The notes below the pieces were generated by a model that saw only the letters and a list, made by a program, of their open reading frames with translations, ran no database searches and was not told the DNA's origin. 64,000 nucleotides of DNA, taken from positions 1-64,000 of the forward strand of contig CANQRH010000004.1 of the NCBI GenBank assembly GCA_947626225.1, written 5' to 3'. Every line of letters begins with the position of its first letter. The first letter of the stretch is position 1. Below, piece after piece: positions 1 to 64,000 of this stretch. This DNA is from Candidatus Gastranaerophilales bacterium (lineage in GTDB: Bacteria; Cyanobacteriota; Vampirovibrionia; Gastranaerophilales; Gastranaerophilaceae). The position numbers and the translations under genes were made by a program.

Positions 1-198
1 ATAACTTAGTAACTTTTTCCAAAACCATTTCCTGTGGGCTTTAAAAAGATAATAACATCCCGTGCGCAGCACCGAAACGAACTTAATAACTTAGTAACCC
101 GATAACTTAGTAACTTTTTCCAAAACCATTTCCTGTGGGCTTTAAAAAGATAATAACATCCCGTGCGCAGCACCGAAATGAACTTAATAACTTATTAA
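1..198. repeat. 101-bp tandem repeat, about two copies
   Basis: Two copies of a 101-bp unit start at 1 and 102. They differ at only a few bases, and the first copy may begin outside the window. Each contains a conserved core (TTTCCTGTGGGC ... GTGCGCAGCACCG) and runs of a short TAATAACTT-like motif that continues to about 228. No open reading frame or promoter is evident. The block lies just downstream of mutL, which reads towards it, so it occupies the 3' flank of that gene. The rest of 1-234 is AT-rich spacer. Confidence 0.85.
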
Positions 199-234
199 CC
201 TAATAACCTAATAACTTAATAACTTAAAAATTTC

Positions 235-1971
235 CTATGCATTTCTCATGAAAAAAGATGCAATTTCTTTATGGGGAATTATATGAGATATCGGTCTGCC
301 ATGCGGACAGGTGTATGGCATTTTAGTGGTACGCCATTTTTTTATAATCTCTTGCATCTGCCAGAGTGAAAGTTTTTGTCCGGCTTTAACCGATGCTTTG
401 CAGGCGGTTGTTATAAGAATTTTTTCTTCAAGTCGGTCAATGCTTCCTTCTATGTTTTCAAGTATATCGGATAAAATTTCTTTAGGATCAACTTTCGCTA
501 TCATTTGAGGAATTTTTCTGAATATTACTTCATTCGGTTTCAAAAATTCCACCCCGTAACCGAATCTTTCAAACTTGCCGAGATTTTCTTTTATAATTTC
601 CGCTTCCGAGTCCGTTACATTTATTACATCCGATACAAAAAGCATTTGCGAAACAACCTCTTTTTCAGCCATAAGCTTTTCATAAATGTATCTTTCTTCG
701 GCTATATGCTGATCGACAATTTCCAATCCTTCTTCTTTTTCAATAAGTATGTATGTGTTTTTGTACTGACCTATAATGTTTTCTTCAATAATCGGAGGTT
801 TTATTTCTTCAGCAAATATTTTATGCTGTTGAGTTTCAATTTTTACCATTTCTTTATCGGAAATATATACGGTGTCATTAGGTTTATCAAAATAGACATC
901 TCCGCTTTGTTCCATTTTCGGCCGGACAAAATCGACAATATTACTTTTCGGCATAACAGGCTGAGGTTCAATTTCCGTATGCTCTTTATAGTTTGAAAGT
1001 CCTGCCTGCACGGCAGTGAATATGAAGTTAAAAACCTGATTGGGATTTTTGTATCTGACTTCTTTTTTTGTCGGATGAACATTTACGTCAACATCAGAAG
1101 GTGAAAGCTCAAGATTAAGAAGGATAAAAGGGTATTTCCCGTTTGCAATAAGGCTTTTATATGCCGTATCAACAGCTTTTTGAAATACGGGACATTTTAC
1201 CGCTCTTGAATTTATATACATATGATATTTTTTGCTTGAACGTGAAAAATCAGGTGTACTTACATATCCGCTGATTTTAAGATTGGAAAGTTTATCGGTT
1301 TTCAAAACCTCTTTAAGACTTTTTGCTATATCTGCCGTACAGACTTCTTTTACCGTTTGTAAAAGATTATTTTGCCCTGTCGTTTTCAGGGTTGTTTTAC
1401 CGTTCTTTTTGAGTTCAAAAGCGCATTCGGGATGTGCTAAAGCAATTGATTGAACAAATTCCTGTATATAAGAAAATTCGGTATTAGAGCTTTTTAAAAA
1501 TTTCAATCTTGCGGGAAGATTGAAAAACAAATCCCTGACATCCATAATCGTGCCTATCGCACAGCCTGTTTGGCTGTATTTTACCTCAGAGTTTTCACAA
1601 ACGGCTTTTGTTCCGTATTCGTAATCTGCGGTTCTTGTTGTGCAGGTAAGTTTTGAAACGGAAATTATGCTTGATAAAGCTTCTCCTCTGAACCCGAGAG
1701 TGTGAATATCAAATAAATCCTCATCATTGCTGATTTTGCTTGTTGCATGTTTTGAAAAAGCAAGCATAATATCATCGGGATGAATTCCGCTTCCGTTATC
1801 GGCAATTCTGATGTTGCGGCATTCGTTCGTAATTTCGATACTTATTTTTGTGGCACCGGCATCAACGGAGTTTTCGGTTAATTCTTTTACAACTGAGGCG
1901 GGGCGTTCTATAACTTCTCCCGCTGCAATTTGGTTTATTAAATTTTTGGATAACTGTTTTATTCTTGCCAT
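235..1971 (-). CDS. mutL: DNA mismatch repair protein MutL, endonuclease type
   Basis: MutL couples mismatch recognition by MutS to strand incision. The 578-residue protein has the GHKL ATPase motifs near the N-terminus: GEVIERPASVVKEL with the catalytic Glu, DNGSGI, and FRGEALSSI. The C-terminal dimerisation domain carries DQHIAEERYIYE, matching the metal-binding DQHA(X)2E(X)4E endonuclease motif with Ile for Ala, followed by ACKASVKAG and CPHGRP. This MutL should therefore nick DNA itself, as expected where MutH is absent. The linker is short, so the protein is slightly shorter than many homologues. The ATG at 1971 has GAGG upstream. The preceding gene ends 1 bp before it, so the two are probably co-transcribed. 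mutS lies far away at 45 kb. Confidence 0.96.
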   Translation of the reverse strand: MARIKQLSKNLINQIAAGEVIERPASVVKELTENSVDAGATKISIEITNECRNIRIADNGSGIHPDDIMLAFSKHATSKISNDEDLFDIHTLGFRGEALSSIISVSKLTCTTRTADYEYGTKAVCENSEVKYSQTGCAIGTIMDVRDLFFNLPARLKFLKSSNTEFSYIQEFVQSIALAHPECAFELKKNGKTTLKTTGQNNLLQTVKEVCTADIAKSLKEVLKTDKLSNLKISGYVSTPDFSRSSKKYHMYINSRAVKCPVFQKAVDTAYKSLIANGKYPFILLNLELSPSDVDVNVHPTKKEVRYKNPNQVFNFIFTAVQAGLSNYKEHTEIEPQPVMPKSNIVDFVRPKMEQSGDVYFDKPNDTVYISDKEMVKIETQQHKIFAEEIKPPIIEENIIGQYKNTYILIEKEEGLEIVDQHIAEERYIYEKLMAEKEVVSQMLFVSDVINVTDSEAEIIKENLGKFERFGYGVEFLKPNEVIFRKIPQMIAKVDPKEILSDILENIEGSIDRLEEKILITTACKASVKAGQKLSLWQMQEIIKKWRTTKMPYTCPHGRPISHIIPHKEIASFFMRNA

Positions 1972-1972
1972 T

Positions 1973-2995
1973 TTAACCTCCCATAAAGTGCGAGAAGAAT
2001 AAGTTTTTAACCCATCCGAACTGCGTTAACAAAACCACCGCAACGATTGATACTATAAGACCGAGTGTTACTTTATAGAGGTCTTTTATAATATGTTTAT
2101 ACATTTTTTTCGGGGATTCAAATCTTAATCTTTGATAAAGTGCGATTTCTCTGCCCGCCAAAAGCCCTATAAATACCCAAGTGGTTGACATCGGTACGTT
2201 ATTTAAGTTTATAAAATACAAAAGCAAAAATGCGTAAATTATATCAATTATCGTTGCGGAACGCGGATCCTGAACATTTGTTTTCATTTTTACGATTTTT
2301 TGAATATCCCCGCCTCTTTTGTATGTCAAAATTCCTAAAAATACCGTGAAACATAAAAGGACAAATAAAAGTTCCGCAAGTGAAGCTTTTCGCGGAAGAT
2401 ATACAAAGAGTTTTGCCGAATCCTGCACAAGCCACTGCGACCAAATGAAAGCTGTTGAACACCATTTTGCAGCCATCCACCACTTTGATATCTTTTCATT
2501 GCCCGAGCGTTTTTGGGTGTAATAAAAGTATCTTTCTACGGGACGCCCGATGATATTATAAATAATTATTGCCGTAATAAACGCAATCACATATCCGAGT
2601 ACGGATTTTGTCAGCATCATCCAAATTACGGATACATCACTTATGGAAAATACGCTCAAAACCAAAAATGTAGTCGCAACCGGAATTCCCCATCGTGTGA
2701 GAATTATTAATATTATCGGAGGAAGAAGATATAAGAAGGTATAGTTTTCGGTAACCGGTATTCTTGTCAAAAGTCCGAAAGACATATCGCCGTTGTTAAC
2801 TATCCAGCCCGTAACAATGGTTATTACAAGCACAAGAACCGAAAATGCCCATAAATAATAAAACGGAGTTTTTTTGTTAGCACTGAGGAAAGTTCCCAAA
2901 GTCTGAATTATATCGTTTGATACGCAGGCATACATGGAAAGTAAAAATCCCGTTATCATATAGAAATTGCTAAGTGTGAATGTTCCTTCGAACAT
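1973..2995 (-). CDS. PiT/PHO4-like inorganic phosphate (anion) transporter
   Basis: A 340-residue integral membrane protein with roughly nine hydrophobic segments. Two repeats of the PiT (PHO4) family can be recognised: NDIIQTLGTF near residue 28 and a second half with DPRSATIIDIIY followed by NVPMSTTWVFIGLLAGRE. The latter matches the GxPxSTTH-type loop of sodium- or proton-coupled phosphate permeases. The match is divergent, so the substrate is inferred from family membership. The ATG at 2995 follows a GGAGGTAAG-like ribosome site. mutL starts 1 bp beyond the stop, so the two genes probably share a transcript, although no functional link is known. Confidence 0.7.
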   Translation of the reverse strand: MFEGTFTLSNFYMITGFLLSMYACVSNDIIQTLGTFLSANKKTPFYYLWAFSVLVLVITIVTGWIVNNGDMSFGLLTRIPVTENYTFLYLLPPIILIILTRWGIPVATTFLVLSVFSISDVSVIWMMLTKSVLGYVIAFITAIIIYNIIGRPVERYFYYTQKRSGNEKISKWWMAAKWCSTAFIWSQWLVQDSAKLFVYLPRKASLAELLFVLLCFTVFLGILTYKRGGDIQKIVKMKTNVQDPRSATIIDIIYAFLLLYFINLNNVPMSTTWVFIGLLAGREIALYQRLRFESPKKMYKHIIKDLYKVTLGLIVSIVAVVLLTQFGWVKNLFFSHFMGG

Positions 2996-3096
2996 CTTAC
3001 CTCCATCTGTTTTTCAATCTACTACAAACACAATTTCATCTAAATGTTTGATTACAAATTTGAAACATTTCTATAAGATGCTGTAAAAGGAGAGCT

Positions 3097-3957
3097 ATGG
3101 CAAGAACGAATACCAAACTTAAACCGTCAAAAAGCCTTCAGGTAGTAAAACCTGTCAAAACAACAAAATACAGCGATATTGATTTGAATAACTGGAAAGC
3201 ATATCCGCATATAAAAACGGATACTCTTTGGGAATTTCCTTCACGGTTGAAAGACGGCGGACATTCTAACGAATATCACGGAAATTATATTCCTCAGCTT
3301 GCCCAGCAGTTTTACGAAAGATTTACAAAGAAAAATGACGTGGTTTTGGATTTGTTTTTCGGCTCCGGAACTTCGGGTATTGAAGCGGTTAATATGGAAA
3401 GACGCTGTATCGGAGTTGAACTGAAAGAAGAACTTGCCGAAAGCGTTTCTCAAAAATTTACACCCAAACAGCTTGTTACGGATGTAAGAATTATTTGTGC
3501 GGATTCGGCCTCCGAGGATGCAAAAGAAAAAGTTCAGGCGGCTCTTGATATTATGGGAGAAGAAAAGGCGCAATTTTTAATTCTTCATCCGCCTTATGAT
3601 GATATTATTAAATTCTCCGATAAAAAAGAAGATTTATCCAATTGTGATTCAACGGACGAATTTTATGATTTGTTTGAAAAAGTAGCCAAAAACGGTTACG
3701 ATATGCTTGAAAAAGACCGTTTTGCAGCTCTTATAATCGGTGACAGCTATAAAGATTCCGAGGTTAAACCTCTCGGATTTGAATGTATGGCACGTATGAT
3801 GAATTTAGGGTTCAGACTTAAAGGGATTATTGTAAAAGATATTCAGGGCAACGAAAGAGCAAAAGGTAAAACCGCTAATTTATGGCGTTACAGAGCACTT
3901 GCAGGCGGATTTTTTATTTTTAAACATGAATACGTTATGATTTTCCAAAAAGTTTAA
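3097..3957 (+). CDS. orphan DNA methyltransferase (N4/N6 amino-methylase fold)
   Basis: A 286-residue SAM-dependent methylase. Motif I is DLFFGSGTSGIEA (about residues 84-96), followed by the acidic CIGVEL strand. The catalytic loop is HPPY at about 163, a variant of the [DNS]PP[YFW] motif of amino-methyltransferases. Motif I precedes motif IV, unlike the common beta class. The basic N-terminus (MARTNTKLKPSK) may contact DNA. No restriction endonuclease or specificity gene lies nearby, so it may be a solitary epigenetic methylase. The target sequence cannot be read from the protein. The start is supported by AAAGGAG eight bases upstream. An RNA substrate cannot be excluded. Confidence 0.75.
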   Translation: MARTNTKLKPSKSLQVVKPVKTTKYSDIDLNNWKAYPHIKTDTLWEFPSRLKDGGHSNEYHGNYIPQLAQQFYERFTKKNDVVLDLFFGSGTSGIEAVNMERRCIGVELKEELAESVSQKFTPKQLVTDVRIICADSASEDAKEKVQAALDIMGEEKAQFLILHPPYDDIIKFSDKKEDLSNCDSTDEFYDLFEKVAKNGYDMLEKDRFAALIIGDSYKDSEVKPLGFECMARMMNLGFRLKGIIVKDIQGNERAKGKTANLWRYRALAGGFFIFKHEYVMIFQKV

Positions 3958-3967
3958 TCTTTACAAA

Positions 3968-3996
3968 TTGAAATCAGTTGAATTTGTCATTATAAT
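3968..3996 (+). promoter_or_regulatory. sigma-70-type promoter of fliI, predicted leaderless
   Basis: TTGAAA (3968-3973) and a perfect TATAAT (3991-3996) are separated by 17 bp. The ATG begins 6 nt after the -10 box, where transcription should start, and no Shine-Dalgarno sequence precedes it. Confidence 0.75.
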
Positions 3997-4002
3997 AAAA
4001 TT

Positions 4003-5349
4003 ATGGACGGATTGGACACAAGCAGACTTGATGAGTTGAAACTCAATGTTAAAGAGAAACTCGAAACAACACAGTTGTATCGTTTTAAAGGTTCCGTGTC
4101 AAAACTTTTGGGCTTGACGGTTGAAGTGAAGCTCCCGGGGCTTAAAGTCGGTGATTTGTGTTATATAGAAACCAAAGACGGACGAAGAAAACCCGCTGAA
4201 GTTCAGGCGTTTAAAGGTGAAGCCGCCCAGCTTCTTTTGCTTTATGACGGTGAAGGAATAGGACAGGGCAGTCTTGTTACATCAACGGGTAATCCTATTA
4301 TAATTCCGGTAGGTGATTTTCTTCTCGGACGTTTGATAAACCCTATGGGTGAGCCGATTGACGGGAAACCTCTTGATACATCCGGTGCCGTATGGCGTCC
4401 TGTTGAAGGACCTCCGCCCGGACCGTTTGAAAGACCTATTATTACGGAAGTTTTTTCAACGGGTGTAAGAGCCATTGACAGTTGTATGACAATGGGCTGC
4501 GGACAGCGTCTGGGACTTTTTGCCGGTTCCGGTGTCGGAAAAAGTACACTTCTCGGTATGATAGCGAGAAACTCTGATGCGGATGTAAACGTTGTTGCTC
4601 TGATCGGAGAACGCGGACGTGAAGTAAAAGAGTTTGTTGAAGATGCACTCGGCGAAGACGGTATGGCAAAATCCGTTCTCGTATGCTCGACAGGCGATCA
4701 GCCGCCCTTAATCAGACAAAAGGCACTGCTTACGGCTACCGCCGTTTGTGAATATTTCAGAGATCAGGGTAAGAAAGTATTTTTGATGACGGATACCGTT
4801 ACCCGTTGTGCTATGGCGGGCCGTGAAGTCGGGTTATCTCTCGGTGAACCGCCTACGATGAAAGGTTATCCACCCTCTATTTTTTCCTGGCTCCAAAAGG
4901 TTCTTGAGCGTGCGGGCAACAGCCCTAAGGGTTCAATAACGGCACTTTATACCGTTTTGATGGAAGGTGATGATATTTCCGATCCTATAGTCGATATCGT
5001 CCGCGGTATTGTTGACGGGCATATTTTCCTCTCAAGAAAAGTCGCCGAAATGAACCATTATCCGGCAATTGATGTATTGGGAAGTATTTCAAGGCTGATG
5101 TCATCAATTGTTACCCAGGAACACAAAACTGCCGCCGGAAAACTCAGAACCATAATGTCTTTGTACAGAGAAAATAAAGATCTTATTGATGTAGGTATGT
5201 ATCAGCCGGGAACAAACCCCAAACTCGATATCGCAATAGAAATGATGCCCAAAATAAATGCGTTTTTACAACAGAGAACATCGGATATAGTTAGCATGGA
5301 TACAACGATTCAAACACTTGTCGAAATGATGGACGGTATTGATATTTAA
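4003..5349 (+). CDS. fliI: flagellar/type III export ATPase FliI family
   Basis: The hexameric ATPase that energises export of flagellar or type III substrates at the inner face of the membrane. The 448-residue protein has an N-terminal beta-barrel, then Walker A GLFAGSGVGKST (about 169-180), the ALIGERGREVKEF segment and the Walker B strand KVFLMTDTVTR. It matches FliI/YscN rather than the F1 beta subunit by its single-gene context and the GCGQRLGLFAGSG segment. No other flagellar or secretion genes are adjacent, so the gene is isolated. The ATG at 4003 sits 6 nt from a consensus -10 box, suggesting a leaderless mRNA. The 3' end is 6 bp from the convergent regulator gene. Confidence 0.9.
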   Translation: MDGLDTSRLDELKLNVKEKLETTQLYRFKGSVSKLLGLTVEVKLPGLKVGDLCYIETKDGRRKPAEVQAFKGEAAQLLLLYDGEGIGQGSLVTSTGNPIIIPVGDFLLGRLINPMGEPIDGKPLDTSGAVWRPVEGPPPGPFERPIITEVFSTGVRAIDSCMTMGCGQRLGLFAGSGVGKSTLLGMIARNSDADVNVVALIGERGREVKEFVEDALGEDGMAKSVLVCSTGDQPPLIRQKALLTATAVCEYFRDQGKKVFLMTDTVTRCAMAGREVGLSLGEPPTMKGYPPSIFSWLQKVLERAGNSPKGSITALYTVLMEGDDISDPIVDIVRGIVDGHIFLSRKVAEMNHYPAIDVLGSISRLMSSIVTQEHKTAAGKLRTIMSLYRENKDLIDVGMYQPGTNPKLDIAIEMMPKINAFLQQRTSDIVSMDTTIQTLVEMMDGIDI

Positions 5350-5355
5350 AATAAA

Positions 5356-5631
5356 TTATTTCTCTATAAGTGAAAAATCTTCGGGTAAATTGTTTTCAAT
5401 TCGTTTCATAAGTTCTGACGGAGTTATGTCAAGTGCTTCGCATAAAGTCCATATAGAGATAAGTTTAGGTTCGTTCACTCCGTTTTCCAATCTGCTGATT
5501 AGTGACATTTGAATGTCAAATTCATAAGCAAGCAAACGAATTGATTTTTGCTGTCTTTCTCTTTCTTTTCTTAATTCTTTTGCAAGAATTTGAAATATTA
5601 TTCCTGACTTTTTTGTATTCGCATGTTGCAT
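5356..5631 (-). CDS. XRE-family helix-turn-helix transcriptional regulator
   Basis: A 91-residue Cro/CI-type DNA-binding protein. The helix-turn-helix spans about residues 28-65 (SIRLLAYEFDIQMSLISRLE), followed by the typical ALDITPSELM helix. There is no extra sensor domain. It is transcribed away from the DUF1796-like gene and shares its upstream region. Two TATATAGAA motifs there, one inside a perfect palindrome, look like its own binding sites. Target genes are unknown; autoregulation is inferred. Confidence 0.85.
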   Translation of the reverse strand: MQHANTKKSGIIFQILAKELRKERERQQKSIRLLAYEFDIQMSLISRLENGVNEPKLISIWTLCEALDITPSELMKRIENNLPEDFSLIEK

Positions 5632-5680
5632 ATATAGAATTTTAATGCTACATTATCCCATGCATTTCTATATATAGAAC
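5627..5680. promoter_or_regulatory. putative operator pair for the adjacent XRE regulator
   Basis: TTCTATATATAGAA at 5666-5679 is a perfect 14-bp palindrome. The half-element TATATAGAA recurs at 5631-5639, exactly 40 bp away and overlapping the regulator start. The spacing of about four helical turns would allow two repressor dimers on one DNA face. Binding is inferred from position. Confidence 0.5.
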
Positions 5681-5716
5681 ACATACACGTTACTTAGTCT
5701 GCAAGGAGAAAGATTT

Positions 5717-6475
5717 ATGCCGAAGCCTGTAAAAATTGACTTAAAATTTTTTCATACATTTGTAAAAAAAGTCAGATTAAAATTTTTTTTAAGATATTTC
5801 AGAATAATAAATTTAGGAAAAATATCCTGTTTTGATGAAGTTATTACATTAGGATACAATTGTGAAAATTCGTTCAGGGTAATGAATGTGATATCTAAAA
5901 AAAAATTTCATCATTACTTGTATAGCTGGCTTTACGTTACTGATAGGGAAAAATTTTTGCAATCCTTAAACAATCCCGTAGGATTTGTTGATGATGATTT
6001 TGAACTTTTACCTTGGGGGATGCTGATGGGGAAAACTACAAAATTTCATTTTCATCCCGAGGAAGAAAGGATGCTCCGTGAAAATCCCGAAAAATGTGAT
6101 ATTGATGCTGCTAAAGCAAATTTGAAAAGTAAAATCAAACATCTTGCGGAAAAAACAGTAAATATGCTTAATAGTAATAAAAAAATTCTTTTCATAATTA
6201 AAGTAAGTAAAGTTTCTGTTGATGAAGATATAGAGTTTATAAAAAAAGTAAACGATATTTTGAATGCAAAATGTTCAAACAAGGAATACAAATTGTTATG
6301 TATATTTGAAGGCAGACGTTTAAAAAAAGATGAAAAGAAATTTTTATCCCGGAATATTACAAAACAAATTGATATAGGTTTTGTAAAAAAATTTGCAAGA
6401 GATCCGCAAACAGATATCGGAGGTTCAATATACGACTGGCTAAAAATTATCAGCAGAGTTTATTTTACAAGATAA
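5717..6475 (+). CDS. DUF1796-like putative cysteine peptidase
   Basis: A 252-residue protein. Its region VITLGYNCENSFRVMNV...YSWLYV (about 43-75) resembles the start of the DUF1796 (papain-like, putative cysteine peptidase) family, which begins with an (I/S)LG-x2-C motif and a Leu-rich segment before a conserved Trp. The mid-protein strand ILFIIKV and the later KLLCIFEG strand fit the same fold. In other bacteria such genes often lie near surface polysaccharide loci, but none is seen here. Codon use is visibly more A/T-rich and lysine-rich than in the neighbours, suggesting acquisition. A good AAGGAG lies before the ATG. The function is not established. Confidence 0.5.
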   Translation: MPKPVKIDLKFFHTFVKKVRLKFFLRYFRIINLGKISCFDEVITLGYNCENSFRVMNVISKKKFHHYLYSWLYVTDREKFLQSLNNPVGFVDDDFELLPWGMLMGKTTKFHFHPEEERMLRENPEKCDIDAAKANLKSKIKHLAEKTVNMLNSNKKILFIIKVSKVSVDEDIEFIKKVNDILNAKCSNKEYKLLCIFEGRRLKKDEKKFLSRNITKQIDIGFVKKFARDPQTDIGGSIYDWLKIISRVYFTR

Positions 6476-6716
6476 GAACAAGAACATCAGCCCGTCAGGC
6501 TTATCTGCTTACTTCAAAAATTATGTATCAAAAAATATACATTTACTATACAAATTAATAAAAACATGATAGTATGTTTACAGATGTAGTACATAATATT
6601 TTTTGGAAATATATGCAATGATATTCGTTTAAATAATTAAATAAATGATAACCCGATAGGATATATGTATCGGGCATTGCCTGTATTTATTAAAAAATAG
6701 AAAAGGATAAGGTTAT
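6476..6716. other. AT-rich intergenic region upstream of rny
   Basis: No coding sequence is seen. A stem of CCCGAT (6652-6657) and ATCGGG (6669-6674) lies about 40 bp before the RNase Y start and could be an mRNA leader hairpin. The remainder is AT-rich, and no unambiguous promoter was found. Confidence 0.4.
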
Positions 6717-8237
6717 ATGGACTTATTTTTGATTATTGCGGTTATTGCGGTAATAGCTTTAGTCGCTGCGCTGTTTGTCCAGCAAAGTAAAACTAAATCC
6801 ATGCTGTTGTCTGTTGACAAAGACAGAAAAGCACTGGAAGAAAAAGAAAAATTGCTTTTGAAAGAAGCAAGAATTAAAGCGATTGAAGAACTTCAATCGG
6901 ACAGAGAAAAATTAAATGAAGAAGAAAGAGAAAGAAGACAAGAACTTACAAGACAGGAGCAAAAATTAGCTAAGCGCGAGGATATGCTTGAAGACAAAAT
7001 TCAGGAATATACCGAAAAAGATTTGCAGGCACAGAAAAAACTTGATGAACTTTTGGAAAAAGAAGATTATCTTGCGGAAATTGTTCAAAAACAAACGACC
7101 GAACTTGAAAGAATTTCCGGGATGTCTGCAGAAGATGCAAAAAATATGCTTCTTGAACAGCTAAAACATGATTTGGCGCAGGAACAGATGCAGCTTATAA
7201 GAGAAAATGAAGCTAAAATAAGAGAGGTTTCTCTTGAGAAATCAAAAGAAATTCTTTCAACCGTTATGCAAAGATGCATGATTGAGCAGGTTGTTGAAAC
7301 TACGGTTTCTGTCGTTGCACTTCCGAACGATGATATGAAAGGCAGAATAATCGGACGTGAAGGCCGTAACATCAGAGCTTTGGAAACTTTAACGGGAGTT
7401 GATTTGATAATTGATGATACTCCGGAAGCTGTTGTATTATCAAGCTTTGATCCGGTCAGACGTGAGATTGCCAAATTGGCACTTGAAAAACTTATTGTTG
7501 ACGGACGTATTCACCCTGTAAGAATTGAAGAAATGGTTGAAAAAGCTCAGGAAGAAATTGATAAAAAAATTCGTACCGAAGGTGAAAATGCCGCACTTGA
7601 AATGGGCGTTATGGGTTTAAATAAAGAACTTATTAAAACACTCGGACGTCTTTATTACAGAACAAGTTACGGTCAGAATGTATTAAAACATTCTCTTGAA
7701 GTGGGACATATTGCAGGCATGCTTGCCGCCGAACTCGGTGCTAATGAAACCATTGCAAAACGTGCCGGACTTTTGCATGACATTGGCAAAGCCGTTGACC
7801 AAACTCAGGAAGGTACTCATATTCAACTGGGTGTTGAGCTTGCTTCAAGATTTGGTGAAAGTCCCGAAGTTGTTCACGCAATTGAGGCGCATCATGATGA
7901 TGTTGTGGCAAATACAATTGAAGCGGTGCTTGTAAAAGTTGCCGATGCCATATCTGCCGGACGTCCCGGTGCAAGACGCGATACGTTGGAAATTTATATC
8001 AAACGTTTACAAAAAATTGAAGAAATAGTAAACAGCTATGAAGGTATAAAACAATCATTTGCGGTTCAGGCAGGACGTGAAGTAAGAATTATTGTCGAAG
8101 CCGAAAAATTTGACGATCTGGCTTCACAAAAACTTGCACGTGATGTTGCAAAACGTATAGAAGATGAGCTCGATTATCCGGGACAAATCAGAGTAACCGT
8201 AGTAAGAGAGTTTAGAGCCACGGAGACGGCTAAATAA
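6717..8237 (+). CDS. rny: ribonuclease Y
   Basis: A membrane-anchored endoribonuclease that initiates mRNA decay. The 506-residue protein has one N-terminal transmembrane helix (about 3-23), a long charged coiled coil (about 30-190), a KH RNA-binding domain containing [15 protein letters not shown] (about 207-221) and a catalytic HD domain with [13 protein letters not shown] and the LLHDIGK motif (about 350). Length and order match the family exactly. AAGGATAAGG precedes the ATG. A ymdB-type gene follows 6 bp downstream, the arrangement known in many Firmicutes, pointing to a co-expressed RNA-turnover and signalling pair. Confidence 0.97.
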
Positions 8238-8243
8238 AAAACA

Positions 8244-9128
8244 ATGTCAGACAATACCGATACAATTAAATTACTCTTTTTCGGAGATTTGGCGGGCAGG
8301 CCCGGAAGGTATGCCCTGCGGGATTTTCTGAACGGTGAATTTCGTAATCGTAAATTTTTGTCCGCCGATGATTATTCAAAATCCGTTGCCGAAAAGTTCC
8401 CGTGTAATGATTATTTCATTATGGTTAATGCAGAGAATGCCTCGCACGGGTTTGGACTTACCGAAAAGAATTATCATGATTTAATTGAATACGGAGCTGA
8501 CTGCCTGACTTCCGGCAATCATATATGGGATAAGAAAGAAATTTTTAACTATATTGATTCTGCGGATAAACTTATTCGTCCGTTTAATTATCCTGCGGGT
8601 ACTCAAGGTTTGGGAAGCAGGGTGTTTGAACTCAAAAACGGAGTAAAAATCGGTGTTATAAATATTCTCGGCCGTGTGTTTATGAGTCCGGTTGATTCCC
8701 AATGGACGGGCGCCGTTGAAGAAATAAAGCGTTTGAAAGAGATTACACCGATTGTTGTGGCGGATTTTCATGCCGAAGCTACAGCCGAAAAGATTTGTTT
8801 TGCAAAACTCTGTTCAGAACTCGGTGTAAGTGCGTTTTTCGGTACTCATACTCATGTCCAGACTGCGGATGAACAAATTATTAACAATATGGGCTATATT
8901 ACCGATGCGGGATTTTGCGGAACGGCAGACAGTGTAATAGGTATGGATTATACGACATCGCTAAATCGTTTTACAACAGTCATTCCCGAACGTTATGATG
9001 TGGCGGAAGGTTCTGTAGTGCAGATTAATGCCGTCGAGGTTGAAATTTGCCCCGATAACGGACATTGTAAATCCGTAAAAAGAATTTTTTTGACAGCAGA
9101 TAATGAGGAAAAAGCAAATGAAAAGTGA
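8244..9128 (+). CDS. ymdB: YmdB-family metallophosphoesterase
   Basis: A calcineurin-fold phosphodiesterase of the TIGR00282/YmdB family; characterised members hydrolyse 2',3'- or 3',5'-cyclic nucleotides. The metal-site motifs appear in order: FFGDLAGRPGR (10-20), VNAENASHG, SGNHIWD, VVADFHAEATAEK and GTHTHVQTADE. At 294 residues it is somewhat longer than usual, with an N-terminal insertion around 28-55 and a C-terminal tail. It starts 6 bp after rny and overlaps the next gene by 11 bp, so translational coupling is likely. The in vivo substrate is not known. Confidence 0.92.
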   Translation: MSDNTDTIKLLFFGDLAGRPGRYALRDFLNGEFRNRKFLSADDYSKSVAEKFPCNDYFIMVNAENASHGFGLTEKNYHDLIEYGADCLTSGNHIWDKKEIFNYIDSADKLIRPFNYPAGTQGLGSRVFELKNGVKIGVINILGRVFMSPVDSQWTGAVEEIKRLKEITPIVVADFHAEATAEKICFAKLCSELGVSAFFGTHTHVQTADEQIINNMGYITDAGFCGTADSVIGMDYTTSLNRFTTVIPERYDVAEGSVVQINAVEVEICPDNGHCKSVKRIFLTADNEEKANEK

Positions 9129-9966
9129 TCTACATATCCATACATATTTTTCGGACGGTGTTTTTTCTCCCGAGAAAATCGCGGATACTGCGGTTGAGGT
9201 CGGACTTCAAGCTATTGCGCTCACGGATCACGATAACGTTTTATCGTATGATATCGCAAAAGATTATATTAGTAAAAAAGGGCTTGAACTTGAACTTATT
9301 CGCGGGATAGAGGTTAATACCCTTTATAAAAATTACGAAGTCCATATTCTCGGATATTTTATGGATGTTGAGAACAGTGATTTCCAAAATCTTCTAAAAA
9401 CTCAGCAGCAGGCTCGTATTAAGCAGGCAAAAGAAATTATATCACTTCTTGCAAAAAAAGAGGGTATAAAAATAAAGTTTGAAGATATAAAAAAACAGGT
9501 AGCCGAAGGCGGAAGTATAGGACGTCCTCATATTGCAAAGGCAATTACAAATGCGGGCGGTACAAATAATGTTATGGATGCTTATGCAAAATATATCCAT
9601 GATGATTCTCCCGTATACGTTCAAAGAAAAACTGTTTCTCCTCATGATGCGGTTGAAATTATCTATGATGCGGGCGGAGTTCCGGTTATAGCGCATCCGC
9701 ATGATTTGGATATAGCCGAAACACTTATAAAAGAGCTTATGCAGTACGGGCTTAGAGGTATTGAAGCTTATCACAGAAAACATTCTCCCGCCTGCGTTGA
9801 ATATTTTTCGTCCATGGCGGAAGAACTCGGTCTGATTGTCACGGGCGGTTCGGATTTTCACTGCCCGAACATTATGAACGGACAGATTATTCTGGGTAAG
9901 AACTTCGTGCCGGAATGGATTTATGATAAGCTTATCGAGGAGAAAAAAAGGATTGATATGGCATAA
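9118..9966 (+). CDS. PHP-domain phosphoesterase
   Basis: A 282-residue PHP hydrolase. Metal ligands are visible in DLHIHTYFSDG (residues 3-13), LTDHDN (about 40), RGIEVN (about 65), VIAHPHD and GGSDFH near the C-terminus. Stand-alone PHP proteins of this type degrade small phosphorylated molecules such as 3',5'-nucleoside bisphosphates or short oligonucleotides; the exact substrate is inferred only. The ATG at 9118 is preferred over an in-frame ATG at 9103 because GAGG lies eight bases upstream and the family begins immediately before DLHxHT. It overlaps the end of ymdB and the start of the next gene (TAATG), so this is a tight operon. Confidence 0.85.
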   Translation: MKSDLHIHTYFSDGVFSPEKIADTAVEVGLQAIALTDHDNVLSYDIAKDYISKKGLELELIRGIEVNTLYKNYEVHILGYFMDVENSDFQNLLKTQQQARIKQAKEIISLLAKKEGIKIKFEDIKKQVAEGGSIGRPHIAKAITNAGGTNNVMDAYAKYIHDDSPVYVQRKTVSPHDAVEIIYDAGGVPVIAHPHDLDIAETLIKELMQYGLRGIEAYHRKHSPACVEYFSSMAEELGLIVTGGSDFHCPNIMNGQIILGKNFVPEWIYDKLIEEKKRIDMA

Positions 9967-10604
9967 TGAAAGGTAAATTCTGTTGGAAACTTGAATACAG
10001 CTTTGTTTTATTTATAATTCTCGGGATTATAGTTTTCGTAATGCCGTTTTCCATAGACAGTACCCGGCAGGCAAATATCATTTCCCGCTGGAACGGTAAA
10101 ATAAATCGTGTCGAATATATGTTTTCCGTCATTAATGCTCATATAACCGATGATATTTTGTACGGTTATGACAGAGCAAAAACGCCTAAGGAAAGAGAAA
10201 CTTATCTTTATACTCTAATAAAACCTTATATGCGTTTGAAAAATTGTCCGATAAAAAGACATTACAAAACGCGTTATATGAATGGTGCGAGAGTCTATAA
10301 AGGTCAGATGTATTACTTTGAAGATTTGTATTTTGCAGAGAACAAAACAATTGTCGGAATAAAAGATGTTAAAACGGAAAATCCCGATGATGCATTATTT
10401 ATAATGATGTTTGATATGAACGGTTTTTTACCCCCGAACAGGTGGGGACGTGATATTTTCGGTCTGAATATTTTTGACGGCGGAAGGATTGAACCTTTCG
10501 GTTATGATAAAGATATGCGGGAGCTTAAAAATGACTGCTCCAAAAACGGAACGGGTTTGAGTTGTTCGTATTATTACAAAATTGGCGGAGGCTTTGATGA
10601 GTAA
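9966..10604 (+). CDS. membrane-anchored protein with pseudopilin-like C-terminus
   Basis: A 212-residue protein with one N-terminal hydrophobic helix (about 13-30). The C-terminal part FDMNGFLPPNRWGRDIFGL resembles the [V]D.NG..GPN.WG.D.F motif that closes many bacterial prepilins. The usual prepilin-peptidase site (G-F-x4-E) is missing from the N-terminus, so it would not be processed as a standard pilin. Its start codon overlaps the stop of the preceding PHP gene (TAATGA). I do not recognise a named family. A role in an envelope pseudopilus is speculative. Confidence 0.7.
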   Translation: MKGKFCWKLEYSFVLFIILGIIVFVMPFSIDSTRQANIISRWNGKINRVEYMFSVINAHITDDILYGYDRAKTPKERETYLYTLIKPYMRLKNCPIKRHYKTRYMNGARVYKGQMYYFEDLYFAENKTIVGIKDVKTENPDDALFIMMFDMNGFLPPNRWGRDIFGLNIFDGGRIEPFGYDKDMRELKNDCSKNGTGLSCSYYYKIGGGFDE

Positions 10605-11184
10605 ACGTATTTGTGTTTTTGCTTCATCGTGCAATTTTTTGGACGAGAGCTATTACAAAGCTGCCTGTGATTTTGGCAGACTGCTCGGCGAAGCGGGCTT
10701 TGATATGGTTTACGGCGGAAGCTCACTCGGTATGATGTGGAAATGCGCCGAACAGGTTAAAAATTACGGCGGAAATATTATTGGAGTTATGCCTGAAAAA
10801 CTTTACAATATGGGTGTATTCACAGATGAATGTATCGAATTAAAAATTACGAAAGGAATGCGTGAAAGAAAAGCCGAAATGGACAAACTTTCGGATGGTA
10901 TCGTGGCATTGGCGGGCGGTTTCGGTACATTGGAAGAATTAAGCGAAATGATTGTTCAAAAACAGCTCGGTTACAACAACAAACCGATTGTTCTGCTTAA
11001 TACTAACGGATTTTATGACAAATTAAACGAGTTTTTCGAACAGCTTATAAAGGAAAACTTTGCGCGCGATAAATGTCGTGAGCTTTATTATATTGCTCAG
11101 ACACCTTCTGATGCGGTTAATTATCTGCAAAACTACGTACCGAAAGAAATTTCGGTTACAATGCGTGATATTTATAAAAGATAA
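10597..11184 (+). CDS. LOG-family nucleoside-5'-monophosphate phosphoribohydrolase
   Basis: A 195-residue Rossmann-like protein of the LOG ('lysine decarboxylase') family, which releases a nucleobase and ribose-5-phosphate from nucleotides. The signature appears as VYGGSSLGMMW (about 35-45), MRERKAEMDKLSDG and AGGFGTLEEL (about 110), where Pro of the usual PGGxGT is Ala. The old lysine-decarboxylase annotation of this family is wrong. The ATG at 10597 is chosen because GGAGG lies six bases before it and the family starts with KRICVF. It overlaps the preceding gene by 8 bp. Whether it makes cytokinin-like bases or salvages purines is unknown. Confidence 0.88.
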   Translation: MSKRICVFASSCNFLDESYYKAACDFGRLLGEAGFDMVYGGSSLGMMWKCAEQVKNYGGNIIGVMPEKLYNMGVFTDECIELKITKGMRERKAEMDKLSDGIVALAGGFGTLEELSEMIVQKQLGYNNKPIVLLNTNGFYDKLNEFFEQLIKENFARDKCRELYYIAQTPSDAVNYLQNYVPKEISVTMRDIYKR

Positions 11185-11190
11185 ATCCTG

Positions 11191-12588
11191 TTATTTTGTT
11201 AAATAGTTTAGGATTGTCCTTACACCTGCGCCTGTTGCCCCGGCAATGAATTCTTTCTGCGGTTTTTCAATGTAAGCAGTGCCTGCAATATCTATGTGGC
11301 ACCATTTTACACCTTTGACAAATTCCTGAAGGAACAATCCTGCGGCAGATGCACCGCCGCCTCTTGCGCCGGTGTTTTTCATATCGGCAATATCGGATTT
11401 AAGACTGTCGAAGTATTCTTTAAACATAGGTAACTGCCAGAACTTTTCACCTGCTTCATCCGCTGATTTAATTACTCTTGCAATCATATCATCATCGTTG
11501 CCCATAATACCTGATGCAACACTTCCTAAAGCTACAACACAAGCACCGGTAAGAGTAGCAATATCAATAACTTCGTCAACGCCGAGTTCACAGGCATAAC
11601 ACAGAGCATCCGCAAGCGTAAGCCTGCCTTCCGCGTCGGTGTTGTCCACTTCAATGGTTTTACCGTTCTTTGCCGTTAAAATGTCTCCGGGTTTGTATGA
11701 TGAACCTGAAGGCATATTTTCGCAAGCTGCAATAATTCCGTGTACTTCAACATCGGGTTTAAGTTTTGCAAGTGCCTGCATAACCCCGAGAACACAAGCT
11801 GCACCGGACATATCATCTTTCATTGTAAGCATTGATGAAGGTGGTTTTAAATCAAGGCCGCCCGAATCAAAACAAATGCCTTTACCGATTATTGCAATTT
11901 TTTTCTTGGCATTCCGTACCGTATATTTCATATGAATAAATTTTGGCGGATGAACACTTCCCTGTCCCACTGCCAGAAATGCACCCATATTCATTTTTTC
12001 TATTTCATCTTTATCATAAATCTTTGTTTCGATGCCTTCAATATTTTTAGCTGTTTGTGCAAGCAAAGACGGAACGGCAATTTGAGCCGGTGTATTTGCC
12101 AAATCACGTGTATACTTCATTGCTTCCGCAAATATTAAACCTTCATTAACATCATTTTCGGAAAATCCGCCGAAAGTTATTTCTTCAAGATGGTGAACTT
12201 TTTGAGATTTGTATTTGTCATAAGCGTAATCAGCCGTTAAGACTCCGATAACGGCTTGTTTTGCATATTCGGAAAAATCCGCAAAGTCAAAAGAAGCATT
12301 TTTAGCTTTGATTTGAACCAATTTTTTTACAGCTTTTGCGCAAGCTTCTCTGATTGTATTACGGTCAACTTTATCTTTTTTACCCAATCCTATAATTAAT
12401 ATTTTGTCGGCAGGAATTTTGCCGAAAGTATGCAGAAGATAAGTTTGTCCGAACTTGCCTTCAAACCCGTCTTTTTCAACCGCATAAATATTTGCGATTT
12501 CCTGTGAAGTTTTTTCTCCTTCAAACTTGCTTATTACAAGAACTTCCGCATTATCATTTTTAACATTGTCAGATACTTTTATATTCAT
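11191..12588 (-). CDS. pepA: leucyl aminopeptidase, M17 family
   Basis: A cytosolic, hexameric, two-metal exopeptidase that trims N-terminal residues from peptides. The 465-residue protein has the less conserved N-terminal domain (1-160) and the catalytic domain with GKGICFDSGGLDLKP, metal ligands in MKDDMSGAA and the M17 signature NTDAEGRLTLADAL. The start is the ATG at 12588, with AAAAGGAG seven bases upstream; an in-frame start further up lacks a ribosome site. It lies tail to tail with the LOG gene with a 6-bp gap and no clear terminator. Confidence 0.95.
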   Translation of the reverse strand: MNIKVSDNVKNDNAEVLVISKFEGEKTSQEIANIYAVEKDGFEGKFGQTYLLHTFGKIPADKILIIGLGKKDKVDRNTIREACAKAVKKLVQIKAKNASFDFADFSEYAKQAVIGVLTADYAYDKYKSQKVHHLEEITFGGFSENDVNEGLIFAEAMKYTRDLANTPAQIAVPSLLAQTAKNIEGIETKIYDKDEIEKMNMGAFLAVGQGSVHPPKFIHMKYTVRNAKKKIAIIGKGICFDSGGLDLKPPSSMLTMKDDMSGAACVLGVMQALAKLKPDVEVHGIIAACENMPSGSSYKPGDILTAKNGKTIEVDNTDAEGRLTLADALCYACELGVDEVIDIATLTGACVVALGSVASGIMGNDDDMIARVIKSADEAGEKFWQLPMFKEYFDSLKSDIADMKNTGARGGGASAAGLFLQEFVKGVKWCHIDIAGTAYIEKPQKEFIAGATGAGVRTILNYLTK

Positions 12589-12648
12589 ATTCTCTCCTTT
12601 TGAAAAGAAGTATAGCACTTTATGATTTGTAAATCAAATTGTATAACG

Positions 12649-12677
12649 TTGCTATTATTTGAATAAAATGCTATAAT
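12649..12677 (+). promoter_or_regulatory. promoter of the divergent PAP2 gene
   Basis: TTGCTA (12649-12654), a 17-bp spacer and TATAAT (12672-12677). The leader is about 25 nt and carries a GAGAGAAG ribosome site. It lies between the divergent pepA and PAP2 genes. Confidence 0.65.
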
Positions 12678-12708
12678 GAACAAAGTTAGTTTAAATTGAG
12701 AGAAGATA

Positions 12709-13170
12709 ATGACGGAAAATATAATTAATACAGGATATGAAGCTTTAGCATCAGGCATTATGGCGGCTTTTTTTGCGCAGGTAATAAAATTTATAATATT
12801 CACCGCAAAATCAAGAAAGATTAATTTTAAGATATTTACTACTACGGGCGGTATGCCGAGTTCGCATTCTGCCGGTGTTATGGGGCTTGCGACATCAATA
12901 GGTATTATAGACGGATGGAATTCAACCGCTTTTGCGATATCGCTCGGATTTGCGCTTATCACAATGTATGATGCGGCGGGAGTAAGACGTGCGGCGGGCA
13001 AAACCGCAGCATGCTTGAACAGGATGATGGACGACTTTTATAACCATGATGTTCAGGCTATCGGCGGAAAGCTCAAAGAACTTTTGGGGCATACGCCTTT
13101 AGAAGTCATTATGGGAGCCATTTTCGGTATTCTTTTTGCATACTTTTTCCACTATAATTTTTTGTCATAA
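12709..13170 (+). CDS. divergent PAP2-family membrane protein
   Basis: A 153-residue membrane protein of the 'divergent PAP2' (acid phosphatase/vanadium haloperoxidase-related) family found in cyanobacteria, plants and Firmicutes. Diagnostic segments are TTTGGMPSSHSAGVMGLA (about 45-62), MYDAAGVRRAAGKTA (about 89-103) and GHTPLEVIMGA (about 125-135). There are three to four hydrophobic segments. The His and Arg residues of the PAP2 active site are partly retained, so lipid phosphatase activity is possible but unproven. It starts at an ATG with GAGAGAAG upstream. The next gene follows within about 60-110 bp depending on its start. Confidence 0.88.
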   Translation: MTENIINTGYEALASGIMAAFFAQVIKFIIFTAKSRKINFKIFTTTGGMPSSHSAGVMGLATSIGIIDGWNSTAFAISLGFALITMYDAAGVRRAAGKTAACLNRMMDDFYNHDVQAIGGKLKELLGHTPLEVIMGAIFGILFAYFFHYNFLS

Positions 13171-13225
13171 ATGTGCTTGCCTTTTTCTGACATTTATGTA
13201 ATAATTTCAAATGTAAGGGCTTACG

Positions 13226-16200
13226 GTGAAATCCGTATCCGAAATTTGTACCCTTAGGGAAAGAAAGAGATACTCGTTAATGAGTGCCAAACAACAGCAG
13301 GAATTTAATTACAAATTTATAAAGGAAAATGCCGGTGCAGGAAGCTGGCGGCGCGGTTATGAATACCATTTGAAGGATATGGTGTTTGATACTTACCCTG
13401 AAAAAAACTTTTATATGGGCAAAGTTAAAGGTAATTTTCAGGAATATTACAATACCGACTTGATTTTTAAGAAAAATAAAGTTGAAGCACGCTGTAATTG
13501 CCCGTTGAAAGAAGAATGGTGCAAACATGCGGTTGCGGTTGCTCTTAAAGCGATTGATGAGCATGCTTATGAAGATTGGCTTGAAACAAAATTCGGTATG
13601 GAATTTGATTTTCCTGATGAAAATACCGCGTTAACCGACGAACCTACAGGCAGTTATATATTTCACTTTAATTCCAAAAGAAAAGCAAATTTCTTTTCTA
13701 TTCTTGTGCGCTCGAGAGAAACGGGAAAAGTCGTCAGACAAATTGAACCTATTTTGCGGGCATTGATTGAAATGCAAAAACAGGACAAATCGTTTGAGCT
13801 TAATAACTCTCAAAAGGTTGAAGTTGCTATATTTCAGCAGCTTCTGACAATATCAAGACAGGATAAAAAAGCAGGCTGGTATGACATTCCGATTACAAAG
13901 TTCGGGCCTATGTTTACACTGCTTTCAAAAGCGGATGAAGTGCTTGACGAGAAAACAAAAGAACGTTTGAAATTTACCGATGAAGAATGGAAACTTATTT
14001 TGAATGTTAATACGGGTGCTCAAGGTACAATTCTTTTATCGCTGGAATGGAAACGCCCCGATAAAGACGATGTTTATCCGCTTGAAGAAGTAAGATATTT
14101 TTCAAGACATTTGAAATGGGGCAGATATAAAAATATTATTTTCCCGACGAATATTGCGATGAATTCACTCCCGCAAAATATTTTGAAATCTTCATTTACG
14201 GATTTAAAGGACGCGGACGGCGGAAAGTTTATATACGAGGAGCTTCCGAAACTGCAGGAAATTATGGATGTTGAAATCTCCGATAATATCAGCAAGTTGA
14301 TGCTTACGGAACGACCGCCCGTTAATGTTGTTACTCTCGGCATAGATTATGATCAATCTTTGAAGGCATCTTTGGAATTTGAATATGACGGAGTTACTGT
14401 CCCTTATTCAAAAACAACTGCCGAAAAATCACCTTATATCACTGTCAAAAAGCAGGGAGAAGATTTAATCTACTGGATTAAACGTAACCTTAAACACGAA
14501 CAGGAAGCTTATGCCATGCTTCTTGCCTGCAAATTTGTCCCGATGCAGACTAACAACCTTGCACTGGAGAAAGAAAACGCGATTGATTTTTATAATTACT
14601 ACATAAAACAAGCGGGTGAAGGCTGGAAATTTGTCGAAAAAGACGATATGAGCTTCTTTAAGCTTATGGATAGTCCTTTTAAACTGTGCGCCAAAATTGA
14701 TTTTTCTCAAGAGGCGGAAGACAGCTTTGAAATTTTCCTCTACGGTCAAGCCGGCGAAGAAATTATTAATTTTGATGAGGTTTATGAAACAATTCAAAGC
14801 GGTGAAAAATACAGCCGTATCAGAAGTCTTGGGTTTGTTGAATATCCCGCTCAGGATATTTACTCCATTATGCGTGCATTTAACTCGTTTGATGTCTACA
14901 GAAACAATGATAATAAGTTTATAGTCAAAACATACCGCGCCGGATTGATTAACGAACTCCAGAACCTTAATGTTGAACTCATATTGAGTAAAGAATTTGA
15001 AAATTTCTGGAGTCAGATGTCAACATTTTCTGCTTCCGAAGATCTTAATCTTCCGGTTGGAGTTAATGCGGAATTTCGTGAATATCAGATTAAAGGTTTC
15101 AGCTGGCTCTGGTTTATGTATAAATACGGGCTTAACGGTATTCTGGCTGATGATATGGGGCTTGGTAAAACACTACAGGCACTTGCAGTTATTGAAAAGG
15201 CGAAAGAAGAAGACGGCCCGATGCCTACACTCGTTATTTGTCCGACTACGGTTGTATTTAACTGGGAATCCGAAATTCAAAAATTCGCACCCGGACTTAG
15301 TTGTCTGAAGTTATCCGGTATAGACAGAAAACAGCTTTTTAAGGAAATTCCGAATTATGATGTCGTTATAACAAGCTATGCACTCATAAGGCGTGATATT
15401 GCCAAATTGAAGGATTTCAACTTCAGATATATTATTCTCGATGAATCGCAGAATATTAAAAACGCTATGTCGCAAACGGCTCAAGCCGTCAAGAAACTTC
15501 AGGCATCTCACAAACTTGCACTGTCAGGTACTCCGATTGAAAACAAACTTGAAGAACTGTGGTCTGTATTTGATTTTCTTATGCCCGGATTTTTGTTCAG
15601 CGTGTCTGATTTTAACTACCGCTATGTTAATCCGATTATGGAACGTCAGGACAAAACTGTTGAAAAACGGCTTAAACTCCAGATTTATCCGTTCATACTA
15701 CGTCGTATGAAACGGGATGTTGCAAAAGATTTGCCCGATAAAGTTGAAAACATTGCATACTGCGAACTTACGGATGAGCAAAAAGACTTTTACCTGCAAG
15801 TTCTTGACAGTACGAAAGAAGAACTGTTTAAATCCATCGAACAAAACGGACTTGAAAAGAGCAGACTTTCAATATTCTCGGCACTTCTCAGACTTCGGCA
15901 GATTTGCTGTCATCCGCGTTTGTATGACAAAAATAATGTTAAAAATATTATTTCGTCCGGCAAATTTGAAAAACTTAAATCAATGCTTGAAGAAATTGTT
16001 GATGAAGGACACAGAGTGCTTTTGTTCAGCCAGTTTGTAGATATGCTCGATATTATTAAAGCTTGGCTTGAACGCGAAGGAATACCCTATGAATACCTCA
16101 CGGGCAAAACCAAAGACAGGCAAGGCGCAGTTGAAAGATTTAATTCAACGCCGTCAATACCGATATTTCTTATCAGTTTGAAAGCCGGAGGTACGGGATT

Positions 16201-16468
16201 GAACCTTACCGGTGCCGATTACGTTATACATTATGATCCTTGGTGGAACCCTGCGGTTGAAGATCAGGCTACAGACCGTGCATACCGTATCGGTCAGACT
16301 AAAAAAGTCTTCGTGTACAGACTCATTACCAAAAATACGGTTGAAGAAAAAATCCAAAAACTTAAAACGATTAAACGTAACCTTGTCGACAGTGTAATTT
16401 CGGTTGACAGAAATATTACCAAATCGCTTACAATGGAAGATATTAAAGAAATCTTCTCCGTCGACTAG
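13226..16468 (+). CDS. SNF2-family DNA helicase/ATPase with SWIM zinc finger
   Basis: A double-stranded-DNA translocase of the bacterial SWI2/SNF2 class. The protein has about 1,080 residues. A SWIM zinc finger (CNCPLKEEWCKHAVA) lies near residue 90, and a long middle region of no recognised motif follows. The helicase core begins near 610: Walker A DDMGLGKTLQ, the DESQ Walker-B variant (ILDESQNIKNA), SGTPIENKLEELWS, then C-terminal motifs FSQFVDMLD, LKAGGTGLNLTGA and DQATDRAYRIGQ. Two starts are possible: GTG at 13226 with a weak AAGGG, or ATG at 13280, which begins at the residues before the SWIM region. I cannot decide between them. The precise DNA-repair or remodelling role is unknown. 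Confidence 0.9.
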   Translation: MKSVSEICTLRERKRYSLMSAKQQQEFNYKFIKENAGAGSWRRGYEYHLKDMVFDTYPEKNFYMGKVKGNFQEYYNTDLIFKKNKVEARCNCPLKEEWCKHAVAVALKAIDEHAYEDWLETKFGMEFDFPDENTALTDEPTGSYIFHFNSKRKANFFSILVRSRETGKVVRQIEPILRALIEMQKQDKSFELNNSQKVEVAIFQQLLTISRQDKKAGWYDIPITKFGPMFTLLSKADEVLDEKTKERLKFTDEEWKLILNVNTGAQGTILLSLEWKRPDKDDVYPLEEVRYFSRHLKWGRYKNIIFPTNIAMNSLPQNILKSSFTDLKDADGGKFIYEELPKLQEIMDVEISDNISKLMLTERPPVNVVTLGIDYDQSLKASLEFEYDGVTVPYSKTTAEKSPYITVKKQGEDLIYWIKRNLKHEQEAYAMLLACKFVPMQTNNLALEKENAIDFYNYYIKQAGEGWKFVEKDDMSFFKLMDSPFKLCAKIDFSQEAEDSFEIFLYGQAGEEIINFDEVYETIQSGEKYSRIRSLGFVEYPAQDIYSIMRAFNSFDVYRNNDNKFIVKTYRAGLINELQNLNVELILSKEFENFWSQMSTFSASEDLNLPVGVNAEFREYQIKGFSWLWFMYKYGLNGILADDMGLGKTLQALAVIEKAKEEDGPMPTLVICPTTVVFNWESEIQKFAPGLSCLKLSGIDRKQLFKEIPNYDVVITSYALIRRDIAKLKDFNFRYIILDESQNIKNAMSQTAQAVKKLQASHKLALSGTPIENKLEELWSVFDFLMPGFLFSVSDFNYRYVNPIMERQDKTVEKRLKLQIYPFILRRMKRDVAKDLPDKVENIAYCELTDEQKDFYLQVLDSTKEELFKSIEQNGLEKSRLSIFSALLRLRQICCHPRLYDKNNVKNIISSGKFEKLKSMLEEIVDEGHRVLLFSQFVDMLDIIKAWLEREGIPYEYLTGKTKDRQGAVERFNSTPSIPIFLISLKAGGTGLNLTGADYVIHYDPWWNPAVEDQATDRAYRIGQTKKVFVYRLITKNTVEEKIQKLKTIKRNLVDSVISVDRNITKSLTMEDIKEIFSVD

Positions 16469-16850
16469 TGGCGAAGCCACTCTTCCCCTTTGCAGATAAT
16501 CGTGTAACTTGGCAAACCTTAGTGTAAGCAGTGATGAAATCACTCCCCCACTGTGTAGATATTCGTGAGATTTTCCTCATCATGTTTATGTAGCGAAGCC
16601 ACTCTTCCCCTTTGCAGATAATCGTGTAACTTGGCAAACCTTAGTGTAAGCAGTGATGAAATCACTCCCCCACTGTGTAGATATTCGTGAGATTTCTCCC
16701 ATCATGTTTATGTGGTGAAGCCACTCTTCTCCTTCGCAGATATTTGTGTAACTTAGCAAACCTTAGTATAAGCAGTGATGAAATCACTCCCCCACTTCGC
16801 AGATGTTCGTATACCTTGGCACATCTTAGTATTAGCTGTGATTCTCCCCC
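16468..16850. repeat. 122-bp tandem repeat array with GAA-loop hairpins
   Basis: Three copies of a 122-bp unit, with equivalent bases at 16471, 16593 and 16715; the third is diverged. Each unit contains two short hairpins with a GAA loop: GTGGC-GAA-GCCAC (first at 16468-16480, starting in the SNF2 stop codon) and AGTGAT-GAA-ATCACT (16530-16544). In copy 3 the first stem becomes GTGGT-GAA-GCCAC, which still pairs. No convincing reading frame is conserved. It separates the convergent SNF2 and ispA genes and may terminate transcripts from both sides. Confidence 0.8.
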
Positions 16851-16888
16851 TGTGTCAATGTTTGCGGCATTTTTTTATGCTCTTAATG

Positions 16889-17770
16889 TTATTTGCTTAC
16901 GGATGTTAAAATTTTATTCAATATTTCTTCAAAAATCTCCGATTGTATAGCATTTTCTTTTAAAATCTCAAAACATCTGTTGATATATTTGTTCAAATCT
17001 TCTTTAGCTTTGTCCAATCCGCAGAGGCTTGTATAGGTTAATTTGCCTGCATTTTTATCTTTTCCCGATGTTTTTCCGATTTCTTCAAAGGTCGAAATTT
17101 CATCCAAAATATCATCCGCGATTTGAAATGCTATACCCAGATTTTGGGCAAATTCAGTTACCGCTTCAAGCTGTTTTTCATCGGCATCGGCAATAATTGC
17201 ACCTGTTCTCAGCGCAAGTTTAAACAAATCCGCGGTTTTATGCTCGTGTATAAAATTCAAAATTTCAAAGGACTGCTCATCATCTTCGTCTAAATACAAC
17301 TTTTCACTCTCAATATCGACTGCCTGTCCGGCTATTACTCCGTATGCACCTGCTGCCTGACAGTATTCTTCCGTTATCTTTACAAGTTTTTCCGCACCCA
17401 GATTTTTTGAATTTTTAAGAATTATCTGCGGTGCAAAGCTCAACAGGGCATCGCCTGCCAAAACAGCGTTAGCTTCTCCGAAAACCATGTGATTTGAAAG
17501 CTTTCCCCGTCTGTAATCGTCATTATCCATACAGGGCAAATCGTCATGTATAAGTGTTTGTGCATGAAGCATTTCCGTTGCGCAAGCTGTCGGTATGGCA
17601 TCTTCAATATTTCCGCCGAAAACCCTGCAGGCTTCAAGGCAAAGAACAGGTCGAAGACGTTTGCCGGGAAGTGTTACGGTGTATTTCATTGCCTTAAAAA
17701 TCTTTTGCGGATAACATATCGGCATAAATTCTTCCAATTTCTTATTTATTAATTCAATGTAATTATTCAT
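16889..17770 (-). CDS. ispA: farnesyl/geranylgeranyl diphosphate synthase
   Basis: A trans-prenyltransferase condensing isopentenyl diphosphate with allylic diphosphates for quinone, undecaprenyl and carotenoid precursors. The 293-residue all-helical protein has the first aspartate-rich motif in IHDDLPCMDNDDYRRG (about 77-92), with the two-residue insertion typical of bacterial FPP synthases, and the second in QIADDILDE (about 219). The ATG at 17770 is preferred over an upstream TTG: AAGGAC lies seven bases before it. It overlaps the end of rsgA by 8 bp, implying coupling. Chain length (C15 or C20) cannot be fixed from sequence alone. Confidence 0.93.
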   Translation of the reverse strand: MNNYIELINKKLEEFMPICYPQKIFKAMKYTVTLPGKRLRPVLCLEACRVFGGNIEDAIPTACATEMLHAQTLIHDDLPCMDNDDYRRGKLSNHMVFGEANAVLAGDALLSFAPQIILKNSKNLGAEKLVKITEEYCQAAGAYGVIAGQAVDIESEKLYLDEDDEQSFEILNFIHEHKTADLFKLALRTGAIIADADEKQLEAVTEFAQNLGIAFQIADDILDEISTFEEIGKTSGKDKNAGKLTYTSLCGLDKAKEDLNKYINRCFEILKENAIQSEIFEEILNKILTSVSK

Positions 17771-18749
17771 CTTCAATGTCCTTATAAATCTTTTGTCTTA
17801 GTGTATTCCTTGCGCTTTCACGTTTTTTATCGCTTATTTTTGCAATATCTTTGTTATGTACGACTTTTTTTGACTGTTCTTCTTTTCTTCCTTCGTATTT
17901 AACGCGTTCTTTGTACTCTTTTGCTTCCGCAACAAAAGCCAGATAACTTTCATAACGTGAAGAATCAATTTTATCAATGTTTGCAAGTACGTTACAGTTA
18001 TCCTCATTTATATGAAGGCAGTCCGAGTATTTGCATCCGCTTCTGTAAATTGAAATATCATCAAAAAGCAAATCAACATCCGCGGGCATTATAAAATCAA
18101 ATCTGATGTTTGAAAACCCCGGAGTATCAACAATTCTTGATTTGCCGTTAATTTTAATAATCTCGCAATGCCTTGTGGTATGAGTTCCCCGTTGTGTCTT
18201 TTCACTCACCTTTTGTGTGCGCAGATTTAAATTAGGATTTACGGAGTTGACAAGGCTGGATTTTCCGACGCCTGAATTTCCGCATAAGACACTTGTTTTA
18301 CCTTCTAAAAGCCTTTCAAATGATTTTATTCCCTTATGCTCTGTTGCAGAAGTAAATACAATATGATAGCCCGTGTAAATTTTTTTTATTTTTTCCCCGA
18401 GTTTTCTGTCCCATTTCAAATCTTCTTTGTTAAAGCACAGTACGGGAGGAATTTTATAATATTTGGCAAGCGCAATGTAGCGGTTGAGCTGATGTAAATC
18501 CAAATCGGGTTCCTTAAGAGCCGAAACGATAATTATTTGGTCTATGTTTGCAACACTTGGTCTGGATATGTAATTTTTCCGCGGGATAATTTTTGTTATA
18601 ACTCCGTTTTCAAATTCCGCAAAATCACCGACAAGAATTTTTTCGTGCTGCTTTTTCAGGACTTCTCTGATTTTGCATTCATAGGTATTTACTCCGTCAT
18701 CAACGTAATAAAAATCCGAATGAATTTTGTAAATCTGTCCTTTTGCCAT
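17763..18749 (-). CDS. rsgA: ribosome small-subunit-dependent GTPase RsgA
   Basis: A circularly permuted GTPase that checks late maturation of the 30S subunit. The 328-residue protein has an N-terminal OB-fold (1-70), then G4 NKEDL, G1 GNSGVGKSSLVN (about 158), the Thr-rich switch RGTHTTRHCE and G3 DTPGFSN. A C-terminal zinc finger with Cys and His ligands lies around CKYSDCLHINEDNC (about 248-261). A lysine-rich tail (about 290-328) follows. It begins with the ATG at 18749 and overlaps ispA at its 3' end. Confidence 0.96.
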   Translation of the reverse strand: MAKGQIYKIHSDFYYVDDGVNTYECKIREVLKKQHEKILVGDFAEFENGVITKIIPRKNYISRPSVANIDQIIIVSALKEPDLDLHQLNRYIALAKYYKIPPVLCFNKEDLKWDRKLGEKIKKIYTGYHIVFTSATEHKGIKSFERLLEGKTSVLCGNSGVGKSSLVNSVNPNLNLRTQKVSEKTQRGTHTTRHCEIIKINGKSRIVDTPGFSNIRFDFIMPADVDLLFDDISIYRSGCKYSDCLHINEDNCNVLANIDKIDSSRYESYLAFVAEAKEYKERVKYEGRKEEQSKKVVHNKDIAKISDKKRESARNTLRQKIYKDIEDE

Positions 18750-18872
18750 ACTGTTTATTTTAGCACAAAAGACAAAGTTTGTAACCTTACATATACTTTT
18801 GATTAGCGAATGAAAGAATAATAAAATAATCGGAAAGAAAGATTGATTCCCGTATCTTTTTGTTACAATTAT

Positions 18873-18900
18873 TTGAAGTTTTGAATATTTATGTTATTAT
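18873..18900 (+). promoter_or_regulatory. candidate promoter of efp-accB-accC
   Basis: TTGAAG (18873-18878), a 16-bp spacer and TATTAT (18895-18900). The predicted leader is about 30 nt and contains AAAGGGG before the efp ATG. Confidence 0.5.
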
Positions 18901-18936
18901 CAAATAAAAATTGGTACACATTAAAGGGGAATAAAT

Positions 18937-19494
18937 ATGATTTCAGTAAACGATTTAAAAACAGGCTTGACATTACAATTGGACAACGGGTTATGGTCTG
19001 TTGTTGAATTCTTACACGTAAAACCCGGCAAAGGCGCAGCTTTTGTCAGATCAAAATTGAAAAACGTAGAGACGGGGCAGGTTGTTGAAAAAACTTTCCG
19101 TGCAGGCGAAAAAGTTGCCAAAGCTATGCTTGACAGACGCGAGATGCAATATCTGTACAAAGAAGGCAATGAATACGTTATGATGGATAATGAAACTTAT
19201 GAACAGCTTCAAATTGCTGCCGACCAAATCGGTGACGGTATTAAATATCTTAAAGAAAATATGATTGTTCAGGTTTTGATGCACGATTCAAAAATTATCG
19301 GTATTGACCTTCCCGCACACGTAGTTCTGGAAGTTACGGATACTCCGCCTTCCGAAAAAGGCAACACCGCACAAGGCGGTACTAAACCTGCCACACTTGA
19401 AACAGGTGCGGTTGTTAACGTTCCGTTCTTCATCTCTAACGGAGATAAAATAAGAGTTGATACAAGAACAAACGAATATCTTGACAGAGCATAA
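18937..19494 (+). CDS. efp: translation elongation factor P
   Basis: EF-P rescues ribosomes stalled at polyproline. The 185-residue length is typical, with KOW-like domain I (1-64) and two OB domains. The loop that reaches the peptidyl-transferase centre is [10 protein letters not shown] (about 28-37), with a lysine at the position modified in many bacteria. No EpmA or other modification gene is in this window. AAAGGGG stands before the ATG. The efp-accB-accC order is seen in cyanobacteria and many Gram-positive bacteria. Confidence 0.97.
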
Positions 19495-19522
19495 CATAAG
19501 TTCGTTTAAGAAAGGCAGAATA

Positions 19523-19948
19523 ATGAAATTTGATATTGAATATATTGAAAAATTAGCAAAAGTGCTTGCAGACAATGCTTTAACCGAAATTTCTCTTGAA
19601 GACGGCGAACAGGCTGTTACGTTGAGAAAAGATGTTATAGGTGTTGCGCCTGCTCCTGTATCTGTTCCGGCTGTTCAATCGGCTTTGGCGGAAAAGAAAG
19701 AAGAACCCAAAAAGGGCAGACCGTTGACCTCACCAATGGTAGGAACTTTCTATAAAGCTTCTTCTCCCGATGCAAAACCGTTCGTTGAAGTGGGACAGAC
19801 TATCAAAGAAGGGGATGTTGTTTGTATCGTTGAAGCTATGAAGCTTATGAACGAGATTGAAGCGGAATTTGGCGGTAAAATCGTTGAAATCTGCGTTGAA
19901 AACGGTCAGCCTGTCGAATTCGGACAAGTGCTGATGTATGTTGAATAG
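19523..19948 (+). CDS. accB: biotin carboxyl carrier protein of acetyl-CoA carboxylase
   Basis: Carries biotin between biotin carboxylase and carboxyltransferase in the first step of fatty-acid synthesis. The 141-residue protein has an N-terminal helical segment, a Pro/Ala-rich linker (about 45-75) and the biotinyl domain with VEAMKLMNE, where the Lys is biotinylated. The start is the ATG at 19523, with AAAGGCAG upstream; an in-frame start inside efp would not give a family-like N-terminus. accC follows after 17 bp. accA and accD are not in the window. Confidence 0.96.
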
Positions 19949-19965
19949 GTTCTGAAGGTAGAAAA

Positions 19966-21315
19966 ATGTTTAGAAAAGTTTTAATTGCAAACCGCGGTGA
20001 AATTGCGGTAAGAATTATAAGAGCCTGCAGAGAATTAGGTATTCCCACCGTTGCTATTTACTCACAGGCGGATGCCAATTCGCTTCATGTCAGACTTGCA
20101 ACCGAGGCATACTGTATCGGCCCTGCTCAGAGTGCAAAAAGTTACCTGAGTATTCCGGCTATTATTTCCGCTGCAATTGTTTCGGGTGCCGATGCAATTC
20201 ATCCCGGCTACGGTTTTATGTCGGAAAGAGCCGATTTTGCCGAAATATGCGACAAGCACGGTATAAAATTTATCGGGCCGACAGCAGAGGCTATGCGCAA
20301 AATGGGTGACAAAGCCACCGCACGCAAAACTATGATTGAAAATGACGTTCCCGTCACGCCGGGAACAGGAATTTTGAAAACTCCCGAAGAAGTAAAAGAG
20401 TTTGCCAAAAAAGTGGGTTATCCGATTATACTTAAAGCTACGGCAGGCGGCGGCGGCAAGGGTATGAGAATTGTTCGCTCGGATGATGAAGTAGAAACCA
20501 ACATGAACCTGTGTCAGTCCGAAGCACAAAATTTCTTTGGCAACCCCGATGTTTATGCGGAAAAATTTCTTGAAAACCCGCGTCATATAGAAGTCCAGAT
20601 TCTCGGTGACAGCTTCGGAAACGTTGTTCATCTCGGTGAAAGAGATTGTTCTATTCAAAGACGACACCAGAAACTTCTTGAAGAAGCTCCTTCACCGGCT
20701 ATTGACGAAAATACCCGTAAAGAGATGGGAGCAGCTGCGGTTAGAGCCGCTAAAGCCATTAACTACGAAGGTGCCGGCACTTGTGAATTTCTGCTTGACC
20801 ATGACGGAAAATGGTATTTTATGGAAATGAATACGAGAATTCAGGTTGAACACTGTGTTACGGAGATGATTTCCAATGTCGATTTGGTCAGAGAACAAAT
20901 TCTGATTGCTTCCGGTGAAAAACTTGATTTTACGCAAGATGATATTATTTTGAGAGGTCATGCTATTGAATGCCGTATCAATGCGGAAAATCCGGAAAAA
21001 GATTTTATGCCAAACCCCGGGCAAATAACGGGATATGTTACTCCGGGCGGTTTCGGTGTCAGGGTTGATTCCCATGCTTATCAGGATTACACAATTCCGC
21101 CGTATTATGACAGTATGATAGGAAAACTTATTTGCTGGGGCAGGACGCGTAACGAAGCGAGACGCAGAATGTATCGGGCTTTAAAAGAATACGTTATAAC
21201 CGGTGTTGAGACAACTATTCCTTTCCATCAGGAAATTATTGAAGATTCCGTGTTTATGAGCGGTAATTTTAATACCGGTTTTATCGAAGATTTTTATAAA
21301 AGAGCCGGAAAATAG
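19966..21315 (+). CDS. accC: acetyl-CoA carboxylase biotin carboxylase subunit
   Basis: ATP-dependent carboxylation of the biotin on AccB. The 449-residue protein begins [18 protein letters not shown] and contains the ATP-grasp glycine-rich loop [12 protein letters not shown] (about 161-172), the HIEVQILGD strand, [12 protein letters not shown] and the catalytic MNTRIQVEH motif. The length is standard. GAAGGTAG precedes the ATG. It is immediately followed by a DNA glycosylase gene 1 bp after the stop, so that gene is likely carried on the same transcript. Confidence 0.97.
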
Positions 21316-21316
21316 T

Positions 21317-21811
21317 ATGTCTGAATGCAGAAGTTTCCCTTATGTTATATCGGATAATTCGGAAATATTAATTCTGGGTTCAATGCCAGGTATAAAATCT
21401 CTTGAAATGCAGCAGTATTATGCGCACCCGCAAAACCGATTTTGGAAGGTTATGGGACATCTTTGCAAAAATAAAAGTTTGCATACGCTTGATTATGAAA
21501 CGCGTCTGAAAACATTGACAAATAACGGTTTTGCACTTTGGGATGTTCTGAAATACTGCAAAAGAGAAGGAAGCCTCGACACTTCCATAAAAAACGAAAA
21601 ACCTAATGATATTGATAAACTTTTAAAACAGTATCCTAAAATAAAAAGAATTGTTTTGAACGGTAATAAAGCGTTTATGTCGTTTAAGAAATATTTTCCG
21701 AAGATTTATTCAACCTACGAGTGTTTTATATTGCCATCTACCAGTCCTGCAAATGCAAGGTTTACAATAACGCAATTGCTGGAGCAATGGGAAAAAATTT
21801 GTTTAGCTTGA
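21317..21811 (+). CDS. hypoxanthine/uracil-DNA glycosylase (UDG family 6, HDG)
   Basis: Removes deaminated bases, chiefly hypoxanthine in characterised family-6 enzymes. The 164-residue protein shows LILGSMPGIKSLEMQQYYA (about 16-34) with the family motif LGSMPG, HPQNRFWKVMG just after, and the C-terminal catalytic-loop motif LPSTSPANARF. It follows accC by one base, so its expression probably depends on the fatty-acid operon. A second, unrelated glycosylase lies at 58.4 kb. Confidence 0.88.
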   Translation: MSECRSFPYVISDNSEILILGSMPGIKSLEMQQYYAHPQNRFWKVMGHLCKNKSLHTLDYETRLKTLTNNGFALWDVLKYCKREGSLDTSIKNEKPNDIDKLLKQYPKIKRIVLNGNKAFMSFKKYFPKIYSTYECFILPSTSPANARFTITQLLEQWEKICLA

Positions 21812-21835
21812 AAAATTAAAAATATAGTTTATAAT
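21808..21835 (+). promoter_or_regulatory. promoter of the G-tract prepilin gene
   Basis: TTGAAA (21808-21813), a 16-bp spacer and TATAAT (21830-21835), overlapping the end of the glycosylase gene. The leader is about 25 nt. Confidence 0.6.
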
Positions 21836-21866
21836 AGAGGAGTAATTTATTAAGAAAGGAAGCGTT

Positions 21867-22581
21867 ATGAAAAAATCAGAGATTGGCAAGCTTTATGGGG
21901 GGGGGGCATAGTAACCATCCTTCCTTAATTTCAAGATTCAAACCGGGTTTCACTTTAGCGGAAACCCTAATCACTTTAAGCATAATCGGGGTTGTTGCGG
22001 CACTGACTATGCCTGTTATGGTTAATAAATATCATAAATCTGTTGCCGAAACAAGAATTACTAAATTTTACAGTATTATGAACAATGCTATAAGAATGGC
22101 AGAAATTGATTACGGTCCGCAAGATACTTGGACGGATTATTACGAAAACAGTGAATTTGATGACGATCACAATACATTATATGAAAAAGGAGAAAAATAT
22201 GATGCTCATATAAACAAATACTTTGCACCATATTTGAAAATAGTCGGTTCGGAAGAAATTAGAAATGTTGGGACTCCTCAAAAAGTATATTATTTAAGTG
22301 ACGGTACTGCATTTAGTTTTAATTTGCATGAAAACAGAGAAATTAATTTTTTCCCGTTTGGTAATCCAAAAAAATGTTTGGCATCTGCTAAACGGTCGCG
22401 TTGTAGTTTTTGTTTTGCTTTCTTACCGACAGGAGGTCTGCTTGAATATAAATACAATTTCAGTAACGGTATGCAGCCTGCTTTACTCATGTGGGACGGG
22501 AAAGAAGAAAATCTGCCATGTTTAAAAAAAGCACAATTTAACGGGTGGAAATTTCCTGATGATTGCAATCCATGGAAATAA
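21867..22581 (+). CDS. type IV pilin-like prepilin, apparently out of frame at a G10 tract (phase-variable candidate)
   Basis: The mature part has the prepilin cleavage and helix motif PGFTLAETLITLSIIGVV, then a globular domain with Cys residues. It closely resembles the prepilin at 54.7 kb (FYSxMNxAxxxxExDxGPQDTW in both). The best start is the ATG at 21867, preceded by AAAGGAAG, reading MKKSEIGKLYGG. With the ten G present (21897-21906) this frame meets TAG at 21909. With nine (or twelve) G it reads straight into HSNHPSLISRFKPGFTLAE. The in-frame ATG at 21895 and TTG at 21883 have no ribosome site. As sequenced the gene is probably off or poorly expressed. A homopolymer sequencing error is the alternative. 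Confidence 0.8.
21897..21906 (+). repeat. homopolymeric G10 tract within a 5' coding region
   Basis: Ten consecutive G in an otherwise AT-rich genome, located ten codons after a well-placed start codon. Slipped-strand mispairing would switch the downstream prepilin frame. Confidence 0.9.
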
Positions 22582-22610
22582 AAAAGGCGGGATTGAAATC
22601 CCGCCTTTTT
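22581..22610. terminator. bidirectional rho-independent terminator
   Basis: A perfect 13-bp stem (AAAAAGGCGGGAT / ATCCCGCCTTTTT) with a TGAA loop. It has T runs in both directions, between the convergent prepilin and nifJ genes. Confidence 0.92.
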
Positions 22611-22625
22611 ATTATTGTAGAAGGC

Positions 22626-25600
22626 TTATTTAACCAATTCGCCTACAGCTTTGAACATTGCCATACGATTTGCGGCATCTTGTTCAGCTTGAGTGTACAG
22701 AGCTTCTGCAGCTTCTGGGTTCGTTTTCAATAATGATTTGTAACGTCCTTCCGATCTGATGAAGTCCTGATAGTTTTCTTTCGGTTCTTTCGCATCCCAG
22801 CTGAACGGTTGTTCATTTGCGGGATTGTATCTGTAAAGCGGATAGTATCCTGCTTCAACCGCACGTTTTTGTTCGGTCTGAGTTTTACTCATATCGATAC
22901 CGTGCGCGATACAAGGTGCATAAGCAAAGATTATTGACGGCCCGTCATAAGCTTCAGCTTCCTGGAATGCTTTAAGAGTTTGACCTCTGTCAGCACCGAG
23001 TGCTACTGATGCTACATATACATAGCCGTAAGACATACTCATCAAGCCCATATTTTTCTTATATGTTCTTTTTCCGCCTGTTGCAAATTTTGCGACAGCA
23101 CCTGTCGGTGTTGATTTGGATGCCTGACCGCCGGTATTTGAGTAAACTTCGGTGTCAAGTACGAGGATATTAACGTTTCTGTTCTGAGCAAGAACGTGGT
23201 CAATACCGCCGTAGCCGATATCGTTTGCCCATCCGTCACCGCCTATTATCCAGATTGATTTATCGGTGAAGTAGTCTTGAAGTTCTCTAACCTTAGCAAC
23301 ATTGGGGCAGCCGCAGTCTGCGTATTTTGCAAGAACTTCTTTTGCTTTGTTTTGTGCATTTACAGCTTCATCTGTTTTTGAGTTATCCCAATGAGAAAGT
23401 GCTTCCGTTAAAGCATCTTTAAGATCTGACGGAGCTTTTTCATCGGAGATAACTTTTTCGGCATAATCTTTTAATGTTTTTCTGTTGGAATCAACAGCCA
23501 ATCTCATACCGAAACCGAATTCCGCATTATCTTCAAACAAGGAGTTTGCCCATGCGGGACCTCTGCCTTCTTTGTTTTTAGTGTAGGGAATTGTCGGGAA
23601 TGTGCCGGAATAGATTGAAGAACAACCTGTTGCGTTTGCAACGATTGCATTTTCGCCGAACAGTTGTGAAACAAGTTTTACATAAGGAGTTTCACCGCAT
23701 CCTGCGCAAGCGCCCGAAAATTCAAACAACGGTTTTCTGAGCATTGCACCTTTAATTGTTTTTGTAGTGTTTTTGCCCATTACGTTGTCCGGAAGTTCGT
23801 TAAAGAATTTCTCGTTAACGGATTCGCAGAGTTCTTCTTCTTTTTCAAGTGTTGACCAGGTAAGAGCCTGTTTTTCAGGATTTTTGTTTGCGGGACACTG
23901 ATCAACGCAAACTCCGCATCCGGTACAATCTTTGCAGTATACCTGAACTTTGAATTTCTCTCCGTCACCCGGTCTTGCATCAATTGTTGTAAAGTTTGCG
24001 GGAGCATCTTTCAAGTTATCAGCTTCAATCAATTTTGTTCTGATTGCTGCGTGAGGACATGCTGATGCGCAAATTCCGCACTGAATACAGTTTTGAGAAT
24101 TCCAATGAGGAACGCGCGGAGCAATACCGCGTTTTTCAAGGCAAGCTGTTCCTGTCGGAATTACACCGTCATTTGACATTGCGGAAACAGGTATATCGTC
24201 GCCTTTCAATCTCATTGAAGGTTCAATAATTTTCTTAGCAAATTCCGATGCATCATCGGGGATGAGTTTAACATCATTTGCCGAGCAAACACCTGACAGT
24301 GATGACGGAACGGTAACTTCTTCCGTTGCGTTAACCGCGGCATCAATCAATGCAAGGTTCATATTAACAACATCGTCACCTTTTTTCTTAAAGGTTTTCT
24401 TAGTCATTTCTCTCATACCTTCAAGAGCCTGTTCAAACGGAATAATGCCGGATACTTTGAAGTATGCAACCATCATAACGGTGTTTGCACCTTTACCGCG
24501 AAGTCCGGGCTGTTCTTTGATAAGTTTTTCCGCATCAACATTGTAGAATTTGATTTTGTTGTTAATGATTGTTTCCTGCATTTCTCTTGTTAAATGAGAG
24601 AATGCTTCATCTTTTGACCACGGGCTGTTGAGAAGGAATGTACCGCCTTCTTTAATGCCTCTGAGCATATCGTATCTGCCGATATATGCGTGAGCCGAGC
24701 AGGATACGAAATCAGGCGCGGTGATAAGATAAGTTGATTTAATCGGTTTATCGCCGAATCTCAAGTGAGAAACGGTTACGCCGAAAGATTTTTTCGAGTC
24801 ATAAGCAAAGTATGCCTGAGCATCTTTGTTTGTATACTGACCGATAATCTTAATCGAGTTTTTATTAGCACCTACGGTACCGTCGGAACCTAAACCCCAG
24901 AACATACAGTTTGTCGTACCTTCGGGTTCGGTTACGATGTGTTCGTCAACTTTTAAGGATTTATGTGTAACATCGTCTTCTATACCTACGGTAAAACCGT
25001 GGAATCCGTTATTTTCAAGATGTTTATAAATAGCCAGAACCATTGACGGAGTAAATTCTTTAGAAGATAAACCGTATCTTCCGCCGATTACTTTGACATC
25101 TTTGTTTGCTATTGCTGCTACAACATCAAGGTATAAAGGTTCACCGATTGAACCGGGTTCTTTGGTTCTGTCAAGAACTGCAATACGTTTAACCGATTTA
25201 GGTAATGTATCGTTGAAACGTTTTACATCAAACGGTCTGTAAAGTCTTACTTTTACCAAACCGTATTTTTTACCGCGTTTGTTGTTCAAGTATTCAATAG
25301 TTTCTTCAATAGTTTCGCAGGAAGAACCTATCGCAACGATAACATCTGTTGCATCGGGTGCGCCGACATAATCAAACGGATGATACTGTCTGCCCGTTAC
25401 TTTTGCAACTTTGTCCATGTATTCCTGAACGATATCGGGAACGGCTTCGTAGTATTTGTTAACCGTTTCACGGCCTTGGAAATACACATCGGTGTTTTGT
25501 GCGCCGACTTTACATACCGGAGCTTCTGGACGCAATGCACGATTTCTGAATTCTTCAATATATTTCGGTTCTACCAATTTTGCAATATCTTCGTAAGAGA

Positions 25601-26150
25601 TTTCTTCAATTTTGTGAACTTCATGTGATGTTCTGAAACCGTCGAAGAACTGCAGGAACGGGACTTTTGCTTTGTATGTTGAAAGATGTGCAACTAAAGC
25701 CATATCCATTTCTTCCTGAACGGAGTTTGCAGCGAGCATTGCATAGCCTGTGTTACGGCATCCCATAACGTCCGTATGGTCACCGAAGATTGCCAATGAC
25801 TGTGCAGCCAATGCACGTGCCGAAACATGGATTACGTGCGGAAGCATTTCACCCGCAACTTTATGCATAACAGGAATCATTAATAATAACCCTTGAGATG
25901 CTGTGTAGGTAGAAGTCAGTGAACCTGCAGCCAATGAACCGTGTACCGCACCTGCAGCACCTGCTTCCGATTGCATTTCGGCTACTTTAACTTCTTCACC
26001 CCAGATATTTTTCTTGTGTTGTGATGCCCATTCATCAACCCATTCACCCATTGTGGATGAAGGTGTGATAGGATAAATTGCCGACACTTCAGACAGCGCA
26101 TAAGCTACATGTGCGGCAGCGTAGTTTCCGTCTACTGTTATTGTGGACAT
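22626..26150 (-). CDS. nifJ: pyruvate:ferredoxin (flavodoxin) oxidoreductase
   Basis: Anaerobic oxidation of pyruvate and CoA to acetyl-CoA and CO2 with reduction of ferredoxin. The single 1,174-residue chain holds the N-terminal pyruvate-binding domain (YPITPSSTMGE), the transketolase-C-like and gamma domains, two 4Fe-4S motifs (CIQCGICASACPHA and CKDCTGCGVCVDQCPANK), and the C-terminal TPP domain (ACAGCGETPY, GDGWANDIGYGGIDHV) with further Cys for the proximal cluster. The ATG at 26150 is preceded by a full AAGGAGGT ribosome site, far better than any upstream in-frame codon. It is a central marker of fermentative, anaerobic metabolism. Confidence 0.98.
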   Translation of the reverse strand: MSTITVDGNYAAAHVAYALSEVSAIYPITPSSTMGEWVDEWASQHKKNIWGEEVKVAEMQSEAGAAGAVHGSLAAGSLTSTYTASQGLLLMIPVMHKVAGEMLPHVIHVSARALAAQSLAIFGDHTDVMGCRNTGYAMLAANSVQEEMDMALVAHLSTYKAKVPFLQFFDGFRTSHEVHKIEEISYEDIAKLVEPKYIEEFRNRALRPEAPVCKVGAQNTDVYFQGRETVNKYYEAVPDIVQEYMDKVAKVTGRQYHPFDYVGAPDATDVIVAIGSSCETIEETIEYLNNKRGKKYGLVKVRLYRPFDVKRFNDTLPKSVKRIAVLDRTKEPGSIGEPLYLDVVAAIANKDVKVIGGRYGLSSKEFTPSMVLAIYKHLENNGFHGFTVGIEDDVTHKSLKVDEHIVTEPEGTTNCMFWGLGSDGTVGANKNSIKIIGQYTNKDAQAYFAYDSKKSFGVTVSHLRFGDKPIKSTYLITAPDFVSCSAHAYIGRYDMLRGIKEGGTFLLNSPWSKDEAFSHLTREMQETIINNKIKFYNVDAEKLIKEQPGLRGKGANTVMMVAYFKVSGIIPFEQALEGMREMTKKTFKKKGDDVVNMNLALIDAAVNATEEVTVPSSLSGVCSANDVKLIPDDASEFAKKIIEPSMRLKGDDIPVSAMSNDGVIPTGTACLEKRGIAPRVPHWNSQNCIQCGICASACPHAAIRTKLIEADNLKDAPANFTTIDARPGDGEKFKVQVYCKDCTGCGVCVDQCPANKNPEKQALTWSTLEKEEELCESVNEKFFNELPDNVMGKNTTKTIKGAMLRKPLFEFSGACAGCGETPYVKLVSQLFGENAIVANATGCSSIYSGTFPTIPYTKNKEGRGPAWANSLFEDNAEFGFGMRLAVDSNRKTLKDYAEKVISDEKAPSDLKDALTEALSHWDNSKTDEAVNAQNKAKEVLAKYADCGCPNVAKVRELQDYFTDKSIWIIGGDGWANDIGYGGIDHVLAQNRNVNILVLDTEVYSNTGGQASKSTPTGAVAKFATGGKRTYKKNMGLMSMSYGYVYVASVALGADRGQTLKAFQEAEAYDGPSIIFAYAPCIAHGIDMSKTQTEQKRAVEAGYYPLYRYNPANEQPFSWDAKEPKENYQDFIRSEGRYKSLLKTNPEAAEALYTQAEQDAANRMAMFKAVGELVK

Positions 26151-26325
26151 AAAATTAACCTCCTTATTTAATACGCTATTTTTAATACGACAATATTTTA
26201 ATACAAACAAATTTGAATTACAAAAAAATGTTAATGTAAATTAATGTTACAATTTCGCATATAAATTTCGGATTATGGTAAATTTTTTAATCGGTTATTA
26301 TTTATTTATGGTAGGAAGGTGTAAT

Positions 26326-27528
26326 GTGAATATTCAACCGATAACTTTTAAAATCCCATCGTGTTCAAAAAGTTTAGATAATGTGCATAGCAGTAATGTT
26401 ATACATTCGAATCTGAAACCTTTGAATGCGGATACGATTTCTTTCAGCGGCGGATACGCAAGAGTCGGAAATACATTAGCCGATCATATGGAAGCCAGTC
26501 TTGCCGCTCAAACTCCGCGTTTGAAACGTATTGCAACAACTTACCTTGATGTTTTGGAGTCTGTTGTAAACAAATTGAAAGAATTCGGATTTTCAATGGA
26601 CAGAGTTTATTGTGAAAAACATCCGGTTAAATCACCCGAATCTTATACAAGTAAAATCGTTCGTTCGGGCAAATTTAAGGTTCCCGATACAATCAGAGCA
26701 ACTATATATTGCAATGACCTTTATGATTTAGAGAAACTAAACAAATATCTTCTTCCCGAAATGGAGCAGCGCGGTTATGTAGTTGCAAAAACCGAGATGT
26801 CAATGAAAGAGCTGATAAAAAGAGGATACAAGCCTACCGCTTATGAGGCGGAAAAATCGAATAATATTTTCATGAATATTCCCGATTTGGATATCAGGCT
26901 TGAAAATGCAGCAGAACAAGTTAATAAATTAGATCCTCAGTATCGTTATTGTATCGGTACACCGCAAAAATCGGGATACGAAGACATTCAAATACGGTTT
27001 GTTAGAGATTTTGATAAAAAGAAAAGCCCTATTCAGCATGAACTTATTGTCCTTTTCGGTCCCGAATATTCATCTGCCAAACATCAGGAATATGAATATG
27101 TTTATAAATATATAAGAGACTTTGAAAAATTACATACAAATTTCAATGATAATACTATGAACGGCAAAAAAGCAAATCGTTATATTGCCTTAATTAAACA
27201 GATGTTCACGGGCAAAGTGTCCGAAAAATTGTTCCTGAACGCAAAAAATAAAGATTTGTATGGTATTAATGATGAACTTCCGATAACTTTTGCCGAAATT
27301 GACCAAAAATTGCTTAAAAGTTATTTCGGGGGATTGAAAGAATGTTTGAATAATTCATATATTGAAGCAAAAAAAGCTGCTGCCCCAATGCACTTAAAAC
27401 GTACGCTGGCTAAAAATGTCAAGGAAGATTTGAGAACATTATCCGAAATGCAGGAAGGTTTATCTAAAACAATGGAAAGATATAACTACGAAAATGATTT
27501 AAAAAATCTGTTAAATACTGATAAATGA
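26326..27528 (+). CDS. uncharacterised protein with possible RelA/SpoT-like nucleotidyltransferase fold
   Basis: A 400-residue protein I do not recognise with certainty. After a low-complexity N-terminus (NIQPITFK ... ISFSGG) comes a helix-rich part. The block KSPESYTSKIVRSGKFKVPD, followed by TIRATIYC, recalls the (R/K)xK...SxxxK...xDxxGxRI pattern of (p)ppGpp synthetases. Later, SGYEDIQIRF and IQHELIVLFGPEYSSAKH recall the GYRSxH and ExQ(I/L)R-type segments. These are weak resemblances and key catalytic residues are not all matched. The GTG at 26326 is preferred because GGAAGG lies seven bases before it. The 3' end overlaps the convergent methylase by 18 bp. Confidence 0.7.
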   Translation: MNIQPITFKIPSCSKSLDNVHSSNVIHSNLKPLNADTISFSGGYARVGNTLADHMEASLAAQTPRLKRIATTYLDVLESVVNKLKEFGFSMDRVYCEKHPVKSPESYTSKIVRSGKFKVPDTIRATIYCNDLYDLEKLNKYLLPEMEQRGYVVAKTEMSMKELIKRGYKPTAYEAEKSNNIFMNIPDLDIRLENAAEQVNKLDPQYRYCIGTPQKSGYEDIQIRFVRDFDKKKSPIQHELIVLFGPEYSSAKHQEYEYVYKYIRDFEKLHTNFNDNTMNGKKANRYIALIKQMFTGKVSEKLFLNAKNKDLYGINDELPITFAEIDQKLLKSYFGGLKECLNNSYIEAKKAAAPMHLKRTLAKNVKEDLRTLSEMQEGLSKTMERYNYENDLKNLLNTDK

Positions 27529-28842
27529 TACGTTTTCAATGTGATAAGTATGGCAGAACATGTCAAACGGCTGTATACTTTCCACTTTACATCCCTTTTC
27601 GCGTAAATATTTCAAATCACGCGCAAGCGTTGCGGGATTACAGCTTACATAAATAATTTTACTTTTTGTATGAGCTAATATTTCGTCCAAAACTTCCTTT
27701 GTACAGCCCTTTCTCGGCGGATCGAGAATTGTTATGTCAAATTTTTTCCTGATGGATTTCAAATATTTTTCCGTATCCTGTGCGAAAAGTTCTACGTTGT
27801 TTATGTTATTTGTTTTTAAAACTTCTTTAGCTTTTTCAATTGAAACATTGTTTTCTTCAACGCTGGTAACTTTTAATGAAACATCGCTTACCGTAATGCC
27901 GAAAGCCGCTATCCCTGCGTAAGCATCTAAAACTGTCGGATTTTTATATTTTGCGACTTCGTCTTTTACATATTTAAAAATATTTTCCGCACTCAAAGGG
28001 TTAACCTGAAAAAATGTATCAGCACCGATTTTAAAAATTTTATTGAGAATTTTTTCTTCTATATAATCTTTCCCGCAAACACATTCGGTAACTTTGCCTA
28101 AAATGATATTACTTTTTTGTGTATTAAGATTTATACAAATTCCGGTTGTCTGTTCAAAATTGTTGTATATAGCTTCCGCAAATTTTTTTATATTTTCTGA
28201 TATTTTTTTTGAATTTATGACAAGCGTCACAAGATTTTCTTTTGAATATTCACTGTATCTGATTACTACATGGCGTAATTGCCCGCCGTGTGTCTTTTCA
28301 TCATAGCCCGTAATGTTAAATTCAGGAGCTTTTTCTCTTATGAATTCAATAATTTTGTCGCAAATTTCCGGTTGAATGGGACAATATTTTATATTGACAC
28401 ATTCGTGGCTTCGGGGTTTATAATATCCTGCAATCAGTCTGCCGGAAGGTTTTTGGGTAATCGGATACTGAACTTTATGCCTGTAACTTTTGATTTTGGG
28501 TGATGGTACAGGCTTTGGAATTTCAATATTAATTCCGCCGATTTTTCTCATTGCATCTTGCACTATTTGTCTTTTTAACTCAAGTTGATATTCGTAATCA
28601 ATAAACTGTATTTGGCAGGAACCGCAAACTTTCTGCATAGGACAGAACGGCTCGGTTCTGTGTGCGGAAGGCTTAATTATTTCTAAAACTTTTGCATAAG
28701 CATAATTTCTGCAGTTTTTTGTTCGTTCGATTTTTACTACATCATCAGGACAGGTGTTTTCCACAAAAATGACCATTCCGTCATTTCGTGCAATACCGTA
28801 TCCGAGGTTTGAAAATCCTTCTATTTTAACAACTTCCTGCAT
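27511..28842 (-). CDS. rlmD: 23S rRNA m5U methyltransferase, RumA/RlmD family
   Basis: SAM-dependent C5-methylation of uridine in 23S rRNA. The 443-residue protein starts with a TRAM domain (1-60), followed by a 4Fe-4S motif with Cys in FCPMQKVCGSCQ and a later CPI Cys near 157. The Rossmann domain has LDAYAGIAAFGI (motif I), ILDPPRKGC and the catalytic VSCNPATLARDLKYL near the end. RlmC, RlmD and RlmCD cannot be separated by eye, so the target uridine is uncertain. The ATG is at 28842. The gene is convergent and overlapping with the preceding one. Confidence 0.9.
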   Translation of the reverse strand: MQEVVKIEGFSNLGYGIARNDGMVIFVENTCPDDVVKIERTKNCRNYAYAKVLEIIKPSAHRTEPFCPMQKVCGSCQIQFIDYEYQLELKRQIVQDAMRKIGGINIEIPKPVPSPKIKSYRHKVQYPITQKPSGRLIAGYYKPRSHECVNIKYCPIQPEICDKIIEFIREKAPEFNITGYDEKTHGGQLRHVVIRYSEYSKENLVTLVINSKKISENIKKFAEAIYNNFEQTTGICINLNTQKSNIILGKVTECVCGKDYIEEKILNKIFKIGADTFFQVNPLSAENIFKYVKDEVAKYKNPTVLDAYAGIAAFGITVSDVSLKVTSVEENNVSIEKAKEVLKTNNINNVELFAQDTEKYLKSIRKKFDITILDPPRKGCTKEVLDEILAHTKSKIIYVSCNPATLARDLKYLREKGCKVESIQPFDMFCHTYHIENVSFISI

Positions 28843-28898
28843 AAGAAAATGATATCATAAAATTTGTGGTATAATTAATTTTGCGAAAGGAGTTTAAT

Positions 28899-29405
28899 AT
28901 GGATTTGATGAATTTATTTAAGGAGAGATATTCGGTAAGAAAATTTACGGAACAAAAGGTTGAGAAGGAAAAAATTGATTTAATACTTGAAGCGGGCAGG
29001 CTTGCACCTACTGCCGTAAACAATCAGCCGCAAAGGATTTATGTTTTGGAAAGTGCTGAAAGCCTTGCAAAGCTTAAAAATGTTACGCCGTATCATTTCG
29101 ATGCACCGGTTGTATTTTTAATCTGCTATGATAATACAAAATGCTGGAAAAGCCCGTTTAACGGCAAAGATATGGGAACCGTTGATGCAAGTATTGTTAC
29201 GACACATATGATGCTTGAAGTCGCAAATTTAGGATTAGGAGCAACGTGGGTAGGATATTTTGATCCTGAAGTTGTGTCAAAGACTTTTGATTTGCCGGAA
29301 AATATAGTTCCGGTTGCACTGCTTCCGACAGGTTATCCGAATTTGGCACCGTCACCGCGGCATGAAGAAAGACTTGAACTTGATAAAACGGTTAAATATA
29401 TATAG
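28899..29405 (+). CDS. nitroreductase-family flavoprotein
   Basis: A 168-residue FMN-dependent oxidoreductase of the nitroreductase superfamily. The FMN phosphate-binding start is KERYSVRKFTEQKV (about 7-20); APTAVNNQPQRIYV (about 39-52) and LGATWVGYFDP (about 110) are typical. The substrate is unknown; such proteins act on nitro compounds, quinones or flavins. AAAGGAG stands eight bases before the ATG, which is preferred over an upstream start. TATAAT at about 28870 is the likely -10 box, divergent from the rRNA methylase. Confidence 0.88.
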   Translation: MDLMNLFKERYSVRKFTEQKVEKEKIDLILEAGRLAPTAVNNQPQRIYVLESAESLAKLKNVTPYHFDAPVVFLICYDNTKCWKSPFNGKDMGTVDASIVTTHMMLEVANLGLGATWVGYFDPEVVSKTFDLPENIVPVALLPTGYPNLAPSPRHEERLELDKTVKYI

Positions 29406-29412
29406 TGATAAT

Positions 29413-29565
29413 ATGTCAGGTGATTATAAAAAATTGTTGAATAAAAAACGCAAAAAAGAATTTGCAAATCCAAAGACAATGGGCGTGAATATTGATAAAA
29501 ACGAGTATTATGAAATAATATTATCCAATTCCGCTCATCCTGAAAATATGGACAAACATTCTTGA
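29413..29565 (+). CDS. possible 50-residue lysine-rich protein
   Basis: The frame starting MSGDYKKLLNKKRKK begins 8 bp after the nitroreductase stop and ends at 29565. It is charged and has no recognised domain. There is no clear ribosome site, so translation would rely on coupling. It may equally be a remnant or spurious. Confidence 0.3.
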   Translation: MSGDYKKLLNKKRKKEFANPKTMGVNIDKNEYYEIILSNSAHPENMDKHS

Positions 29566-29818
29566 CAAAAAAGCTTGTTCGCTATAGATTTGGAATACGT
29601 GATTTGACAACTTAATACAGTGTTTTGCATAGAGTTTTAAGTACCTGTGTGCTCTACTGGAAATTGGGTATACAGCCGAACAAGCTGCAACTAAGTGCAT
29701 GTGGTACTCTGTCAAACCAACTACAATTACGGGCATGTGGTACTCTGCCGAACAAACGATTAAGTATCGTTTGTGAGAGGTGGTAGACACGCCTCGGCGA
29801 AGCCGATTTGATAACTAA
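29566..29818. repeat. broken tRNA-Leu 5' copies with hairpin element upstream of tRNA-Leu(UAG)
   Basis: The first bases of the adjacent tRNA (GCATGTGG) recur at 29697 and 29733, each followed by TACTCTG(T/C)C instead of the tRNA body. The second copy (GGGCATGTGG at 29731-29740) continues through TACTCTGCCGA into a hairpin ACAAACGAT-TAAGT-ATCGTTTGT (29752-29774), GAGAGG, and then a tRNA D-arm sequence TGGTAGACACGCC (29781-29793). TCGGC-GAA-GCCGA (29794-29806) follows. TTGACA occurs at 29562 and 29604. The same element sits by the other tRNA-Leu gene at 44 kb. Confidence 0.75.
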
Positions 29819-29897
29819 GGGCATGTGGTGGAATGGTAGACACGCCAGTCTTAGGAACTGGTGCTAACGCGTGGGAGTTCGAGTCTCTTCATGCCCA
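29819..29897 (+). tRNA. tRNA-Leu (anticodon UAG)
   Basis: The seven-base acceptor stem GGGCATG pairs with CATGCCC (29890-29896), with A as discriminator. The D-arm is GGTGGAATGGTAGACAC. The anticodon stem CCAGT/ACTGG holds the loop CTTAGGA, giving TAG (UAG). The T-loop is TTCGAGT on a GGGAG/CTCTT stem. The variable region is of the longer leucine type, though short. CCA is not encoded. A strong terminator follows directly. Confidence 0.9.
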
Positions 29898-29936
29898 AAT
29901 CAGAGGTGATAGGTTAATCCTATCACCTCTGATTTT
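29897..29936 (+). terminator. terminator of tRNA-Leu(UAG)
   Basis: A 17-bp perfect stem (29897-29913 with 29919-29935), a five-base loop and TTTTGTAT downstream. It starts at the tRNA discriminator base, so little 3' trailer would remain. Confidence 0.88.
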
Positions 29937-29956
29937 GTATTGAGCGTGACGAGTTT

Positions 29957-30118
29957 GTAGGTCGGATTAGTAAATCCGACCTACTACTAAATGTAAGTTG
30001 GGGTTTCTACCCCCAACAAATTTTTAATGTAAAATATTAGTTGTTGGGCAGGAATGCCCAACCTACAGACTAAAGCGTAGTTTGATTATTTTAATATTGT
30101 CGGTTTAGTAAAACCGAC
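29957..30118. repeat. REP-like cluster of four palindromes
   Basis: Four hairpins occur in 162 bp: GTAGGTCGGATT with AATCCGACCTAC (29957-29984), GTTGGGG with CCCCAAC (29997-30017), GTTGGGCA with TGCCCAAC (30043-30062) and GTCGGTTT with AAACCGAC (30099-30118). Three are followed by the same CCTAC or CTAC tail. The mix of a shared tail and different, internally paired stems is typical of repetitive extragenic palindromes. The rest of 29937-30320 is non-coding; TTGCAA and TAGGAT around 30205-30235 may drive rplS. Confidence 0.75.
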
Positions 30119-30320
30119 CTACATAATTGTTTTCCCCTGTATATTTATATAAAGTATTTTTCTTGTTAAAAATTGTCTAATTATTACAAAATCTTAAAAC
30201 CTGCTTGCAATTTTTAAATATTTGGATTAGGATTGTCTTGCGTGCGCGGTGTATTTGTGGAAGCACCGGTTTAAGGAATAACGAAATATAAATGTATTAA
30301 AAATTATAAAGGAAATCAAA

Positions 30321-30674
30321 ATGAACCCTATTATTGACGATTTGGAAAAAACATATTTAAGAGAAAACCTTCCCGAATGCAATCCGGGTGATACCGTTAA
30401 GGTTTTTGTAAGAATTATCGAAGGAAACAAAGAAAGAACACAGGCTTTTGAAGGTACTGTTATAAAAAAACACGGTTCGGGCGTAAACAAAACCATTACC
30501 GTCAGAAAAGTATTTCAAGGAGTCGGTGTTGAACGTGTTTTCCTTCTTAACTCACCCAGAATTGAAAAAATCAATGTATTGAGAAAAGGTGATGTCAGAC
30601 GTTCTAAACTCTATTACTTGAGAGAACGTTCAGGTAAAGCAACTCGTATCAAGGAAAAAATTGAAAAAAGATAA
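30321..30674 (+). CDS. rplS: 50S ribosomal protein L19
   Basis: A ribosomal protein at the 30S-50S interface. The 117-residue sequence has the family signature KVFVRIIEGNKERTQ.FEG and the C-terminal RRSKLYYLRERSGKATRIKE. AAAGGAAATC precedes the ATG. The last codons overlap the rbgA start by 14 bp. The order rplS-rbgA-rnhB is the one known in Bacillus and relatives. Confidence 0.98.
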   Translation: MNPIIDDLEKTYLRENLPECNPGDTVKVFVRIIEGNKERTQAFEGTVIKKHGSGVNKTITVRKVFQGVGVERVFLLNSPRIEKINVLRKGDVRRSKLYYLRERSGKATRIKEKIEKR

Positions 30675-31515
30675 ACTTCATATCCACTGGTATCCCGGGC
30701 ATATTGCCAAAGCCGAAAGAAAACTCAAAGAACAGCTTTCTTTAGTAGATGCCGTAATTGAAGTGATTGATGCAAGACTGCCTTTATCGAGCAGTTATGA
30801 GAATATTACGGGGCTTTTAGGTGAAAAGCCCCGTTTAATTTTGCTTAATAAAGCCGATTTGACTGACGGCAAGGAGCTTGATAAGTTTGTTAAAATAATT
30901 CATGATAAAACAGGATATCCTGTTTTAAAATCCGATGCAAGAAACTCAAAGGATATCAATTCTATTGTTAAAAAAGCCGTTGAGCTTTCGGAACCGAGAA
31001 TTCAGGCAATAATGAAGAAAGGGCTTCTTCGCCGTCCCGCAAGGGTTATGGTTGTAGGTATGCCTAATGTCGGGAAATCCAGTATCATAAACAAATTGAC
31101 AAAATCGTCAAAGACAAAAACGGGTGCAAAGGCAGGTGTCACAAGACAGCAGCAATGGGTTAGGATAAATCCGCAGCTTGATTTACTTGATACTCCGGGG
31201 ATTATTCCTATGAAGCAGGAAGATCAAGCAAGAGCCCGAAAACTTGCATTTGTTAATTCGGTTTCGGAAAATGCTTATTCAAACGAAGTTATTGCAAAAG
31301 AACTGCTTTCCTTGCTTGACGGCAAATATCACGATGAAATAGTTCAATTTTATAAAACAGAGAATTTAACCGTTGAAGATATTGCAAAATCGAGAAATTG
31401 GATTGTATCCGGAGGAAATCCCGATATAGAACGAACTTCTGCCTACATATTAAAGGATTTCCGTGAAGGCAGAATGGGAAAATTTATACTGGATGAGGAG
31501 CAATGGACAGATTAA
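30661..31515 (+). CDS. rbgA: ribosome biogenesis GTPase RbgA/YlqF
   Basis: A circularly permuted GTPase needed for late 50S assembly. The 284-residue protein starts with IHWYPGHIAKA. The G-motifs come in permuted order: G4 LNKADL (about 60), G1 GMPNVGKSS (about 137) and G3 LDTPG (about 178). The C-terminal helical domain binds rRNA. The start codon is TTG at 30661, inside rplS, with AAGGA seven bases upstream. Expression is therefore probably coupled to L19 translation. It overlaps rnhB by 13 bp. Confidence 0.95.
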   Translation: MKKDKLHIHWYPGHIAKAERKLKEQLSLVDAVIEVIDARLPLSSSYENITGLLGEKPRLILLNKADLTDGKELDKFVKIIHDKTGYPVLKSDARNSKDINSIVKKAVELSEPRIQAIMKKGLLRRPARVMVVGMPNVGKSSIINKLTKSSKTKTGAKAGVTRQQQWVRINPQLDLLDTPGIIPMKQEDQARARKLAFVNSVSENAYSNEVIAKELLSLLDGKYHDEIVQFYKTENLTVEDIAKSRNWIVSGGNPDIERTSAYILKDFREGRMGKFILDEEQWTD

Positions 31516-32261
31516 ATAAATTCGGACATGAGCCGATGTGCGATGAAAAATTAATAAAGAGCAGGAACAAAAAAGCGGGAAGAAAGTTAAAAACCAAACT
31601 AACCGTTGATTCTCCGGTGATACAACTTTTTACGTTTGATTATAACCAAAAACGCACCGTTATCGGAACCGATGAAGCCGGAAGGGGTTCGGGAGTCGGT
31701 GCCGTTTTTGCAAGCGCCGTTTGCTTTCACAAAAGAAACAAGGATTTAATTGAAAGGCTCTCAAATCTTAATGACAGTAAGAAAGTTTCAAAAAAGCACC
31801 GTGAAGAACTGTACGAGATTATAAAAAATGAAACAATAAATTCTACGGTATTTATTGATGTTGAAGAAATAGAAAGGTTGAATATTTTAAACGCATCTTT
31901 GACCGCTATGAAAATGGCCGTTGAAGATGTGGAAATTAATGTTGATTACGAAAAGCTTATGGTGCTTGTTGACGGATGTTTTCAGATTAGGGATTTGCCG
32001 TTTCCCCAAAAATATGTTATTAAAGGTGACGGCCGTTCGGCATCAATTGCAGCGGCAAGTATTCTGGCAAAAGTTGAACGTGACAGGTATATGCTCGAGC
32101 TTGATGCGAAATATCCGCAATACGGCTGGGCAAAAAACAACGGTTATTTAACCAAAGAGCACTTGGCAGCGATTGATAAATACGGTTTGTCGCCTTATCA
32201 CAGGAAAAGTTACCTTGAAAAGCACTTTGCCAAGCAGGAACAGCTGAGTTTATTTGAATAA
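31503..32261 (+). CDS. rnhB: ribonuclease HII with C-terminal clamp-binding peptide
   Basis: Removes ribonucleotides from DNA and RNA of hybrids. The 252-residue protein has a basic N-terminal extension (about 1-45). The catalytic domain follows with GTDEAGRGSGVGAV (DE of the active site), a later VDG and the DGRSASIAAASILAKV.RD motif. The last residues EQLSLFE match the bacterial sliding-clamp-binding consensus QL[SD]LF. The ATG overlaps the end of rbgA. The start is uncertain by a few codons because of the overlap; GGATGAGGAG precedes the chosen one. Confidence 0.95.
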   Translation: MDRLNKFGHEPMCDEKLIKSRNKKAGRKLKTKLTVDSPVIQLFTFDYNQKRTVIGTDEAGRGSGVGAVFASAVCFHKRNKDLIERLSNLNDSKKVSKKHREELYEIIKNETINSTVFIDVEEIERLNILNASLTAMKMAVEDVEINVDYEKLMVLVDGCFQIRDLPFPQKYVIKGDGRSASIAAASILAKVERDRYMLELDAKYPQYGWAKNNGYLTKEHLAAIDKYGLSPYHRKSYLEKHFAKQEQLSLFE

Positions 32262-32361
32262 TTTTTTTTTGAATAATTAATTAAAAATTAATTTCGCTGA
32301 CTTTTTTAAAATAAACGTTAAAATAAGTATATAGATTAATTTTTTTAAAGGAGTTGATTGT

Positions 32362-34962
32362 ATGCCTGATTTTAACAAATTTACCAATTATTCGCAGGAA
32401 CTGTTAAATTCTGCAGGTGCGGTTATGAACGAGCATAAAAATTCCGAGCTTCAACCTGAACATATTATGCTTGCAATGATTGAAGATAACGGGCTTATTA
32501 AGGATTATTTAACCGAGTTAAAGCTTTTAAACCAAGGATTTATTGACAAGATAGTTTCTGTTGTAAACTCTTTCCCGACAATATCCGGGCCTCCGACGGG
32601 ACAGCTGTTTCTGTCGAATTTAACATACAGGCTTTTGGATGTTGCGGGACAGCAGGCAGAAGAATTGAAAGACGAATATATCAGCGCCGAATCAATTCTT
32701 CTCGGAATGACAAAACTTGAAAACTCTCCTATTCAGCTTTTACTCAAAAACTACAATGTTGATACAAACAAAGTTTTGAATGCAATGAAAAAAATAAGAG
32801 GTAATAAAAAAGTGGATAATAAAAATGCAGAAGAAAATATGAAAGCACTTGAAAAATATTCAACCGACTTAACGTCACTGGCGAGAAAAGGTAAACTTGA
32901 TCCCGTTATCGGGCGTGATGAAGAAGTCAGAAGAATAATTCAGGTATTAAACCGCAGAACCAAAAACAATCCTGTTTTAATCGGCGAACCGGGTGTCGGT
33001 AAAACCGCAATCGTAGAAGGTCTTGCTCAAAGAATAGTCCGCGGTGATGTTCCCGAAAGCCTTAAAGATGTTAAACTTGTTTCTCTTGATATGGGTGCTT
33101 TGGTTGCGGGAGCAAAATTCAGAGGCGAATTTGAAGAACGTTTGAAAGCCGTATTAAAAGAAGTTGAGGATTCAAACGGTGAAATTGTTATGTTTATTGA
33201 TGAACTTCATACCGTTGTGGGTGCCGGAGCAACCGAAGGCTCCATGGATGCGGGTAACCTTTTAAAACCGATGCTTGCAAGAGGTGTTTTAAGAACTATC
33301 GGGGCCACTACCATTAATGAATACCGCAAATACATTGAAAAAGATCCCGCATTGGAAAGACGTTTTCAACCCGTTTTAGTCGGTGAGCCGTCTGTGGAAG
33401 ATACAATTTCTATTCTCAGAGGTCTGAAAGAAAAATACGAAGTTCACCACGGTATACGAATATTGGACAGTGCACTTATTCAGGCTGCAAAACTTTCCGA
33501 CAGGTATATAACAGACAGATTTTTGCCGGATAAAGCTATTGATTTGATTGATGAAGCAGCATCTTCTTTACGTATTGAAATTGATTCGATGCCCGAAGAA
33601 ATTGATAAAATGATGCGTCAGAAAATCCAGCTTGAAATTGAACGTGAAGCTTTGAAAAAAGAGGATGACGAAGAAGCGCGTTCGAAAGTCGATGATTTAA
33701 CATCGCAAATCAATGATTTGGAACAAAAAATCGGAAAACTTAAAGAACAGTGGGAACAGGAAAAAGCTTCCATAACGGGTGAAGCCGGTATAAAAGAAGA
33801 AATTGAAAGCGTAAAAAATAAAATTGAAGAAGCCGAACGTAATACGGATTTGCAGACCGCAGCAGAACTCAAGTACGGCAAACTTCTTGAACTGCAAAAA
33901 CAGCTTAAAGCCGTTCAAAACAAAGAACATATTGAAAATAAACTTTTGAAAGAAGAAATTGATGATGAAGATATCGCAAATGTCGTAAGCAAATGGACGG
34001 GCATTCCCGTTACAAAACTTGTTGAAAGCGAAAAACAAAAATTGATAAATATGGAAGAAATTATTCACAAACGCCTTATAGGGCAGGATGAAGCGGTTGC
34101 AACCGTATCCGATGCCATACGTAGAGCACGCTCGGGATTGAAAGATCCTAAACGCCCGATAGGTACTTTCCTGTTTCTCGGACCTACCGGAGTCGGGAAA
34201 ACAGAATTGGCAAAAGCTCTTGCGGAATTTATGTTTAACGATGAAGATGCGCTAATAAGAATTGATATGTCCGAATATATGGAAAAACATAACGTATCAA
34301 GACTTGTCGGAGCGCCTCCGGGGTATGTAGGATACGATGAAGGCGGACAGTTGACCGAAGCCGTCAGAAGAAAACCTTATTCCGTCATACTTTTTGATGA
34401 AATAGAAAAGGCTCATCCGGATGTATTCAACATTATGCTGCAAATCTTTGATGACGGAAGGTTGACGGATTCAAAAGGCAGAACCATTGATTTTAAAAAT
34501 ACTTTGATTATTATGACTTCAAACATCGGAAGTGATATAATCCTTGAAAATACGCTTAATTCAATGGTTTCGCAGGCAAGTTTCGACGATACGAAAGATA
34601 AAGTTTTAGAAGTTCTTAAAACCCGTTTTAAACCGGAATTTTTAAACAGAATAGACGAAACTATATTCTTTAAAGCGTTGAATATGCAGGATTTGGCTCA
34701 GATAGTTGATATTCAGATGAATTATCTGCGCAAACTCTTGAAAGATCAGGAAATTGAATTTGATATAACCGAAGATGCAAAAGAATTCCTTGCCACACGC
34801 GGATTTAACCCCGTATACGGTGCAAGACCGCTAAAACGTGTTATACGCCAAATGATAGAAAATCCTTTGTCGAAACAGATTTTGGCACAGAAATTTATGC
34901 GCGGTGACAGAGTAATTATTGATGTGGACAATGATGAAATAACATTCAACAAAGCTGATTAA
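32362..34962 (+). CDS. clpB: ATP-dependent disaggregase ClpB
   Basis: A hexameric AAA+ chaperone that solubilises aggregated proteins with DnaK. The 866-residue chain has the Clp N-domain (1-150), the first AAA module with GEPGVGKT (about 208) and a coiled-coil middle domain (about 410-530), which separates ClpB from ClpA and ClpC. The second AAA module has [16 protein letters not shown] (about 607) and a Walker [12 protein letters not shown]. No C-terminal protease-binding IGF loop is evident. AAAGGAG precedes the ATG. No CIRCE or other heat-shock operator was recognised in the upstream 100 bp. Confidence 0.97.
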
Positions 34963-35079
34963 CCATTCTGCCATAAAATTTATAAAATGACTTTATTCTG
35001 ATGTAAAACTTTTATAAGGATATGTTATTTTTAATTTTTCAATGTTATAATTTTTTTATAGATATTGAGAGAGGATATT

Positions 35080-36924
35080 ATGTGCGGAATAGTAGGATAT
35101 GTAGGTAACAGATCGGTTGTTGATATATTGCTTGACGGATTGGAGCAACTTGAATACCGCGGTTATGATTCATCGGGAATTGCCGTTATGTGCAGTGATG
35201 ATATAAAGGTTTATAAAGCGGTCGGCAAACTTCAAAATCTCCGTGAAGAACTCAGAGGACATGAAAGTGAATTTACCGCATCAAAAATGGGCATCGGACA
35301 TATAAGATGGGCTACTCACGGTGCTCCGACTGTCTTGAACGCTCATCCGCATACCTGTACCTGCGGAAATCTTGTTATTGTGCATAACGGAATTATTGAG
35401 AATTATAAGGAATTGAGAGAAAAACTTTCCGCACAAGGCTGTGTTTTTCGCTCTCAAACCGATACCGAAACGGTTGCACATCTTGTGGCTCGTAAATATG
35501 CCGAGTGCAAAGATCTGACACAAGCTGTCAGACTTGCATCCGAAGAAATTGAAGGTGCTTATGCTCTGTGTGTTATGCACAATGACTGCAAAAACAAACT
35601 TGTTATTACCAAACGCAATGCACCTTTGCTTATCGGAATCGGTGAAGGTGAATACTTTGCGGCTTCTGATGTTCCGGCCATAATTAAACATACCAAAAAA
35701 GCAATTTATCTTTCCGATAACCAGATTGCATCACTTACCCCCGACAGTATGGAACTTTTCTCAAAAGAAGGAGAAAAAATTGAACCGAAAGTTGAAATTC
35801 TCCCTTGGGAACCTGTTGCTTTGAGTAAAATGGGTTACAAACATTTTATGCTGAAAGAAATTCACGAACAGCCCGATGTTATCAGAAATATTCTTGTCGG
35901 CAGGCTGCATACACCGGATGAAAACATAATTCTTAATGAAGTAAAATTAAACAAAGAAACTCTCAAAAACCTTAACAGAATACAAATTATTGCCTGCGGA
36001 ACATCTTTGCATGCGGCGATGATAGGCAAATATATTATAGAAAGTTTTTGCGGAATTGCGGTGGATGTTGAAGCTTCAAGCGAATATATTTACAGAAAAA
36101 CAGTCACCGATGAACATACTCTTGTTATCGGAGTTTCACAATCCGGTGAAACGGCCGATACTCTCACGGCAATAAAACAGTCCAAGGCGCGAGGTTCGCA
36201 TATCCTAATAATTACTAACCGCCCGGACAGCGCCATGGCAAGAGAAGCAGACAGCCTTATTCCCGTTAATGCGGGTATTGAAGTTTCCGTTGCCGCAACA
36301 AAATCTTATATTGCGCAATTGATGGCATTTTATCTTTTGGCGCTTTATATGTCGGAAATTAAAGACAGTATTGCAGCTTCAACCTTAACATCTTTGAAAG
36401 CCGAATTGATGATTTTACCGCAGAAAATTGAACAGATTCTTGCCCGAAAGGACGAAATTCAAGCGGTTGCCAGATACTATGCAAATACAAAAGATTTTAT
36501 TTATATAGCACGCGGAATTAATTTCCCTACTGCACTTGAAGGAGCGTTAAAACTTAAAGAAATCAGCTATATCAATGCGACAGGTTATCCCGCGGGTGAA
36601 TTGAAACACGGCCCTATCGCAATGCTTGATGAAACCATGCCGGTGCTTTCAATTCTGATGAACGGTTCAGTGTATGAAAAACTTCTTTCAAACAGTGAGG
36701 AAGCAAAAGCCAGAAATGCACGTATGATTGCACTTACAAATTCCAAAGATGAGAAGCTGGAAGATTTGTTTGAACATATTATCAGAGTGCCTGATGTACA
36801 GGAACTTTTCTCTCCGATAATCTCAATTATTCCGCTGCAGCTTTTGGCTTATTACATTGCGGAATTCCTCGGAAAAGACGTAGATCAGCCGAGAAACCTC
36901 GCAAAATCGGTAACCGTAGAATAA
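35080..36924 (+). CDS. glmS: glutamine--fructose-6-phosphate aminotransferase (isomerizing)
   Basis: Makes glucosamine-6-phosphate, the first step to UDP-GlcNAc and peptidoglycan. The start must be the ATG at 35080, because Cys2 (MCGIVGYVGNR) becomes the N-terminal nucleophile after Met removal; an in-frame TTG five codons upstream would block it. The glutaminase domain (1-235) is followed by two SIS domains with VIGVSQSGETADT and the C-terminal LAKSVTVE. GAGAGGAT is the ribosome site, and TATAAT is at 35046-35051. I saw no glmS ribozyme in the short leader. Confidence 0.97.
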   Translation: MCGIVGYVGNRSVVDILLDGLEQLEYRGYDSSGIAVMCSDDIKVYKAVGKLQNLREELRGHESEFTASKMGIGHIRWATHGAPTVLNAHPHTCTCGNLVIVHNGIIENYKELREKLSAQGCVFRSQTDTETVAHLVARKYAECKDLTQAVRLASEEIEGAYALCVMHNDCKNKLVITKRNAPLLIGIGEGEYFAASDVPAIIKHTKKAIYLSDNQIASLTPDSMELFSKEGEKIEPKVEILPWEPVALSKMGYKHFMLKEIHEQPDVIRNILVGRLHTPDENIILNEVKLNKETLKNLNRIQIIACGTSLHAAMIGKYIIESFCGIAVDVEASSEYIYRKTVTDEHTLVIGVSQSGETADTLTAIKQSKARGSHILIITNRPDSAMAREADSLIPVNAGIEVSVAATKSYIAQLMAFYLLALYMSEIKDSIAASTLTSLKAELMILPQKIEQILARKDEIQAVARYYANTKDFIYIARGINFPTALEGALKLKEISYINATGYPAGELKHGPIAMLDETMPVLSILMNGSVYEKLLSNSEEAKARNARMIALTNSKDEKLEDLFEHIIRVPDVQELFSPIISIIPLQLLAYYIAEFLGKDVDQPRNLAKSVTVE

Positions 36925-36929
36925 ATTGT

Positions 36930-37082
36930 ATGATAACTTCAGATATAATACAGATAAAACGAACAGAAAATTTTGATAATTCCTACGTTGAAAATTGCCT
37001 GAAAGATAAAAATATCATTCGCTGGGCAATAGTCGATGTTGATGATGATTTCCTGACACTCAGCGTGTCGTACTTAATATAA
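36930..37082 (+). CDS. possible 50-residue small protein downstream of glmS
   Basis: A frame reading MITSDIIQIKRTENF ... IRWAIVDVDDDFLTLSVS. It begins 6 bp after glmS and ends at 37082. The amino-acid composition looks protein-like, with a hydrophobic C-terminus and an acidic DVDDD turn. It has no ribosome site of its own, so coupling to glmS translation would be needed. No family is recognised. Confidence 0.45.
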   Translation: MITSDIIQIKRTENFDNSYVENCLKDKNIIRWAIVDVDDDFLTLSVSYLI

Positions 37083-37117
37083 AACTTAATATAAATATAT
37101 ATATTAATATAAAATAT

Positions 37118-37183
37118 TTGCAATTTAGAGTTGTGTGATGTACACTTTTTAGTACCGGGTCGGAATTAAAAACCTTACCGGCA
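37118..37183 (+). promoter_or_regulatory. metK promoter and short leader hairpin
   Basis: TTGCAA (37118-37123), a 17-bp spacer and TACACT (37141-37146). The leader of about 50 nt contains an imperfect inverted repeat around CCGGGTCGG ... CCTTACCGG (37155-37181) before the AAGGAG. It does not match a SAM riboswitch class that I can identify. Confidence 0.45.
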
Positions 37184-37205
37184 ATAGAAATTAAGGAGAA
37201 AAGAA

Positions 37206-38471
37206 ATGACACCAAGAAACTTTTTATTCACTTCCGAATCAGTTACGGAAGGGCACCCCGACAAAGTTTGCGATCAAATCTCAGACGCAATTTTGGACGA
37301 GTTTTTGACAAAGTATCCGCAGGCTCGTGTTGCTGCGGAAACTACCGTTACTACAGGCATGGCGCTTGTTTGCGGTGAAATTACGGCAGACTGTTATGTG
37401 GATATTCCCGCAGTTGTCAGAAACACGATTAAAAACATCGGTTATGTCGGCGAAGAAGGCGGCGGTTTTGATTACAAAACCTGTGCCGTTTTGACAAGCA
37501 TTGATGAGCAGTCTTGCGATATCGCGGGCGGCGTTAACAAAGCTTACGAAACACGTAGTGATAATGCTGACACTTCCGTTAGCGAAACCGAAAATTTAGG
37601 CGCCGGCGATCAGGGAATTATGTTCGGTTATGCCTGCAATGAAACTCCGGAGCTTATGCCTCTGCCGATAAGTTTGGCTCATAAGCTGTCTTACAGACTT
37701 GCTCAAGTCAGAAAACAGGGACTTGTTAATTATTTAAGACCTGACGGTAAGTCTCAGGTTACCGTGGAATATGTTGACGGTAAACCTGCAAGAATCCATA
37801 CCGTTCTGATTTCCACACAGCATGATCCTGTAATTAACGGCATTTCGGATAATTCAAAAGTTCAGGAAATTATCAGAAATGATATTGAAAAATACGTTAT
37901 AGACTACGTATTTGCATCGGAAAATATTAAACCTGATGTTAATACAAAGATTTTGGTAAATCCGTCAGGCAGATTTGTTGTCGGCGGGCCTCAAGGTGAT
38001 GCCGGATTAACCGGACGTAAAATTATTGTTGATACTTACGGCGGTTATTCAAGACACGGAGGCGGTGCTTTCTCGGGTAAAGATCCTACAAAAGTTGACC
38101 GTTCAGCAGCTTATGCTTCACGCTGGGTTGCCAAAAATATTGTTGCGGCAGGCTTGGCTGATAAGTGTGAGATTGAACTCGCTTATGCTATCGGTGTTGC
38201 CGAACCTGTTTCAATTATGGTTGATACGTTCGGTACCGGTAAAATTTCCGATGATGAAATATCAAAACTCGTATATAGGAATTTTGATTTAAGACCTGCG
38301 GCTATTATAAGCCAGTTTGATTTGCGCAGACTGCCCGCTAAAAACGGCGGTAAGTTCTATCAACTGTTAGCTGCTTACGGACATATGGGACGTTCTGATA
38401 TTGATGTTCCCTGGGAAAGAGTTGAAAAAGCGGAAACTCTTAAATCTCAGGCGTTGGCACTAAGCTGCTAA
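37206..38471 (+). CDS. metK: S-adenosylmethionine synthetase
   Basis: Forms SAM from methionine and ATP. The 421-residue protein has the N-terminal [20 protein letters not shown], the ATP-binding [12 protein letters not shown] (about 133-144) and the phosphate-binding [20 protein letters not shown] (about 282-301). It is longer than the usual 385-400 residues through an insertion around 45-70. AAGGAG stands seven bases before the ATG. It is a single-gene unit closed by a strong terminator. Confidence 0.98.
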
Positions 38472-38484
38472 ATATAAAATTCAT

Positions 38485-38515
38485 AAAAGCGGAAGTTTCA
38501 GACTTCCGCTTTTTT
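38485..38515 (+). terminator. terminator of metK
   Basis: Stem AAAAGCGGAAGT / ACTTCCGCTTTT with a TTCAG loop, followed by a T run. Confidence 0.9.
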
Positions 38516-38592
38516 ATTGAAAAAATTGCCCGATTGGGGTTTGGGATTTTTTCTTTTTCTTTTATGATAGGATAAAACAGAAAGGATATGTC

Positions 38593-38979
38593 ATGAAGAA
38601 AAATCTTATTATTATCTCATTAGTCTTTGCATTGCCGTTACTTGCTTATTGGATGATGACAATGTCCAATTCCTCGACTGCAAAAACCGTTCAAACAGGT
38701 AAACCTCAGGTGGTAAAATTTACATCTTCCATGTGTTTGGATTGCCAGACAATGAATAAGATATTTAAAGAAATTTTTCCGAAATATAAAGAGAAAATTA
38801 TTTTGACGGAAATTCCCGTACAGGATTCAAGCTCTTTTAATCAGGAACAGATAAAAAAATATAATGTAACGCTTGTTCCGACTATTATTCTTCTAAATTC
38901 AAACGGTCAGCAGACGAGAAGAATAGAAGGTGCAATAGAAAAAGACGAGCTTGAAAAATATTTGCAGGAGCTTAATTAA
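38593..38979 (+). CDS. membrane-anchored thioredoxin-like protein
   Basis: A 128-residue thioredoxin-fold protein. The N-terminal helix (about 4-23) anchors or exports it. The redox motif is CLDC (about 52-55), and the cis-proline loop appears in NVTLVPTIILL. It ends one base from the ccdA start, with which it forms a two-gene unit. CcdA proteins pass electrons from cytosolic thioredoxin across the membrane to such partners. It probably reduces extracytoplasmic disulphides; the target is unknown. Confidence 0.85.
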   Translation: MKKNLIIISLVFALPLLAYWMMTMSNSSTAKTVQTGKPQVVKFTSSMCLDCQTMNKIFKEIFPKYKEKIILTEIPVQDSSSFNQEQIKKYNVTLVPTIILLNSNGQQTRRIEGAIEKDELEKYLQELN

Positions 38980-39680
38980 TGGAAAACTATGCCGCATTAT
39001 TTACGCAGCAGGGCAGTCTGCCAATACTTTTTGCACTATCGTTTTTTGGCGGTTTAGCGGCATCTTTATCCCCCTGCTCTCTTGCAATGCTTCCGATAAT
39101 TGTCGGATATGTCGGCGGGTATTCTGATGCAAAACCTTTGAAAACATTCATTCAAATGCTGTTCTTTATTTTGGGAAGTGCGGCAGTATTTTCGATTATC
39201 GGAATAATTTGTGCTTTGACCGGTAAAGTTTTTGTATCTTTTGCGGGCGGATATTTCGGTATTATTCTTGCGGGTATAATTCTTGTAATGGGATTGAAGC
39301 TTATGGGAGTGCTGGATTTTGAACTTCCCGTAATCGTAAAAGAGTTACCGAAAAATGACGGAACAAACACATATCTTTATCCGATACTATTGGGCGGAGT
39401 ATTTGCTCTTGCGGGTTCACCCTGTTCTACTCCTATATTAGCAGGTATAATGGCTTTTGCATCTTTATCCGCAAGTATTGCACAGGCAATTGTTATGCTG
39501 TTTTTGTTTTCTCTGGGACAAGGTGTAATTCTTGTTCTTGCCGGATTTTTGACTTCGCAGTTGAAAAACCGTGAATGGTTTTATAAGTTTTCCGATTGGC
39601 TTTTAAAATTCAGCGGGTTTTTGTTGGTTCTTGCCGCTCTGTACATATATTACAAGATTTTTCTGCCGTTTTTCAGTTAG
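38979..39680 (+). CDS. ccdA: cytochrome c biogenesis/thiol transporter CcdA
   Basis: A 233-residue protein with six transmembrane helices. Each half has a conserved Cys in SPC (LSPCSLAML near 32 and AGSPCSTPIL near 146), the redox pair of the DsbD/CcdA family. It overlaps the thioredoxin-like gene by one base. No c-type cytochrome assembly genes are present in the window. A role as electron conduit for the paired thioredoxin is the best guess. Confidence 0.9.
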   Translation: MENYAALFTQQGSLPILFALSFFGGLAASLSPCSLAMLPIIVGYVGGYSDAKPLKTFIQMLFFILGSAAVFSIIGIICALTGKVFVSFAGGYFGIILAGIILVMGLKLMGVLDFELPVIVKELPKNDGTNTYLYPILLGGVFALAGSPCSTPILAGIMAFASLSASIAQAIVMLFLFSLGQGVILVLAGFLTSQLKNREWFYKFSDWLLKFSGFLLVLAALYIYYKIFLPFFS

Positions 39681-39741
39681 AAGTTTTTTTTTAAATATAT
39701 TTTTTTTTAGTTGGATGTAATAAATATAACTTTACGTTCGG

Positions 39742-39770
39742 TTGTAAAAACATCTTGAATATCGTATAAT
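39742..39770 (+). promoter_or_regulatory. ribH promoter
   Basis: TTGTAA, a 17-bp spacer and TATAAT about 22 bp before the ribH ATG, which has AAAGGAG. The leader is too short for an FMN riboswitch. Confidence 0.6.
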
Positions 39771-39790
39771 ATGTACAAAGGAGAGTAAAA

Positions 39791-40252
39791 ATGAAAACTT
39801 ATGAAGGTCAGTTGGTTGCAGGGAATGAAAAATTTTGTATTGTAGTATCTAGGTTCAATGATTTTATAGGTGCAAAATTATTATCAGGTGCGGTAGATGA
39901 ACTCAAACGCCACGGGGTTAGCGATGAGAATATTGAAATAGTAAAAGTTCCGGGTGCTTTTGAAATACCCATAACGGCTATGAAATTTGCCCAAACCAAG
40001 AAATATAATGCCGTAATAACTCTCGGTGCGGTAATTAAAGGTTCTACATCTCATTACGACTACGTCTGCGCTGAGGTTTCCAAAGGTGTTGCACAGGTAA
40101 GTCTGCAAACCGGAGTCCCCGTAATTTTCGGAGTTTTAACAACCGAAAATCTTGAACAGGCAATCGAAAGAGCAGGTACAAAAGCCGGCAACAAAGGCGC
40201 TGATGCCGCTAAATCAGCTATTGAAATGGCAAATCTGTTTGAAACTTTGTAA
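39791..40252 (+). CDS. ribH: 6,7-dimethyl-8-ribityllumazine synthase
   Basis: The penultimate step of riboflavin synthesis. The 153-residue protein has [27 protein letters not shown] (about 56-65), the phosphate loop [15 protein letters not shown] and the C-terminal [16 protein letters not shown]. The length is typical for the icosahedral enzyme. No other rib gene is adjacent. Its stop is followed by the 107-bp repeat array. Confidence 0.97.
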
Positions 40253-40280
40253 AACTTGAAATATATAAAGTTAAACATTG

Positions 40281-40878
40281 TAAGCGAGTGACGTTCAAAA
40301 GTCAGAAAAGCAAAACTAAAGTTGACGGAAGGGGTAACAATCGGGAACGAGCGAAAAAGAAAAATAGCAGATTGCAATTATAATAAATAAGCGAGTGACG
40401 GTCAAAAGTTAGAAAAGCAAAACTAAAGTTGACGGAAGGGGTAACAGGCGGGAACGAGCGGAAAAGAAAAAATAACAGATTGTAATTATAATAAGTAAGC
40501 GAGTGACAGTCAAAAGTTAGGAAAGTAAAACGAAAGTTGACTAAAGGGGTAACAGGCGGGAACGAGCGGAAAAGAAAAAATAACAGATTGCAATTATAAT
40601 AAGTAAGCGAGTGACGATCATGAGTTAGGAAAATAAAACGAAAGTTGACGGAAGGGGTAACAGGCGGGAACGAGCGAAAGAAAAAAATAACAGATTGTAA
40701 TTATAATAAATAAGCGAGTGACGATCATGAGTTAGGAAAGTAAAACGAAAGTTGGCGAAAGGGGTAACAATCGGGAACGAGCGGAAAGAAAAAATAACAG
40801 ATTGTAATTATAATAAATAAGCGAGTGACGATCATGAGTTAGGAAAGTAAAACGAAAGTTGACGAAAGGGGTAAAAAG
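40281..40878 (+). repeat. 107-108-bp tandem array upstream of murQ, 5.6 copies
   Basis: The unit begins TAAGCGAGTGACG. The GCGAGTG landmark is at 40284, 40391, 40499, 40607, 40714 and 40821. Each full copy carries GGGGTAAC, GGGAACGAGCG and TTATAATAA (a TATAAT box). The last copy is cut by the murQ start, and its GGGGTAAAAAG supplies the ribosome site. Copies 4-6 also contain ATGAGTTAG. The array looks like repeated duplication of a promoter-leader unit. No coding frame runs through it. Confidence 0.88.
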
Positions 40879-41769
40879 ATGAGTGAAGTGATTACCGAAT
40901 ACAGAAATGAGAATACGAAAGACATTGATATTTTGTCAACTGTTGATATGGTTCGTAAGATGAACGAAGAAGATAAGCTTGTTGCGCTTGCCGTTGAGGA
41001 AGAAACTGAGCATATTGCACAGGCTGTTGATATGATTGCGAAACAGTTTTTGAAAGGCGGACGATTATTTTATTTTGGAGCCGGAACATCGGGCAGGCTC
41101 GGGATTTTGGATGCTTCCGAATGTCCGCCGACATTTAGTGTTTCTCCCGATATGGTTCAGGGCATAATAGCCGGTGGTGAGAACGCGTTTCGATTTGCGG
41201 TTGAAGGTGCGGAAGATAATTACGAAGCCGGTTATGAAGATGCAAAAGTTTTAACTGACAACGATATTGCGGTTGTAATTTCCGCAAGCGGTAATCCTAA
41301 ATACTTGCTTGGAGTTTTACAGAGGGCGGATGATGTTAATTGCAAGACTATTGCGATTACCTGTAACTCGAACGGAAGAATTGCCGAAGATGCCGGGCAT
41401 GTAATTTGTGTTGAAGTCGGGCCTGAAGTAATTGCCGGTTCTTCGAGATTAAAAGCGGGTACGGCACAGAAGATGATTTTGAATATGCTCTCAACGGGTG
41501 CAATGATTAAGGTCGGCAAGACTTATGAGAATTTTATGATAGATTTGAAAGCAACAAACGAAAAGCTGAAAGACAGAGCTATAAGGATTGTTGCACAGAT
41601 TGCCGATGTTTCGCACAGCGATGCACTTGCGGCTTTGTTAAAATGCAATTGGGAGATAAAGACGGCTATTGTTTCGCTTACCATGAAAATTGATATTGAG
41701 CAGGCAAGAGCGGAATTGAAAAAGCACGGCGGAGTTTTGAGAAAACTTCAGCAAGGAGTTAAGGTATGA
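40879..41769 (+). CDS. murQ: N-acetylmuramic acid 6-phosphate etherase
   Basis: Cleaves the lactyl ether of MurNAc-6-phosphate to GlcNAc-6-phosphate in cell-wall recycling. The 296-residue SIS-fold protein has FGAGTSGRLGILDASECPPT (about 66-85), the catalytic Glu in the EGAEDNYEAG region and SASGNPKYL. It starts directly after the tandem array and overlaps gpsA by 4 bp (ATGA). With NanE and the ROK kinase at 61 kb it suggests use of muramic and sialic-type amino sugars. Confidence 0.96.
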   Translation: MSEVITEYRNENTKDIDILSTVDMVRKMNEEDKLVALAVEEETEHIAQAVDMIAKQFLKGGRLFYFGAGTSGRLGILDASECPPTFSVSPDMVQGIIAGGENAFRFAVEGAEDNYEAGYEDAKVLTDNDIAVVISASGNPKYLLGVLQRADDVNCKTIAITCNSNGRIAEDAGHVICVEVGPEVIAGSSRLKAGTAQKMILNMLSTGAMIKVGKTYENFMIDLKATNEKLKDRAIRIVAQIADVSHSDALAALLKCNWEIKTAIVSLTMKIDIEQARAELKKHGGVLRKLQQGVKV

Positions 41770-42767
41770 AATTAACGGTATTGGGTGCAGGTTGTTGGGG
41801 ATTAACGCTTGCATGGCTTTTAACAAACAATTTTGAAGAAGTAACGGTTTGGGGCAGAGCGCAGGATTTGCCACATGAGCTGATTGAACATAAACACTTA
41901 TCAAAACCGCTTGAGATACAGCTTTCAGACAAAGTTGAAATTACCTCTAATCTGGAAAGTGCAATAACAAATGCTGATATAATTCTTTCTGTTGTTGCAA
42001 CATCGGGAACTCGTGATGTTTGCGAAAAGTTAAAGGAAGCGGGTATAAAATCGGAACAGATACTTGTTAATGCTTCAAAGGGAATTGAATTACCGTCATT
42101 AATGAGGATGTCAGAGGTAATTAGGGATGTACTTCCCGACCAAAAACTTACAATTCTTTCCGGCCCGACACTGGCCAAAGAAGTTTTGGCAGGGCTTCCG
42201 ACTGCGGCGTGTGTTGCTTGTGAAGATATTAAAACGGCGGAATTTGTGCAAAAAGCACTGAATGTTCCTTCTAAGTTCAGACTTTATACTAATACTGACG
42301 TAATCGGTGTTGAACTCGGCGGTTCTTTAAAAAATGTTATTGCGATTGCATCAGGCTTTGCACATACAATGGGATTGGGCGATAATTGTACGGGAACACT
42401 TTTGACTCGGGGGATGGCGGAAATTGTGCGCGTAAGTATTAATCTCGGTGCAAATCCTTCGACACTTTACGGTTTGTCCGGTATCGGAGATTTGATTGCG
42501 ACTTGTTCAAGCCCGATGTCAAGAAATTATACCGTAGGTTCCATGCTTGCTAAAGGTAAAAAAATTGATGATATTCTAAATGAGCTTGGCTCGGTTGCGG
42601 AAGGCGTAAAAACATCAAAAGCTGTTTGTGAACTCGCAAAAAAACTGGATATTGAAGTACCCGTTTCAAATGCTATATATGAAGCGGTTTATACCGATAT
42701 TACTCCTCAGGCGCTTTTAGAAAAATTGATGAACAGAAAATTGAAAGAAGAAGAAAAATATGTATAA
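41766..42767 (+). CDS. gpsA: NAD(P)-dependent glycerol-3-phosphate dehydrogenase
   Basis: Makes sn-glycerol-3-phosphate for phospholipid synthesis. The 333-residue protein has the nucleotide-binding loop VLGAGCWGLTLAWLL (4-18), NASKGIE, ILSGPTLAKEV and the catalytic Lys in LGGSLKNVIAIASG. The last residues of the gene overlap the start of the RicT-like gene by 8 bp. The three-gene unit murQ-gpsA-ricT is translationally coupled throughout. Confidence 0.96.
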   Translation: MKLTVLGAGCWGLTLAWLLTNNFEEVTVWGRAQDLPHELIEHKHLSKPLEIQLSDKVEITSNLESAITNADIILSVVATSGTRDVCEKLKEAGIKSEQILVNASKGIELPSLMRMSEVIRDVLPDQKLTILSGPTLAKEVLAGLPTAACVACEDIKTAEFVQKALNVPSKFRLYTNTDVIGVELGGSLKNVIAIASGFAHTMGLGDNCTGTLLTRGMAEIVRVSINLGANPSTLYGLSGIGDLIATCSSPMSRNYTVGSMLAKGKKIDDILNELGSVAEGVKTSKAVCELAKKLDIEVPVSNAIYEAVYTDITPQALLEKLMNRKLKEEEKYV

Positions 42768-43686
42768 ATTTGCCGCAGAATATTTGAAAAATACTTTTTA
42801 TCCTCTTCAGGTTCCTGATACTTTGAAACTTGAGGACGGACAGATGGTTCTTGTAAGAACGGAAAAGGGAGAAGAAGCACTAAAGGCGTTTATTATTAAT
42901 TCGCAAATCGCACAGCTTTGGGAAAATGCCAAAAATAAACCTGAACCTTTTCCTGTTATAAGAATTTTATCTCAGCGTGATTTGCAAACATTGGAAGATA
43001 TTAAAAAAGAAGAAGTTGAATCATTTTTTAAATGCAAAGCACTTGTTGAACAGCATAAACTTGTTATGAATCTGGTTCAATGCAGGATTACTTTTGACAG
43101 AAAAAAAATAACGTTTTACTACACAGCTCCGGAAAGAGTTGATTTCAGAGCTTTGTTGAAAGACCTGACTCAAGTTTTCACGCGTGTGAGAATTGATTTA
43201 AGGCACATCGGTGTCAGAGATGAAACCTCTATTATGGAAGGATGCGGATTGTGCGGACGTCCTTTTTGCTGTGCCAGTTTTTTAAGAAAATTCGGAACAA
43301 TAAACGTAAAACTTGCCAAAGATCAAGGGATGCCGATTGCTCCGGGTAAGATTTCCGGAACTTGCGGAAGGTTGTTGTGCTGTTTGAATTATGAATATTC
43401 AAATTATATTGATGCGGCAAAAGGTATGCCCCCGATTGGTTCTTCGGTTATGACACCTGACGGTTTGGGAAGGGTTTGCAGTCTGCATTTTATGTGCGGT
43501 AAAGTTACCGTGAAAACCGAAGACGGCAAAACAAGAGATTATACCAAAGGCGATATTGAAATGGTTGATGCTGATGTTAATGTCGAAATAGATGTTCCCG
43601 TAATGAACACTTATACCGATGAAAATGATAATATTGATATCAAACAGCTTGAAGATGACAGAAACAGTTCTACGGGTAATGTCTAA
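42760..43686 (+). CDS. ricT: PSP1-domain protein RicT (YaaT)
   Basis: In Bacillus, RicT belongs to the RicAFT iron-sulphur complex affecting RNase Y-dependent mRNA processing. The 308-residue protein shows LRHIGVRDETSIMEGCGLCG, then FCCASF and SGTCGRLLCCL; these Cys clusters are the family hallmark. A C-terminal SH3-like part (about 225-270) follows. RNase Y is encoded at 6.7 kb, so a link is plausible. RicA and RicF partners were not found in the window. Confidence 0.92.
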   Translation: MYKFAAEYLKNTFYPLQVPDTLKLEDGQMVLVRTEKGEEALKAFIINSQIAQLWENAKNKPEPFPVIRILSQRDLQTLEDIKKEEVESFFKCKALVEQHKLVMNLVQCRITFDRKKITFYYTAPERVDFRALLKDLTQVFTRVRIDLRHIGVRDETSIMEGCGLCGRPFCCASFLRKFGTINVKLAKDQGMPIAPGKISGTCGRLLCCLNYEYSNYIDAAKGMPPIGSSVMTPDGLGRVCSLHFMCGKVTVKTEDGKTRDYTKGDIEMVDADVNVEIDVPVMNTYTDENDNIDIKQLEDDRNSSTGNV

Positions 43687-43889
43687 AAGAATAAAGATTT
43701 TTTTATGTAGATAAAATATAATTCGCCGTTTTGAAGCGTTACGGTGTATTTAGGCAGATTTTTGTATTTGTTGTCTGATTTGATTTCTTTAACTTCTGCA
43801 ACAAGGTCATTATTAGATATTTCCCTCAATTCTTTGATAGAAATAATTTCTTTATCCAAAATTTTTGCCAGCTTATCGTAAGAATCCAT
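43683..43889 (-). CDS. small acidic/basic hypothetical protein
   Basis: A 68-residue protein (MDSYDKLAKILDKEII...) with no recognised domain. It is supported by a strong promoter: TTGATT, a 17-bp spacer and TATAAT (complement of 43896-43901) placed 6 nt before the ATG, with no ribosome site. This gives a leaderless prediction. Its 3' end overlaps ricT by 4 bp, tail to tail. Confidence 0.65.
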   Translation of the reverse strand: MDSYDKLAKILDKEIISIKELREISNNDLVAEVKEIKSDNKYKNLPKYTVTLQNGELYFIYIKKSLFF

Positions 43890-43937
43890 ATGTCTATTAT
43901 AACATAGTTATTATGAGTAATCAATAGTGTGCATAAG

Positions 43938-43959
43938 AAAAAAACTCCTTAAAGGAGTT
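43938..43959 (-). terminator. terminator of tRNA-Leu(CAG)
   Basis: On the minus strand, AACTCC-TTTAA-GGAGTT is followed by a run of T, starting about nine bases after the tRNA 3' end. Confidence 0.8.
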
Positions 43960-43967
43960 AGTTTATT

Positions 43968-44049
43968 TGTCGAAGATGGGACTCGAACCCACAAGGAATT
44001 ACCCACATGAACCTGAATCATGCGCGTCTACCAATTCCGCCACTTCGAC
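43968..44049 (-). tRNA. tRNA-Leu (anticodon CAG)
   Basis: Minus strand. Acceptor stem GTCGAAG pairs with CTTCGAC, discriminator A. The D-arm is GCGGAATTGGTAGACGC. The anticodon stem CATGA/TCATG has the loop TTCAGGT (CAG). The long leucine-type variable arm is followed by the T-loop GGTTCGAGTCC. The 82-nt gene does not encode CCA. Its first ten bases are repeated three more times upstream in the 123-bp array. Confidence 0.95.
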
Positions 44050-44430
44050 ATATTGGTAAAACAAATTATTTAGTTGTCAATTTATTATGTCTGCGCGGCG
44101 GAAGTTGAGTCAGGCTCAACCCTCTCTTCGGAAGATACTTAATCTTCCTCATCGGCAGAGTGCCACTTCGACATATTGGTAAAACAAATTATTTAGTTGT
44201 CAATTTATTATGTCTGCGCGGCGGAAGTTGAGTCAGGCTCAACCCTCTCTTCGGAAGATACTTAATCTTCCTCATCGGCAGAGTGCCACTTCGACATATT
44301 GGTAAAACAAATTATTTAATTGTCAATCTATTATGTCTCCGTGGCGGAAGTTGAGTCAGGCTCAACCCTCTCCTCGGAAGATACTTAATCTTCCTCGTCG
44401 GCAGAGTGCCACTTCGACATATTGTAAATA
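44041..44430 (-). repeat. 123-bp tandem array carrying the tRNA-Leu 5' end and a hairpin element
   Basis: Units start (forward) at 44041, 44164 and 44287, with the fourth boundary at 44410; spacing is exactly 123 bp. On the minus strand each holds, in order: the first ten tRNA bases GTCGAAGTGG, CACTCTGCCGA, a hairpin GGAAGAT-TAAGT-ATCTTCC, GAAGAGAGG, a second hairpin GTTGAG-CCTGA-CTCAAC, a GC-rich GCCGCGCAGAC stretch and a TTGACA box (TTGACAACTAAAT) before the next tRNA 5' end. Each unit could therefore start a transcript beginning like the tRNA. The innermost unit contributes the first bases of the real tRNA. Confidence 0.85.
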
Positions 44431-44450
44431 AACTATTCAGTTATCAAGTT

Positions 44451-45050
44451 CTATTTTATTTTCCTAAAAAATTCGTCAGAAATCAACTGCGAATATTTTT
44501 CTTTTTCATTTGCGGAAATTAAAAGCCTTTGAGTTCCGTCTTGAGCTTTTACTGCCGACACCATTCCGCCTACATCACCTATCGGAAGCTTTTTAACACG
44601 AGCCTCAAATTTTACGTATGGTACCGATGTGCCGTATGAATATAAGGTGCCGTGTTTTGTTACTTTCAAATTATCTACCGATAATGCTTGATATTTTACC
44701 TTACTCAATGCTTTTTGCAGCTTTTCTTCAACATTATCGGATTGGATATCCTCAGGCGTTATAAGCTCTTTCTTGCCCGAATCTACTACGAACATCTTTT
44801 GTCCTGATGCCTTGTGTTCTGCTGCTACAACGTTATAACCCATTATTCCCGCAGCTTTTTCTATTTCAAATTCATCGTTAATTTTTGAGAAATCACCGAC
44901 TTTTTGCGCACGCTCCAGCATGACATCCTGCGGGGGATTAAAATAGTTTTTCAACATATTTCCTACAAGTTCATTACCGCCCAGTGACACAAATCCCACA
45001 ATAGCAAGGGTTAAAAATAAAGCTCTGATAATATTTCTTAAACAGCCCAT
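44451..45050 (-). CDS. hypothetical membrane-anchored protein
   Basis: A 199-residue protein with an N-terminal hydrophobic helix (about 8-30) and a mixed alpha/beta, probably extracytoplasmic part. I do not recognise a family. AAGGA stands seven bases before the ATG. It is divergent from mutS, with a 36-bp gap that must hold both promoters. The tRNA array lies behind its 3' end. Confidence 0.75.
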   Translation of the reverse strand: MGCLRNIIRALFLTLAIVGFVSLGGNELVGNMLKNYFNPPQDVMLERAQKVGDFSKINDEFEIEKAAGIMGYNVVAAEHKASGQKMFVVDSGKKELITPEDIQSDNVEEKLQKALSKVKYQALSVDNLKVTKHGTLYSYGTSVPYVKFEARVKKLPIGDVGGMVSAVKAQDGTQRLLISANEKEKYSQLISDEFFRKIK

Positions 45051-45051
45051 A

Positions 45052-45080
45052 TTGAATTCCTTAACATGTTATACTAATAT
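45052..45080 (+). promoter_or_regulatory. mutS promoter, predicted leaderless
   Basis: TTGAAT (45052-45057), a 17-bp spacer and TAATAT (45075-45080), 6 nt before the ATG. TATACT at 45070 is an alternative -10. No Shine-Dalgarno is present. Confidence 0.6.
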
Positions 45081-45086
45081 TATATT

Positions 45087-47663
45087 ATGACAAAACAGGA
45101 AATCAATCTTATAAATACCGCTGATATACAAGTTGAAGATCTTACGCCCGCTATGCAGGAGTATTTAAAGATTAAACATGAAAATCCCGACAAAATATTG
45201 TTGTACAGATTGGGAGATTTTTACGAAACATTTTTTGAAGATGCCGTTATAATGTCCAAGGAATTGGAAATTACGCTGACGGGAAGGGAACAGGGAAAAT
45301 TCGGAAGAATTCCGCTTGCAGGGATACCCGCTAAGGCTGTTAATAATTATATTGAAAAGCTTGTGCAGAAAAATTATAAAGTTATCATCTGCGACCAGCT
45401 TGAAGATCCGAAATACGCAAAAGGTATTGTTAAACGCGGTGTTACAAGAATTATTACATCAGGAACGATTACCGAAAGTGATATTTTAAAACAAAATTCC
45501 AACAACTATATTTGTGCATTATTTAATGATGCAAAACATGACCTGTGGGGATTTGCTTACGCGGATATTTCAACCGGTGAATTCAGGGTTACGCAGGCTT
45601 CTTATGAACTTATTCAGGCGGAGCTTGTCAGAATTTCACCCGCAGAAGTTATTGCACCGTCCGTACGACAGGAAATTAAACCTTTTCAAATCGTTCCCGA
45701 TGAAAAAGTGGATTTGCCCGATGAAATTGTAAAAACTTACAACTGTTCCAAGGTTCCCGCTGATGTTTTTGATGAAAGTTTTTCAACAAACAATCTTAAA
45801 GCCGTTTTTCAAAGTGCAAGTCTGGAATCATTCGGTTATGAAAGATATAAGATTGGTTTCAGATGCGCCGGTGCACTGCTTGCTTATGTATGGGAGAATA
45901 TGAAGGATAATATCCCGCGTTTTGAAAGGATTGAACCTTATGAACTTTCCGAATATATGATTTTGGACAGAAATACCAGGAGAAATCTTGAACTTACGGA
46001 AACTCTGCGCGATAAAAACAAATACGGCTCACTGCTTTGGGCAATTGACAAAACAAGCACTAACATGGGTGCAAGACTTCTCAAAAATTGGATTTGCCAG
46101 CCTCTTAAAAAGGTTGACGATATAATTTACCGCCAAAATTTTGTAAGCGAACTTGCCGGGAAAAATGATATAAGGCTTGAATTAAACAGTGAGCTTGAAA
46201 AGGTCTATGATATCCAAAGACTTGCAACAAGAATGTCAAACGGCTCCGCAAATCCGAAAGATTTTCTGAGCTTGAAGCAGTCGCTTTCTATGCTTCCGAG
46301 TTTGCTTGATACCGCATCATCTCTTGAACATAATCCGCTTGGCAATATTGAAAAATACAGAGATGAAATAATTGAATATACCGAGTTAATTGAACGTACC
46401 ATAAATGATGATGCACCTGTTCTTATAAAAGACGGCGGTATTTTAAAAGAAGGTGTGTCGGGAGAATTGGATTATTTGAGGGATTTATTAACCGGCGGTG
46501 AAAAATGGATTGCGGATTTTGCGGAAAAAGAACGGGAAAAAACCGGAATTAAATCTTTGAAAGTCGGATTTAACAAAGTTTTCGGATATTTTATCGAGAT
46601 TTCAAATTCATATCTTAACCAAATCCCCGAAGGATACATAAGAAAACAAACTCTCACAAATGGTGAAAGATTTATTACTGAAGAATTAAAAAAACACGAA
46701 GATGATGTACTGTCGGCAAAATTCAAATCGTCAGAGCTTGAATATAAGTTATTCTGCGATTTTCGGGATTACTCAAAAGAATTTGTTTCAAAAATCAGAG
46801 AGATTGCTGAATGTATTGCACAGTGTGATGTTTATGTATCACTTGCATCTGTTGCAACGGAAAACAATTTCTGTAAACCCGTAATTGATGAATCTGATGA
46901 TTTTATCGTGAAAAACGGCAGGCATGCGGTTTTGGAAAAAGTCTTGCCGCTCGGAGAATATGTGGCAAATGATTTGGAATTGAAGTGTAATTCCAATGAT
47001 ACAACCCAGTTTATGATTTTAACGGGCCCGAATATGGCAGGGAAATCTACCTATATGAGACAGAATGCTTTAATTGCAATTCTGGCACAAATCGGTTCTT
47101 GGGTACCCGCGGATTATGCCAAAATCGGAATTATTGACAAAATATTCACACGTGTCGGAGCTTCCGATGATTTGACACTCGGTCAGTCCACATTCATGGT
47201 TGAAATGATTGAAACTGCCTGTATATTAAATTCGGCAACGGAAAGAAGCTTTATTCTTCTTGATGAAATCGGCAGAGGAACAAGCACTTATGACGGGGTG
47301 GCAATTGCTTGGTCGGTTGCTGAATATATTGCTGCAAAGATTAAGGCAAGATGTATTTTTGCAACGCATTATCATGAACTTAATGTTATGACAAAAACTT
47401 ACCCGCAGATTAAAAATTTCAGGATAACTATCAGTGAAGAAAACGGTACCATAGAGTTTCTGCGTAAAATTGTACAGGGCGGCGCAAGCAAAAGTTACGG
47501 CATACAAGTAGCAAAGATGGCAGGCTTGCCTTCGGCGGTTGTTAAGCGTTCTCAGGATTTAATGACAAAAATGCAGAAAGATTATTCGAATAATTTGTCA
47601 ACAAGAAAACAAAGAGTTGACGTACCCTCAGTTGATGTTCCGCAATTAAACCTGTTTAAATAA
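45087..47663 (+). CDS. mutS: DNA mismatch repair protein MutS
   Basis: Recognises mispaired bases and recruits MutL. The 858-residue protein has the mismatch-wedge motif YRLGDFYETFFEDA (about 41-54, Phe and Glu present), the clamp and lever domains, Walker A TGPNMAGKSTYMRQ (about 647), Walker B FILLDEIGRGTSTYDG and the helix-turn-helix tail. It ends VPQLNLFK, which matches the sliding-clamp-binding consensus QLxLF. It is MutS1-type, as the N-terminal domain is complete. The promoter predicts a leaderless mRNA. Confidence 0.98.
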   Translation: MTKQEINLINTADIQVEDLTPAMQEYLKIKHENPDKILLYRLGDFYETFFEDAVIMSKELEITLTGREQGKFGRIPLAGIPAKAVNNYIEKLVQKNYKVIICDQLEDPKYAKGIVKRGVTRIITSGTITESDILKQNSNNYICALFNDAKHDLWGFAYADISTGEFRVTQASYELIQAELVRISPAEVIAPSVRQEIKPFQIVPDEKVDLPDEIVKTYNCSKVPADVFDESFSTNNLKAVFQSASLESFGYERYKIGFRCAGALLAYVWENMKDNIPRFERIEPYELSEYMILDRNTRRNLELTETLRDKNKYGSLLWAIDKTSTNMGARLLKNWICQPLKKVDDIIYRQNFVSELAGKNDIRLELNSELEKVYDIQRLATRMSNGSANPKDFLSLKQSLSMLPSLLDTASSLEHNPLGNIEKYRDEIIEYTELIERTINDDAPVLIKDGGILKEGVSGELDYLRDLLTGGEKWIADFAEKEREKTGIKSLKVGFNKVFGYFIEISNSYLNQIPEGYIRKQTLTNGERFITEELKKHEDDVLSAKFKSSELEYKLFCDFRDYSKEFVSKIREIAECIAQCDVYVSLASVATENNFCKPVIDESDDFIVKNGRHAVLEKVLPLGEYVANDLELKCNSNDTTQFMILTGPNMAGKSTYMRQNALIAILAQIGSWVPADYAKIGIIDKIFTRVGASDDLTLGQSTFMVEMIETACILNSATERSFILLDEIGRGTSTYDGVAIAWSVAEYIAAKIKARCIFATHYHELNVMTKTYPQIKNFRITISEENGTIEFLRKIVQGGASKSYGIQVAKMAGLPSAVVKRSQDLMTKMQKDYSNNLSTRKQRVDVPSVDVPQLNLFK

Positions 47664-47727
47664 TCTTAATGAACACTTGAAGATTTTACATAAATATGCT
47701 ATAATTGTAGCAGAAAGTGTGAGGGTT

Positions 47728-48126
47728 ATGGCAGGTATTAATCTCTTTTACAATTTTTCCGATGCTTATGAAAAGCAGAAGCAAAAACAGAAGCAGGATT
47801 TGATTAAACGGAATTATGACGAGATTTATTCTCATGAACTTGCGCATAAAACCGCAGGCGGTTCTCTTGCCGGTTCTGTTGTTATAGAAAGAAATTCAGA
47901 CGGTATACCAGTGGCGGGACATGTTCCGATTAAAATGCCCGCACTTGACAAAAATAATCCCGAAAAAACCATAAATGATGCCAATACTGTTATCCGTGCC
48001 GCCATGGCTCCGGTTAATCCTTCATCTCAAGATTATAACTTTGCAAATCAAGCCCGAGCGATAAAGCTTCAAGCTCAGGCGGTAAAAACCGAAAATACAG
48101 GTAAAAAACTTGATATAAAAGCATAG
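47728..48126 (+). CDS. SprA-related putative metalloprotease
   Basis: A 132-residue protein starting MAGINLFYNFSDAYEKQ. The metal-site-like motif SHELAHKTAGGSLAGS (HELAH, of HExxH type) and the following DGIPVAGHVPIKMP match the 'SprA-related / CJM1_0395 family' of putative metalloproteases, which usually have H-E-L-x-H-x3-GG and a GxYAVGG segment. The N-terminal coiled, Lys-rich part is short. The ATG at 47728 has GAGGG immediately upstream; an earlier in-frame start lacks one. Activity is not proven. Confidence 0.75.
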   Translation: MAGINLFYNFSDAYEKQKQKQKQDLIKRNYDEIYSHELAHKTAGGSLAGSVVIERNSDGIPVAGHVPIKMPALDKNNPEKTINDANTVIRAAMAPVNPSSQDYNFANQARAIKLQAQAVKTENTGKKLDIKA

Positions 48127-48146
48127 TTTTATGCTATAATCAGGGT

Positions 48147-49493
48147 ATGAAAAAAGTTGTTTTATTACTGTGTTTATTACTTTTCGGCAATGTTTGTGAC
48201 GGGTTTGATATAGTTTATCCTAAAAGTCCGATTGTAAATGTAGCTGCAAATTCTACATTTTTTATAGGTTCTTCAATGGAGCCGTTAAAGATTAACGGTA
48301 AGGATGTTCCGCTTCATCCTACCGGAGCTTTTGCTTATGTCGTAAGTCTTCCTGAGGATAAAAATGTTTTTACCGTTGAATCGGGAAGCGGGAAGAAAGT
48401 TTATTTAATCAGGAAAATTATTCCTAAATATTCCGGCGGCAGTACTTTTATTCCATATCCCCAAACACGATTTTATACCGTTACAAAAGATATTTCTCCG
48501 TTACGTTCATCTCCGATTGACGACGGAATAAATCGTATGGCGCATTTACAAAAGGGAGTAAATTTAAGTGTTGACGGTGAGTATAGCGGATTTTACAGAG
48601 TTATTCTGGGAAAGGAGCAATACGGCTGGATCGGTAAATCTTATGTTAAACCGATAAAACAGACAGATAGTGTTGAATTAAAAGGCTACGATTACATAGA
48701 CAATGATGAATATTTTACTTTCGTATTTCATTTGACAGGCATGGTTCCGTTTGAAATGGTTGAAGGCGATGTATTTTTAATGAAGTTTTACAATCTGAAA
48801 GATGACGATATATATGAAATGAATTTCCCGGTAAAAGAAGCATCCGGCGGTAAAAAACTTATCGGATACAGCGGGGAATATCAGGGAAATGATTTTGTAT
48901 TAAAGATAAGAAAACCTCTGAAAATAAAACGTAAATGTCCGCTCAAAAATATTAAGATAGTGGTTGATGCGGGACATGGCGGGCAAGAAGAAGGTACAAC
49001 CGGTTGTCTGGGTGACAAAGAAAAAGATATCACTTTATCACTTGCAAAGTATCTTGAAACCGAGCTTAAAAACCGCGGTGCAAATGTTATTATGACTCGC
49101 GAAAGTGATATTTATGTGGGCTTGCAGCAAAGAGTCGATATTACAAACGATAATGATGCGGTTGTATTTATAAGTTTACACGGAAATGCACTCCCCGACG
49201 GCAGTGATCCGAATAAAATCAGCGGAACGGGGATTTATTATTACTATCCGCAGACCAAACCGCTTGCTGATGTTATTCTTAACACAATGGCACAAAAACT
49301 CGGCACTAAAAACAGAGGGGCTATACAAGCCAGTTTTGCGGTTGTGCGTAATACAAATGCTTTATCCTTACTGATAGAAACGGCATATATGATTAATCCG
49401 GATGATAATGCCAAATTGGTCAGTCCCGAATTTAGGCGGAATTGCGCAAAAGCTATAGCGGACGGGCTTGATAAATATTTTTCTTCTCTTTAA
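48147..49493 (+). CDS. N-acetylmuramoyl-L-alanine amidase (Amidase_3) with SH3 domain
   Basis: An exported cell-wall hydrolase. The 448-residue protein has a signal peptide (about 1-19), an unassigned domain, a bacterial SH3 segment (about 115-170) and the catalytic domain beginning IVVDAGHGGQEEG (about 272). Zinc ligands are in that His, the later Glu, and ISLHGNA; the catalytic Glu is in LLIETAYMIN. TATAAT at 48135-48140 lies 6 nt before the ATG with no ribosome site. Its last 41 bp overlap the convergent gene. Confidence 0.92.
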   Translation: MKKVVLLLCLLLFGNVCDGFDIVYPKSPIVNVAANSTFFIGSSMEPLKINGKDVPLHPTGAFAYVVSLPEDKNVFTVESGSGKKVYLIRKIIPKYSGGSTFIPYPQTRFYTVTKDISPLRSSPIDDGINRMAHLQKGVNLSVDGEYSGFYRVILGKEQYGWIGKSYVKPIKQTDSVELKGYDYIDNDEYFTFVFHLTGMVPFEMVEGDVFLMKFYNLKDDDIYEMNFPVKEASGGKKLIGYSGEYQGNDFVLKIRKPLKIKRKCPLKNIKIVVDAGHGGQEEGTTGCLGDKEKDITLSLAKYLETELKNRGANVIMTRESDIYVGLQQRVDITNDNDAVVFISLHGNALPDGSDPNKISGTGIYYYYPQTKPLADVILNTMAQKLGTKNRGAIQASFAVVRNTNALSLLIETAYMINPDDNAKLVSPEFRRNCAKAIADGLDKYFSSL

Positions 49494-50373
49494 TTTCTAT
49501 CATGGTTTTTAAAAATTCATTAAGAGGTGTTTTTATCCCGTATTTTTTGCCTAAATCAATAATTACGCCCGCAAACATATCCGCTTCGGTTTTTCTTCCC
49601 GCTTCAATATCTTGAAGCATTGAAGTTTTTCCTTCGGGAATCATTTTATGCAGATTTTCCATTGTTTCATTGATAAGCGAATCCGGATTTTTAACTTTGC
49701 AAGCTTTTGCGATATTTGCAACTTCGTGCATAACATCCAGTGCAAGATTCATACATTTTTCATCCGCAAGCATTTCGCCGAATGTCAGGCCTAATACTGC
49801 ACTTATCTGGTTTGCACACGCATTTAGCATAAATTTTGACCACATTGAATGTTTAATGTCATCAGGTATTGAGTATTTTATACCGCTTTTGTCAAAAAAT
49901 GCTTTCAATCTTTTAACTGTTTCGGGATTATCCGAGCCGAAAACGGTTTGATAAATTCCGTCTTGAGTTATGCTTCTGCCGTTTCTTACGGCACTGTGGC
50001 CGATAAAATATGAATAAGGGATTTTTTCCCGTCCGTATTTTTTCGCAATAATATCTTCACTTGTAACTCCGTTTAACAAAGATAATATAAGTGTATCTTT
50101 ATTAACAAAGTTTTTAATATTTTCTGCTGCCTCAAAAAGTCCGTCATATTTAGTCGCAATTATTATCAAATCTGCACTGAAAGATTTGTTATCCGGCAGT
50201 ATATAATTCAATTTTAATTCTTTGCCGTTGAAAAGCAAAGGCTCTTTTGTATATCTTTCATATCGTTTTTCATCAACAAGAACGCGAAAATTTTCATATT
50301 TGCTAAGGATATTTGCATAAACGCTGCCTATGGCTCCTAACCCGCACAATAAAATATTTTCAATATCTTTCAT
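49453..50373 (-). CDS. 2-dehydropantoate 2-reductase-like protein
   Basis: A 306-residue member of the ketopantoate reductase family. The NADPH loop LLCGLGAIGSVYANIL is at 7-22. The catalytic Lys lies in the SKFMLNACANQISAVLGLTFGE region (Lys near 185), and the C-terminal substrate domain follows. Not all PanE-like proteins make pantoate, so I leave the symbol empty; no other pantothenate gene is nearby. The start at 50373 has an extended -10 TGATATTAT ending 6 nt before the ATG. The 3' end overlaps the amidase gene by 41 bp. Confidence 0.85.
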   Translation of the reverse strand: MKDIENILLCGLGAIGSVYANILSKYENFRVLVDEKRYERYTKEPLLFNGKELKLNYILPDNKSFSADLIIIATKYDGLFEAAENIKNFVNKDTLILSLLNGVTSEDIIAKKYGREKIPYSYFIGHSAVRNGRSITQDGIYQTVFGSDNPETVKRLKAFFDKSGIKYSIPDDIKHSMWSKFMLNACANQISAVLGLTFGEMLADEKCMNLALDVMHEVANIAKACKVKNPDSLINETMENLHKMIPEGKTSMLQDIEAGRKTEADMFAGVIIDLGKKYGIKTPLNEFLKTMIEIKEKKNIYQARPL

Positions 50374-50446
50374 AAAAAAATAATATCACAAATTGTAAAA
50401 ATCTGTTTATAAAACTTTAATTTTCTGCAATTCGATTAAAAAAAAA

Positions 50447-50464
50447 TACTTTATATATAAAGTA
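50447..50464. promoter_or_regulatory. perfect 18-bp palindrome upstream of an HD-domain gene
   Basis: TACTTTATATATAAAGTA reads the same on both strands and lies about 20 bp before the start of the HD-domain gene, in the divergent intergenic region. It may be an operator. Confidence 0.45.
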
Positions 50465-50483
50465 GTGTAGATTAAGTGTGCAT

Positions 50484-51245
50484 ATGGGATTGGAAATCAA
50501 CAAACCGCTTGGTGTGGGCGGAATTACTCCGAATATTAGCAGTGCAAGGTATAGCAGTTTTGGCGGTATATCTTCAGATACGTTTGAAATTACTTCCGAC
50601 AAACGTTATACGACAGAGCCCGCTATCAGAAAGATGATTGACGGGAGAGTGAAAAATATCGTGAAAGGTTTTAACCCTCAATTGACTTTGAATATGAAAG
50701 AGCTTGAAACACTGTTGGAAAATCATTGTACCGAGACGAAAAATATTGCGGACGGCATAATTGAAAATCTCCCGTTTTCGCTTCAGGCAAAAGTTGATAA
50801 AAAAGCGGTAGAAGATGCCTCATATCTTCACGATTTGGGAAAAGTACTTATTCCCGTGAATATTTTGAATAAACCCGATAAGCTGAACGAAGCGGAAACA
50901 AAAATTATGCATACTCATTCCGAATTGAGTTATGAACTTTTGAAAAACACTGATCTGGATAAAAAAACACTTCAACTCATAAGAAATCATCATCAAAATG
51001 CAAAAAAAACAGGTTATCCGTGGGTTGGAAAAGATTTTAACGCGGATTTAAATCTTCAAATACTTTCTGTTGCCGATAAATTTTCGGCACTGACGGAAAA
51101 AAGAGCCTACAAAAATGAAATGACCCCAAAACAAGCTTTAACGGTTATTTATCAGGATGTAAAAGAAGGAAAACTTCACCCGTTTATATTCAAAGCTCTC
51201 GCGGATTATGCCGTCTCGGTAAAAGAAAATATTAACGCTGCTTAG
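50484..51245 (+). CDS. HD-GYP-like metal-dependent phosphohydrolase
   Basis: A 253-residue protein. The N-terminal 45 residues are low-complexity (GVGGITPNISSARYSSFGG). The HD domain has YLHDLGKVLIPVNILNKP (about 115-132), a following MHTHSEL and RNHHQNAKKTGYPW, which matches the HD-GYP pattern (HD...HxxxGxxL...HHExxxGxGYP) imperfectly. Cyclic-di-GMP cleavage is possible but the GYP loop is altered. An upstream GTG at 50478 is an alternative start; neither has a ribosome site. It overlaps the convergent gene by 4 bp. Confidence 0.8.
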   Translation: MGLEINKPLGVGGITPNISSARYSSFGGISSDTFEITSDKRYTTEPAIRKMIDGRVKNIVKGFNPQLTLNMKELETLLENHCTETKNIADGIIENLPFSLQAKVDKKAVEDASYLHDLGKVLIPVNILNKPDKLNEAETKIMHTHSELSYELLKNTDLDKKTLQLIRNHHQNAKKTGYPWVGKDFNADLNLQILSVADKFSALTEKRAYKNEMTPKQALTVIYQDVKEGKLHPFIFKALADYAVSVKENINAA

Positions 51246-52354
51246 ATATCTGTTTCAGGCAGGTTTATATCAAATTTTTTACTTCCCTTTTTTATTAAAA
51301 TTGATGCGACAAGAGCAGTAAAAGGAACACAGGCCAAAATTACTATGCTGCCCGTTAATGCGGAAAGAATTTCCGTTGCCACCTGATTAAGATTGAAAAA
51401 CTTATTCAAATCTATGCTGCTTGATAAAAGAACCAAAGGCAAAGCACTTCCCAGATACACAAGAATGAGCGTATTAGACATTGTGCCAATAATATCTCTG
51501 CCGACATTCATACCTGATTTAAAAAGCTCGCGCACGCAAAGATTTTTATCTGTTTCGTGAATTTCGTTTATTGTACTTGCTATAGATACCGCCGTATCCA
51601 TTAACGCCCCGAGTGATGCAATAATTATTGAGGCTGAAAGAATTCCCGTAAAATTCAAATCCGGACGAGCGGTGTATAAAAACATATTTTCTTCTCCGGC
51701 AAATCCCGTCAAATGAGCAAAATATATGGCAAGCTGTGACAATAATCCGGCAAAAACAAGACTGACAGATGTCCCCGCTATTGCGGATGTGCTTTTAAAA
51801 TTGAAACCGCCGACAAGATAGACGGTTATAATTGTTGACAAAATTCCGACAGTGACGGCGGATAATACAGGTGAAAACCCGTTTAATATCAGCGGTACCA
51901 TAACAAAAAATATTAATCCTACCGTTGCAATAATTGAAATTATACTTGTTAATCCTTTTTTTCTTCCCGTCAGCAAAAGCATTAAGGCAAAGACGGCCGA
52001 AAATATAAGTATTTGATTGTCACGCTTTATATCCGCAATAAAAAAATCAACATCTTGTGCAGTTGCGATATTATCGTTTAACGGTTCAACATGCAAAACC
52101 ACTTTATCTCCTTTAGATAACGGGATATCATAAGCAGGGTTGCCTGTCAGCATATTATCAATTTCCGTTACTTCTCCTTTAAATCTTCCGGAGAGAACTT
52201 TCACCGTAACAGCTTGTTTAACCTGATTTTCGTCGACCGGGGAATCGAAATATTCAACACCGGTTACCAAACCTGTTTCGGACGGCAAAACGGCCTGTTC
52301 CGCATGTACACAGGGACATATAAGCATTATTAATATAACAAGCAGTTTTTTCAT
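51242..52354 (-). CDS. YibE/F-family membrane protein
   Basis: A 370-residue protein with a cleavable-looking signal (about 1-18), a periplasmic beta-rich domain of about 100 residues (QAVTVKVLSGRFKGEVTEI) and then about eight transmembrane helices. These include LGALMDTAVSIASTINEI and GRDIIGTMSNTLILVYLGSALP, both hallmarks of the YibE/F family found in Firmicutes and other anaerobes. The molecular function of the family is not established. It stands alone, convergent with the HD-domain gene. Confidence 0.87.
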   Translation of the reverse strand: MKKLLVILIMLICPCVHAEQAVLPSETGLVTGVEYFDSPVDENQVKQAVTVKVLSGRFKGEVTEIDNMLTGNPAYDIPLSKGDKVVLHVEPLNDNIATAQDVDFFIADIKRDNQILIFSAVFALMLLLTGRKKGLTSIISIIATVGLIFFVMVPLILNGFSPVLSAVTVGILSTIITVYLVGGFNFKSTSAIAGTSVSLVFAGLLSQLAIYFAHLTGFAGEENMFLYTARPDLNFTGILSASIIIASLGALMDTAVSIASTINEIHETDKNLCVRELFKSGMNVGRDIIGTMSNTLILVYLGSALPLVLLSSSIDLNKFFNLNQVATEILSALTGSIVILACVPFTALVASILIKKGSKKFDINLPETDI

Positions 52355-52392
52355 AAGCAGATTTTAACATAAAAAATTATTTAAAAGAGTGC

Positions 52393-53166
52393 TTATTGAA
52401 GTTTTGGTTTGATTTTTTCAATATAGATCTTTACGAGGCAGTAATTCCATACAAACTGCATAACGAATGCGAAGTACCCTCCGATAATTCCGGATATGTA
52501 TGAGATTTCATCTCCTCTGATTCCCGCAAGAGAAAATATAATAATCAACAAAACAAGCGGTATGAATGCCAATATATAAGCCGCTATTGCAAGCAGTCCT
52601 AACATAATCGTTTCGCCTAATGAATATCTTATACATTTAAACGGCATTAAAATATTAAATAAACCTTTCTTGTCATAATTTTCGCAATAAATTGCATAAA
52701 TAAACTGTATAAAAACACAGGTAAATCCGAGTAGTGCAAATATTATTACCCCTAAAATTGTCATGAACGGTGTTATAAGGAGCGAAATTCCCACAACTCC
52801 GGCGATTAAAACATATAAAGCCCATACAATTATCAAAGGCAGACTTTTCCAAAATACTTTGAAAGCTTCCCAACTGAAATCGGGGAGCAGGTTTTCAGGA
52901 TTTTCACCGTAGCAGTTATGCATAAAAATAAAGCCGTAACCCATTAAAAAAATTCCGATAACAAAAGCGAGTAAAAGTCCCCAGCCCATTCCCGACATAT
53001 CGGGCAGAACATTTAATGCTTTAGCGGCATCACTGATAAGATTAAAACGTGTGGTAAAACTTGAAATAATTCCCGTAAGAACAAATAAACACAGATGTTT
53101 TACTCCGATGTTACTTCCCGTGAAAATCTTTTTCCAGCCTTCAAAAAAAGTCGATGCAATATTCAT
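52393..53166 (-). CDS. polytopic membrane protein, possibly DUF4013-like
   Basis: A 257-residue protein beginning MNIASTFFEGWKKIF, with an amphipathic start and about six transmembrane helices. It resembles the DUF4013-type 'glycerophosphoryl diester phosphodiesterase membrane domain' layout but I cannot confirm this. The protein at 56.1 kb begins similarly (WKIFFEGLKIY), so the two may be distant paralogues. GGAGGGAA precedes the ATG at 53166, whereas the longer in-frame extension runs antisense to prfB. Confidence 0.7.
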   Translation of the reverse strand: MNIASTFFEGWKKIFTGSNIGVKHLCLFVLTGIISSFTTRFNLISDAAKALNVLPDMSGMGWGLLLAFVIGIFLMGYGFIFMHNCYGENPENLLPDFSWEAFKVFWKSLPLIIVWALYVLIAGVVGISLLITPFMTILGVIIFALLGFTCVFIQFIYAIYCENYDKKGLFNILMPFKCIRYSLGETIMLGLLAIAAYILAFIPLVLLIIIFSLAGIRGDEISYISGIIGGYFAFVMQFVWNYCLVKIYIEKIKPKLQ

Positions 53167-53201
53167 AAATTCCCTCCATGAATAAATTATATCAGTTTTT
53201 G

Positions 53202-53230
53202 TTGCGAATGCAATATTATTATTGTAAAAT
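53202..53230 (+). promoter_or_regulatory. prfB promoter, predicted leaderless
   Basis: TTGCGA (53202-53207), a 17-bp spacer and TAAAAT (53225-53230), 6 nt before the ATG. Confidence 0.65.
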
Positions 53231-53236
53231 TCTCCT

Positions 53237-54325
53237 ATGATTATTGAATTAAAACAGAAATTCAACTTATTAAAAAACAGGTTTGAAAAAATAAAAGAAA
53301 GTTTAAATATTGACACTTTGAAATCAGAACTTTCCAAGCTTGAAGATGATATGCAGTCACCTGATATATGGGCGAATCAAAAAAAAGCTTCCGAGTTGGG
53401 TGCGCAAATCAGAGATATAAAGGATAATATCGAATTCACAGACAAATGGCAAAGTGTAATTGATGACAGTGAAGTTGCATTTGATACAGAAGATGATGAG
53501 CTTATAAATGAATGTTCTTTAAAGCTTGATGAGATGGAACATGCACTTGACAAGTTTGAAATAAAGCTAATGTTAAGTGATGAATACGATGAAGCGGATG
53601 CAATTTTGACCGTTAATGCCGGAGCCGGCGGAACCGATGCTCAGGATTGGGCAAGTATGCTTTTAAGGATGTATTCAAGATGGGCAGAAAGCAGAAACTG
53701 GAAAGTTGAGCTGTTAGATAAACTTGACGGTGATGAAGCAGGAATAAAATCCGCGTCAATAAAGATTACCGGTAAATATGCGTTCGGATATTCAAAAGCC
53801 GAAAGAGGAGTTCACAGGTTAGTGCGGATTTCCCCTTTTAACGCAAACGGCAAACGCCAGACCAGCTTTGCTTCGCTTGAAGTTTCACCGATAATTGAGG
53901 ATTACGAGAAAACAATAGTTATTCCTCCCGAGGATTTGGAAATCGATACGATGCGCTCGGGCGGTGCCGGCGGTCAGAACGTTAACAAGGTGGAAACTGC
54001 CGTGAGAATTCTGCACAAACCTACAGGCATTGTGATTAAATGCCAGCAAGAACGTTCACAGCTTCAAAACAAGGAAAACGCAATGCAAATGCTTGCTTCT
54101 AAACTTCTTGCAATGCGTCAGGCGGAACATGAAAAGAAATTAGCCGAGTTGAAAGGCGAAAATGTTGATATAAATTTTGGTTCACAAATACGTTCTTACG
54201 TATTTCATCCGTATAAAATGGTTAAAGATCACAGGACGGGTTATGAAACAAGTGACGTAGATGCTGTAACGGACGGCGATTTAGATGGTTTTATCGAGGC
54301 TTATTTAAGAGCTAAAGCTCTTTAA
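53237..54325 (+). CDS. prfB: peptide chain release factor 2
   Basis: Terminates translation at UAA and UGA. The 362-residue protein has the SPF tripeptide ([15 protein letters not shown], about 197-211) that sets RF2 apart from RF1 (PxT), and the catalytic GGQ in [14 protein letters not shown] (about 239). The frame is continuous from the ATG; the programmed +1 frameshift at an early UGA found in many bacteria is absent, so this autoregulation is missing. Its promoter predicts a leaderless mRNA. The 3' end overlaps the convergent HTH gene by 14 bp. Confidence 0.97.
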
Positions 54326-54548
54326 TATCGAGTTTATATCCCAAAATTTCGCATATTAATATCATTTCCGAAAACTTCAAAGAGCCCTTTTCTATTTTGG
54401 CTCTGACATTAAACCTTGTATATTCTTTCCCGCTTAAAGTCGTCATTCTTCGTGCTAATTCCGCAATCGTAATTCTGTTTCTGAATAGTAAAAGTCTAAC
54501 AAGTTCATTTATATCCGTTTTTGAATCAATGTCAATATTTATTGCCAT
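54312..54548 (-). CDS. helix-turn-helix regulator divergent from a prepilin gene
   Basis: A 78-residue protein ([17 protein letters not shown]...) with a XRE-like helix-turn-helix ([15 protein letters not shown], then [21 protein letters not shown]). The ATG at 54548 is chosen because TATAAT (complement of 54555-54560) lies 6 nt before it; an upstream in-frame start has no support. It faces a palindromic site overlapping the prepilin promoter and is the natural candidate to bind it. Confidence 0.75.
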
Positions 54549-54577
54549 GAGCATATTATAAGTTACATGTGAACATA

Positions 54578-54629
54578 TTGACATAAACAGATATGCTAGT
54601 TATAATGTTAATAAATAGTTAACATTATA
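54578..54629 (+). promoter_or_regulatory. consensus promoter with palindromic operator for the prepilin gene
   Basis: A perfect TTGACA (54578-54583), a 17-bp spacer and TATAAT (54601-54606). The -10 box lies inside a perfect 11-bp inverted repeat, TATAATGTTAA ... TTAACATTATA (54601-54611 and 54619-54629), so a bound protein would block the polymerase. Confidence 0.75.
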
Positions 54630-54672
54630 ATATTAAATTTAACAAAAAATTAAGGAATATTAAGGAGCAAAG

Positions 54673-55386
54673 ATGAAAAAAGGGTTCACATTGGCGGAAG
54701 TTTTAATTACACTCGGAATAATCGGGGTTGTTGCAGTTCTTACCATTCCGCCTCTTGTTCAAAATCACCGAAAAACAGTAGCCGAAACAAGATTAAAACG
54801 TTTCTACAGTATGATAAATCAAGCCGTACAGTTATCCGAATTGGATCATGGCCCGCAGGATACGTGGAGTTATAATTTAGATGCGATTAAAGATGAAGAC
54901 GGCAATAATGTATATGATGCAGAGAGAATGGCAGATAAGTTTGATGAGTATCTGGCACCGTATATGAAAATTATAAAAAAAGATGAATTAGAAGTGCCGC
55001 GAGAAATGGGAGATGATACTTTGGTATATTATCTTGCCGATGGCAGTTCTATTTTAGTAGGCAAAGCACAGAACAGAGAGCTTGTCTATATAACGGAAAA
55101 TCCGCAAAAATGTTTAAAAAAGCGACAAAGTTACGGCACTTGTTTATTTATGTTTTCATTTATACCCGATACAGGAAACTTACACTTCGGTGATACTTAT
55201 AAGCATAATGTTTCTAACGGTGTGCAGCCTTTTTTGTTTACCTGGGACGGTAATGATGAAAGCCTTTGGACTGATAAAACCTACGGCTGTAATAACGGCG
55301 GTGCGGGACAACAGGGACTTTTCTGTACGGAAATTATAAGACGAAACGGCTGGAAGATACCCGATAATTATCCGTATAAGTTTTAA
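54673..55386 (+). CDS. type IV pilin-like prepilin
   Basis: A 237-residue prepilin. The prepilin-peptidase site and helix are MKKGFTLAEVLITLGIIGVV (1-20), with the conserved Glu at +5 after the Gly. The globular domain has paired Cys residues (CLKKRQSYGTCL and a C-terminal pair) and ends in a WKIPDNYP motif. It is a paralogue of the G-tract prepilin at 21.9 kb. AAGGAGCAAAG precedes the ATG. The protein is probably assembled into a pilus, pseudopilus or competence-like fibre; no assembly genes are nearby. Confidence 0.93.
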   Translation: MKKGFTLAEVLITLGIIGVVAVLTIPPLVQNHRKTVAETRLKRFYSMINQAVQLSELDHGPQDTWSYNLDAIKDEDGNNVYDAERMADKFDEYLAPYMKIIKKDELEVPREMGDDTLVYYLADGSSILVGKAQNRELVYITENPQKCLKKRQSYGTCLFMFSFIPDTGNLHFGDTYKHNVSNGVQPFLFTWDGNDESLWTDKTYGCNNGGAGQQGLFCTEIIRRNGWKIPDNYPYKF

Positions 55387-56012
55387 TTGAAAAGTTTTTC
55401 GGTATGTAAATCCGTTCCGCCTGTCATTATAAGGTCATATTTTTGTGCAAACTTTTTAACGGCTTCAACCGTATGGAATTTTATAACCCCTCTGTGTCTT
55501 GAGTAAGGGTAATAAACTTCCGCACCGTCAAGTCCTAATGACTTTAGTTTTTTAAAAAATCTGTCCAGACTAAAAGCCCAGCAGCAGGCAGGATGTGCAA
55601 TAACGGCAATTCCGCCCGCATTGTGGATTGCCGTAATCAGTTTTTTTATATCCCGTTTTGCAAAAATCCTAACTATGTCCATTTCGGTTTCTTTTTTGGA
55701 TTTTGCAAGAAAAGGTTTCAATTCTTCCGATTTGAAATCTATACCGTAAGCAAGCAGATGCATAAAAATATAACCGCACCATACGTCAAATTCCACGGCA
55801 GGTATTACGTTGTCATTTATTTCATTTTCCGAATACCCTTGAATTGTATTATGATCCGATATCGAAATTGCTTTAAACTTGCCTGAATCTTTTATGAATT
55901 TTGCAAAATCACCCTTGCCGTCCGAGTAATTTGTGTGTATGTGTAAATTTACAAGTCCAGATTTATAATCTTCTTCAGTAAAACTTTTTATTAATTCTTT
56001 ATAATTTCTCAT
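55383..56012 (-). CDS. PHP-domain metal-dependent phosphoesterase
   Basis: A 209-residue PHP protein with NLHIHTNYSDGKGDF (about 21-35), ISDHNTIQG, AVEFD, VIAHPACC and TGGTDLH. It is shorter than the one at 9.1 kb and probably lacks a C-terminal extension. The start is uncertain: ATG at 56012 has no clear ribosome site, and an ATG 13 codons upstream (56051) is possible. It is divergent from the membrane protein gene and overlaps the prepilin by 4 bp at the 3' end. The substrate is unknown. Confidence 0.8.
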   Translation of the reverse strand: MRNYKELIKSFTEEDYKSGLVNLHIHTNYSDGKGDFAKFIKDSGKFKAISISDHNTIQGYSENEINDNVIPAVEFDVWCGYIFMHLLAYGIDFKSEELKPFLAKSKKETEMDIVRIFAKRDIKKLITAIHNAGGIAVIAHPACCWAFSLDRFFKKLKSLGLDGAEVYYPYSRHRGVIKFHTVEAVKKFAQKYDLIMTGGTDLHTEKLFN

Positions 56013-56064
56013 TGTTTTTTTAAATATATTTGTAATAAAATTATTATACATCAAAGGAGAGTAT

Positions 56065-57036
56065 ATGAAAGAAAGTGTTTGGAAAATATTTTTTGAAGGG
56101 CTAAAAATTTATTGTTTAAATATTCATAAATTTCTGCTTTATATGCTTTTCCCGGTACTTGGTCAGGTGTTGGGGCTGTTTTGGATATTCGGTCTGACAT
56201 ATCTTTATACCCAAAATCTTGCCGATATTACAGCTAAATACCCTGCAATGAATAATTTATCAAGCGTTATTACATCGGTTGTAATAATGGTTATTCCCGG
56301 ACTCTTGATATTTATGAAAGCTTTTTGGGATTATTTAATAGCTTACGTAGCTTTAAATTCAATGACGGACGGCTATCTTAATACCGGAAAAGTATACGAT
56401 TTTAAAGCGCATAATCAGGTAGCTTATAACAAAACATTTTCATTTATTGTTCTTTGGTTTTTGTTCGGGATATACACAATGATATCGTCAATTCCCGTTT
56501 TCTGGATTTTGGGATTTATTTTCTTTATATATTTTATTTTGATATTTCAGGTATTTACTTTTGAAAACGGTCTTTCGCCGATTGGTTATTTTAAAAGGAG
56601 TTTTGAAATAATCAGGGGTAATTTTGCGGGAACGTTTATTTTGATGTTTTTGCTTGCAATTTTTTGTTTTTATTTTTTGAGTGCGGGTTTGTCCGTGATA
56701 TTTGATTATCTGAATCTCACTCAAATATTGTCAAAAGCGTTTGAAAATTGGGCATTTACCGTTCCCATCGAACCTTTGGAGCCTTACGGGGTTACTCCCG
56801 CATTAATCGGAAACGGGATGGTAAAACAGCTTGTTTTGTTTATAACAGCCGGATTTACACTGCCTTTGAGAAGTATATGCTGGACATTATGGTATAAAAA
56901 TTCTGATAAATTAAGTGCGGAAAAACCTAAAAAATCACAGTCCAAAAAACAGAATGCAAAATCTTTTAAAATCGAAAAAAGAGAAATAGATCCGGAAATA
57001 ATCAGACGTGCAAGGTTGGAGGATGATGAATACTGA
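56065..57036 (+). CDS. polytopic membrane protein with basic tail
   Basis: A 323-residue protein with about six hydrophobic segments (starting LLYMLFPVLGQVLGL) and a Lys-rich cytoplasmic C-terminus (about 285-323). No family is recognised with confidence. The start WKIFFEGLKIY resembles the protein at 52.4-53.2 kb, and both may belong to one paralogous membrane family. AAAGGAGAG precedes the ATG. The stop overlaps the next start by one base, beginning a short operon with a zinc-ribbon protein and rph. Confidence 0.65.
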   Translation: MKESVWKIFFEGLKIYCLNIHKFLLYMLFPVLGQVLGLFWIFGLTYLYTQNLADITAKYPAMNNLSSVITSVVIMVIPGLLIFMKAFWDYLIAYVALNSMTDGYLNTGKVYDFKAHNQVAYNKTFSFIVLWFLFGIYTMISSIPVFWILGFIFFIYFILIFQVFTFENGLSPIGYFKRSFEIIRGNFAGTFILMFLLAIFCFYFLSAGLSVIFDYLNLTQILSKAFENWAFTVPIEPLEPYGVTPALIGNGMVKQLVLFITAGFTLPLRSICWTLWYKNSDKLSAEKPKKSQSKKQNAKSFKIEKREIDPEIIRRARLEDDEY

Positions 57037-57263
57037 TGTTTATCTGCAAGAATTGCAAATCCGTTGATAAATTTGAATTGATGTTTTCGCCTGATTATCG
57101 CGGTGAGAAAAGGTTTGCACGTGAATATAAAGAAAATGGTGACATTGAAATAACGGTGGACGGATACAAGTTTGTACCCGATTTGCAGTTTATGAATGAA
57201 CACGCCGTCTGCGGTTATTGCGGACAAATTTATATGTGGGACTATGAAGGGAGAAAATTATGA
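57036..57263 (+). CDS. small zinc-ribbon protein
   Basis: A 75-residue protein with two Cys pairs, CKNC (4-7) and CGYC (about 60-63), suggesting a zinc ribbon. Between them is an antiparallel-strand-like segment. It lies between the membrane protein and rph with overlapping start and stop codons on both sides, so all three are co-translated. The function is unknown. Confidence 0.75.
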   Translation: MFICKNCKSVDKFELMFSPDYRGEKRFAREYKENGDIEITVDGYKFVPDLQFMNEHAVCGYCGQIYMWDYEGRKL

Positions 57264-57964
57264 AACGACAAGGCAGAAAAAATAATGAAACTCGTGAAAT
57301 AAAATTCACGAAAAATTTTACCAAACACGCATCAGGTTCCGTGCTGGTTGAATTCGGCGATACAAGAGTAATTACAACGGCGTCGGTTGAAGAAGGAAAA
57401 CCGAAATGGATGGAAAAAGATGACATGAGAGGCTGGGTGACAGCCGAATATTCACTTCTTCCGTCCGCACCAAATACCAGATGTACAAGAGAACGTACAA
57501 AAATTTCCGGCAGAACGCAGGAAATTCAAAGACTTATCGGAAGAAGTCTCAGAGCTTGTGTTGATTTGACCAAAATGCCTGATATGACCATAACTGTTGA
57601 TGCCGATGTTATACAGGCAGACGGCGGAACCCGTACAGCAAGTATTTGCGGAGGATTTCTGGCAATGAAAATTGCGATTGATAAACTTCTTGCGGAAGGA
57701 AAATTATCGCAAAATCCGATAATCGAACCTATAGGAGCCATATCGGCAGGAATTGTTGACGGAGAAATCAGACTGGATTTGGATTATGAAGAAGACTCAC
57801 ATGCACAAGTTGACAGCAACATAGTATTAACAAAGAGCGGTAAAATTATTGAATTTCAAACGACCGCCGAAGGTGAACCTTATGAACAATCCGACATGAT
57901 TAAGATTTTTAACATTGCATCGGAAGGAATTAAAAAAATAGTTGATATATATGAACATATTTAG
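57260..57964 (+). CDS. rph: ribonuclease PH
   Basis: A phosphorolytic 3' exonuclease that trims tRNA and rRNA 3' ends; relevant here because the two tRNA genes do not encode CCA. The 234-residue protein has SVLVEFGDTRVITTASVEE, GWVTAEYSLLPSAPNTR, RTQEIQRLIGRSLRA (phosphate-site Arg), the DVIQADGGTRTASI catalytic strand and a C-terminal acidic part. GAAGGGAG stands before the ATG. Confidence 0.97.
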   Translation: MKRQGRKNNETREIKFTKNFTKHASGSVLVEFGDTRVITTASVEEGKPKWMEKDDMRGWVTAEYSLLPSAPNTRCTRERTKISGRTQEIQRLIGRSLRACVDLTKMPDMTITVDADVIQADGGTRTASICGGFLAMKIAIDKLLAEGKLSQNPIIEPIGAISAGIVDGEIRLDLDYEEDSHAQVDSNIVLTKSGKIIEFQTTAEGEPYEQSDMIKIFNIASEGIKKIVDIYEHI

Positions 57965-57994
57965 TATAATACTGCTTGTAAAGGAGAAAATATT

Positions 57995-58315
57995 ATGAAA
58001 AAATTATTTATTGCATCATTAGTTTTGGTTATGACAAGTGCTTGTGCAGTTTATGCCGCTGACGATTCAACTTATTCCGGCCGCTTAATTAACAAGTACA
58101 CATCTAAAATTACCGACAAAGAAAAACAGCTTCAACAACAGCAGAAAGCAAGAGAAGAAGCTTCCGCAAAAAAACAGGCAGAATTGCAGAAAAAATTAGA
58201 TGCTCAAAAGAAGGCATATGAACAACAGAAAAAAGCTAATGAAGAAGCTGCAAAAGCAAGACAGCAAAAAGTTGAACATAAGAAAAAATTGTTAAATGAA
58301 TTGCTTAATGACTAA
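57995..58315 (+). CDS. secreted coiled-coil protein
   Basis: A 106-residue protein. A signal peptide with a likely Ala-x-Ala type cleavage near VYA-AD (about residue 21) is followed by a continuous Gln/Lys/Ala-rich coiled coil (about 45-100). AAAGGAGAAAA precedes the ATG, and a strong terminator follows. It is probably a periplasmic or envelope structural or chaperone-like protein. No named family is recognised. Confidence 0.8.
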   Translation: MKKLFIASLVLVMTSACAVYAADDSTYSGRLINKYTSKITDKEKQLQQQQKAREEASAKKQAELQKKLDAQKKAYEQQKKANEEAAKARQQKVEHKKKLLNELLND

Positions 58316-58332
58316 TTCATTTAAAAGTTATT

Positions 58333-58363
58333 AAAAAAGGCACCGTTTCGGTGTCTTTTTTTT
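58333..58363 (+). terminator. bidirectional terminator
   Basis: A stem of AAAAAGGCACCG with CGGTGTCTTTTT (one G-T pair), a TTT loop and a T run, between the secreted-protein gene and the convergent glycosylase. Confidence 0.88.
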
Positions 58364-58367
58364 ATGT

Positions 58368-59009
58368 CTAAAACAGCTTGGATTGTATAGGTGTTTGAAC
58401 CGGCGGAAGTTCTGCAGGAACCTGTGTCATTTGCTCATATACCCTTTTGATTTCTTTTATATCCTGCCACATCAACCATTTCGGACTTCCCTTTTCTCTG
58501 GAATCATTTCTTAACAAATATGACGGGTGGAAAATCGGCATCATCTTTGAATTGTAAGGGCCTTCAAACCATTTCCCGCGAATCTTTGTAATCCCCTGAG
58601 TTGTTCCCAGAATTGAATTTACGGCAACACGTCCGCAAAGAAGTATAATTCTCGGTTTTAAAATTTCAAGCTGAGCATCAAGATATTCCCGGCAAGCTTC
58701 TTTTTCTTCCGGCAGAGGATCACGGTTATCCGGCGGACGGCATTTTATGGTATTGCAAATATAGACATCTTTTTGACGGCTTAAACCCGCGGATTCAAAA
58801 ATTCTGTCAAGAAGCTGTCCCGCTTTGCCTACAAACGGTTCTCCCTTTTGATCTTCATAGTATCCCGGAGCTTCGCCGATAAGCATTAATTTGTGATTCG
58901 GTATACCGCCTGAAAATACAATATTATTACGTGTTTTTCCCAAAGGACATTTTTGGCATGAAAGACACTTTTCGTAAACTTTTTTTAGTTTTTCAATTTC
59001 TTCCGTCAT
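58368..59009 (-). CDS. uracil-DNA glycosylase, family 4 (4Fe-4S)
   Basis: Excises uracil from DNA. The 213-residue protein has the cluster ligands in CLSCQKCPL and in the CRPPDNRDPLPEEKEACREYL region, motif GEAPGYYEDQKGEPFVGKAG (about 42-61) with the family-4 GEAPG sequence, and the second catalytic loop IFHPSYLLRN. The C-terminus ends PIQSKLF, like a sliding-clamp-binding peptide (QxxLF). Its ATG overlaps the stop of the upstream HTH gene by ATGA. A terminator closes the unit. Confidence 0.94.
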   Translation of the reverse strand: MTEEIEKLKKVYEKCLSCQKCPLGKTRNNIVFSGGIPNHKLMLIGEAPGYYEDQKGEPFVGKAGQLLDRIFESAGLSRQKDVYICNTIKCRPPDNRDPLPEEKEACREYLDAQLEILKPRIILLCGRVAVNSILGTTQGITKIRGKWFEGPYNSKMMPIFHPSYLLRNDSREKGSPKWLMWQDIKEIKRVYEQMTQVPAELPPVQTPIQSKLF

Positions 59010-59236
59010 AGTTTTTTATCAGGTACATTTTTAAACAGTTCATCAACATTTATTTTAAGAAATCTTGCTATATCAAAAATTATAAAAGCTGACGGCACCT
59101 GCCTTGCTTGTTCTATCTGGCTGATTGAATTATGGCTTACTCCGATTTCCAAAGCGAGTTCAAGCTGGGAAAGTCCTTTTCTCACTCGTTCCGCTTTTAT
59201 GTTTTTAGCCAATATATCTAATCTTTCATCTCTCAT
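59006..59236 (-). CDS. XRE-family helix-turn-helix regulator
   Basis: A 76-residue Cro/CI-type protein starting MRDERLDILAKNIKAERVRKG. The helix-turn-helix is LSQLELALEIGVSHNSISQIE. It is encoded just before the uracil-DNA glycosylase with a 4-bp overlap, so it may regulate that gene. TATAAT (complement of 59244-59249) lies 7 nt before the ATG and TTGATT 16 bp further up; no ribosome site is present, hence leaderless. An upstream in-frame start is less likely. Confidence 0.87.
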   Translation of the reverse strand: MRDERLDILAKNIKAERVRKGLSQLELALEIGVSHNSISQIEQARQVPSAFIIFDIARFLKINVDELFKNVPDKKL

Positions 59237-59330
59237 AATTAAAATTATATATATTGACAACTTAAAATCAATAATTTATACTGTTAATAAATAGCAGTAT
59301 ACTAATAATTAATAACATGAAAGTAATTTT

Positions 59331-59561
59331 ATGAATACGAAAAAATTGATAAATGCATTGTCAAATCTTGAATCTGATGCCGGAGAACTGGAAAATTTTA
59401 TAAGAATATTGAAAGATGCGGCACAATGTAATAATGACTGCGCATATCTTTCTTCGTTTATAAGCTTGATTGACAAAAATATGAAGCTTTATACGGAAAA
59501 ACTTGAAAATTTTAAAATATCCGCGGGAGAATTTATTTTTGAGAAGCAGGCTCTAAAATAG
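59331..59561 (+). CDS. small helical hypothetical protein
   Basis: A 76-residue acidic, helix-rich protein (MNTKKLINALSNLESDAGELE). No family is recognised. Its ribosome site is weak, and the 3' end overlaps the convergent peptidase gene by 29 bp. The gap of 95 bp to the divergent HTH gene may hold a promoter, but none is clear. Confidence 0.5.
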   Translation: MNTKKLINALSNLESDAGELENFIRILKDAAQCNNDCAYLSSFISLIDKNMKLYTEKLENFKISAGEFIFEKQALK

Positions 59562-60867
59562 ATATAACCGCATTATTGAGGTTAAGATATTTTCTGACGG
59601 CGTTTTCCGTATCTTCAATGCTTATTTCATCCAAATCTTTAAGATAATCTTCAATAAGTTTTAAATCTTCGCACACGGTCATATAATAACCGATTGTTTC
59701 TCCGATTTCCGAAACGGTTTCCGCGGAATATGCAAATCTCGACTTGATTTTCTTTTTTGCTTTTTCAAGTTCTTCTTGAGTAATTCTGTTTTCAAGAAGT
59801 CCGTTAATCTCTTTTTTTACAAGCTCAAGTGCTTCTTCGCGTTTTTCGGGTTTGAAATTAGCCTGAACAAAGAAATTGTTGCCGTCTTTGAACTGATAAT
59901 GTTCGGTTTCGGCGAGGTTAAAAATCGGTTCTTTTTGTTTTTCGATTAAATTCTGATACATTCTTGAGCTGGTGCTGTCGCCGAGAATTATGCTTATAAT
60001 ATCGAGTTCAATATTTTCTTTTAAATTATTGGCTTTCGGGCCGAGATAACCTATCATAAGATATGACGTATTTACGTTGGCGTTATTTATGACAGTTACC
60101 GTATGATTTTCCGGCTTGTCCGGTTCGTAAATATGTTTCGGAGCGTTTTTTCGACCTTTAAAATCAAATTCTTTTTCAACTTTTTCAAGTACGGCTTTTT
60201 TATCAAAATCTCCCACTATAATTGTTGTCATATTCTCCGGCGAATAAAATGTACGGTAATAGTTCATTATATCTTCTCTTGTAACTTGTGAAATTATTTC
60301 GGGCGTGCCGATAACATCACGTTTATAAGGGTGATTTTTGTACATATTTCGGTTGCATTCGTTGTAGACTTTTGTCCAATTTTGGTCTTTGCGCATTCTG
60401 ATTTCTTCGATTACAACGTGTCGTTCGCGTTTGTCGGTAACAGAGGGGTTGTTAATATCAAACGGAGAACCGATTTCATCTTCCGGCAAAACAGGATCAA
60501 GCATCATATCCGCATGAAGTTCGATTGCCAGATACAAATCACCGTCATCTTTGCCTTTCGGGAGTGTTACGTAATAGAATGTGTAATCTTTCCAAGTTGC
60601 GGCATTTACAATTGCACCTTTAGCTTCAAGTATTCTGTCAAATTCTCCCGCTTTATGTTTGTGAGTGCCTTTAAACATCAGGTGTTCAAGAAAATGAGAA
60701 ATCCCGTTATTAATATCATTTTCATTTATTGAACCTGTTTTTACCCAGGTACTGACGTTAACCAGTTCCCCTTCTTTGTGTGCAAGAACAATTTTATGTC
60801 CGTTTTCTCTTTCATAAATTTCCGCATCCTGTGTGAGATAAGGATATTTAACAGATGTTTTTATCAT
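59533..60867 (-). CDS. M16-family zinc metallopeptidase
   Basis: A processing-type peptidase (insulinase / mitochondrial processing peptidase-like). The 444-residue protein has the inverted zinc motif HFLEH (in GISHFLEHLMFKGT, about 60) and the downstream catalytic-site Glu in IEEIRM. The paired C-terminal domain (about 230-430) is present. The ATG at 60867 is preferred, with GAGGG five bases upstream; an extension of seven residues (MKKKRVK) is possible. Such cytosolic or periplasmic enzymes degrade peptides. There is no adjacent partner subunit. Confidence 0.93.
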   Translation of the reverse strand: MIKTSVKYPYLTQDAEIYERENGHKIVLAHKEGELVNVSTWVKTGSINENDINNGISHFLEHLMFKGTHKHKAGEFDRILEAKGAIVNAATWKDYTFYYVTLPKGKDDGDLYLAIELHADMMLDPVLPEDEIGSPFDINNPSVTDKRERHVVIEEIRMRKDQNWTKVYNECNRNMYKNHPYKRDVIGTPEIISQVTREDIMNYYRTFYSPENMTTIIVGDFDKKAVLEKVEKEFDFKGRKNAPKHIYEPDKPENHTVTVINNANVNTSYLMIGYLGPKANNLKENIELDIISIILGDSTSSRMYQNLIEKQKEPIFNLAETEHYQFKDGNNFFVQANFKPEKREEALELVKKEINGLLENRITQEELEKAKKKIKSRFAYSAETVSEIGETIGYYMTVCEDLKLIEDYLKDLDEISIEDTENAVRKYLNLNNAVISILEPASQK

Positions 60868-60913
60868 TTTTACCCTCTTTTTCTTCATTATAACTCAAAT
60901 AAATTTTTTAGGT

Positions 60914-60919
60914 TATAAT
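60914..60919 (+). promoter_or_regulatory. nanE -10 box, predicted leaderless
   Basis: TATAAT ending 6 nt before the nanE ATG. No convincing -35 is seen. No Shine-Dalgarno is present. Confidence 0.55.
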
Positions 60920-60925
60920 AGACTT

Positions 60926-61606
60926 ATGAATAATGTTATAAATCGTCTAAAGGGTAAAGTGGTCGTATCCTGTCAGGCAATGCCGTCAGAGCCTTTGTAT
61001 CTTGAAACATGTATGGCGGCAATGATGAAATCCGTTGTAAAAGGCGGTGCGGGTGCACTTAGAGTTGCGGGGACAAGAGATGTAAAGAATGCCAAACTTC
61101 TGTTTGATATTCCCGTAATCGGACTTACCAAACCCGATGTAATACCTTCAAACTGGCAGGAAATTGTTTATATTACTCCGTCACTAAAAGATGTTATAGC
61201 TTTAATTGAGGCGGGTGCGGATATTGTGGCATTTGACGGAACTATGCGTCCCCGTCCGGACAAGTTAGAGGACATTATTAAATATATTAAAATAAATAAA
61301 AGAGTTTCAATGGCGGATATCTCGACATTAGAAGAAGGAATTAATGCGGAAAAACTCGGTGCGGACATTCTTTCCACCACTCTGTCCGGTTATACGGTTG
61401 AATCTCAGGGCAGGGATGACGGGCCTGATTTTGAACTTTTAAAGGCGCTTGTGGAAAATACCAAATTGCCCGTAGTTTTAGAGGGCAGAATCTGGGAGCC
61501 GCAGCAGGTTGACAAAGCATTTAAAATCGGTGCTCACTGCGTTGTAATCGGCTCTGCAATTACAAGACCGCAATTGATTACAAAAAGATTTGTACAAAGA
61601 GGTTAA
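60926..61606 (+). CDS. nanE: N-acetylmannosamine-6-phosphate 2-epimerase
   Basis: Interconverts ManNAc-6-phosphate and GlcNAc-6-phosphate in sialic acid catabolism. The 226-residue TIM barrel has VVSCQAMPSEPL (12-23), GALRVAGTRDVKN (about 43-55), IPVIGLTKPD, VAFDGTMRPRP, the MADISTLEEG strand and VVLEGRIW.PQQV at the C-terminal phosphate site. The ROK kinase follows after 2 bp, forming a nanE-nanK-type pair. No sialate lyase gene (nanA) lies in the window. Confidence 0.95.
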   Translation: MNNVINRLKGKVVVSCQAMPSEPLYLETCMAAMMKSVVKGGAGALRVAGTRDVKNAKLLFDIPVIGLTKPDVIPSNWQEIVYITPSLKDVIALIEAGADIVAFDGTMRPRPDKLEDIIKYIKINKRVSMADISTLEEGINAEKLGADILSTTLSGYTVESQGRDDGPDFELLKALVENTKLPVVLEGRIWEPQQVDKAFKIGAHCVVIGSAITRPQLITKRFVQRG

Positions 61607-61608
61607 AT

Positions 61609-62475
61609 ATGAAAAAGGCTTTAGCAATTGATGTCGGCGGAACAAAAATTTACGGTGCCGTTATAGATGAAAAAGGTGAAATTAAAAGTGAAATAGAAAA
61701 ACATTTTACTCCCAAAACTTTTGATGAAATAATAAGTCTTTTCAAAGATATTATAAGCCGATATGAAAATGAGGTTGATGCGGTAGCTTTTGCAACCTGC
61801 GGTGCAGTTAATAATACCAATGACGGAATCTTAGGTTCTACGGGAAATATTGTGAAAGAGTATCCTTCCGCGAATTTTAAAAGTTTAAGTTCTAAGCCTG
61901 TATTTGTTGAAAATGATGCAAATGCAGCTGCCTGGGCGGAACATATTACGGGGGCATCCAAAGGAATGGCTTATTCGGTAATGCTGACACTGGGAACGGG
62001 TGTAGGCGGCGGCATAATTTTGGATAATAAAATTTATAAAGGCAAAAACGGAGCGGCAGGTGAAATGCATTTTAAAATACGTACGGACAAGCACAGAAAA
62101 TGCACCTGCGGAGCGTGGGATTGTTTTGAAGCTTATGCATCAGGCACCGGTTTGAAAAAAACTGCCGAAGAAATCACGGGAAACCCCGAAATAACTACTT
62201 ATGAAGTTATTGAAAACAGAGAACGCCCTGTTATGCAAAAGATTTTAAAGGCTTGGCAGGATGATATTCTCACGGGAATAATAAGTCTTGCTAATATTTT
62301 TGATCCCGATTGTATCGTGTTATCAGGTTCAATGGCAGAATTTGCCGATATTGAATATCTGGAAAGAGAAGCAAACAAAGAAATTGTAACAACACCGTTT
62401 AAGGTTTTGAGGGCTTCGGCAGGGAATTATTCAGGCATGATAGGTGCCGCCTTGCTCGCTTTGGGGGTGAAATAA
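61609..62475 (+). CDS. ROK-family sugar kinase, NanK-like
   Basis: A 288-residue ROK kinase. The ATP motif AIDVGGTKIYGAVID is at 6-20, the catalytic Asp is in VENDANAAAWAEH, and the ROK zinc site has HRKCTCGAWDCFEAYASGTG (about 161-180). Placed 2 bp after nanE, its likely substrate is N-acetylmannosamine, but glucose or GlcNAc kinases of the ROK family look similar. The substrate is therefore inferred from context. Confidence 0.9.
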   Translation: MKKALAIDVGGTKIYGAVIDEKGEIKSEIEKHFTPKTFDEIISLFKDIISRYENEVDAVAFATCGAVNNTNDGILGSTGNIVKEYPSANFKSLSSKPVFVENDANAAAWAEHITGASKGMAYSVMLTLGTGVGGGIILDNKIYKGKNGAAGEMHFKIRTDKHRKCTCGAWDCFEAYASGTGLKKTAEEITGNPEITTYEVIENRERPVMQKILKAWQDDILTGIISLANIFDPDCIVLSGSMAEFADIEYLEREANKEIVTTPFKVLRASAGNYSGMIGAALLALGVK

Positions 62476-62694
62476 GTGGGGAAAGCAAAGAAAAGAATAA
62501 TTCATAAAGGTAAAAATTTGCAATTCTCAAGTCTTAGCCGTGATGAGGCTGTTAAAAAAGCCGCAAAAATGTTAGATTCAAATGATAAAGAGGCATATTC
62601 TTTAATTACGCTTTTCGGTTTTTCGGCAGAGGAAATACTTGAAGCGGGTGCAAGTTACGAAGCGGTGAAAGGTGCGGGTAGTATCTTTAAATGA
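62476..62694 (+). CDS. small basic hypothetical protein
   Basis: A 72-residue protein with a GTG start at 62476 directly after the kinase stop and a GGGGG run upstream. The N-terminus is Lys/Arg-rich (GKAKKRIIHKGKNL) and the rest is helix-like, ending GAGSIFK. It is part of the nanE operon and overlaps the prenyltransferase start by 4 bp. No family is recognised. Confidence 0.65.
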   Translation: MGKAKKRIIHKGKNLQFSSLSRDEAVKKAAKMLDSNDKEAYSLITLFGFSAEEILEAGASYEAVKGAGSIFK

Positions 62695-63572
62695 TTGAAA
62701 AAATTCTTTTTTGGCTTAAAAATTCAAGATTATTCTCCCTGCCCATGACTTTGCTTTCTTGGTTTGTGATTTTTATTTATGCATTTGACGGTAATAAAAT
62801 AAACGGCATAGTTGCGTTAATCGGAATATCTTGCGCTCATCTTGCAACAAATCTGTTTGATGATTATATGGATTATAAAAATCTTAACGATAATTGCCAG
62901 CAGTGCAAGTGTGCATATATAAAAGAAGGAAAAGCATCACACGGCGATGTTTTGAAGGTGGCAGGCATTTATTGTTTCATTGCCGTTATAACCGGAATAT
63001 TTCTCACTTTAAGATGCGGTCTGCCCGTAATCGGACTTGCTTTGACGGGCGGGATAATAACTCTCATTTATTCAAAACTTTCTTCAAAAGGCTTCAGTGA
63101 AATTGCCGTCGGAATTGCGTTCGGCCCTTTGCTGTTTGAGGGTGTTTATTATGTTATGAAGGGAGAATTTTCATCGCCGGTATTTATTCTGTCGCTTGCG
63201 GTTGTGATGTTTACAATAGGTTTAATGTATGTTCATACGGTTTTGGATTATGAGGGCGATATGTCGGCTCACAAGATGACGCTTGCCTGTCGATTCGGCA
63301 CTAAATCCCGTGCCGTTAACGGGGTGTTTGCAATTTATGGTTTCGGATTCTTTTTTACATTTGTTCTTGCGTTTGTTTTAAAAAATTATTATTACCTTTT
63401 AACATTTTTGCTTATTCCGCTTGTATTCAATCTTCAAAAGTCTTTAAAAACTTTCAGATGCGGCGGAGAAGAAAAAGAATTCTATTCCCGTCTTTTAAAA
63501 GCCAGAAACTTAATGGTTTATTATTCAACTGTAATATGTTGTGTAATTGCATTCGGTAAAATATTCGGGTAA
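62691..63572 (+). CDS. UbiA-family prenyltransferase, MenA-like
   Basis: A 293-residue protein with about eight transmembrane helices. The aspartate-rich first motif appears as NLFDDYMDYKN (about 61-71), followed by CQQCKCAYIKEGK; the second motif is in LDYEGDMSAHKMTLACRFG (about 186). This layout resembles 1,4-dihydroxy-2-naphthoate prenyltransferase (menaquinone synthesis). The Cys cluster in the loop is unusual. No other men gene is present, so the acceptor is not certain. Confidence 0.85.
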   Translation: MIEKILFWLKNSRLFSLPMTLLSWFVIFIYAFDGNKINGIVALIGISCAHLATNLFDDYMDYKNLNDNCQQCKCAYIKEGKASHGDVLKVAGIYCFIAVITGIFLTLRCGLPVIGLALTGGIITLIYSKLSSKGFSEIAVGIAFGPLLFEGVYYVMKGEFSSPVFILSLAVVMFTIGLMYVHTVLDYEGDMSAHKMTLACRFGTKSRAVNGVFAIYGFGFFFTFVLAFVLKNYYYLLTFLLIPLVFNLQKSLKTFRCGGEEKEFYSRLLKARNLMVYYSTVICCVIAFGKIFG

Positions 63573-63575
63573 TAT
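63547..63575 (+). promoter_or_regulatory. promoter of the ABC ATPase gene, predicted leaderless
   Basis: TTGCAT (63547-63552), a 17-bp spacer and TAATAT (63570-63575), starting in the prenyltransferase stop codon and ending 6 nt before the ATG. Confidence 0.6.
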
Positions 63576-63581
63576 TTTTGT

Positions 63582-64000
63582 ATGGAATCACTCGTTGAAG
63601 TAAAAGACTTGTATGTTGAATATAATACCGTCAAAGGAGTTTTCGGCAAGAAACAGATAATTCATGCGGTAAACGGGGTTAATTTGGACATCCGAAAGGG
63701 CGAAATACTTGCACTGGCAGGAGAATCCGGCTGCGGAAAATCCACGCTCGCAAAAGCTATTTTAAGATTAGAACCCCCAAAATCAGGCGAGATTGTATTT
63801 CATCTTAAAAAAGATTTTATAAAATCCGCTCAAATGGTTTTTCAAAATCCATATGCGAGTTTGAACCCCAGAATGAGAACGGTTGATATTTTAAAAGAAC
63901 CGCTGGAGATAAATACGGCCTATTCAAAGGAAAAAATTCTTGAAATTGTTAAAGAAAAAATTAAAATGACGGGACTTGATGAAGATTGCCTTAATCGTTA
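63582..64000 (+). CDS. oligopeptide/dipeptide ABC transporter ATPase, 3' end beyond the window
   Basis: The first 139 residues of an ABC ATPase: MESLVEVKDLYVEYNTVKG, Walker A GESGCGKSTLAKA (about 48-60) and the Q-loop FQNPYASLNPRM. The latter sequence is characteristic of the OppF/DppF subgroup (also NikE), which feeds peptide or nickel importers. The signature LSGGQ and Walker B lie outside the window. No permease genes are seen upstream, so the rest of the operon, if any, follows downstream. The promoter predicts a leaderless mRNA. Confidence 0.9.
   Translation, partial: MESLVEVKDLYVEYNTVKGVFGKKQIIHAVNGVNLDIRKGEILALAGESGCGKSTLAKAILRLEPPKSGEIVFHLKKDFIKSAQMVFQNPYASLNPRMRTVDILKEPLEINTAYSKEKILEIVKEKIKMTGLDEDCLNR

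Follow-up and report, generated by a model that had tools for sequence, protein, structure and literature searches.

A G10 tract in a prepilin leader as a putative phase-variation switch in Gastranaerophilales

Why would a type IV prepilin gene carry ten consecutive Gs between its start codon and its prepilin cleavage motif, at a length that puts the two out of frame? We addressed this question for a gene in the first 64,000 nucleotides of a contig (CANQRH010000004.1, assembly GCA_947626225.1) from a Candidatus Gastranaerophilales bacterium; this whole stretch is referred to here as the window. The locus contains the following features.

21808-21835, forward strand: putative sigma-70-type promoter, TTGAAA-16 nt-TATAAT, from a consensus scan (11/12 matches)
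21855-21862, forward strand: Shine-Dalgarno-like AAAGGAAG, read directly in the sequence
21867-21896, forward strand: ATG (21867-21869) and the codons up to the tenth (MKKSEIGKLY), the 5′ half of the prepilin leader
21895-21897, forward strand: alternative ATG overlapping the tract, in the prepilin frame at G10, with no evident Shine-Dalgarno sequence
21897-21906, forward strand: G10 homopolymer, the proposed switch; the ON state requires 9 or 12 Gs
21907-21948, forward strand: 3′ half of the leader (HSNHPSLISRFKPG), with removal by prepilin peptidase predicted between G and F from the G|FTLAE motif
21909-21911, forward strand: TAG stop, in frame with the ATG at 21867 when the tract is G10
21949-22581, forward strand: mature pilin-like protein, 210 aa plus stop, with a hydrophobic N-helix and a DUF6613 head
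22581-22610, forward strand: intrinsic-terminator-like hairpin

The original prediction held that the ten-G run shifts the frame of the ATG at 21867 into the TAG at 21909, that losing one G or gaining two restores the prepilin frame, and that gaining one G gives an early stop. The tract is followed by CATAG, with the TAG starting two bases past it, and the coordinates and frame of that claim are exact. Translating the 5′ end with 7-13 Gs bears out the rest: the prepilin (237 or 238 aa) is reached only with 9 and 12 Gs, and tracts of 7, 8, 10, 11 or 13 Gs terminate after 13-20 aa. It was also correct to call such a run improbable by chance. In the window, with a G+C content of ~38%, only 0.04 G-runs of at least 9 are expected, and the 1.59 Mb genome holds 27 G or C runs of this length against ~1.6 expected from the run statistics of the window. 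The ribosome site ahead of the ATG was found where it had been claimed. The "good promoter", in contrast, stands only in part: it agrees with the consensus at 11 of 12 positions, yet promoter-like matches in this region are no commoner than in shuffled sequence. It starts at 21808, just 5′ of the end of the upstream uracil-DNA-glycosylase-like gene (21811). With its own promoter-like site and a terminator-like hairpin after its stop, the pilin gene appears, from these predicted signals, to be a single unit.

The tract might nevertheless be irrelevant if, at G10, translation began constitutively at the ATG at 21895, yielding a pilin with an 18-residue leader. With ten Gs this ATG shares the prepilin frame, and the short open reading frame that overlaps it ends ~14 nt further downstream. 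However, it lacks a Shine-Dalgarno sequence at the usual spacing, and few sister loci have a start codon so near the tract. We consider constitutive internal initiation very improbable as a full account of the locus; some product from this ATG at G10 could still arise, and this counts against a strict switch.

The encoded protein has the characteristics of a type IV pilin. The N_methyl family (PF07963) scores over its cut-off, the G|FxxxE cleavage motif and hydrophobic N-helix are present, and the head matches DUF6613 (PF20318, E 3.9e-10). An AlphaFold2 model (pLDDT 93.9) has a 53-residue N-helix (3-55) and a beta-strand head. Structural and profile comparisons say less about the head: the top VIA-align rows are all weak (PAK pilin, Z 3.6; FimA, Z 3.5; Xcp pseudopilus, Z 3.0), a Foldseek search with the pilin head returned nothing significant, and a profile match to PilA (E 5.8e-05) is restricted to the N-helix. 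The window's genome also encodes a prepilin peptidase (Peptidase_A24, G000:C2:197532-197924; 33.4 bits, over cut-off). Because the Gly-rich stretch encoded by the tract lies in the leader that this type of enzyme would remove, a change of three Gs in either direction should leave the mature pilin the same.

We think it highly likely that the type IV prepilin gene at 21867-22581 is phase-variable, switched by slipped-strand mispairing and belonging to a family-wide system that is mostly OFF, although this reading is drawn from assembled sequence alone. Mispairing during replication would alter how many Gs separate the start codon from the cleavage site; with 10 Gs translation would end at TAG 21909, and with 9 or 12 the full prepilin would be made. 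Up to an estimated ~140 prepilin genes per genome would carry such tracts, the prevailing length leaving most of them out of frame, and from this large, mostly silent stock of surface-fibre genes a few would be turned on at random.

The original prediction had argued that a run between start and prepilin helix is where a switch would sit. Eight other prepilin genes of the window's genome carry a tract at the same position, with differing lengths and frames, in support of phase variation. We inspected all 27 tracts of this genome; in nine cases the run separates a start codon from the prepilin F[TS]LAE motif. Six of these nine read as G and three as C, and in the assembly three are ON and six OFF. 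Tract-bearing genes make up about a fifth of the at least 43 prepilin genes recognised from 51 motif matches. The window itself holds another member of this prepilin family (54673-55386, forward strand; ~46% identical to the first) with the tract-free leader MKKG|FTLAE, and because it has no tract it is presumably not switched in this way. Other tracts lie in genes for a GT9 glycosyltransferase, a capsular-synthesis type protein and a hexapeptide transferase (surface-glycan-type), in radical SAM genes and in unassigned genes. Several of these glycan-type, radical SAM and unassigned genes (L007, L009, L011, L015 and L016) are in mixed ON and OFF states in the assembly and are candidates for phase-variable envelope modification. 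Two tracts have unusual surroundings. At L006 (1752-1762; G000:C2:147251-147261) a G11 run lies on the opposite strand ~100 nt above the leader tract of the closest paralog (82% identical), where it could act on transcription. At L004 (1593-1607), close to where G000 contig C1 ends, a G15 run sits beside sequence of unusually high G+C (50% for the locus) that contains long spurious open reading frames, and this region looks like foreign or misassembled sequence.

To see how widely the arrangement occurs, we searched for a run of at least nine Gs no more than ~64 nt upstream of a prepilin motif, with the same pattern reversed as a control. The pattern was found in 26 of 33 genus genomes and 73 of 241 order genomes, nearly all within one family; the reversed pattern gave zero matches in both sets. 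A homolog scan of genome contigs returned one relative, a rabbit-gut Candidatus Gastranaerophilales MAG whose pilin is 54% identical to that of the window, and no second genome of the window species. One relative, G028, has 176 tracts. On its contig C1 (397 kb, taken whole), 36 of 45 tracts of length nine or more, about four fifths, lie in prepilin leaders, and extrapolating from this contig we estimate ~140 tract-bearing prepilin genes. The other G028 windows were picked around known tracts, and our prepilin caller relies on a Shine-Dalgarno-like string plus an [FY]xLxE motif. All genomes are assemblies, many probably metagenome-assembled, and ON and OFF describe the assembled consensus, not cells. 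Several G002 and G004 contigs start at a tract or very close to one (for example G002 C48:42, C50:6 and C55:38; G004 C16:1 and C52:1), which would follow if mixed lengths or repeats interrupted the assembly.

This distribution bears on the main alternative that had been offered, a one-off sequencing or assembly indel in a gene whose true tract is fixed at nine Gs and which is always on. Homopolymers are error-prone, we had no raw reads, and in some relatives contigs stop at a tract or close to one. However, a single error does not account for similar tracts in the prepilin leaders of 73 of 241 genomes, with an OFF-frame stop shortly downstream, or for the differences in length between alleles described below; we give this alternative very little credence.

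Slipped-strand mispairing further predicts that length differs between otherwise similar DNA molecules, and several comparisons agree with this. In G058, leaders nearly identical on both flanks carry 10, 12 and 13 Gs. One pair of orthologs, whose proteins are 99% identical, has G11 in G028, where the gene is ON, and G10 in G004, where it is OFF. Among G028 prepilins, 61 with length 10 are OFF, while three with 11 and one with 8 are ON, and in G002, the source of the nearest homolog found beyond the window's genome, lengths range from 9 to 15. Furthermore, dN/dS is 0.15 across eight ortholog pairs that are OFF in both genomes, which indicates that OFF genes are under purifying selection and are not decaying. 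Taken together, these observations fit reversible slippage better than pseudogenes, one isolated indel or a programmed frameshift that is fixed, and the proposal of phase variation by slippage is thus supported by comparison of relatives, without reads from the window locus. A separate pattern concerns two locus pairs of G028 and G004 (L147/L114 and L150/L116), which are near-identical to the right of the tract and differ in the leader directly to its left, as though the genes had swapped their 5′ segments at this point.

Are the tracts in random frames? Of the 181 prepilin tracts in ten genome samples, 18 are ON, where random frames would give one third (p 3e-13, which is only a guide because paralogs are not independent); this recount required starts at least 12 nt upstream of the tract. 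At length 10, in G028, G004 and G001 combined, one of 110 prepilin tracts is ON (two with starts at least 12 nt upstream), and 101 of the 110 need a +1 shift. This shared offset is not simply copied, because the start-to-tract phase takes all three values. In the same three genomes most G-reading genes meet their OFF-frame stop 4-8 nt past the tract. Length itself can be just as narrow, with exactly 10 in 169 of 176 tracts in G028 and 73 of 77 in G006, as opposed to 12 of 74 in G002. The window's genome, with length 10 in 14 of 27 tracts, shows the mixed pattern, not the strict one. Campylobacter jejuni offers a precedent for narrow lengths: in its G tracts insertions are favoured at G8 and deletions from G11 upwards, which keeps lengths mainly at G9-G10 (PMC8355987). 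Such slippage biases offer a reason for the narrow lengths in Gastranaerophilales.

The same regularities raise the possibility that the gene does not change at all and that RNA polymerase or the ribosome shifts on G10, giving some full-length prepilin without any DNA switching. The identical +1 requirement despite all three start-to-tract phases, the near-constant length in G028 and the early stops are all what such programmed slippage would look like. Against it, DNA lengths of 8-15 do exist, and the 8- and 11-G prepilins of G028 are exactly those in frame; the nearly identical G058 leaders vary in length; and the window gene requires -1 or +2, not +1. Across members the required shift is +1, -1 or 0, and it is fixed in some species only. 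In addition, C10-reading genes have the same offset, and the placement of the Gs on the GC-rich strand is left unexplained. We therefore consider programmed slippage improbable.

That strand rule is part of a wider polarity. In sampled G028 sequence, 79 of 79 tracts read C-G(n)-C[AG], and these flanks occur in at least 90% of tracts in G004 and G001; by comparison, only 15% of G5 runs in G028 have the right flank C[AG]. G-reading genes, C-reading genes and non-prepilin tracts all have these flanks. The window's genome has mere traces of the motif. In all 20 sampled windows of G001, which cover eight contigs, the Gs of the tract fall on whichever strand is locally richer in G, and along G028 contig C1 the orientation of the G strand is constant. 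In G004 the orientation is constant per window, and the skew is weaker and does not agree with orientation everywhere. Positive GC skew usually marks the leading strand; if it does so here, the tracts are polar relative to replication, not transcription. Codon usage alone is insufficient to produce the flanks, as genes on the other strand and non-prepilin tracts have them and G5 runs do not. In two C-reading G028 loci (L052 and L055), a TCTACGCACGTA-like string lies to the left of the G run and is common to oppositely oriented genes. The dull reading of the strand rule is orientation-dependent tract stability; the interesting one is that C-G10-CR might be a dedicated element or binding site. 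An extension of slipped-strand switching along these lines is that the polar C-G10-CR, placed in the disposable leader of more than 100 prepilin genes, with an equilibrium length that is out of frame and a stop directly behind, constitutes a dedicated default-OFF switch that lets each cell make a few random pilins and is maintained by a process beyond plain slippage. We regard this as possible but doubtful.

Cells probably keep their surface-fibre genes mostly silent with a random few ON, as far as consensus assemblies can indicate. What the sequences show directly is the tract with its frames and stops, its recurrence, the differing lengths of near-identical alleles and the selection acting on OFF genes; length variation in living populations, display of pilins and assembly of fibres by ON cells, and a benefit through cell-surface diversity or evasion are all inferred. 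The phase-variation reading also has clear limits at the window locus, where there are no reads or second isolate, no length change has been seen at 21897-21906, and there is no evidence of transcription or protein. The near-uniform length of 10 in several relatives is tighter than freely slipping loci would lead one to expect. A MAG consensus also hides population mixtures or may misreport them.

These results have implications beyond one gene. Uncultured gut bacteria related to cyanobacteria look to possess a very large repertoire of homopolymer tracts, and a modal tract length that is out of frame suggests a simple route by which most of ~100 pilins would stay silent while one or a few are displayed stochastically. 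Automatic annotation may label such genes truncated or place their starts too late. A 2025 review raises the question of why genomes rich in phase-variable loci seem to be restricted to pathogens, and whether this reflects database bias (PMC11868660). Within the literature searched, no paper linked phase variation to Gastranaerophilales or phase-variable loci to Vampirovibrionia; one of the few papers on pili in these bacteria describes type IV pilus genes and makes no reference to phase variation in its pilus passages.

Known systems share parts of this arrangement. In Neisseria, phase variation of pilC through a G tract near its 5′ end governs whether type IV pili are displayed. Its product is not a pilin; it is an adhesin associated with the pilus, carries a Sec signal and is encoded by one or two genes; in contrast, the Gastranaerophilales tract lies in a cleaved prepilin leader and serves a large pilin repertoire. 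The Neisseria pilE/pilS system resembles ours in having many pilin variants per genome with few expressed, and involves a guanine-quartet element (PMC3547852). There, a single pilE locus is expressed and receives sequence from silent copies by conversion, whereas here each copy would be silenced by its frame; the tract-bearing copies in G028 keep their own ribosome site and ATG, unlike the variant copies of a gene-conversion system of this type. There is also a likeness to the poly-G contingency genes of C. jejuni, with intragenic hypermutable G tracts, mainly G9-G10, that switch frame at many loci with surface functions (PMC8355987). C. jejuni has 18-39 phase-variable poly-G genes, and two Campylobacter species have more than 50 (PMC8355987); unlike these, G028 has its far more numerous tracts mostly on one prepilin family. 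We found no description of a default-OFF frame bias or a polar C-G10-CR motif for the C. jejuni system. What is new in comparison with these systems is the very large repertoire, the default-OFF bias, the early stop after the tract, the location of the tract inside a cleaved leader, and the unexplained C-G10-CR motif.
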